The notes beneath the pieces were generated by a model. The model saw only the letters and a list, made by a program, of their open reading frames with translations. It did not search any database and was not told the DNA's origin. This document shows positions 1-32,605 of a stretch of 32,605 bases of DNA, one piece after another. The DNA comes from Alphaproteobacteria bacterium (lineage in GTDB: Bacteria > Pseudomonadota > Alphaproteobacteria > Rhodobacterales > Rhodobacteraceae), in assembly GCA_009908405.1 (NCBI GenBank), contig JAAAPG010000110.1, positions 1 through 32,605 on the forward strand, read 5' to 3'. The translations under genes were made by a program, and so were the position numbers. The first letter of the stretch is position 1, and every line of letters begins with the position of its first letter.

Positions 1-1
1 G

Positions 2-1096
2 CAAGGCGCGCGCAACAGGTTCATGCGGGCGGGCGTGGCAGCGCCACCGCCCGCGCTGGAACCGATCGCGACTGCCGACCTGCCCGACCGGCTGCCCGAC
101 GCGCGCGCGCTCGGGATGGTTCCGGACACCTGCGCACACCGGCAGACCGGAACGCACAAAGCCGCGCGTGCCACGCTGGACAGTTTCCTGACCACGCGGG
201 CGGAAGGGTATCGCGCCGGCATGTCATCCCCCCTGAGCGGCGAGCGCGCCTGCTCGCGACTGTCGCCGTACATCGCGCTGGGCGTGCTGTCGGTGCGCGA
301 GGTGGACCTGGCGCGACAGGCGACGCCCGTGGACCGCCCCGGTTGGAAGGCCAGCATGACCAGCTTCGCCAAGCGCTTGGCGTGGCGCGATCATTTCATC
401 CAGAAGCTGGAAGACGAACCCGCGCTGGAACACCGCTGCCTGCACCCCGCGCATGAGGGGTTGCGCAGCACCGACGCCGCGCGGTTGCAGGCTTGGGCGG
501 CGGGGCAAACCGGCGTGCCTTTCGTCGATGCCTGCATGCGCTACCTGGCGGCGACCGGCTGGTTGAATTTCCGGATGCGCGCCATGCTGATGAGCTTTGC
601 CAGCTACCATCTGTGGCTGGATTGGCGCGACACTGGCGCGGTTCTGGCGCGGCGCTTCACCGATTACGAACCCGGCATTCACTGGAGCCAGGTGCAGATG
701 CAATCGGGCACGACCGGCATCAACACGTTGCGCATTTACAACCCGGTCAAGCAAGGCCATGACCAAGACCCGGACGGGCGGTTCATTCGCGCCTGGGTGC
801 CGGAATTGAAGGGGGTTGCGCCCGCGCATCTGCACGAACCCTGGACCGCGCCGAATGCGCGCGCGGTGCTGGGGACGCGCTACCCCGAACCTGTGGTCGA
901 CCTTGCAGCCGCCGCGCGGCAGGCGCGTGACGTGATGTGGGGGCTGCGCAAGGATGCAAGCTTTGGCGATGCCGCGCGCGCGGTCGCGGTCAAGCACGCA
1001 TCGCGCGCGCGGGGGACCGACCGTGGCAGCGCGAGCGCAAAGCGCGCGGCCACGCGCAAGCGGCCCGACCCGTCGCAGCTGAGTTTCGACCTTTAG
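2..1096 (+). CDS. Photolyase/cryptochrome-superfamily protein, FAD-binding domain (5' truncated)
   Basis: The reading frame is open from base 2, so the gene starts upstream of the window; 364 residues are visible. It matches the C-terminal helical FAD-binding domain of the photolyase/cryptochrome superfamily. Recognisable blocks are [30 protein letters not shown], a conserved LDWRD, and RIYNPVKQ followed by a W-x-PEL block. The N-terminal Rossmann-like antenna domain is not in the window. The family binds FAD and either repairs UV-damaged DNA or signals blue light. The region after LDWRD reads [15 protein letters not shown] in place of the N-N-G-G-W-Q-W-type signature of class I CPD photolyases, so CPD repair should not be assumed. 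The last ~40 residues are basic (many R and K). It converges on the DsrE gene with stop codons overlapping by 4 bp, and DUF2256 lies nearby. The superfamily is sure; the subclass is not. Confidence 0.88.
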
Positions 1097-1530
1097 GGGC
1101 GCAGGTAAGCGTAGCCGTCATATTGCAGTTCCATCAGGCGGACCGCGCCAGAGGGCACAACATCCGCCTCTGACAGCAGCGGGATATCGGTTTGGGTGCG
1201 CTGCTTCATGGCCTGAACCGTGTTGAGGCAGGCGGAGAAGCTGAGCGTGTCATGCGTCAGCGCCATGACGGAAATGCGGTCGGCCACGGGCGAGGTGTCT
1301 TCGCGCAGCATGTGCAATCCGGGGCCATAGGTCACGATCTCGACCGTCACCTCTTCCCCGATGCCCTCGTAATGCTTGATGATATTGGCGGCATTGTTCA
1401 GCGCCATGTTCATGGTGCGAACGGATTCTTCGTCGACATGGATGGCGACTTTCGCGCCTTCGGCCCAGGCGGCCAGCGGGCCAAGTGCCAGAATCGTCGC
1501 GGCAAAGCCCGCGCGGAGTGTCGTTTTCAT
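1093..1530 (-). CDS. Periplasmic DsrE/DsrF-like protein
   Basis: A 145-aa protein with an N-terminal signal peptide (MKTTLRAGF, hydrophobic core, then AWAEG). The mature part reads like the DsrE/DsrF/YchN fold: [11 protein letters not shown] at the start, an alpha/beta pattern, and [15 protein letters not shown] mid-protein. Secreted members of this family are common in Proteobacteria and often have no known function. A cysteine lies in [11 protein letters not shown], where DsrE-like proteins often carry one. I chose the second Met because GGGAGGA precedes it at normal spacing and the signal peptide starts there; a longer frame reaches 1563. It converges on the photolyase-like gene, sharing 4 bp at the stops. 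Role unknown; sulfur or redox chemistry is only inferred from the fold. Confidence 0.75.
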
Positions 1531-1691
1531 GAGTGTTCCTCCCAGAAAGCGGGTCGCGGTCATGCGCCCCGGATGGAAAGGATGCGTGACAGGCTGCCGC
1601 AGTTCAAGAAAAACATTCGCATGTTCTCATGGAGTTGGTTTTGACGCCCTGCGTCGCGCGACTACTTTTAACCCATGGGAAAGGTGTTCTG

Positions 1692-1841
1692 ATGGCCAAG
1701 CATCCGAAGAAAGGCGATCTGCCGACCAAGACTTGCGCCACCTGCGGGCGCCCGTTCACATGGCGCAAGAAATGGGCCAGGGTCTGGGACGAGGTGCGCT
1801 ATTGTTCGGACCGGTGCCGGGGCGCGCGCAAAACTGCTTGA
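1692..1841 (+). CDS. DUF2256 small zinc-ribbon protein
   Basis: A 49-aa protein with a treble-clef-like cysteine pattern: [10 protein letters not shown] near residue 15 and Y-C-S-D-R-C near residue 38, so CxxC plus CxxxC, probably binding one Zn. The R-P-F-x-W-R-K-K-W segment and size match DUF2256 (about 45-60 aa). The start at 1692 is preceded by AAAGG at suitable spacing; the frame opens further upstream (1629) but that part is not family-like. From memory, DUF2256 genes are often found near cryptochrome/photolyase-family genes, and here one lies about 0.6 kb away. Function unknown; RNA, DNA or protein binding are all possible. Confidence 0.85.
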
Positions 1842-1842
1842 A

Positions 1843-1918
1843 GCATGTCGCGCGAAACTGGTTTCCGGTGTTGCGCAAAAAGTCATGCGATCATGAAATG
1901 TTAGAGCGCGACGCGCTC
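1843..1918. repeat. Intergenic palindromic repeat plus perfect hairpin between convergent genes
   Basis: The gap between DUF2256 and the AraC gene is filled with dyad symmetry. An outer pair GCATG (1843-1847) / CATGC (1884-1888) encloses GCGC ... GCGC and a central CTGGTTTCCGG. It is followed by the perfect palindrome GAGCGCG-A-CGCGCTC at 1904-1918, which overlaps the AraC stop codon. The GTCGCGC...TGGTTTCC...TTGCGC architecture resembles extragenic palindromes I recall from alphaproteobacterial genomes. It could act as a bidirectional terminator or mRNA-stabilising element; there is no clear T-run. Confidence 0.55.
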
Positions 1919-2735
1919 AGGCCCCGCGCGCCTTGCGGTAAAGCGACGGCGGCCGCCCGGTCGAGGCGGAGAAGGCGCGCGAGAAATACCCCGGTGTCGA
2001 GAAACCGAGTGTGCGCGCGATATCTTGCACCGGCACATCCGTGTCGGTCAACATGCGGCGGGCTTCGTAAATCCGGCGCTCTTGCAGCATTTGCAGCGCG
2101 CTGCGCCCGCAACTGGCGCGGCAGGCGCGGGTCAGATGCGTCGGCGTCACGCCAAGCGCCTGTGCGTAGTCGCTGACATTCAGGGCCGACCCGAATTCGC
2201 GTTCCAGAAGGGCTGTGTAGCGCGCGGTCAGCCGCTCGTTGGCATTGCGCGACGACAGGCCCCGCGGGCTGTCATCCCCCGCAGAGCTGCGCTGACGTTC
2301 CAGCCAGATCGCCAGCAGCCCGATCTGATGGCGCGCGGCGCGTTCGGCATAGGCTTGCCCGCCGTCCAGTTCGCGTTGAATGGCGTCAATGATCTGCGCG
2401 ACCTCCGCGTGTTGCGTGCTGTCGCGCAGCCGCAGGTGCATCGGCGTGTCGGGCAGGTCCAGCCCCACCGGGTCGCCCATATGCAGCGCCACGCCCTGAA
2501 CACGGCTCATGGCCTGGAACCCATACATCGTGCCGGGGGGTATGTAGACCGCATTATGCGGGTGAAAGCCGCGCGTGCTGCCGCCCAGCGTGATACGGCC
2601 TTGCCCGGAGGTGAACCAGAAAAACACCGGTTCGCGCAGGGCGCGCAGGGTTTCGAGTTGCCATTTCGGCGCCGAGGCAAGTTTCGAAACAGGAACGAGG
2701 CGCAGCCGTTTCGGGTGGTCTGGAATTCGTGTCAT
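1917..2735 (-). CDS. AraC family transcriptional regulator
   Basis: A 272-aa protein. The N-terminal half looks like the AraC cupin-type sensor (GQGRITLGGSTRGFHPHNAVYIPPGTMYGFQAM, residues ~45-80, has the x-H-x-x-N/IPPGT pattern of the AraC sensor barrel). The C-terminal ~100 residues form the two-HTH AraC/XylS domain: NVSDYAQALGVTPTHLTRACR (first HTH) and PVQDIARTLGFSTPGYFSRAF (second HTH with the family signature), ending in PPSLYRK. The effector is unknown. It lies downstream of miaA on the same strand, across 135 bp with no obvious terminator. Three CGTGAG-type half-sites sit 66-92 bp upstream and may be its operator. GGGGGA lies about 13 nt before the ATG, slightly far, so the exact start is not certain. 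Confidence 0.9.
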   Translation of the reverse strand: MTRIPDHPKRLRLVPVSKLASAPKWQLETLRALREPVFFWFTSGQGRITLGGSTRGFHPHNAVYIPPGTMYGFQAMSRVQGVALHMGDPVGLDLPDTPMHLRLRDSTQHAEVAQIIDAIQRELDGGQAYAERAARHQIGLLAIWLERQRSSAGDDSPRGLSSRNANERLTARYTALLEREFGSALNVSDYAQALGVTPTHLTRACRASCGRSALQMLQERRIYEARRMLTDTDVPVQDIARTLGFSTPGYFSRAFSASTGRPPSLYRKARGA

Positions 2736-2800
2736 GCGATGCTTGTTCCCCCTGATCCTGTCAAGATTAGGACAGCGATGTGGCAGGGGAAGCGGGAATC

Positions 2801-2827
2801 CTCACGCAACCGTGAGTCGCCCGTGAG
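2801..2827. promoter_or_regulatory. Candidate operator: three CGTGAG half-sites upstream of the AraC gene
   Basis: CTCACG (2801-2806), a 4-base spacer CAAC, then CGTGAG (2811-2816) make a perfect inverted repeat. A third copy, CGTGAG, is at 2822-2827, 11 bp after the second, so on the same helix face. The block lies in the 135-bp gap between miaA and the AraC-type gene, which is read leftwards from 2735. Tandem half-sites about one helical turn apart suit a dimeric activator. The assignment is inference from position and symmetry only. Confidence 0.4.
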
Positions 2828-2870
2828 TTTTACATGCAGCGTTGCAGTTGGGTGACTCTGCTCGCGGGGT

Positions 2871-3767
2871 CTATAAAAGTCGTGCCCAGTCGGACATGCG
2901 CGCGCGAAACCATGTCCGCTGGCGCTTGGCATATTGGCGCGTGGCAAGTGTTGCGGCGGCAACGGCATCTGCCAACGAGATGTGGCCTTGCAGATGCGCG
3001 ATCAGCTCTGGCGCGCCGATGGCCTTGGCCCATGGGGCGCGCGCGTCCCAGATCGGCAAGACCGCGCGCGCCTCGTCCATGGCGCCTTGGGCCAGCATGG
3101 CCTCGAATCGCGTGGCGATTCGCTGCGCCGACCATTCGGGCGCGGGCAGCATCACGAAAGCCGATGTCTTCGCCAGCGGCAACAGCGGCGGCGGTGTGTC
3201 GTCCTGCCACGCGGCCAGGCCCCGGCCCGTGGCGCGCTGCACCTCCCACGCGCGCTGCACGCGGGCGGGGTTGCGCGTGTCGATGCGGGCGGCGGTGTCG
3301 GGGTCGAGTTCGGCCAGAAGGGTCTCAAGCCCGGCCCGCGCCAGCAGCGCGTCGCCCTCGGCCCGGATGGCCGGGGGTGTGGGCGGAATGCGGGCAAGTC
3401 CTTCGGTCAGGGCGCGGAAATACAGCCCCGTGCCGCCAACGATCACCGGGTTGGGATGCTGCGCCAGCACGTCGTGCATCGCCCGCAGCCAATGGCCCAC
3501 CGACCAGTCCTGATCCGCGCCGACACAGCCATACAGCAGATGTGGCGCGCGCGTGCGGTCCTGCGCATCCGGGCGGGCGGTCAGAACCTGCCACATGCTG
3601 TAGACCTGCAACGCATCGGCATTGACGATGGTCCGCCCCTGCGACTCGGCCAGCGCCAGCGCCAGCGCGGATTTCCCGCTGGCTGTCGGACCGGCCAGCA
3701 GCACCGGACGGTCGAGCAGGGGAGGATTGCTGCGCAAAGCGGTCAGCACATCGGCAAATTCCGGCAT
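2871..3767 (-). CDS. miaA: tRNA dimethylallyltransferase MiaA
   Basis: A 298-aa enzyme that transfers the dimethylallyl group of DMAPP to N6 of A37 in tRNAs reading UNN codons (i6A37). The P-loop [10 protein letters not shown] is at residues ~25-34, with NADALQVY shortly after (the conserved D-S/A-x-Q-x-Y block that contacts substrate). [11 protein letters not shown] is the family signature, and the C-terminal [11 protein letters not shown] is the conserved tRNA-binding block. I chose Met at 3767 because GAGGG precedes it and the P-loop then falls at the usual distance; upstream in-frame Mets at 3821 and 3809 lack a good ribosome site. Length fits the family (~290-310 aa). Divergent from pyrH. 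Confidence 0.96.
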
Positions 3768-3808
3768 AGCCCTCGCTTTCACATTGAACCCCGATGCGTT
3801 TTCCGACA

Positions 3809-3826
3809 TTTTCACGCGCATGAAAA
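3809..3826. promoter_or_regulatory. Inverted repeat in the miaA/pyrH divergent region
   Basis: TTTTCA (3809-3814), a 6-base spacer, then TGAAAA (3821-3826) form a perfect 6-bp dyad in the 104-bp gap between the chosen starts of miaA (3767) and pyrH (3872). Its position, 42 and 46 bp from the two starts, would let one bound factor affect both promoters. The factor is unknown and no convincing -35/-10 pair could be fixed. Confidence 0.35.
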
Positions 3827-3871
3827 GCGCCTGTTGTCATGGACGCAGCGCGCGCCATGGAAGGATGCCCG

Positions 3872-4609
3872 ATGACCGACCCCGCCCCGTCCCGAAGCGC
3901 GCAATATTCGCGTGTCATGCTGAAAGTTTCGGGCGAGGCATTGATGGGGGATCAGGGCTACGGCCTGCACCCGCCGACGGTGGCACGTATCGCCCAAGAG
4001 GTGAAATCGGTGCATGACCTTGGCGTCGAGGTCTGCATGGTCATCGGCGGGGGGAACATCTTTCGCGGGTTGCAGGGGTCGGCCCAGGGGATGGAGCGCA
4101 CCACCGCCGATTACATGGGCATGCTCGCCACGGTGATGAACGCGCTGGCCATGCAGGCCGCGCTTGAAGCGCATGGCGTGTTCACCCGCGTCATCAGCGC
4201 CATCCCGATGGACCAGATCTGCGAGCCGTATATTCGCCGCCGCGCCGTGCGCCACCTGGAAAAGAAGCGCGTCTGCATCTTCACCGCGGGCACCGGCAAT
4301 CCGTATTTCACCACCGACACGGCCGCCGCGCTGCGCGCAAATGAAATGGCCTGCGACGCGATCTTCATGGGCAAGAACGGGGTGGACGGTGTGTATGACA
4401 AGGACCCGCGCACCCACTCCGACGCCACCCGTTATGACAGCATCAGCTATGACGACGCCTTGTCGCGCAACCTGAAGGTCATGGATACCAGCGCCTTGGC
4501 CTTGGCGCGCGACAACAACTTGCCGATCATCGTGTTCGGCCTGGACCAACCGGGCGGGTTTCGCAGCATTCTGGCAGGCGAGGGGCCGCGCACGATCGTG
4601 CATAGCTGA
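3872..4609 (+). CDS. pyrH: UMP kinase PyrH
   Basis: A 245-aa bacterial UMP kinase of the amino-acid-kinase fold, converting UMP + ATP to UDP in pyrimidine nucleotide synthesis. It has the N-terminal [10 protein letters not shown], the GGGNIFRG glycine-rich loop, the [19 protein letters not shown] helix typical of bacterial Pyr[17 protein letters not shown] (a family hallmark) and [12 protein letters not shown] chose Met 3872 (AGGA seven bases upstream) over the frame's first Met at 3839, which adds residues not seen in the family. First gene of the long envelope block; 84 bp to frr. Typically allosterically controlled by GTP/UTP, not visible here. Confidence 0.97.
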
Positions 4610-4693
4610 CACGGGCTATCACATCCGGCGAGTTTTCTGTATCAAGGGGCGAAGCGGCTGGGTGCCGCGCCCGAAAAGAGGACCATAACAGGC

Positions 4694-5257
4694 ATGTCTG
4701 ACGAGATAGAAATTGATCTGGACGATCTGAAACGCCGCATGGACGGGGCCATGGGGGCGTTGAAATCCGAATTCGCTTCGTTGCGCACCGGGCGCGGCTC
4801 GGCGTCGATGCTGGACCCGATCATGGTCGAGGCTTACGGCCAGAACACCCCCATCAACCAGGTCGGCACCGTGAACGTGCCCGAGCCCCGGATGGTGACG
4901 ATCAATGTCTGGGACAAGTCGATGGTCGGCAAGGTCGAAAAAGCCATCCGCGAATCCGGTCTCGGGATCAACCCTCAACTGAACGGCACCATCATCATGC
5001 TGCCGATCCCGGAACTGAACGAGGAACGCCGCCGCGAGTTGAGCAAGGTCGCGGCGCAATACGCCGAACATGCCCGCGTCGCCGTGCGCAACATTCGCCG
5101 CGACGGGATGGACCAGTTGAAAAAGGCCAAGGCCGCCGGGATGTCAGAGGACGAGCAAAAGCTCTGGTCAGAAGAAATCCAGGACCTGACAAACACCTAT
5201 ATCGGCAATATTGACGCGGCGCTGGACGGCAAGCAGGAAGAAATCATGCAGGTCTAG
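4694..5257 (+). CDS. frr: Ribosome recycling factor
   Basis: A 187-aa protein of the usual RRF length. It acts with EF-G to split post-termination ribosomes. Family marks: the N-terminal helix with [20 protein letters not shown], then [20 protein letters not shown], the beta domain ([20 protein letters not shown]), and [16 protein letters not shown] leading into the long C-terminal helices with [19 protein letters not shown] precedes the ATG. The pyrH-frr pairing is very widely conserved. Nothing odd. Confidence 0.98.
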
Positions 5258-5285
5258 GCCGGCAGGATCATTTGGGCAGATCAAG

Positions 5286-6032
5286 ATGACATTCGACCAG
5301 CAGCGCAACGATGGCGACGAAGACCCTGCCTTGCAGAACCATCTGCATGTCGCGGTCATCATGGATGGCAACGGGCGCTGGGCCAAGAACCGCGGCTGGC
5401 CGCGGCTTGTCGGGCACCGCAAGGGCGCCGAGCGCGTGCGCGAACTGGTCGATGCCTGTCCCGATATCGGCATCCGCTACCTGACGCTATATGCGTTTTC
5501 GACCGAGAACTGGAAACGCTCGACCGAGGAAGTGCTGGGCCTGATGTCGCTTTTCGGGCGCTACATCCGGCGCGAAGCCGGGCGTATGCGCCGCGAAGGT
5601 GTGCGGATGCGCATTATCGGGGACCGCAAACGGCTCGATCCGAAATTGCAGGCGCTGTTCGACTGGATCGAGGAAGACACTGCCAAGAATGACCGCGTCC
5701 ATCTGACAGTCGCCATCAATTACGGGGGCCGCGACGAGATTGCCCGCGCGGTGCGTGCCGCCGCGCGCGATGTTGCCGCGGGCACAGTCGCGCCGGACGC
5801 GCTGACGCAGTCCGCCTTTGCAGGGTATCTCGATACATCGGACCTGCCCGACCCCGATCTCGTGGTGCGAACATCCGGGGAAACGCGCGTGTCGAACTAC
5901 TTGCTGTGGCAGGCAGCCTATTCCGAATATGTTTTCACGCCGGTTCTGTGGCCCGATTTCACCCCGCAGACCATGGTTGACATCCTGCATGAATACGGGC
6001 TGCGCGAACGCCGCTTCGGCGGGGTGACGTAG
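5286..6032 (+). CDS. uppS: Isoprenyl (undecaprenyl diphosphate) synthase UppS
   Basis: A 248-aa cis-prenyltransferase that condenses IPP onto FPP to make undecaprenyl diphosphate, the lipid carrier for peptidoglycan and LPS O-units. Seen: IMDGNGRWAK (catalytic Asp and phosphate-binding region), LTLYAFSTENWKR, NYGGRDEI, and the IPP-binding signature RTSGETRVSNYLLWQAAYSEY near residue 200. I took Met 5286; the frame opens at 5211 but that part overlaps frr. The ribosome site is weak (GGGCAG), and the 28-bp gap from frr suggests cotranscription. cdsA follows two bases after the stop. Confidence 0.97.
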   Translation: MTFDQQRNDGDEDPALQNHLHVAVIMDGNGRWAKNRGWPRLVGHRKGAERVRELVDACPDIGIRYLTLYAFSTENWKRSTEEVLGLMSLFGRYIRREAGRMRREGVRMRIIGDRKRLDPKLQALFDWIEEDTAKNDRVHLTVAINYGGRDEIARAVRAAARDVAAGTVAPDALTQSAFAGYLDTSDLPDPDLVVRTSGETRVSNYLLWQAAYSEYVFTPVLWPDFTPQTMVDILHEYGLRERRFGGVT

Positions 6033-6034
6033 CG

Positions 6035-6814
6035 GTGCCAGAGTTTTCGGACCTGCGCGCGCGGGCCTTGTCCGGCGCGGCCATGGCAGGGCTTGGCGCA
6101 GGCGCAATCTGGCTGGGCGGCCCTGTCTTTGTCGGCCTTGTCTGCGTGCTGTCCGGGCTGATGGTCTGGGAATTGACCCGTATGCTGGACGCGGGGGCGC
6201 CCTTTGGCAAGGCAGAGGCTGCGGGTTTTACCGCCGCCGTGGTGCTCGCGGTGTTCACATGGCGCTTTGACGGTGCGGTGCTGATCGTGCTCACCGGCCT
6301 TGTCGCGGCCCTGCTGGCATGGCGCTTCCCCAAGGACCGGACGGTGGCCGGGGCCTATCTGGTGCTGATCCTGCTGGCCGGGCTGGGCCTGATCGCGCTG
6401 CGCGGCGAATACGGCGCGCTCTGGGTGCTGTGGCTGGTTGCGTTGGTCGTCGGGTCCGACGTGGCCGGGTATTTCGCGGGCCGCACCTTTGGCGGGCCAA
6501 AGCTCTGGCCGCGCGTCAGCCCCAAGAAAACATGGTCGGGCACGGTCGCGGGCTGGTCGGTTGCCGTGGCGATTGCGTTGGCTTTCATGCCGGTGCTGGG
6601 CGCCGGGGCGGGGCTGATTGCAGCCTCCGTCCTCATAACCATGGCCGGGCAGGCGGGCGATATTGTTGAAAGTGCCATCAAACGTCACGCGGGGGTCAAG
6701 GACAGTTCCAACCTGATCCCCGGTCATGGCGGGGTGATGGACCGGTTCGATGCCCTGATCGCGGCGGCGTTCGTGGCCTTCGCGCTGGCACAACTTGGCG
6801 TGTTGGGGGCGTGA
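6035..6814 (+). CDS. cdsA: Phosphatidate cytidylyltransferase CdsA
   Basis: A 259-aa integral membrane enzyme making CDP-diacylglycerol from phosphatidic acid and CTP, the branch point for all phospholipids. The sequence is a chain of hydrophobic segments (about 6-8), with the CDP-alcohol-precursor signature SAIKRHAGVKDSSN...IPGHGGVMDRFDAL near the C-terminus. It starts with GTG, two bases after the uppS stop. At the 3' end its TGA overlaps the start region of dxr (GTGATG), so translation is probably coupled. Confidence 0.95.
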   Translation: MPEFSDLRARALSGAAMAGLGAGAIWLGGPVFVGLVCVLSGLMVWELTRMLDAGAPFGKAEAAGFTAAVVLAVFTWRFDGAVLIVLTGLVAALLAWRFPKDRTVAGAYLVLILLAGLGLIALRGEYGALWVLWLVALVVGSDVAGYFAGRTFGGPKLWPRVSPKKTWSGTVAGWSVAVAIALAFMPVLGAGAGLIAASVLITMAGQAGDIVESAIKRHAGVKDSSNLIPGHGGVMDRFDALIAAAFVAFALAQLGVLGA

Positions 6815-7977
6815 TGCGCGTTTCGGTTTTCGGGTCCACCGGGTCCATCGGCGAAAGCACGTTCGACCTGCTGCGCGCGCGCCCCGACATTCAGACCGTG
6901 GCCCTGACGGGCGGGCGCAACGTGGCACGGCTGGCCGCGCAGGCGCGTGAATTGCGCGCCGAGCTGGCCGTGACCGCTTATGACGAGTGTCTTGACGATC
7001 TGCGCGCCGCATTGGCGGGCACCGGAACAGAGGTCGCCGCCGGAACCCAAGCGTTGATAGATGCCGCCAGCCGCCCCGCCGATTGGGTCATGTCCGCGAT
7101 CGTGGGCGCGGCGGGGCTGGAACCGGGCTTTCGCGCGCTGGCCCAAGGGGCCACGCTGGCGCTGGCCAACAAGGAATCGCTTGTCACCGCTGGCCCGCTT
7201 CTGATGGCAGAGGCCGCACGCCACGGCGCGCGCATCCTGCCGGTGGATTCCGAGCATTCCGCCGTGTTCCAGGCGCTGGTGGGCGAGGACATGGCGGCGG
7301 TGGACCGCGTCATCATCACCGCGTCTGGTGGGCCGTTCCGCACCTGGACCAAGGCGCAGCTTGAAAGCGCCACGCTGGAACAGGCGCAGACGCACCCGAA
7401 CTGGTCCATGGGCCAGCGGATAACCATCGACAGCGCGACCCTGTTCAACAAGGCGCTGGAACTGATTGAAACGCGGGAATATTTCGGCATCGACCCCGCG
7501 CGGATCGAAGTGCTGGTGCATCCGCAATCGACCATTCATGCGCTGGTCGGCTTTCGCGACGGGGCGCTGATGGCGCATCTGGGCGTGCCCGACATGCGCC
7601 ATGCCATAGGCTATGCGCTGAACTGGCCCGACCGCGCGGCCTTGCCCGTCGCGCGGCTGGACCTTGCCGCCATGGGCCAGTTGACATTCGAGGCGCCCGA
7701 CCCCGACCGCTTCCCCGCCTTGCGGCTGGCGCGGCAGGTCATGGACCTGCGCGGCCATGCGGGCGCGGTGTTCAACGCCGCGAAAGAGGTCGCGCTGGAC
7801 GAATTCATCGCCGGGCGGCTGCGGTTCTTGCAAATGGCAGAGCTGGTCGACCGCACGATTGACACGCTTTTGACCGATTCTCGCCTGACTGCGCCGGTAT
7901 GCGCGCTTGAAACCGTGCAGCAGATGGACCACTTGGCAAGAGTAACGGCGCGCGATCACGCCGCGCGGCTGGCCTGA
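6814..7977 (+). CDS. dxr: 1-deoxy-D-xylulose 5-phosphate reductoisomerase
   Basis: A 387-aa cytosolic enzyme of the MEP pathway, turning DXP into MEP with NADPH; it supplies the isoprenoid precursors used by UppS upstream and MiaA. NADPH site FGSTGSIGEST at residues ~5-15; ALANKESLVTAGPLL; PVDSEHSAVFQ (metal-binding Asp/Glu); PNWSMGQRITIDSATLFNKALE; HPQSTIHALV. Start: ATG at 6814 shares one base with the cdsA stop; the in-frame GTG at 6811 would give a 4-bp overlap and one more residue. Length is normal. Confidence 0.97.
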   Translation: MRVSVFGSTGSIGESTFDLLRARPDIQTVALTGGRNVARLAAQARELRAELAVTAYDECLDDLRAALAGTGTEVAAGTQALIDAASRPADWVMSAIVGAAGLEPGFRALAQGATLALANKESLVTAGPLLMAEAARHGARILPVDSEHSAVFQALVGEDMAAVDRVIITASGGPFRTWTKAQLESATLEQAQTHPNWSMGQRITIDSATLFNKALELIETREYFGIDPARIEVLVHPQSTIHALVGFRDGALMAHLGVPDMRHAIGYALNWPDRAALPVARLDLAAMGQLTFEAPDPDRFPALRLARQVMDLRGHAGAVFNAAKEVALDEFIAGRLRFLQMAELVDRTIDTLLTDSRLTAPVCALETVQQMDHLARVTARDHAARLA

Positions 7978-8001
7978 CATCTCGATTGAAGGACACACCC
8001 C

Positions 8002-9336
8002 TTGGACGCACTCGGCCTTTTGCCCGATTTCGGCAATTTCTTTGCAACCATCGCGGCGTTCGTGGTGGTTCTGTCCATCATAGTCGCGGTGCATGAATAC
8101 GGCCATTACATCGTCGGGCGCTGGTCGGGCATCCATGCCGACGTGTTTTCCATCGGCTTTGGCCCGGTGCTGGCGCAGCGCACCGACAAGCGCGGCACGG
8201 TCTGGCAATTCGCGGCCATCCCCTTGGGCGGCTACGTGAAATTCGCGGGCGATTCCGGGGCGACATCGGGCAAAGATGACGACGCCATGTCGGGGCTGAG
8301 CGCCGCGGAACGCCGCCGCACCATGCATGGCGCACCGCTTTGGGCGCGCGCGGCGACCGTGGCGGCCGGGCCGGTGTTCAATTTCATCTTCGCCTTTGTC
8401 GTCTTTGCCGGGTTGCTTGTTTACGAAGGGATCGCGGTGGACGAACCCGTTGTGGGAGAGATCACCGAACTGCCTGCCGCGCCTTTCGGTTTGCAGCAAG
8501 GCGACCGCATCCTGTCCGTGGGCGGCATCCAGACCGAAACCCTGTCGGATTTCGTGAACGCCTCCGAAGACTTGCCCGCGCAGGCCGTGCTTGACTACAC
8601 CGTGCTGCGCGACGGTCAGCAGATGCAGGTGACCGGTCCGCACCCGATGCCCCCCTTGGCCGGGTCGGTGGCCATGAAATCCGCGGCGCGTGACGCGCGG
8701 ATGCAGCCGGGCGACGTGATCACCGCCATCGACGGCACCGACATCGCCACCTTCAATGAACTGCGCGAGAAGGTCGCCGCGTCGGAAGGGGCGGCACTGG
8801 ACCTGACCGTCTGGCGCGCGGGGCAGGAACTGGATCTGACGTTGGTGCCGCGCAGCACCGACCTGCCCCTGCCCGAAGGCGGGTTTGAAACACGCTACCT
8901 GATCGGCCTGACCTCTGGCGCGGTGTTCGAATACGGCACCCGTGCCCCCGGCGTGCTGGAAACCGTCACGCTTTCTGCCGGGCAACTTTGGACCATCACC
9001 CGCACCTCGATCGAGGGGCTGTATTACATGGTCGTGGGCCAGATCAGCACCTGTAACCTGTCCAGCCCGATCGGCATCGCAGAGGCGTCCGTCGCGAAAG
9101 CGTCCGACGGGGCGGTGGAATTCATTTGGTTCCTTGGGGTCATCTCCATTGCCATCGGGTTTTTGAACCTGTTCCCCATCCCGCCGCTGGACGGGGGGCA
9201 CCTGATGTTTCACGCCTATGAAGCCGTGGCGCGCCGCCCCGCGAACGACCAGGCCGTGCGCGTGTTGATGACCCTGGGCATGGCGCTGGTGCTGACCCTG
9301 TTCCTGTTCGCGCTGTTCAACGACCTGACCTGTTAG
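8002..9336 (+). CDS. rseP: RIP metalloprotease RseP (site-2 protease)
   Basis: A 444-aa inner-membrane zinc protease that cleaves anti-sigma factors or remnant peptides within the membrane. Seen: the zinc-binding HEYGH at residue ~31 in the first membrane helix, a second helix near residue 120 (VAAGPVFNFIFAF), two PDZ-like stretches (~135-215 with GDRILSVGG, and ~220-300 with PGDVITAIDGTDI), and the C-terminal LNLFPIPPLDGGHL, where the Asp is the third zinc ligand. The start is TTG at 8002, with GAAGGA eight bases upstream; no ATG in frame is well placed before the HEYGH helix. It follows dxr by 24 bp. Confidence 0.95.
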   Translation: MDALGLLPDFGNFFATIAAFVVVLSIIVAVHEYGHYIVGRWSGIHADVFSIGFGPVLAQRTDKRGTVWQFAAIPLGGYVKFAGDSGATSGKDDDAMSGLSAAERRRTMHGAPLWARAATVAAGPVFNFIFAFVVFAGLLVYEGIAVDEPVVGEITELPAAPFGLQQGDRILSVGGIQTETLSDFVNASEDLPAQAVLDYTVLRDGQQMQVTGPHPMPPLAGSVAMKSAARDARMQPGDVITAIDGTDIATFNELREKVAASEGAALDLTVWRAGQELDLTLVPRSTDLPLPEGGFETRYLIGLTSGAVFEYGTRAPGVLETVTLSAGQLWTITRTSIEGLYYMVVGQISTCNLSSPIGIAEASVAKASDGAVEFIWFLGVISIAIGFLNLFPIPPLDGGHLMFHAYEAVARRPANDQAVRVLMTLGMALVLTLFLFALFNDLTC

Positions 9337-9421
9337 GGCCCTGTTCCCCGAAAACGCCAAGTCACAGCCACATTCCTGCCGCGATTGCGCAGCATGTTGC
9401 GCCCAAAGAGCGGAGGCGCAA

Positions 9422-9577
9422 ATGGCTTATCTTGACGCGGAATTCAGCAATATCCGCCTGCTTTGGTCGCGGATCGGCGACAGGGTTCTGGTGGCGGGAT
9501 TGGTCGCATTCGCCATGGGGTCGGCCAGCTTCATCGCCATCCAGCTTGGCCATGGCCCGATCCTGATAACCCCGTAA
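9422..9577 (+). CDS. 51-aa single-span membrane protein, unknown function
   Basis: An ORF from ATG 9422 to TAA 9577 with GCGGAGG six bases before the start. It encodes 51 residues: a short polar N-terminus (MAYLDAEFSNIRLLWSRIGD), then one hydrophobic segment (VLVAGLVAFAMGSASFIAIQ, about residues 22-41), and a short tail ending ILITP. Start codon, ribosome site and codon usage fit a real gene. It sits between rseP and bamA and just before a rho-independent terminator (9603-9630), so it is the last gene of the upstream transcription unit. I do not recognise a family. Confidence 0.6.
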   Translation: MAYLDAEFSNIRLLWSRIGDRVLVAGLVAFAMGSASFIAIQLGHGPILITP

Positions 9578-9602
9578 GGGGGGATATCCACTGCTTGCCG
9601 AG

Positions 9603-9636
9603 CGCATCCGACACGGATCGGGTGCGTTTTGCGTTT
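9603..9636 (+). terminator. Rho-independent terminator after the rseP unit
   Basis: A 9-bp stem, CGCATCCGA (9603-9611) pairing with TCGGGTGCG (9618-9626) with one T-G wobble and a CACGGA loop, is followed at once by TTTTGCGTTT. It lies 26 bp after the 51-aa ORF stop and would end the pyrH-to-rseP transcription unit. Confidence 0.7.
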
Positions 9637-9679
9637 CTGGACAATAGTTTTCGTGCAGCAGCGCAACGCAGTCACTTTG

Positions 9680-9733
9680 CCCGGCCCGTGCCGGGGGCTT
9701 TGCTTTGACAACCCCAACGGAAGCCGCTAGGCA
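9680..9733 (+). promoter_or_regulatory. Second hairpin and candidate bamA promoter
   Basis: CCCGG (9680-9684) and CCGGG (9691-9695) form a short stem followed by GGCTTTGCTTT, a weaker terminator-like structure. Overlapping its tail is a perfect TTGACA (9705-9710); 17 bases later is TAGGCA (9728-9733), a poor -10 match. This would give bamA its own housekeeping promoter about 80-100 bp before its start. The -35 is convincing; the -10 is not. Confidence 0.35.
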
Positions 9734-9810
9734 CGACTCCAAAATAATGCGGTAAGACGGGGCCCGAAATGCGCGGAATCTTTAGGATGCTGCCATCGCG
9801 CGAGGGGGGC

Positions 9811-12135
9811 ATGGCACAGCGCCTGCGCTTCTTCACTTTGATGGTTTCATGTTTGTTGTCAGTAAGTTCGTTTGCGGGCGTCACCTCGGCAGAGGCGCAG
9901 AGCTATCGTTTTTCGACCATCGAAATCGATGGGAATGTCCGTGTCGACGATTCTACGATCCTGAGCGTCGCCAGAATCGGCACCGGACAGTCTGTCAGCG
10001 CAGGGCAGATCAGCACGGCTTATGGCAATCTGTCGGCCTCGGGCCTGTTCGAAACGGTCGAACTGGAACCGCGGGGCAGTCGCCTTGTGATCCGCGTCAA
10101 GGAATTCCCTGTCATCGGTATCGTGAATTTCGAAGGCAACCGTCGAATCGACGATGATGTGCTGGCCGAATCCGTAGAGGTGCGGGCCGGGCGCGTTCTG
10201 TCGCCCGCCCAGGTCGAGGCCGATGCGCGTGCCATTGCCGAAGTCTACGCCGAACGGGGCCGCACCGCCGCGGAAGTGACGCCGCAGATCCTTCCGCGTG
10301 GAAACAACCGGGTCGATCTGGCGTTCGTGGTACGCGAGGGCGACGTGGTCGAGATCGAGCGCGTCTCTTTCGTCGGCAATCGCGCATTTTCCAATTACCG
10401 GCTGCGCAACGTGTTGAACACGAAGCAGGCAGGCGTGCTGCGCTGGCTGATCCAGCGGGACACGTTTGTCGCAGAGCGCATCGCACTGGACCGCCAGCTT
10501 CTGTCCGATTTCTACCAGGCGCGTGGCTATATCGACTTCGAAATCCTGTCGGTCACGCCGGAGCTGGCGCGCGAGCGCGACCGGTTCTTCCTGACATTCA
10601 ACCTGCGCGAGGGCGAACAATTTCGGTTTGGTGACGTGACGGTGGTCAGCGAAATCGACGGGATCGACGCGGCCGATTACGAGCGTGAATTGCGTGTGCG
10701 TGCGGGTGACATTTTCGCGCCGACCACGCTGGAGCGCAACATTGCCCGGATGGAAACTCTGGCAGAACGTCGTGGCTTGCGCTTCGTGCGCGCCGAGCCG
10801 CGCTTTACCCGCAATAACCGCGACCGCACCGTGGATGTCGAGTTCGCCATCGTCCGGGGGGACCGCGTCTTTGTCGAACGGATCGACATCCAGGGGAATA
10901 CCACCACCCGCGACGAGGTGATCCGCCGCCAGTTCCGGGTTGCCGAAGGCGATCCGCTGAACCCGCGCAAGATCCGCGAAGCGGCCGCGCGTATCGAGGC
11001 CTTGGGCTATTTCGCCGAGACCGATGTCGAACCGCGCCAAGGCTCGACACCCGATCAGGCGGTGGTCGATGTTGAAGTGGAAGAAACCACGACCGGGTCG
11101 CTGGGCTTTTCCGTCAGCTATTCGCGTGAGCAGGGCGCCGGTTTCGGGATTTCCTTTGCCGAGCAGAACTTTCTTGGTCGCGGGCAGCAGGTTGCGATCA
11201 GCCTGAACACCGTCAAGGGATCGCGCGACATTTCGGCGTCCATCACCGAGCCGGCGCTTCTGGGCCGCGATCTCGCGTACACGCTCAGCCTTGGCTACAA
11301 GGAAACATCGGATTTCCAGAATAGCAATTTCGACACCAAGGAAGCGTTCTTCAACAATTCGCTGGGGTTCCCGGTCAGCGAATTCGGACGCCTGACGCTG
11401 CGGCAGGGCTTGCAGGTTTCGTCGCTTGGCGGGCTACCGCCGACGGCGTCGGAAAGGCTGCTCGATGACCAGCGGGATGGACGCACCATAACCGGTACGC
11501 TGGGCTACACCTATGTCTACGACACCCGCGAGGACAGTGTTGACCCCAGCCGTGGTTGGATCTTCTCGCTGTCGCAGGACCTGGGTATCGGCAATGGACA
11601 GCGTCGTTTCTTCAAGACAGAAGCCCGCGCCGGGTATGAAATGGCCGTGTTCAACGAAGACGTGACACTCAAGGCCGATGGCCGGGTCGGTGCTTTGTAC
11701 ATGGCCAACGGGCGTTCGCGCTTCCGCGACCGCTTCCAGCTTGCCAGTGTCATGCGTGGTTTCGCGGCAGGTGATTCCGGGCCCCGGGACTTCGCGTCCG
11801 CGGAAGACGACATCCTGGGGGGCACGCGCTACGCGGTCGTGTCGCTGGAAGCGCAGTTTCCGCTTGGTCTGCCCGAAGAATACGGCCTGAGCGGCGGTGT
11901 GTTCGCCGATGTTGGCACGTTGTGGGGGGTTGATAATGCCGGTCGTCCGGGAATCAACCTGGTCGATGCAGCCGGGGAAAACTCTTCCGACCCGCATCTG
12001 CGCGCCACGCTCGGTGTGTCGTTGTTCTGGGACAGCCCCTTGGGTCCGCTGCGGTTCGATTTCTCGAAGCCGTTGAAAAAGCGCGACTATGACAAGGCGC
12101 AGAATTTCGACTTCTCGATCGTGTCCAGCTTCTGA
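9811..12135 (+). CDS. bamA: Outer membrane protein assembly factor BamA (Omp85)
   Basis: A 774-aa outer-membrane protein that folds and inserts beta-barrel proteins. N-terminal signal peptide (MAQRLRFFTLMVS to SAEAQ), about five POTRA repeats through residue ~410 (recurring patterns such as IEIDGNVRVDDSTI, VNFEGNRRIDDDV, VSFVGNRAFSNYRLR and IDIQGNTTTRDEVIRR), then the 16-strand barrel with the Omp85 motif VRGFAAGD-like MRGFAAGDSGPRD, and a terminal Phe (FDFSIVSSF), the barrel-recognition signal. The frame also opens at 9769; I prefer 9811, where AGGGGGG gives a strong ribosome site and the signal peptide starts at residue 1. Only a few bases separate it from skp. Confidence 0.96.
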   Translation: MAQRLRFFTLMVSCLLSVSSFAGVTSAEAQSYRFSTIEIDGNVRVDDSTILSVARIGTGQSVSAGQISTAYGNLSASGLFETVELEPRGSRLVIRVKEFPVIGIVNFEGNRRIDDDVLAESVEVRAGRVLSPAQVEADARAIAEVYAERGRTAAEVTPQILPRGNNRVDLAFVVREGDVVEIERVSFVGNRAFSNYRLRNVLNTKQAGVLRWLIQRDTFVAERIALDRQLLSDFYQARGYIDFEILSVTPELARERDRFFLTFNLREGEQFRFGDVTVVSEIDGIDAADYERELRVRAGDIFAPTTLERNIARMETLAERRGLRFVRAEPRFTRNNRDRTVDVEFAIVRGDRVFVERIDIQGNTTTRDEVIRRQFRVAEGDPLNPRKIREAAARIEALGYFAETDVEPRQGSTPDQAVVDVEVEETTTGSLGFSVSYSREQGAGFGISFAEQNFLGRGQQVAISLNTVKGSRDISASITEPALLGRDLAYTLSLGYKETSDFQNSNFDTKEAFFNNSLGFPVSEFGRLTLRQGLQVSSLGGLPPTASERLLDDQRDGRTITGTLGYTYVYDTREDSVDPSRGWIFSLSQDLGIGNGQRRFFKTEARAGYEMAVFNEDVTLKADGRVGALYMANGRSRFRDRFQLASVMRGFAAGDSGPRDFASAEDDILGGTRYAVVSLEAQFPLGLPEEYGLSGGVFADVGTLWGVDNAGRPGINLVDAAGENSSDPHLRATLGVSLFWDSPLGPLRFDFSKPLKKRDYDKAQNFDFSIVSSF

Positions 12136-12137
12136 GA

Positions 12138-12740
12138 ATGGTCGGGTTTCGGGCGTTCGTCGTGATTGTGGTTGCAGGGTTTTGCCCTGTGACCATGAGC
12201 AGCGCCCAGCCGCAGACCGGCTTTTCCCTGGGCGAGACCGTGGGCACCACCAACGGCCCCGGTCTGGTTCTGCGCAGTATCGACGAGGAACGACTGTTCC
12301 GCGAATCGCAGTTCGGGCAGCGTGTTCTTGGGGCGATAGACGCGGCTTCACGCGCGCTCGAGGACGAGAATGCTGCCCTCCTGGCCGAGCTGACCGATCG
12401 AGAGGAAGAGCTTACCGAGCTGCGCGATACGCTCGATGCCGAAGAATTCCGCGCGCAGGCCGAAGCCTTTGACCAGCGCGCCGAGATGATCCGCCAGGGA
12501 CAAGCGCAGAAGCTGGCCCGTTTCTCGCAATTCGAAGAGTCAGAGCGCCGGCGTTTCTTCGCGCAGACCGAGGATGTCTTGCGGCAGGTTCTGGAAGAGC
12601 AAGGTGCGCAGATCCTGATTGCCTCGGGCGCGGTGATCGTTGGTGTGCCGGAAATGGACATGACCGATGCGACGATTGCCGCGATAGATGCCGCGATCGG
12701 CGACGGGGGCGCGCCTCCCTTTCCCCTGACATTGCCATGA
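12138..12740 (+). CDS. skp: OmpH/Skp-family periplasmic chaperone
   Basis: A 200-aa protein with a signal peptide (VGFRAFVVIVVAGFCPV to SSAQ), a beta segment (LVLRSIDEERLFRESQFGQRVL) and a long charged, coiled-coil-prone stretch (residues ~75-150, rich in E, R, Q and A). It closes with DVLRQVLEEQGAQILIASGAVIVG, the Skp C-terminal beta part. Skp trimers carry unfolded outer-membrane proteins to BamA. The ATG lies two bases after the bamA stop, so the two are translationally linked. Sequence similarity in this family is low; the call rests on architecture and the bamA-skp-fabZ context. Confidence 0.85.
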   Translation: MVGFRAFVVIVVAGFCPVTMSSAQPQTGFSLGETVGTTNGPGLVLRSIDEERLFRESQFGQRVLGAIDAASRALEDENAALLAELTDREEELTELRDTLDAEEFRAQAEAFDQRAEMIRQGQAQKLARFSQFEESERRRFFAQTEDVLRQVLEEQGAQILIASGAVIVGVPEMDMTDATIAAIDAAIGDGGAPPFPLTLP

Positions 12741-12777
12741 GCCGGTCCATCCGGGCGACGCTTGCCAGTTGTTGCCC

Positions 12778-12796
12778 GCCTTGCTAAGCGCAAGGC
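12778..12796 (+). other. Hairpin between skp and fabZ
   Basis: GCCTTGC (12778-12784) and GCAAGGC (12790-12796) form a perfect 7-bp stem with a 5-base loop, ending 24 bp before the fabZ start. There is no T-run, so it is more likely an mRNA-processing or stability element, or a weak attenuator, than a terminator. Confidence 0.4.
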
Positions 12797-12820
12797 TGCA
12801 TTCGCTTGGAGAGGTCAGAT

Positions 12821-13291
12821 ATGACGGATAGTGCCCCACCCGCCGCAGAGGCCGACCTGGCCACGATCATGAAGATCATCCCGCACCGCTACCCGTTCCT
12901 GCTGGTGGACAAGGTGCGCGACGTGGTGGCGCGCGAAAGTGCCGTGGGCATCAAGAATGTCACCTTCAACGAGCCGCATTTCCAGGGCCATTTCCCGGGC
13001 GCGCCCATCATGCCCGGCGTGACCATTGTCGAAGCCATGGCGCAGACCGCCGCCGTGCTGGTTGGCCTGACCATCGGCTACGGTGAACAAGCCCCGCTGG
13101 TCTATTTCATGTCCATCGACAAGGCCAAGTTCCGCCGCAAGGTGGTGCCGGGCGATGTGTTGGAATTGCATGTGAAAGTGCTGCGCGGCTCGACGAAAAT
13201 CTGGAAGTTCGAGGGCACCGCAATGGTCGACGGTCAGATCGCCGCACAGGCCGAATTCGCGGCGATGATCGACGCCTCGGCCTCGGCATAA
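12821..13291 (+). CDS. fabZ: 3-hydroxyacyl-ACP dehydratase FabZ
   Basis: A 156-aa hotdog-fold enzyme dehydrating beta-hydroxyacyl-ACP in fatty acid synthesis. It competes with the lipid A branch (LpxA) for the same hydroxyacyl-ACP pool, which explains the clustering. Seen: [13 protein letters not shown], then [18 protein letters not shown] with the catalytic His in GHFPG, and VEAMAQ with the catalytic Glu. GAGAGG precedes ATG 12821; an in-frame TTG at 12806 is less likely. lpxA starts 10 bp after the stop. Confidence 0.97.
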
Positions 13292-13301
13292 GGGCGCACC
13301 C

Positions 13302-14102
13302 ATGTCAGGAATAGACCCAAGCGCAACGATTCACCCAATGGCGGTGGTGGAGGATGGCGCGCGGATCGGTGCGGGCTGCACCGTCGGCCCTTTTGCCACC
13401 ATCGGGCCAGAGGTCAGCCTGGGCGCGAATGTCACCGTCAAGCCCCATGCCCATGTCACCGGCTGGACGGATGTCGGTGAGGGCTGCACGGTCTTCTCCT
13501 TCGCGTCGGTCGGTGAAGTCCCGCAAGACCTGAAATACGCGGGTGAGCGCACGCGCCTTTTGGTCGGGCGCAACTGCCGCATTCGCGAAAACGCGACGCT
13601 GCATTGCGGGACCGAACAGGGGGGCGGGATCACGCGGGTCGGCGAGAACTGTCTTGTGATGGCGGGCGCGCATGTCGGTCATGACGCGCAGGTCGGCAAT
13701 AACGTGATCCTGGCGAATTACGCGGGCGTCGCAGGACATGTCGTGATCGAGGATAACGTGATCGTCGGCGCGCTGTCGGGCATTCACCAATTCGTCCGCA
13801 TCGGTGAAGGCGCGATCATCGGCGGGGTCAGCCGTGTTACGCATGACGTGATGCCCTTCGGCATGGTGGCCAATAACGATGGCACGCTGAACGGGCTGAA
13901 CCTGATCGGGCTGAAGCGTCGCGGCATGGCGCGCGATGATATCGCCGCGCTGCGCGCGGCGTATCGCACGCTGGCCGATCGCGATGTGCCCCTGGTGGAA
14001 GCGGCGCAAACCCTGGCCGACAGTGCAGAAAGCGAGGCCGTGCGCAAGCTCGCCGCGTTCTTCACCGACACGTCGGGCCGCAGCTTTTTGCGCCCGCAAT
14101 GA
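13302..14102 (+). CDS. lpxA: UDP-N-acetylglucosamine O-acyltransferase LpxA
   Basis: A 266-aa left-handed parallel beta-helix protein performing the first step of lipid A synthesis (3-hydroxyacyl transfer to UDP-GlcNAc). Hexapeptide repeats run from residue ~5 to ~190 (IHPMAVVEDGARIGAGCTV, VTVKPHAHVTG and so on). AHVGHDAQVGNNVILAN carries the catalytic His. PFGMVANNDG...GLNLIGLKRRG starts the helical C-terminal part. Its TGA overlaps the lpxI ATG by 4 bp (ATGA), indicating coupled translation. Confidence 0.97.
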   Translation: MSGIDPSATIHPMAVVEDGARIGAGCTVGPFATIGPEVSLGANVTVKPHAHVTGWTDVGEGCTVFSFASVGEVPQDLKYAGERTRLLVGRNCRIRENATLHCGTEQGGGITRVGENCLVMAGAHVGHDAQVGNNVILANYAGVAGHVVIEDNVIVGALSGIHQFVRIGEGAIIGGVSRVTHDVMPFGMVANNDGTLNGLNLIGLKRRGMARDDIAALRAAYRTLADRDVPLVEAAQTLADSAESEAVRKLAAFFTDTSGRSFLRPQ

Positions 14103-14914
14103 CCCGCACGGCGCTGATCGCGGGGCGGGGGGTCTTGCCCGAAATCGTCGCCGCGCGGTTGTCGCTGGAAGGCGCGCCGCCGGTGCTGGCGGAACTCGAG
14201 GGGTTCGAGAGCCTGTCGCTGGCGCGCCACGGGGTGGAACGCTTCCGACTGGAACGCCTTGTGCCTTTCCTGGACCGGCTGGTCGATCTGGGGGTAACCC
14301 GCGCGGTGTTTGCGGGCGGCGTGCATCGCCCGCGGCTGGACCCCGCGCTTCTGGACCCGGCCACGATGCAGCTTTTGCCGCGCATCATGGCGGCCATGGG
14401 GCAGGGGGACGATGGCGCATTGCGCGAGGTGATCGCGCTGATGGGCGAATGGGGCATCGACGTTGTCGGCGCGCAGGATATTTGCCCCGAATTGCTGCCC
14501 GATGCGGGCCAGCTTGGCAGCCACGTGCCCAATACGCAGGACCGTAAGGACATCGCGCGCGGGTTTGAAATATTGCAAACCATGGGCGCGGCGGATGTGG
14601 GGCAGGGCTGCTGCGTCGCGCGCGGCCAGTGTTTGGCGATGGAGGCGCTCCCCGGCACCGACGTGATGCTGGTGCACCTGGCCACGTTGCGCGGCGGCGC
14701 GCTGCCCGAAGGTGGCGTGTTCTGCAAAGCCCCGAAGCCCGCGCAGGACCGCCGCATCGATTTGCCCGCCTTGGGCGTGGCCACGGTCGATGCGGCCCAC
14801 AGGGCCGGTCTGCGCGGCATTGCGGTTCAGGCGGGCGGCGTGCTTATGATCGACGCGCAAGCCATGATCGCGCGCGCCGACGAACTGGGGCTGTTCCTGC
14901 TGGCAGAGCCATGA
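14099..14914 (+). CDS. lpxI: UDP-2,3-diacylglucosamine pyrophosphatase LpxI
   Basis: A 271-aa protein of the former DUF1009 family. LpxI hydrolyses UDP-2,3-diacylglucosamine to lipid X + UMP and replaces LpxH in alphaproteobacteria. Family blocks: N-terminal LIAGRGVLPEIVA, then AADVGQGCCVARGQCLAMEALPGTD (the C-terminal catalytic domain), KAPKPAQDRRIDLPALG with the conserved QD-x-R-x-DLP, and GLRGIAVQAGGVLM. It overlaps lpxA and lpxB by 4 bp each, so the three are translated as a chain; product and substrate channel directly into LpxB. Confidence 0.95.
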   Translation: MTRTALIAGRGVLPEIVAARLSLEGAPPVLAELEGFESLSLARHGVERFRLERLVPFLDRLVDLGVTRAVFAGGVHRPRLDPALLDPATMQLLPRIMAAMGQGDDGALREVIALMGEWGIDVVGAQDICPELLPDAGQLGSHVPNTQDRKDIARGFEILQTMGAADVGQGCCVARGQCLAMEALPGTDVMLVHLATLRGGALPEGGVFCKAPKPAQDRRIDLPALGVATVDAAHRAGLRGIAVQAGGVLMIDAQAMIARADELGLFLLAEP

Positions 14915-16065
14915 AGGTCTTCCTGATCGCGGGCGAACCGTCGGGCGACGCGCTGGGTGCCGCGCTGATGGCGGGGCTGGCCGATCTGGCGCCGGGTTGC
15001 GCATTCGCGGGTGTGGGCGGAGAGGGGATGACGGCGGCGGGTCTGAATTCACTCTTCCCCATGTCTGATCTGTCGGTTATGGGGCTGGCCGAAGTGCTGC
15101 CGCGTATCGCGCTCTTGCGCCGCCGCATCGCGCAGACCGCCCAGGCCATCACCGACACAAGGCCCGATCTGGTCGTGACCATCGACAGCCCCGATTTCTG
15201 CCTGCGCGTGTTGCGCAAGGCCCGCGCCGCGCGCCCCGATCTGCCGGTGGCGCATTACGTCGCGCCCTCGGTCTGGGCGTGGCGGCCAAGGCGGGCGGCG
15301 CGCATGGCGCCCTTGGTCGATCACGTTCTGGCGCTCTTGCCGTTCGAGCCGCCCTATATGCAGGAAGCGGGCATGTCCTGCGATTTCGTCGGGCACCCGG
15401 TCGTCGCCGTCCCCCGCGCGTCAGAGGCCGAGGCGCAGGCGATACGTCAATCGGACACGGTCGTTCTGGCGCTTCCCGGCTCGCGCGGGGGCGAGATCGC
15501 GCGGCTGGCCCCGCGCTTCGGGCAGGCTTTGGGGCTGGCGCTGCCACAGGGGGCGCAGGTGCTTGTGCCCACGGTGGCCGCGCAGGCCGACCACATGCGC
15601 GCGCAGGTGGCGGCATGGCCCATTCCGGCGCAGGTTTTGACGGACCCGGCCCAGAAGCGCGCGGCCTTCGGCGCGGCGGATGCGGCGCTGGCGGCGTCCG
15701 GCACGGTCAGCCTGGAGCTGGCGGCGAATGACACGCCCATGGTCATCGGCTACGACATGGCCTGGCTGACGCAGCGGATTGCCGAGCGTCTGGTCAAGCT
15801 GGACACGGTGACGCTGGTCAACTTGGTGTCCGATACCCGCGCGGTGCCTGAATACCTGGGACGTGCCTGCACGGCGCAGAACCTTGGGCAAGGCTTGCGC
15901 GACCTGCTCACCGACCCCGCCCGCCAAGCCGCCCAACGCGCGGCCATGCGCCTGACGATGGAGCGGTTAGGGCAGGGGGGCGACGCGCCGGGGCGCCGTG
16001 CGGCGGCGTCTTGCCTGGCCTTCATGGTTCGGAAAGCGGGTGGTGGTCCAGCACCAGCGCCTTGA
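14911..16065 (+). CDS. lpxB: Lipid-A-disaccharide synthase LpxB
   Basis: A 384-aa GT19 glycosyltransferase joining lipid X and UDP-diacylglucosamine into the lipid A disaccharide at the inner membrane. Seen: the N-terminal FLIAGEPSGDALGA, GGEGMTAAG, YVAPSVWAWRPRR, DFVGHPVV, LALPGSRGGEI and ASGTVSLELA. Start ATG 14911 overlaps the lpxI stop (ATGA); the frame is open further upstream only as a shadow of lpxI. The last ~14 codons overlap the 3' end of xerD on the other strand by 44 bp, leaving an unusual small Gly/Ala/Pro tail. Confidence 0.96.
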   Translation: MKVFLIAGEPSGDALGAALMAGLADLAPGCAFAGVGGEGMTAAGLNSLFPMSDLSVMGLAEVLPRIALLRRRIAQTAQAITDTRPDLVVTIDSPDFCLRVLRKARAARPDLPVAHYVAPSVWAWRPRRAARMAPLVDHVLALLPFEPPYMQEAGMSCDFVGHPVVAVPRASEAEAQAIRQSDTVVLALPGSRGGEIARLAPRFGQALGLALPQGAQVLVPTVAAQADHMRAQVAAWPIPAQVLTDPAQKRAAFGAADAALAASGTVSLELAANDTPMVIGYDMAWLTQRIAERLVKLDTVTLVNLVSDTRAVPEYLGRACTAQNLGQGLRDLLTDPARQAAQRAAMRLTMERLGQGGDAPGRRAAASCLAFMVRKAGGGPAPAP

Positions 16066-16951
16066 GGCGCTCTTCCAGCACATGGGTGTAAATTTCCGTG
16101 GTGCCGATATCGGCATGGCCCAGCAATGTCTGGATCGCGCGCAGATCGGCCCCGCCTTCCAGCAGATGCGTGGCAAAGGCGTGGCGCAGCACATGCGGGC
16201 TGACGCGCGCGGGGTCCAGCCCTGCCGTGATCGCCATCTCTTTCAGCGCCAGAAAGAACCCCACGCGGCTGAGGTGGCCGACCTTGCCGCGCGACGGAAA
16301 CAGCGCCTTGGGTTCGGGTCTGCGCGCGGCGCGCAGCGCGCTGGCCTGGCGGTCCCATTCGGCCAGCCACGCGACCAGGGCGTCGCGCGCGGGTTGTGAC
16401 AGCGGCACCATGCGGTCCTTGCCGCCCTTGCCGGTGACATGGATCATGCGCGGATCGCCCCGCACGGCGTTGACCGGCAGGCTGACCAATTCGGTCACGC
16501 GCAACCCGGTGGCGTATAGCAGTTCCAGCAGGCAGGTATTGCGCAGGCGGTCGGCTTCGGTCCGCCCGGTGCGGCGCGCAGCGTCCAGCAGCGCGGTCAC
16601 CTCGGATGGCGACAGGGTTTGCGGCAGCTTGGCCGCCTTGCCCGGCCCGGCGATGCGCGCGGCGGGGTCACTGTCGCGCCAGCCTTCGGCATAGGCAAAG
16701 CGGAACATCTGCCGGATCGACGCCAAGCGCCGCGCGCGGGTGGCGCGGGCCAACCCCTGCGCGTCGAGATCCATCAGGTAGTGTTCTATCCTGTCCTGCC
16801 CCAAGGATGCGAAATCCAGCCCCTTGCGGTCGCACCACCCTTGGAAATCACGCAGGTCGCGCCCATAGGCGGCCAAAGTGTTGCGCGCCGCGCCGGTTTC
16901 GGCGGCAGCGGCCTGCAAGAAGGTCGAGATCCAGCGCGCGCTGTCCGACAT
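16022..16951 (-). CDS. xerD: Tyrosine site-specific recombinase XerD
   Basis: A 309-aa tyrosine recombinase that, with XerC, resolves chromosome dimers at dif under FtsK. N-terminal SAM-like core-binding domain (residues ~1-90, with RNTLAAYGRDLRDFQGW). The catalytic domain has all active residues in order: Arg in TGLRVTEL, Lys in GKGGKDR, His-x-x-Arg in HVLRHAFATHLLE, His in LLGHADI and the nucleophile Tyr in EIYTHV. XerD rather than XerC is judged from overall sequence style and the Rhodobacterales context. The upstream gene's stop touches this start (TAGATG). No other integration genes or att-like sites are nearby, so this is the housekeeping recombinase. Confidence 0.93.
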   Translation of the reverse strand: MSDSARWISTFLQAAAAETGAARNTLAAYGRDLRDFQGWCDRKGLDFASLGQDRIEHYLMDLDAQGLARATRARRLASIRQMFRFAYAEGWRDSDPAARIAGPGKAAKLPQTLSPSEVTALLDAARRTGRTEADRLRNTCLLELLYATGLRVTELVSLPVNAVRGDPRMIHVTGKGGKDRMVPLSQPARDALVAWLAEWDRQASALRAARRPEPKALFPSRGKVGHLSRVGFFLALKEMAITAGLDPARVSPHVLRHAFATHLLEGGADLRAIQTLLGHADIGTTEIYTHVLEERLKALVLDHHPLSEP

Positions 16952-18523
16952 CTATCCGCGCCGGTCCAGCAGCAGCAGTTCCAGCGCGATCTGGCGCGCG
17001 TCCCGCTCCAGCCCCAGCGCCAGCAGCGCGGCCAGCCCGCGCTCTGTGGCCAGCGGATCGCCCTGTGTTGCATCCGCGATCGTGGCAAGGCTGTCCAGCA
17101 GCAGCCGACCCCGCTCGCCTTCCGCCAGCCACAGGCTTTGCGGCATTGGCAGGGTGTCATGACCAAACCCGGCCAGGATTGCGCCACCATAGCCAGACAC
17201 CGGCGTGTCGGGCAGGTCGGTGCCACTGGCCAAGGCCAATGCCAACCGGGCCGAGGCACTGGCCGGGGCGCGCTCTGCGGCAAGGTCCAGCCGTGTTTCG
17301 GCCAGCAACAGGATTTCCCATTGCATCCGCGCGCCGGGCCCGGTCAGATCGCGGTCGGCCAGCCTGTCGGCGAAAATGCGGGCGAAGGCGTTTTCCAGCT
17401 CCATCGCCTGGAACAAGGGCCACGCGGCGCGTAACGCACCGGCAACAGCGTTGTCGTCATCATCTTGCAAGGCGCTGTCCAGCCGTTGCACCGCGCGCAC
17501 CCGGTCCCACACCCCGCCAGAGGCCGCGGCGCGCCGTTGACTGTAAATGCCCATCAGTCGTTCCGGTTGCATGACCCCCATGCGCGTCAGCCGTTCGGCG
17601 GCGTCGATCTGGGCGCGCCAGCCGCTTGTGCCGCGCAGGTCGGCATGGGCGAAGGCCACCGGCAAGCTGCCGGTGCCAACCGGATCGCCCAGCGCTTCCA
17701 GCACGCGCCAGCCCATCGGGGTCAGATGCTGCGGCGGTGGCAGCGACAGTTCGACGTCTTCCTCTTCCAAAAAGCGGGTGAGCAAGGCGGCTTCGGCCCG
17801 GTCCAGCCCGCCAAGTGCGCGCGCCGCGCCCAAGGCGGCATGGGCGGTCTGCCATTCGCCGCGCCGGGCGAGGCAGAAAATGCGCGCGGCCTCGCCGCTC
17901 GCGCCGGCCAATTGTCCTTGCAGCCGCGCGCAGGCGCGGTCCTCTTCGCCCAGCAAAAGCGCGATATCGAAGGCCCGCGTGTTCAGCGCGGCGGTTTGCG
18001 CAGGCGCGGCGTCGATCAACTGGCTGGCCTGTTCCAGCGCGCCGATTTCGATCAGCTTGTCCAGCCGCGCCAGCAGCAAGCTGCCCGCCATGCCCGGATC
18101 GGCCAGATGCGGCGGCGCGAATTCCGCCGAAAGCACGCGCAGCATCAGCCGCTGTGCAGCCGGCACCATGTCCGGGTCCAGCGCGGCAATCGCTTCTGCC
18201 AAAAGCGGAACCGGGGTGTTTCCCCAAAGATCGCGCGGCAGACCGATGCGCGCGGCGGCAAACAGCCCGACGCTGTCGCGCGTCCTCTGTTCCAAAGGGC
18301 GCGCCACGATCGGCTCGGCACTGGCGCCGGGGTCGGGCAGGTCCCCCGGCGCCGTTGGCGACACCGGGGCAGGGGACGGCGCGCGCAACGGTGCGGACGG
18401 GCCCAAAGGCTGCGTCAACGCCTGTTCCAGCCAGTCGATGGCCGAGAGCGGCGTGCTTTGCTGGGCCGCACCCGCCACGGGTATGCAAAGCGCCAGGAAA
18501 ATGCCTGCCGCGCGCAGGATCAC
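16952..18523 (-). CDS. Secreted helical-repeat protein, unknown function (523 aa)
   Basis: Starts at GTG 18523 with GGAGG just upstream; the frame is open to 18760, but that part runs through the 44-aa ORF in another frame. Residues ~1-22 (VILRAAGIFLALCIPVAGAAQQ) are a signal peptide. Residues ~30-75 are Pro/Ala-rich, probably a flexible linker. The rest is almost all alpha-helical with Ala/Leu-rich amphipathic helices and short turns, like an alpha-solenoid of degenerate TPR/Sel1-type repeats (for example FAPPHLADPGMAGSLLLARL). I see no catalytic motif. It lies between the 44-aa membrane peptide (4-bp overlap) and xerD (stop directly against start), so the three share one mRNA. I recall similar genes next to xerD in Rhodobacterales. 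A periplasmic scaffold or envelope factor is possible. Confidence 0.8.
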   Translation of the reverse strand: MILRAAGIFLALCIPVAGAAQQSTPLSAIDWLEQALTQPLGPSAPLRAPSPAPVSPTAPGDLPDPGASAEPIVARPLEQRTRDSVGLFAAARIGLPRDLWGNTPVPLLAEAIAALDPDMVPAAQRLMLRVLSAEFAPPHLADPGMAGSLLLARLDKLIEIGALEQASQLIDAAPAQTAALNTRAFDIALLLGEEDRACARLQGQLAGASGEAARIFCLARRGEWQTAHAALGAARALGGLDRAEAALLTRFLEEEDVELSLPPPQHLTPMGWRVLEALGDPVGTGSLPVAFAHADLRGTSGWRAQIDAAERLTRMGVMQPERLMGIYSQRRAAASGGVWDRVRAVQRLDSALQDDDDNAVAGALRAAWPLFQAMELENAFARIFADRLADRDLTGPGARMQWEILLLAETRLDLAAERAPASASARLALALASGTDLPDTPVSGYGGAILAGFGHDTLPMPQSLWLAEGERGRLLLDSLATIADATQGDPLATERGLAALLALGLERDARQIALELLLLDRRG

Positions 18524-18654
18524 GCGGCCTCCAACTCTACGGGTTCGGACACCGGTGCGCGTTGCGGCGACATGTCCCCGATATAGGCATAGGCCACCAC
18601 GGCGATCGCCGCCAGCAGCACAAGGATAAGGACAAGTCGAAAAATATACTTCAT
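18520..18654 (-). CDS. 44-aa membrane-anchored peptide, unknown function
   Basis: An ORF read leftwards from ATG (18654-18652) to TGA (18520). The product is 44 residues: MKYIFR, a strongly hydrophobic helix (LVLILVLLAAIAVVAYAYIG, residues ~7-26), then an acidic periplasmic-looking tail (DMSPQRAPVSEPVELEAA). The topology predicts N-in, C-out. Its TGA overlaps the GTG start of the 523-aa gene (GTGA), a typical coupling overlap, which strongly supports translation. AACAGG precedes the ATG. First gene of the unit that leads to xerD. Confidence 0.7.
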   Translation of the reverse strand: MKYIFRLVLILVLLAAIAVVAYAYIGDMSPQRAPVSEPVELEAA

Positions 18655-18800
18655 GAACCTGTTCGTGCCTTCCGGTTGCCCCCTCATTGTCACGCGGCGC
18701 GTCTTGGGGGTTTTCCTTTCGTCCCGCGGGCAATATCACGATCCCGCAAGCGCAGGCCATGAAAACTTGGACCGGCGCAGATCACAAGGACGCATTCGGC

Positions 18801-19346
18801 ATGAAACTGCACAAGACCGTGGTTCTGGTCGGCATGATGGGCGCGGGCAAGACCGCGATCGGAAAGCATGTCGCGCAACTCCTGGGCGTGCCGTTCCGCG
18901 ATTCGGACGAGGCGATCGTCGCCGCCGCGCAAATGTCGATCCCGGAGATTTTCGCCCGCGACGGTGAGGCGTTCTTTCGCGCCCGAGAGGCAGAGGTGAT
19001 CGCCCGCCTGATGCGCAAATCTCCCGGTATATTGTCCGTGGGTGGCGGTGCGTTCCTGCGCGCCGAAACCCGCGCGCGCATCCACGAGCAGGGCGTGTCG
19101 GTCTGGTTGCGCGCCGATCTGGACCTGCTGTGGCAGCGCGTGCGCGCCAAGCCCACGCGGCCCTTGTTGCAGACCGACGATCCGCAGGGCACGCTCGCGC
19201 GCCTGCTGGCAGAGCGCACGCCCGATTACGCGCAGGCCGACCTGGTGGCCGATGCCGACCCGGCCTATTCCATCGCCAAGATGGCGCAAGCCGTGCTGGC
19301 GGAATTGGCCACGCGTCCCGATGTCCTGGAAGGATTCCAAGCATGA
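18801..19346 (+). CDS. aroK: Shikimate kinase AroK
   Basis: A 181-aa NMP-kinase-fold enzyme phosphorylating shikimate to shikimate-3-phosphate in aromatic amino acid synthesis. P-loop GMMGAGKTAIG at residues ~10-20; shikimate-binding FRDSDEAI; FFRAREAEVI; GGGAFLRAETR (the G-G-G substrate loop); LRADLDLLWQRV and KPTRPLLQ of the lid. I chose Met 18801 because the family normally begins only about 10 residues before the P-loop and AAGGA lies 10 bases upstream; in-frame Mets at 18759 and 18687 would give N-terminal extensions. ATGA overlap with aroB. Divergent from the xerD unit across ~145 bp. Confidence 0.93.
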   Translation: MKLHKTVVLVGMMGAGKTAIGKHVAQLLGVPFRDSDEAIVAAAQMSIPEIFARDGEAFFRAREAEVIARLMRKSPGILSVGGGAFLRAETRARIHEQGVSVWLRADLDLLWQRVRAKPTRPLLQTDDPQGTLARLLAERTPDYAQADLVADADPAYSIAKMAQAVLAELATRPDVLEGFQA

Positions 19347-20452
19347 GTGTTCAAACCGTCCATGTGCCCTTGGGCGACCGCGCCTATGACGTGGTCATCG
19401 GGCGCGGCCTGCTGGCGGATGCGCCGCGCTATCTTGCCCCGCATCTGCATCGCGACCGCGTGGCCATCCTGACGGAAACGCGCGTGGCGGGCCTGCACCT
19501 GGACCGCGTGCAAGCGGCCTTGGGTGCGATCGACAGCCCCGCGCTGGCGCTGGACCCGGGCGAGGGCACGAAAAGCTGGGCGGGGCTGTCGCAATCGGTC
19601 GAATGGCTGCTGGACGCCAAGGTCGAGCGCCGCGACCTGGTCATGGCGCTTGGCGGCGGCGTCATCGGCGACCTTGGCGGGTTCGCCGCTGCCGTGCTGC
19701 GGCGTGGCGTGCGCTTCGTGCAGGTGCCGACCTCGCTTCTGGCGCAGGTGGACAGTTCCGTGGGTGGCAAAACGGGGATCAACACGCGTCACGGCAAGAA
19801 CCTTGTGGGCGCGTTTCACCAGCCCAGCCTTGTGCTGGCCGATATCGACCTGCTGGACACGCTGCCCGCGCGCGACTTCCTGGCGGGCTATGGCGAGGTG
19901 GTGAAATACGGGCTGCTGGGGGACGCCGCGTTTTTCGACTGGCTGGAAGTGAACGGCCCCGCCTTGGCGGCTGGCGACCCCGATCTGCGCCAATATGCCG
20001 TGCACCGCTCGGTGCAGATGAAGGCCGAGATCGTCGTGCGGGATGAAACCGAACAGGGCGACCGCGCGCTGTTGAACCTTGGCCATACCTTCTGCCACGC
20101 GTTGGAAGCGGCGACCGGCTATTCCGACCGCCTGCTGCACGGCGAGGGCGTGGCGATTGGCTGCGCGCTGGCGTTCGAGCTGTCCGCGCGCATGGGCCTG
20201 TGCCCGCAGGAAACCCCCGGCCGCGTGCGCGCGCATCTGCGCGCCATGGGCATGGCGACGGACCTGGCCGATATTCCGGGCGACTTGCCCGACGCGGACG
20301 GGCTGATCGTGCTGATGGGGCAGGACAAGAAAGTGCAGGACGGCCGCCTGCGCTTCATCCTTGCGCGCGACATTGGCGCGGCCTTTGTCTGCGACGATGT
20401 GCCGGGCGACGTGTTGCGGGCGGTGCTGCAAGACGCGTTGGCAGGGCGCTGA
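19343..20452 (+). CDS. aroB: 3-dehydroquinate synthase AroB
   Basis: A 369-aa NAD- and metal-dependent enzyme converting DAHP to 3-dehydroquinate, step two of the shikimate pathway. Seen: DPGEGTKSW (NAD region), LGGGVIGDLGGFAAAVLRRGV, QVPTSLLAQVDSSVGGKTGIN, GKNLVGAFHQP, GYGEVVKYGLL, LNLGHTFCHALE and HGEGVAIG (the metal-binding Glu/His/His set). The start overlaps the aroK stop by ATGA; the frame's opening at 19130 is shadow. Normal length. Confidence 0.97.
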   Translation: MSVQTVHVPLGDRAYDVVIGRGLLADAPRYLAPHLHRDRVAILTETRVAGLHLDRVQAALGAIDSPALALDPGEGTKSWAGLSQSVEWLLDAKVERRDLVMALGGGVIGDLGGFAAAVLRRGVRFVQVPTSLLAQVDSSVGGKTGINTRHGKNLVGAFHQPSLVLADIDLLDTLPARDFLAGYGEVVKYGLLGDAAFFDWLEVNGPALAAGDPDLRQYAVHRSVQMKAEIVVRDETEQGDRALLNLGHTFCHALEAATGYSDRLLHGEGVAIGCALAFELSARMGLCPQETPGRVRAHLRAMGMATDLADIPGDLPDADGLIVLMGQDKKVQDGRLRFILARDIGAAFVCDDVPGDVLRAVLQDALAGR

Positions 20453-20472
20453 GGCTGGTCAAACGCGGGACG

Positions 20473-20504
20473 GGCCTTACCTCTGGGAAAACCAAGGAAA
20501 GGCC
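20473..20504 (+). promoter_or_regulatory. Hairpin covering the ribosome site of the DUF3833 gene
   Basis: GGCCTT (20473-20478) can pair with AAGGCC (20499-20504). The 3' arm contains the Shine-Dalgarno AAAGG that ends seven bases before the ATG at 20510, so pairing would hide it. The loop is about 20 bases and the stem only 6 bp, so the effect may be small. Confidence 0.25.
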
Positions 20505-20509
20505 GCCCC

Positions 20510-21034
20510 ATGCTGATGACCCGCCGCGCGCTTCTTGTCGGACCCTGTGCGCTTGCCGCCTGCTCACGGTTGCCCGCCAGTCCGGATGGGCCGCGCCTGC
20601 CCATCACCTTGGAGCAGGCTTTCGCCGGGCGCGCGGTGGGGGCGGGCGTGTTCAAGGTGGACCTGACCGGGTCGGAGCGGCGTTTCCGCGCGCGGCTGAA
20701 CGGACGGCTGGACGGCGACCGGCTGACCGTGGTGGAAGATTTCATCTATGACGATGGCGAGGAAAATCGCCTGACATGGGTGTTCGACCGCGCGGGGCCG
20801 GGCCGCTGGACCGGGCGGCGCGAAGACACCGTCGGCGTGGCCGAGGTGGTGGAAACCGGCACCGAGATTCGCCTGTCCTACACCGCCGATTTCATGTCCG
20901 AAGGCGAGGTGACGCGGCTGGGCTTCGAAGACGTGATCTATTTCGGCGAACAAGGCCGTGTCATCAACGACGCCGTTGTCACCCGCTGGGGCCTGCCCGT
21001 GGCGCGCGTGCGGTTCGAAATGGAAAAACTCTGA
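20510..21034 (+). CDS. DUF3833 family lipoprotein
   Basis: A 174-aa protein. The N-terminus (MLMTRRALLVGPCALAACSRLP) has a short charged part, a hydrophobic stretch and a lipobox-like L-A-A-C, so the mature protein probably starts at lipidated Cys18. The rest is beta-rich with repeated short strands (VGAGVFKVDLTG, FRARLNGRLDGDRLTVVEDFIYDDGE, RLTWVFDRAGPGRWTGRRED, WGLPVARVRFEMEKL), as in DUF3833, thought to be lipocalin-like. Function unknown. The ribosome site AAAGG lies in the 3' arm of a possible GGCCTT/AAGGCC hairpin. An alternative start is Met 20516. Confidence 0.82.
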   Translation: MLMTRRALLVGPCALAACSRLPASPDGPRLPITLEQAFAGRAVGAGVFKVDLTGSERRFRARLNGRLDGDRLTVVEDFIYDDGEENRLTWVFDRAGPGRWTGRREDTVGVAEVVETGTEIRLSYTADFMSEGEVTRLGFEDVIYFGEQGRVINDAVVTRWGLPVARVRFEMEKL

Positions 21035-21074
21035 TCCGTTGCGTCGCGTTCTGTGAACCTACCCGCTTGGAATA

Positions 21075-21117
21075 ATGCATCTTTGTGCATACACTGTCGC
21101 TTCGATATTCCGTCGAA
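21075..21117 (+). promoter_or_regulatory. Two short inverted repeats upstream of the 88-aa gene
   Basis: ATGCA (21075-21079) with TGCAT (21086-21090), and TTCGA (21101-21105) with TCGAA (21113-21117), lie in a locally AT-richer stretch. The second ends 9 bp before the TTG start and touches the ribosome site. They may be operator half-sites or chance; each arm is only 5 bp. Confidence 0.25.
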
Positions 21118-21126
21118 GGAGCAGGC

Positions 21127-21393
21127 TTGAAACACGAGACACCCAAACGCCGCGACCCGTTCGAGATGTTGGACGAGGCTTTGCAGACTGGCTGGAACAG
21201 GTTGGACACGATCCCGCTGAAAGGCGAGGGTGAGTTTCTGGTTCTGACGGTGTCCGGGCTTGTCAGGATGGCGCGCAACAGAAAGGCGTTTCGCAAGCCG
21301 CGCAAGGCTGATTCCTACGGGCCAGAGCGCACGACGGTGAATTCCGTCAATACAGGCAATTACCTTGGGGCAATAGCGTGGCGTTGGCCATGA
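21127..21393 (+). CDS. 88-aa protein, unknown function, TTG start
   Basis: The best start is TTG at 21127 because GAAGGAG sits five bases upstream; an ATG at 21085 lacks a ribosome site. The protein opens KHETPKRRDPFEMLDEALQTG, then has a W-x-x-L-D-T-I-P-L-K-G-E-G-E-F-L-V-L-T-V-S-G segment and ends YLGAIAWRWP. The pattern 'PL-x-G-x-G-x-V-L-T-x-x-G' with a terminal W resembles small DUF551-like proteins common in phages and accessory regions. The middle is basic (RMARNRKAFRKPRK). It stands alone, convergent with the cupin gene 13 bp away. Function not known; possibly acquired. Confidence 0.55.
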   Translation: MKHETPKRRDPFEMLDEALQTGWNRLDTIPLKGEGEFLVLTVSGLVRMARNRKAFRKPRKADSYGPERTTVNSVNTGNYLGAIAWRWP

Positions 21394-21406
21394 TGCGCCG
21401 CTCCTT

Positions 21407-21742
21407 TTACCGGATAAGCGCGTATCGGTCCGCTTCCTCGAATACGTCGATCACCCGTGTTCCGGCGGCAATCCGGGCGCTGTGCAGCACGCCCGCGGGA
21501 ATGCTGTAGCTGTCGCCGGGGCGGCGAGTGGCCGTTTCACCCCCGATGGTCAGCTCGATCTCGCCCGCGATGACCGTGCCCCATTGCGCGCCATGGGCAT
21601 GGGCCGGCAGGTCCATGTCCTGAAAGAAGGTGAAGAACACCACCAACCCCTCGGGCGACTGCACGGCACGGGCCTGCACCACGTCGGTCGGGAAAGGAAT
21701 TTCCAAACCCGGCAGCGCGTCGATGAATCCGGGGAATGACAC
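21407..21742 (-). CDS. Small cupin-domain protein
   Basis: A 111-aa single-domain cupin. Motif 1 is seen as HAHGAQWGTVIAGEIEL (residues ~48-64, metal-binding His/His and Glu in G-E-I-E), and motif 2 as PGDSYSIPAGVLHSARI (His near residue 90). The start is GTG (21742). It lies 3 bp after the DUF427 stop on the same strand, so they are probably one operon. Small cupins are usually metal-dependent isomerases, dioxygenases or sensors; no substrate can be named. Confidence 0.85.
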   Translation of the reverse strand: MSFPGFIDALPGLEIPFPTDVVQARAVQSPEGLVVFFTFFQDMDLPAHAHGAQWGTVIAGEIELTIGGETATRRPGDSYSIPAGVLHSARIAAGTRVIDVFEEADRYALIR

Positions 21743-21745
21743 CGT

Positions 21746-22090
21746 TCAGACCCGTTCGACCGTGACCTTGCTGGCGTCAAAGGCAAGGTAATCTTTCAAC
21801 TGTGCGGCGCCCTCGGTCGGCGCGTCAATGAAATACCCGGCATTCTCGATCATCCCCTCGGGGCTGGACACATGGAAATACGCCCCCGTTCCCCGGTCGT
21901 CGCATTCCAACTTGCGCGGCGACGGGTCGATCACCGCTTTCGCGATATCCTCGCGCGGGAAATAGATCACGAAGGGCCAGTCGCGTTGCAAGAGTTCGAG
22001 CGCACGCGTGCTTTCGCCGATGACAGAGCCACCCGCGCGAACCACCCAAGTCCCCTCGGCCGGATAAATCTTGAGATTGCTCATTGGCAT
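21746..22090 (-). CDS. DUF427 domain protein
   Basis: A 114-aa protein with the DUF427 features: KIYPAEGTWVVRAGGSVIGESTRALELLQ at the N-terminus, VIYFPREDIAKAVI in the middle (Y-F-P-x-x-D) and a KLECDDRGTGAYFHV block (the K-x-x-x-x-x-x-G-x-A-x-Y-x-x-V core), then GYFIDAPTE. Start Met 22090 has GAAGGA nine bases upstream; Met 22084 is also possible. Biochemical role unknown in most organisms. Neighbours: a cupin 3 bp downstream and an M24 peptidase upstream on the same strand. Confidence 0.88.
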   Translation of the reverse strand: MPMSNLKIYPAEGTWVVRAGGSVIGESTRALELLQRDWPFVIYFPREDIAKAVIDPSPRKLECDDRGTGAYFHVSSPEGMIENAGYFIDAPTEGAAQLKDYLAFDASKVTVERV

Positions 22091-22146
22091 GTCGCGGTTT
22101 CCTTCATCCAGTGGCGCCCATCGGGCGCTGTATGCGTTTTGGGCTG

Positions 22147-23964
22147 TTATGCCCCAAGGGGGGCGCAAGCTTCGTTCAGCCAGTCACGGGTCGCGGTCGA
22201 AACCAGTGGCGACAAGGACATGCGAACACGGTTGTGATAGGAGTTCAACCAGTCACGCTCCCCCGCGCTCAGTTCGTCTTGGACTATAAGCCTGCGGTCG
22301 ACAGGAGCAAGCGTCAAGGTGTCAAAGCCCAGCCAGTCGCGCCGGTCGGCACCTTCGGCGGGTTCAAGGTGCCGCACAGCGACAAGGTTTTCAAGCCGTA
22401 TGCCGAACGCGCCCTCGCGGTAATAGCCCGGCTCGTTCGACAGGATCATGCCTTCGGCCAGCGGCACCTGGCTGATGCGCGACAACCGTTGCGGCCCTTC
22501 ATGCACCGACAGGTAGGCCCCCACGCCATGCCCGGTGCCGTGGTCATAATCCAAACCCGCCAGCCACAAAGGGTAGCGTGCCAAGGCATCCAGATGCCCG
22601 CCCGCCACGCCGCGCGGAAACCGGGCGCGCGACAGGGCGATCATGCCTTGCAGCACGTGGGTAAAACACTGCGCTTCCCGCGCGCCCACCGGGCCGATGG
22701 CGATGGTGCGGGTAATGTCGGTCGTGCCGTCCAGATACTGCCCGCCGCTATCGACCAGCATCAGATCACCGGGCAACAGGCGGCGGTTGCTGTCCTCTGT
22801 CACGCGGTAATGCACGATGGCCCCGTTCGGGCCGGACCCGGCGATGGTGTCGAAGCTGATATCGCGCAAGGCGCCGGTCGCGGCGCGGCAGCTTTCCAGA
22901 TGGCGGACGATGTGGATTTCGGTCAGCACATGCGCGGGATCGTCCAGCAGCTTTTGCGCCTGCCCGTCCAGCCAGCACAGGAATTCCGCCATCGCGGCCC
23001 CGTCGCGCAGATGCGCGGCGCGCGCGCCGTCCAGCTCGGCGGCGGTCTTGCGCGCCTTGGGGGCCAGGCAGGGGTCTTGCATGGCGGCACTCGCAACGCC
23101 CGCCTCGCCCAGGATATCGCACACCGCGACCGGCACGCTCGCGCGGTCCACCCGCACCGGCCCGGACAGGCTGCGCAAAGCAGGCTCGAACGCCGCAAGC
23201 GGGCGAAGGGTCACGCCCTCTTCCAGCGCGACATGCTCGAACTTGGCGGCATCCGCGAACAGGTCCACGCGCGCGTCATCATGCAGGACAGCCAGCGCCT
23301 GCACCACCGGCACGCGCGGCAGGTCGGACCCGCGCAGGTTCAGCAGCCAGCAAATGCTGTCGGGCTGGGTCAGGATCGTGGCCCTTTGCCCGTTCTGCAC
23401 CAAGGATTGCGCCGCATCGCGCCGCTTGACGGCGGTTTCGACACCGGCCAGGCTTTCGGGATAGGCCATGACCTCGCCCATCGGCGGGGCCGGGCGGTCG
23501 GTCCAGATCGGGTCGATCATGTTGGCCGCGCGCACCAGGCTCACGCCGCTGCCCAACAATCCGCGTTCCAGTGTCTCTATCTCGTCCGGTGTGTGCAACC
23601 ACGGGTCGAAGGTGATGACGGCGCCGTTGGGGCAGGCGTCGCGCAGCCAGTCGGCGGGCCGTGTTTCGGGCCAGGGCACGATCGTGAACACCTCGGCGCA
23701 TTGCGCGCGCGCCTGCACGCGGTAGCGCCCATCGACGAACAGCCCCGCGCGGTCCGGCAGCACGATGCAGAACCCGGCCGACCCGGAAAACCCGGTCAGC
23801 CAGGCCAGCCGCGCGTCACAATCCGCGACGTATTCCCCCTGGTGCAGGTCCGCGCGGGGCACGATCACTCCGTCCAGGCCCTTGGCGGACAGCGCCGCGC
23901 GCAAGGCGGACAGGCGTGGCGGCCCGTCCTGCGGGCGCGAGGGTGACGTAAAATCCTGAAACAT
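22147..23964 (-). CDS. M24B Xaa-Pro aminopeptidase
   Basis: A 605-aa cytosolic dimetal peptidase removing N-terminal residues before proline. It is the long, three-domain type: two creatinase-like N-terminal domains (DGVIVPRADLHQGEYVA; LTGFSGSAG; LFVDGRYRVQA, residues ~35-90), then a pita-bread catalytic domain from ~300. Metal ligands are visible in order: Asp in LMLVDSGGQY, Asp in GTTDITRT, His in GTGHGVGAYLSVHEGP, Glu in SNEPGYY and Glu in GIRLENLV. The C-terminal extension ending WLNEACAPLG is typical. Start Met 23964 is preceded by AGGA; the frame's 23985 Met is less likely. Confidence 0.94.
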   Translation of the reverse strand: MFQDFTSPSRPQDGPPRLSALRAALSAKGLDGVIVPRADLHQGEYVADCDARLAWLTGFSGSAGFCIVLPDRAGLFVDGRYRVQARAQCAEVFTIVPWPETRPADWLRDACPNGAVITFDPWLHTPDEIETLERGLLGSGVSLVRAANMIDPIWTDRPAPPMGEVMAYPESLAGVETAVKRRDAAQSLVQNGQRATILTQPDSICWLLNLRGSDLPRVPVVQALAVLHDDARVDLFADAAKFEHVALEEGVTLRPLAAFEPALRSLSGPVRVDRASVPVAVCDILGEAGVASAAMQDPCLAPKARKTAAELDGARAAHLRDGAAMAEFLCWLDGQAQKLLDDPAHVLTEIHIVRHLESCRAATGALRDISFDTIAGSGPNGAIVHYRVTEDSNRRLLPGDLMLVDSGGQYLDGTTDITRTIAIGPVGAREAQCFTHVLQGMIALSRARFPRGVAGGHLDALARYPLWLAGLDYDHGTGHGVGAYLSVHEGPQRLSRISQVPLAEGMILSNEPGYYREGAFGIRLENLVAVRHLEPAEGADRRDWLGFDTLTLAPVDRRLIVQDELSAGERDWLNSYHNRVRMSLSPLVSTATRDWLNEACAPLGA

Positions 23965-24038
23965 CGGGCCGGTCCTGCGCAGCAATCTTGCGGTTGATTG
24001 GTAGACAGGCCGCGCGCGCCGGTCAATGCCGCGCCGCC

Positions 24039-24071
24039 AAAAGAAAACCCTCCGCGTCGGGACGCGAAGGG
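24039..24071 (-). terminator. Rho-independent terminator of ilvC
   Basis: Read on the minus strand, an 11-bp stem (24071-24061 with 24058-24048, one T-G wobble) closes on a very tight loop and is followed by TTTTCTTTT (24047-24039). It begins 26 bp after the ilvC stop. The strongest intrinsic terminator in the window. Confidence 0.85.
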
Positions 24072-24096
24072 CAGGGTCCGCAAACGCTGGGGGCGG

Positions 24097-25243
<1,147 letters not shown>

Positions 25244-25249
25244 ATACCC

Positions 25250-25708
25250 ATGCAGATTGATGACACTGACCGCCGATTGTTGCGCCAGCTTCTGGCTAAC
25301 CCAACGGCGACAACTGCCGACCTTGCCGCCCGCGCGGGCGTGACAGAGGCCACATGCTGGCGCCGCCTTGACCGCCTGCGCGCGCGCGGCATTCTGCGCG
25401 GGCAGCAGGCGGTGATCGACTGGCGCGCCCTGGGCTTCCAGGTCGAGGTCTCGCTCCGCGTCACCCTCGACAAGACCAACCCGCGCGCTTTTGACGAATT
25501 CATCACCCAAGCCCGGCTTGTGCCCGAAGTGCTTGAAATCCAGACCTTCCTGGGCCGCGTGGACCTGCGCCTGAACATCATCGCCCGCGACATGGCGCAT
25601 TACCAGGACATCTACCGCGACCGCATTCTGACCCTGCCGCATATCGCCGATCTTGAAGCGCTGATGCACCTTTCCGACATCAAATCCGACGAAAGCCTGC
25701 CGATATGA
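25250..25708 (+). CDS. Lrp/AsnC family regulator (first of a tandem pair)
   Basis: A 152-aa regulator: N-terminal HTH (DDTDRRLLRQLLANPTATTADLAARAGVTEATCWRRLDRL, residues ~3-45), linker, then the RAM effector/oligomerisation domain (VSLRVTLDKTN..., EVLEIQTFLGRVDLRLNIIARDM, residues ~65-140). No clear ribosome site precedes the ATG; an inverted repeat ends six bases before it. Divergent from ilvC, so it probably senses a branched-chain amino acid or precursor and acts on ilvC. The effector is inferred, not seen. Confidence 0.9.
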   Translation: MQIDDTDRRLLRQLLANPTATTADLAARAGVTEATCWRRLDRLRARGILRGQQAVIDWRALGFQVEVSLRVTLDKTNPRAFDEFITQARLVPEVLEIQTFLGRVDLRLNIIARDMAHYQDIYRDRILTLPHIADLEALMHLSDIKSDESLPI

Positions 25709-25742
25709 TCTGCATCCTTGCCCATTCAAAAGGGCCAGAGGC

Positions 25743-26198
25743 ATGATCGCGCTCGACGATCTTGACCGCCAGATGCTGCGCATGCTGGCCAAAGACGCCA
25801 CCCTCTCGGCAGGGGCGCTGGGCCGCAGCTTGGGCCTCAGCCAGCCCGCCGCATGGCGCAGGCTCAAACGGTTGCGCGACGCGGGCGCCATCGCGCGCCA
25901 CCGGCTGGATATGGATCTGCCCGCGCTTGGCTTCGGCGTGACCGTGTTCCTTGGCATCACGCTTGCGACCAAGGGCCGCGTCAGCCTTGCAGATTTCGAA
26001 CGTGCGGTCGCCGCCATCCCAGAGGTGCAGACCGTGCAGCATGTGCTTGGCCTGTATGAATATCGCCTGCGCGTCGTGGCCCGCGACCTGTCGGATTTCG
26101 AGCGCGTCCTGCGCCGCCGTATCATGACCTTGCCGGGTGTCGGGGCGGTCGATGCGAATGTGCTTCTGTCCGAAGAACGGCTGCCCGGTCCACTATAG
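25743..26198 (+). CDS. Lrp/AsnC family regulator (second of a tandem pair)
   Basis: A 151-aa paralogue of the gene 34 bp upstream, with the same layout: HTH (LDDLDRQMLRMLAKDATLSAGALGRSLGLSQPAAWRRLKRL) and RAM domain (GVTVFLGITLATK..., EVQTVQHVLGLYEYRLRVVARDL). Both end with a similar DA/EA-x-x-L-S acidic tail (S-E-E-R-L-P). AGAGG precedes the ATG. Adjacent paralogues of equal size suggest hetero-oligomers or divided effector sensing. Sequence identity between the two is moderate, so the duplication is old. Confidence 0.9.
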   Translation: MIALDDLDRQMLRMLAKDATLSAGALGRSLGLSQPAAWRRLKRLRDAGAIARHRLDMDLPALGFGVTVFLGITLATKGRVSLADFERAVAAIPEVQTVQHVLGLYEYRLRVVARDLSDFERVLRRRIMTLPGVGAVDANVLLSEERLPGPL

Positions 26199-26237
26199 CC
26201 GATTGACCAAACCGTCCCCTTCGGGCATGACGCGGCC

Positions 26238-26576
26238 ATGCTGATCTACAAGATATTCCGCCGTTCTGAATGGGACGACCTGAAAGCGCAGGGTGAAACC
26301 TTCGGTGCGCCCATCGATCTGGCCGATGGCTACATCCATTTCTCGACCGCCGCGCAGGTGATGGAAACCGCCGCCAAGCATTTCGCGGGTCAAAGCGACC
26401 TTGTTCTGGTCGCGGTCGATCCCGACCAATTGGGCGCGGCGCTGAAATGGGAGGTTTCGCGCGGGGGTGCACTTTTTCCACATCTTTACCGTGCCTTAAC
26501 CATGGCCGATGTCGTCTGGGACACGTCGCTGCCCTTGGGTGCCAGCGGCCATATCTTCCCCGAGGGGCTGGTATGA
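26238..26576 (+). CDS. DUF952 family protein
   Basis: A 112-aa protein with DUF952 marks: [18 protein letters not shown] at the N-terminus, then [19 protein letters not shown] (the conserved D-G-Y-I-H-F-S-T), [28 protein letters not shown] (the F-P-H-L-Y block) and a final GHIFPE. The fold is reported to resemble ADP-ribosyltransferase-like proteins, but activity is not established. Its stop overlaps the pyrD start by ATGA, so the two are coupled; I recall the same pairing in related genomes. Confidence 0.9.
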
Positions 26577-27631
26577 GCCTGCTTGAGCGCGCGGGCCTTG
26601 CCGCCCTGCGCAGCTTCGACCCCGAAACCGCGCATGGCTTTGCCATTCAGGCGCTGAGCTTGGGGCTTGCCCCGTTGCCGCGCCCTGTCATCTCGTCCCG
26701 CCTGCACACTCAGCTTGCCGGGTTGGATCTGCCCAACCCGGTGGGTTTGGCAGCGGGGTTCGACAAGAACGCCGAGGCGCTCGGCGGCCTTGCCCGCGCG
26801 GGGTTCGGCTTTGTGGAGGTGGGTGCCGCCACACCCCGCCCGCAAGACGGCAATCCGCGCCCGCGTCTGTACCGCTTGCCGCAGGATCAGGCCGTCATCA
26901 ACCGCTTCGGGTTCAACAACCAGGGCGCGCAAGCGATTGCAGCGCGTCTGGAAAAACGCCCGGCCGGCATCGTGCTGGGTCTGAACCTTGGTGCCAACAA
27001 GGACAGCGCCGACCGTGCGGGCGATTTCGCCCAAGTGTTGCGCATGTGCGGCGCGCATGTCGATTTCGCCACTGTCAATGTGTCCTCGCCCAACACCGAG
27101 AAACTGCGCGATTTGCAAGGGGCCGACGCCCTCACGGCCTTGTTGCAAGGCGTGCTGCAAGCCCGTGCGGACCTGGCGCGCCGGGTCCCGATCTTCCTGA
27201 AAATCGCCCCCGACCTGAACTCGCAGGAACTGGCTGACATCGCCGGGGTTGCCACGCAAACCGGTGTCGACGCGATCATTGCCACCAACACCACGCTGGC
27301 GCGCAAAGGTTTAAAAAGTGCAAGTGCAGACGAAAAAGGCGGCCTATCCGGCCAGCCATTGTTCGAAATGTCCACGCGCGTTCTGGCGCAACTCTCGTAT
27401 CTGACCGACGGGAAAATCCCGCTCATCGGGGTTGGCGGCGTCGGCAGTGCGGACCAAGCCTATGCCAAACTCCGCGCCGGGGCCTCTGCCGTGCAGCTTT
27501 ATTCCGCGCTTGTTTATGAAGGACTGTCGCTTGTCCCCCGCCTGAACCGGGGCCTGATAGACCTGATGGACCGTGACGGCTACGCAAACGTGACACAGAT
27601 CACCGGCACCGGCCGCGCAGACTGGCTTTGA
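26573..27631 (+). CDS. pyrD: Quinone-dependent dihydroorotate dehydrogenase (class 2)
   Basis: A 352-aa FMN enzyme oxidising dihydroorotate to orotate with electrons to membrane quinone (pyrimidine synthesis). The N-terminal ~40 residues ([26 protein letters not shown]) form the amphipathic membrane/quinone helix specific to class 2. Barrel motifs: [68 protein letters not shown] with the catalytic Ser, [26 protein letters not shown] and [16 protein letters not shown]. Start by ATGA overlap with DUF952. A hairpin and repeat lie just past its stop. Confidence 0.97.
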
Positions 27632-27632
27632 C

Positions 27633-27701
27633 CTTTTCATCTTTGTAAAAATATCCTGGGGTGAATGGGGCGCGCAGCGGCCCAGAGGGGCAAAGCCCCT
27701 C
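27633..27701 (-). repeat. Terminator-like hairpin plus Rhodobacterales-type intergenic repeat
   Basis: The hairpin GAGGGGC-AAA-GCCCCTC (27685-27701) overlaps the MATE stop. Read on the minus strand, it is followed by a GC-rich stretch and then GGATATTTTTACAAAGATGA (down to ~27638) continuing AAAAG. The layout 'hairpin, then GGA(G)TATTT-N4/5-AAGATGA' matches the one at 32521-32565 and resembles a motif I recall downstream of many genes in Rhodobacteraceae. It probably terminates MATE transcription and, on the other strand, pyrD. Confidence 0.5.
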
Positions 27702-29013
27702 AAACGCCTTTGGCCACCCGGCGTTCCAGCCGCGGATATAGCGCGCCGAGGAACACGGCGCGCAAGATGTTCAGCAAGATCAGCGCCGACCACAGCGCCG
27801 GGTTACCATAGCCCGGCACAAAGGCCCAGATCACGGCCGCATAGATCGCCACGGCCAGAACCACCGTGTTGCGCATCTCGCGCGTGCCGGTGGCGCCTAT
27901 GAAAATGCCATCCAGCATATAGGCCGCGCAGCTTGCAAGGGCCAAGGCCGCGACAAAGGGCAGGTAGGCGGTCGCGGCGGCTTGCACGTCCGGGTCCCGT
28001 GCCATCATCGCGATCACGCTTGGCCCGCCCAGCAGAAAGGCCAGCGCCAGCGCCCCGGCCAGCCCAAGGGCCCAGACCCCCGCGCGCAGCCCCGCGCGGC
28101 GCATATCCGCCACCGCGCGCGCGCCCACGGCTTGCCCGACAAGGGCCTCTGCGGCAAAGGCGAACCCGTCCAGCGCATGGGCGATGATCATCAGGAATTG
28201 CCACAGGATCTGGTTGGCCGCCAGCGCCACGTCGCCGAAGCCGGCAGAGGTGAACAGGAACCCCGTCATCGCGCCTTGCAGCGCGACCGAGCGCAGCATG
28301 ATATCGGAATTGACAGACCACATGCGTTTCAGCCGCGCGCGGTCGAAGACGCGCGGCCAGTCGCGCCATTGGTTGCCCGAAAATGCCGCGCGACACAGCC
28401 ACAGCCCAAGCGCCAGCGCCGTCAGTTCCGCGATCAGGGTCGCTGTCGCCACACCCGGCACGCCCCAGCCCAGGCCGATCACGAACCACAGCGACAGCAC
28501 CACGTTCAGCCCGCTCAGCCACAATTGCAGCGCCAGCACGCTGCGGGTGCGTTCGGTCGCGATCAGCCAGCCGTTCAGCGCGTATAGCGCGATGGTCGCG
28601 GGCGCGCCCCAGATGCGGATGGCCAGGTAATCGCGGGCCAGTGCCTCGACCGTGGCGCTTGCGGGGGCGATCAGGAAGGCCGCCTCCATCAACGCCACTT
28701 GCCCCAGCACCATGACCAGCCCCGCGCTTAGCCCGATCATGACCCCGCGCATCAGGATGGCGCCGCTTTCGGCCAGATCTCCCGCCCCGGTGGCTTGCGC
28801 CACAAGCCCGGTCGTGCCCATGCGCAAGAAACCGAACACCCAATAGACCGAGGTCAGGATCACCGCGCCCAGGCCCACGGCCCCGATGGGCGCGGCTTCG
28901 CCCATCTGACCGATTATGCCGGTATCGACCGCGCCCAGCAGCGGCACGGCGATATTGGCCAGCAATATGGGGGTGGCAATGCGCAGGATGCGCCGGTCAG
29001 TGATCGGTTGCAT
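27700..29013 (-). CDS. MATE family efflux transporter
   Basis: A 437-aa polytopic inner-membrane protein with about 12 hydrophobic segments in two halves. It starts ITDRRILRIATPILLANIAVPLLGAVDTGIIGQMG, the N-terminal MATE block (A-x-P-x-x-x-x-x-x-x-x-x-x-x-D-T-x-x-x-G). These proteins export cationic drugs or metabolites with H+ or Na+; the DinF-like branch is likely from overall form. The start overlaps the end of the upstream thioesterase gene by 17 bp. Substrate not known. Confidence 0.92.
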   Translation of the reverse strand: MQPITDRRILRIATPILLANIAVPLLGAVDTGIIGQMGEAAPIGAVGLGAVILTSVYWVFGFLRMGTTGLVAQATGAGDLAESGAILMRGVMIGLSAGLVMVLGQVALMEAAFLIAPASATVEALARDYLAIRIWGAPATIALYALNGWLIATERTRSVLALQLWLSGLNVVLSLWFVIGLGWGVPGVATATLIAELTALALGLWLCRAAFSGNQWRDWPRVFDRARLKRMWSVNSDIMLRSVALQGAMTGFLFTSAGFGDVALAANQILWQFLMIIAHALDGFAFAAEALVGQAVGARAVADMRRAGLRAGVWALGLAGALALAFLLGGPSVIAMMARDPDVQAAATAYLPFVAALALASCAAYMLDGIFIGATGTREMRNTVVLAVAIYAAVIWAFVPGYGNPALWSALILLNILRAVFLGALYPRLERRVAKGV

Positions 29014-29512
29014 CGCGGCCCGTCTGCGGCATCAGGAAATGCCCCGTCGCCTGCGCGAACAGCCGCGCGCGATTGTCCTGCCACGCTTCCACATGCACGC
29101 TGGCATAACGGCGGCCAGAGCGGTTGACGCGGGCGCGTGCATAGCCATCGCGCGGCAGGCCCGAGCGCAGGAAATCCACCGTGAAATCAATGGTTTTCGG
29201 CAGGCGCGGCAGGTTTTGCGCCATCTCCTCGGGGGTGATGCGCCCGGCTTCCAGATCGGGCCAGACGGTCGCCCAGCTCAGCTCTATTATGGCCGCCACT
29301 TCCAGAAAGGACGCGATCACGCCACCATGGATAGCAGGCAGCAGCGGGTTGCCGATCAGCTTGTCGTCATGGGGCAGGATGGCGGTCAGCTCGTCGCCAT
29401 GGCGTTCGAAATAGATGCCAAGAAATTGCGCATAGGGCACGGCGCCCACAAGGCTGGCCAGCGCCCGGTCGCGACGTTGCTTGACGGCCTGGACGGGTTC
29501 GGGCGTGGTCAT
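28997..29512 (-). CDS. Hotdog-fold thioesterase, PaaI type (171 aa)
   Basis: A 171-aa acyl-CoA thioesterase-like protein. N-terminal YAQFLGIYFERHGDELTAILP, then LPAIHGGVIASFLEVAA, the PaaI/4HBT HGG motif with a Glu (not the more usual Asp) five to eight residues on, and KTIDFTVDFLRSGLPRDGYARARVNRSGRRYASVHVEAW. The central insert (WPDLEAGRITPEEMAQNLPRLP) is longer than in its neighbour. It overlaps both flanking genes (4 bp and 17 bp). Likely clears stalled acyl-CoA species; substrate unknown. Confidence 0.85.
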   Translation of the reverse strand: MTTPEPVQAVKQRRDRALASLVGAVPYAQFLGIYFERHGDELTAILPHDDKLIGNPLLPAIHGGVIASFLEVAAIIELSWATVWPDLEAGRITPEEMAQNLPRLPKTIDFTVDFLRSGLPRDGYARARVNRSGRRYASVHVEAWQDNRARLFAQATGHFLMPQTGRDATDH

Positions 29513-29919
29513 GGCGTGGCGTCCTTCGCGGCAAAGGTGAAGGCCCCGGTGGCGCTGGCCAACGGCGTGTCGCCCCCGTCATGTGCCGTGGCGCGCACGA
29601 AAGCCACGTTGCGCGTGACATGGTAGCACTCGGCCTTTGCCACAAGCCGCGCGCCCGGTGTCGCCGCGCGCATGTAGTCGATGCGCAGGTCAATGGTTGC
29701 GGTGGTCGTGGCACCGGGCACGGACAGCACGGCCGCGCCCCCGCAAGTGTCCATCAGCGCCGAGACCGCGCCGCCATGGATAACGCCCGTCGCCGGGTCG
29801 CCGACGAAACGCGCGTCCCACGGCATGGAAATTTCGGCGTGCCCGTCACCCAGATCGTCCAGCCGCATGGCCAGCGCCTGTGCAAAGGGCAGCGCGTTAA
29901 TGAAGTTTTGGGCATTCAT
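29509..29919 (-). CDS. Hotdog-fold thioesterase, PaaI type (136 aa)
   Basis: A 136-aa hotdog protein of standard PaaI length. It has LPFAQALAMRLDDLGDGHAEISMPW, TGVIHGGAVSALMDTCGG (the HGG plus catalytic Asp in L-M-D) and TIDLRIDYMRAATPGARLVAKAE. First gene of the minus-strand unit with the second thioesterase and MATE; divergent from the MerR gene across 164 bp that hold a TTTACGTAAA palindrome, so it is probably under that regulator. Confidence 0.9.
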   Translation of the reverse strand: MNAQNFINALPFAQALAMRLDDLGDGHAEISMPWDARFVGDPATGVIHGGAVSALMDTCGGAAVLSVPGATTTATIDLRIDYMRAATPGARLVAKAECYHVTRNVAFVRATAHDGGDTPLASATGAFTFAAKDATP

Positions 29920-29984
29920 GGCGCAGGCTCCAACAGTGCAGACCTATCTGCACGCGCCGGGCGGGCAAAGGCAAGGGGTGGTGG

Positions 29985-30017
29985 TTGACGCGACGTTGTT
30001 CTTTACGTAAACGTCAA
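29985..30017. promoter_or_regulatory. Candidate MerR-type operator in divergent promoter region
   Basis: TTTACGTAAA (30002-30011) is a perfect 10-bp palindrome that continues into CGTCAA (30012-30017). A TTGACG at 29985-29990 is its inverted mate, giving an outer dyad TTGACG ... CGTCAA of 33 bp. TTGACG also serves as a possible -35. It lies midway between the thioesterase start (29919) and the MerR start (30084). LiuR-type MerR regulators of acyl-CoA catabolism are reported to bind TTTACGT/ACGTAAA-like dyads, so an autoregulated operator is likely. Confidence 0.5.
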
Positions 30018-30083
30018 CTTATGATGTGCTGTAACAAGGAAAGGTTGCAGAGCGTAGTTCCTAGCATGAGTGGGGTTCGTCAC

Positions 30084-30482
30084 ATGCCTGAAGAGTTCAA
30101 GACCATTCGCCAGATGTGCGCCGATTTCGGGGTCACGCCGCGCACCCTGCGTTTTTACGAGGCCAAGGAACTGCTGTTCCCGCAGCGCGACGGGCAGCAC
30201 CGGCTGTTCACCCGGCGCGACCAGGCCCGGCTGAAGCTGATCCTGCGCGGCAAGCGGTTCGGGTTCAGTCTGGAACAGATACGCCAGCTTCTGGAAATGT
30301 ATGACCGCGACGACAGCGAGTTGAAGCAACTGCGCAAGACCTACGCCATCGCGCAAGAACGACTGGCCGATATGGAACGCCAGCGCGCCGAGCTGACCGA
30401 TGCGATTTCCGAGTTGCAACAAGACCTTGCCTGGGCGGACGACGTGCTGTCCCAGGCCGACCGGCCGCGCGCCGCCGAATAA
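30084..30482 (+). CDS. MerR family transcriptional regulator (LiuR-like)
   Basis: A 132-aa regulator: winged HTH ([69 protein letters not shown], residues ~4-70) and a C-terminal coiled coil (residues ~85-125). No metal-binding cysteines at the C-terminus, unlike MerR/CueR/SoxR. This form, next to an acyl-CoA dehydrogenase and thioesterases, fits regulators of fatty-acid or branched-chain amino-acid breakdown. Start: ATG 30084 has GGGG at fair spacing; ATG 30066 is also possible. Confidence 0.87.
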
Positions 30483-30504
30483 AAGCGCCCATTGGGAGAG
30501 AGAG

Positions 30505-32277
30505 ATGCCAAGCTACACCGCCCCCGTGAAGGACATGCAATTCGTGCTGCACGATGTGCTCAATATCGGCGCAAGCGATATTCCGGGCTACGAGGATCTG
30601 GATCGCGACACCACCGGCGCGATCCTGGAAGAGGCGGCGAAGCTGGCCGAAGCTGCGCTTGCCCCGACCAACGCCACCGGCGACCGCGAAGGCTGCCGCT
30701 TGGAAAACGGTGTCGTACGCACGCCCACCGGCTTTGCCGAAGCGTTCGAGCAGGTCAAACAGGGCGGCTGGAACGGGCTGGACCTGCCGGAAGAATTCGG
30801 CGGGCAGAACCTGCCCTATGTCATGAACTCGGCCACGGGCGAGTTTTTCGTGTCCGCCAACATGGCGCTGAACATGTACCAGGGCCTGACCCACGGTGCG
30901 ATTTCCGCCATTCTGGCGCACGGGTCCGACGCACAAAAAGCGCAATACCTGCCCAAGATGGTCTCGCTGGACTGGACCGGCACGATGAACCTGACGGAAC
31001 CGCATTGCGGCACCGATCTGGGCCTGATCCGCACCAAGGCGGAACCGCAGGACGATGGCAGCTATGCCATTACCGGGCAGAAGATTTTCATCTCTGCCGG
31101 TGAGCATGACATGGCCGAGAACATCATCCACTTGGTTCTTGCCAAGGCACCGGGCGGCGGCGACGGCACCAAGGGCATTTCCCTGTTTATCGTGCCGAAA
31201 TTCATCGTGAACGACGATGGCGGCCTGGGCGCGCGCAACGGCGTCAGCGTCGGCAGCATCGAAGATAAAATGGGGATTCACGGCAACGCCACCTGCGTCA
31301 TGAATTACGATGGCGCGACCGGCTACCTTGTGGGCGATCTGCACAAGGGCATGCGCGCGATGTTCACCATGATGAACGAAGCGCGCCTTGGCGTGGGGCT
31401 GCAAGGCTATGCGCAAGCCGCCGTCGCCTATGAAAACGCCGCCGCCTATGCCAAGGACCGGCTGCAAGGGCGCGATGTGACCGGCGCGAAAAACCCCGAC
31501 GGCCCGGCCGACCCGCTGCTGGTGCACCCCGATATTCGCCGCGTGCTGATGGACCAGAAAAGCTTTGTCGAGGGCGCGCGCGCCTTCACCATGTGGGGCG
31601 CCAGCCTGATCGACCGCGCGCATCGCGCGCAAGATGCCGAGGCCGACGGCCTGATCTCGCTCATGACCCCGGTGCTCAAGGGGTTCCTGACCGACAAGGG
31701 CTTCGACATGTGCGTGCAGGCGCAGCAGGTCTATGGCGGGCATGGCTATATAGAGGAATGGGGCATGTCCCAATTCGCCCGCGACGCGCGCATCGCCATG
31801 ATCTACGAGGGCGCGAATGGCATCCAGGCGCTGGACCTTGTGGGGCGCAAGCTGGCGCAGGATGGCGGCAAGCATGTCATGGCCTTCTTCGCGCTGGTCA
31901 AGGAAGAGGTCGCGGGCAGCGATGACCCACGCCTGGCCGACCTGCGCGACGCGCTGAAGGCCGCGTCGAAGGATATGCAGGCGGCGGGCATGTTCTTCAT
32001 GGAGAACGGGATGAAGAACCCCGATGACGCGCTGGCGGGCTCGACCGACTTCATGCATCTGTTCGGCCATGTCTGCCTTGGGCTGATGTGGCTGCGCATG
32101 GCGCGTGCGGCCTACGCGGCGCTGGATGGCAACACATCAGACCCGGCATTTCACGAGGCGAAACTGGCGACCGCGCGCTACTACATGGCGCGTCACCTGC
32201 CCGCCACGGCGCTGCACCTTGCGCGCATCCGCTCGGGTGGCGCACCCGTGATGGCCCTGGCCGAAGCCGATTTCTGA
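30505..32277 (+). CDS. Acyl-CoA dehydrogenase (590 aa, C-terminally extended FadE/DmdC type)
   Basis: An FAD enzyme oxidising acyl-CoA to trans-2-enoyl-CoA. It is longer than the classic ~390-aa type: N-terminal [17 protein letters not shown], helical domain, middle beta domain ([36 protein letters not shown]), and helical C-domain with [38 protein letters not shown], where Glu of Y-E-G-A-N-G-I-Q is the catalytic base. A further C-terminal ACDH_C-like domain (~residues 470-590) follows. This architecture is shared by DmdC (methylmercaptopropionyl-CoA dehydrogenase) and long-chain FadE-like enzymes, so the substrate cannot be fixed. GGGAGAGAGAG precedes the ATG. 22 bp after MerR. Confidence 0.93.
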
Positions 32278-32288
32278 AAGGACCGAGC

Positions 32289-32501
32289 ATGCCCAAACGC
32301 TTTCGCCTGACCCGCCGCTTCAACGCCGCCATGACCGAGGACGGCTACCGCCGCCTGCGCCGCTTCGCGCAGGAGGCGGGGCTGGACGAGGGCGAGGCGC
32401 TGTCTTTCCTGTTCGAGAATTTCGAATCGGTGACAGACGCGGACAACCTTGGCCACCGGCTGCGGCTGTTCAATTCGGAATTGGAGGCACGCAAGAAGTG
32501 A
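32289..32501 (+). CDS. 70-aa conserved-looking protein, unknown function
   Basis: Starts at ATG 32289 with AAAGGA six bases upstream, 11 bp after the acyl-CoA dehydrogenase stop, so it is cotranscribed. The product is basic at the N-terminus (MPKRFRLTRRFNAAMTEDGYRRLRRFAQEAGL) and acidic after (DEGEALSFLFENFESVTDADNL), predicted helical, ending LEARKK. No known domain seen. Part of the MerR-regulated unit by position. Confidence 0.72.
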   Translation: MPKRFRLTRRFNAAMTEDGYRRLRRFAQEAGLDEGEALSFLFENFESVTDADNLGHRLRLFNSELEARKK

Positions 32502-32520
32502 CAGGCGGGCGGTGCACGCG

Positions 32521-32565
32521 GCGACGCCGGTCGCCTCCGGCGAGGGAGTATTTGGGGCAAGATGA
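32521..32565 (+). repeat. Terminator-like hairpin and intergenic repeat (second copy)
   Basis: CGCCGG (32525-32530) pairs with CCGGCG (32537-32542) around TCGCCT, followed by GGAGTATTTGGGGCAAGATG (32545-32564), the same layout as at 27633-27701. It follows the 70-aa gene by about 20 bp and probably ends the MerR-acyl-CoA dehydrogenase transcript. The remaining ~40 bases to the window end show nothing I can name. Confidence 0.5.
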
Positions 32566-32605
32566 CGGACGATGCGCCCCGCCCCTCGGCTTGTGGCGTC
32601 AGCGG

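Follow-up and report, generated by a model that had tools for sequence, protein, structure and literature searches.

A 44-residue membrane protein and a predicted exported solenoid encoded by a conserved gene pair next to xerD in Alphaproteobacteria

Layout of the locus

The window, that is, the whole stretch of 32,605 nucleotides that was analysed (contig JAAAPG010000110.1, Rhodobacteraceae), carries on its reverse strand one tightly coupled run of three genes, PEP, SOL and xerD, which is divergent from aroK-aroB. PEP (18520–18654, reverse strand) encodes 44 residues with one transmembrane helix and is a predicted inner-membrane protein of N-in/C-out orientation; judged from hydrophobicity, the helix spans approximately residues 5–25 (18580–18642, reverse strand), and residues 26–44 (18523–18579, reverse strand) would form a periplasmic tail, which has the Rhodobacteraceae form DLSP...PVTLEVN. 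SOL (16952–18523, reverse strand) starts with GTG and encodes 523 residues of a predicted exported alpha-solenoid. The PEP stop and the SOL start have the 4 nt GTGA in common (18520–18523, reverse strand), and the stop codon TAG of SOL abuts the ATG of xerD without a gap. The coordinates, the overlap and the contact are all as an earlier note on this DNA had described them.

The third gene (16022–16951, reverse strand, 309 aa) encodes a genuine XerD-type tyrosine recombinase, which is above the cut-off for PF00589 (5e-42), PF02899 and NF001399 (2.7e-101) and scores 313.2 bits against the XerD equivalog TIGR02225, slightly below its cut-off of 329.6. On the other side of PEP stands the divergent aroK (18756–19346, forward strand; PF01202, NF010552), which may in fact begin at the ATG at 18801, and neither XerD nor AroK is unusual within its Pfam and NCBIfam families. 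Scans for promoters, terminators and Rfam families returned nothing. Converging with xerD, on the forward strand at 9769–16065, lie bamA, an ompH/skp-like gene, a 161-aa ORF, a hexapeptide UDP-GlcNAc acyltransferase gene of lpxA type, lpxI and lpxB; the ORF (12806–13291), which stands between the ompH/skp-like gene and the lpxA-type gene, could by its position be fabZ.

Fold of SOL and selection on PEP

The sequence of SOL begins with a signal peptide of ~20 residues (AGAA/QQ; 18464–18523, reverse strand), which is followed by the motif PLSAIDWL at the predicted mature N-terminus (18428–18451, reverse strand), and signal-like N-termini are found throughout the family. Prediction with AlphaFold2 gave an all-helical solenoid (residues 81–518; 16970–18283, reverse strand) with a mean pLDDT of 88.9 and a pTM of 0.83, in front of which stands a proline-rich linker (residues 38–80; 18284–18412, reverse strand) of low pLDDT that is predicted to be disordered. 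A SOL homolog, L113, modelled in tethered form with its PEP, showed the same class of fold, its core being mostly at pLDDT 91–99 with one block at 75. Hence we regard SOL as an alpha-solenoid with high predicted confidence, and the secreted helical-repeat protein that the earlier note had proposed, together with the structure prediction by which it was to be checked, is borne out at that level. Two cysteines, Cys198 (17930–17932, reverse strand) and Cys217 (17873–17875, reverse strand), do not vary in either the family or the class alignment and probably form a disulfide. Just after the predicted cleavage site, 35 of 104 class SOLs have a P-(I/V)-x-L-(F/I/L/V)-P-like motif, where shuffling of this region would lead one to expect 2.1, an enrichment which is descriptive because the motif was chosen after the sequences had been viewed.

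Searches of PEP and SOL against Pfam, NCBIfam and PDB sequences gave nothing significant, and no TPR/SEL1 family was found at E up to 1 (Pfam, NCBIfam) in SOL of the window or in any of eight class homologs. SOL resembles the SEL1, TPR and PPR solenoids as an all-helical, repeat-like superhelix and weakly matches the SEL-1 repeat protein 8sxq (E 0.076), but it differs from them in that no Pfam repeat family was detected in any member scanned and that fold searches of the PDB returned no match at E<0.001, the lowest E values being 0.012 and 0.007 (TM not above about 0.2). LbcA, the TPR lipoprotein adaptor of the protease CtpA in Pseudomonas aeruginosa (PDB 7rqf, 8sxf), appears in these weak matches at ranks 25 (E 0.065) and 41 (E 0.12), as one of few periplasmic proteins of bacteria there. 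It is, like SOL, an exported alpha-solenoid and is similar in size, with chains of 523–532 residues. The adaptor logic of LbcA is plausible for SOL, which might by analogy be the substrate or regulatory adaptor of a periplasmic protease or peptidoglycan enzyme, PEP marking the membrane site; the combination of a solenoid with a tethered N-terminal motif would be consistent with this, as would the lipobox of the SOL relatives in L185, L371 and L381. However, the LbcA fold matches are not significant (TM about 0.15–0.19) and come without a sequence match, the signal peptide of the window SOL has no lipobox cysteine, the SOL gene is coupled to that of a membrane protein of 44 residues, and no protease or hydrolase genes were seen as neighbours, and we consider such a role unlikely. 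The lipobox replaces the plain signal peptide at 1559–2596 (forward strand) in L371, 1532–2573 (forward strand) in L381 and 1662–3452 (reverse strand) in L185; the relatives in L371 and L381 are shortened (~347 aa) and lipoprotein-like, and match the profile in their N-terminal part only.

PEP is under purifying selection. In the genus sample of 23 loci, its pN/pS was 0.39 compared with 0.95 and 2.67 when the frame was shifted, and that of the transmembrane part was 0.35; NG86/JC estimates were 0.29 for dN and 1.25 for the partly saturated dS, and the resulting dN/dS was ~0.23. Moreover, the frame has exactly 44 codons in 23/23 same-genus loci and PEP is found upstream of SOL in 52/52 Rhodobacteraceae loci examined, thus PEP is no chance ORF, and the short frame, whose disruption in relatives the earlier note had named as a point against the pair, is intact in the relatives examined. 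PEP and SOL overlap in 81 of the 104 class loci that were scored, by exactly 20 nt in 70 of them, and do not overlap in the other 23, the SOL start having been chosen by signal-peptide likeness and distance. The frequent position of the SOL start within PEP is what favours the reading of PEP as a mere leader or translational-coupling cistron, whose C-terminal conservation is imposed by the ribosome-binding site and start of SOL inside it. We find this reading hardly credible, because the transmembrane part has the pN/pS of 0.35 given above, PEP outlives SOL, and the class-wide tail motif, W-(D/E)-I-P-(P/A)-P-x3-(V/I)-E-K-x-(I/L)-P, survives without the overlap (L111, L118, L120 and L127) and without SOL (L367 and L368), so that the start signals of SOL do not by themselves account for the motif. 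The ‘acidic outer tail’ previously ascribed to PEP holds for this genome, in which the tail has three E residues, but not class-wide, where the conserved feature is the W-(D/E)-I-P motif.

The tail invites comparison with the N-terminal region of TonB and TolA (D-box/R-box), since PEP likewise has a single N-terminal transmembrane helix and then a short proline-flanked periplasmic motif, and Escherichia coli TonB has a proline-flanked region resembling the PEP tail after its transmembrane helix. On this ground PEP might bind a periplasmic dimer of the ExbD/TolR type, as a TonB/TolA-like peptide reduced to its helix and a D-box-like tail. The D-box with ExbD and the analogous TolA box have been described (PMC10907165, PMC12905483), and the D-box pattern is proline-flanked with alternating hydrophobic and hydrophilic residues (PMC10907165). 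The Rhodobacteraceae tail PVTLEVN fits this pattern in part, but the class consensus VEKVIP departs from it, and none of the aligned PEP helices has a histidine in the spacing of the SHLS motif of the transmembrane helix, which is Ser-3x-His-6x-Leu-3x-Ser (PMC12905483). In addition, PEP is unlike TonB and TolA in having no linker and no C-terminal domain, and it has no profile match. The TonB-like D-box reading of the tail is therefore disfavoured, and we consider a role of PEP as such a ligand improbable.

Distribution of the genes and the position of xerD

SOL was present in 24/24 genomes of the genus sample, with the window's own genome included. Of 150 Rhodobacteraceae genomes, sampled at one per genus, 142 had SOL, and one further SOL was recovered when the eight negative genomes were searched with a profile. 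xerD follows SOL in the 52 Rhodobacteraceae loci except L049, which meets a contig end. SOL matches with one in-frame TGA occur in L023, G102, G185, G092 and G142, and these are possible pseudogenes or sequencing errors. Among 289 Alphaproteobacteria genomes, the Rhodobacteraceae SOL profile had matches in 100 and the class-level SOL profile in 188, and the PEP profile had matches in 220 at a limit of E 0.05, a figure that contains chance matches because this limit is loose. Outside Alphaproteobacteria, SOL matches in the phylum sample were confined to two genomes of one family (E 2–3e-4) and are probably due to chance.

The class locus set comprised 120 loci, of which 119 were readable upstream (L074 begins at a contig end), and PEP was upstream in 114 of these, in most by profile and in the rest by reading frames. 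The PEP match of L183 was weak and partial only, and PEP was not found beside SOL by profile or frame reading in L150, L160, L172 and L178. In almost all of the 120 loci with room, xerD is directly 3′ of SOL on the same strand, and in most of them aroK is upstream and divergent; xerD was not detected 3′ in, among others, L098, L101, L121, L185 and L093, partly because some of these end too soon. As a cross-check, a degenerate DNA pattern of the PEP tail was run on named species genomes and gave at least 119 stretches, a sample biased to canonical PEP tails because the stretches were picked by them. SOL was immediately 3′ in 100 of 102 stretches with room, the other two having a SOL match at a different offset, and xerD was found in 75/76 and aroK in 104/109 with room; the 80 matches listed were all labelled as Alphaproteobacteria or as unclassified Proteobacteria MAGs. 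The conservation of the trio across Rhodobacterales, which the earlier note had asked to be examined, is thus found and reaches far beyond Rhodobacterales.

Loci lacking one partner show how far the three genes can be separated. PEP stands alone 5′ of xerD without SOL in the Rhodobacteraceae genomes G160, G123, G141 and G043 and in G038, and occurs without SOL in further lineages (L366, L367, L368 and L372–L377). PEP-SOL occurs without an adjoining xerD in L156, L190, L191, L371 and L381, and PEP without any usual neighbour in L370 and L378; the neighbours of the displaced PEP-SOL loci, with identities judged by eye, gave no functional hint. On comparison of these exceptional loci, PEP is retained most persistently of the three and usually forms a unit with SOL, while xerD has long been their neighbour. 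PEP is not merely an anchor of SOL, because it survives the loss of SOL in several lineages. In the Rhodobacteraceae loci L315, L318, L319 and L316, SOL was not found and PEP is directly 5′ of xerD; in L317 (G068), PEP lies between aroK and xerD, which stand 2.9 kb apart, and SOL was not detected. PEP is extended by a proline-rich tail in L376 (1428–1812, reverse strand) and L322, which belong to family f26, and SOL was not found between aroK and xerD there.

Nearly every class locus with room keeps the gene order and the coupling to xerD, xerD is present in 75 of 76 loci among the PEP-tail matches from named genomes, and PEP is retained beside xerD after the loss of SOL. These observations are consistent with the idea that the trio is one system through which XerD-mediated dimer resolution is joined to the envelope or the divisome. 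Nevertheless, we judge this idea improbable. xerD is not near PEP-SOL in the five displaced loci, aroK is nearly as constant a neighbour as xerD, and therefore neighbourhood alone is no proof of function; elsewhere, xerD shares operons with unrelated genes, as in xerD-dsbC-recJ of E. coli. XerD and PEP/SOL would, moreover, act in different cell compartments. XerD is a cytoplasmic DNA recombinase, PEP has few cytoplasmic residues and SOL is predicted to be exported, so a direct contact of XerD with PEP or SOL is implausible. The link to chromosome-dimer resolution and cell division suggested in the earlier note is hence not upheld, since PEP-SOL persists away from xerD, PEP also persists without its usual neighbours and the predicted compartment of both is the envelope. 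On present evidence, xerD adjoins PEP-SOL as a neighbour and is not a functional component.

A proposed envelope module

The earlier note had also suggested, as a check, a structure prediction for the complex of the 44-aa peptide with the 523-aa protein. In the tethered AlphaFold2 model of L113, in which the PEP stop was read as glycine, residues 3–25 of PEP formed a helix with a pLDDT of about 91, and the tail had a pLDDT of 37–65 and was undocked on SOL, PEP being covered by 7 of the 63 alignment rows; docking of the tail on SOL is therefore not supported by this model. The distance-based co-evolution signal was also weak, with a PEP-SOL partial r of 0.215 given xerD compared with 0.128 for PEP-aroK. 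As observed by comparison of the sequences, the PEP and SOL genes stay together and usually overlap, and PEP is selected.

We tentatively propose, with slightly less than even confidence, that PEP-SOL is an ancient envelope module of Alphaproteobacteria, in which SOL would act in the periplasm as an adaptor or scaffold and PEP would be its partner in the inner membrane, with xerD outside their function. PEP would be anchored in the inner membrane and expose its short tail to the periplasm, and SOL would be exported and bind one partner through its tethered N-terminal motif and another through its solenoid. PEP may thereby link the activity of SOL to an inner-membrane complex, which PEP could also serve alone, and xerD would be co-expressed with the two. 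The fixed order aroK-aroB/PEP-SOL-xerD across the class speaks for this module, as do the wide distribution, the conserved 20-nt overlap, the selection on PEP, the joint retention of PEP and SOL away from xerD, the solenoid models and the enriched N-terminal motif of SOL. The SOL genes of L150, L160, L172 and L178, beside which no PEP was found, speak against it, as do the undocked tail, the survival of PEP after SOL loss, the weak co-evolution signal and the lack of a fold match at E<0.001. The earlier suspicion of an undescribed envelope pair with tight coupling, in which a bitopic peptide accompanies an exported helical-repeat protein, is supported, and the pair is retained far beyond Rhodobacterales with the short frame intact. 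It is possible, though we hold it with somewhat less confidence, that PEP/SOL is a class-defining and undescribed core envelope system, with the PEP of 44–46 residues as its conserved centre and the periplasmic solenoid as its usual but replaceable partner.

What is new here is two protein families and a gene pair, not a mechanism. Searches of the literature for the operon or its genes gave no relevant paper, and broader ones gave only unrelated or general Xer papers. Two unnamed families for which there is no family model occupy one fixed place in most of the Alphaproteobacteria sampled, a class to which the nearest relatives of mitochondria belong, as do photosynthetic bacteria and symbionts of animals and plants; thus it seems that a component of the cell envelope has escaped notice although it is widespread, which would point to unrecognised envelope biology in this class. 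A membrane protein of 44–46 residues that is conserved class-wide and overlaps its partner gene by 20 nt is easily missed by annotation.

The PEP/SOL pair occurs even in genomes near 1 Mb. In Paracoccus, aroB-aroK and the trio are carried in L386 (3026–5890) and L387 on replicons that are entered as plasmids and measure 1.46 and 2.24 Mb, one of which is typed as conjugative, and the gene order is taken from annotation only for the 1.46-Mb one. In Paracoccus ferrooxidans, the run is located on the 1.46-Mb plasmid pFER4 and is annotated as shikimate kinase, two hypothetical proteins and tyrosine recombinase.
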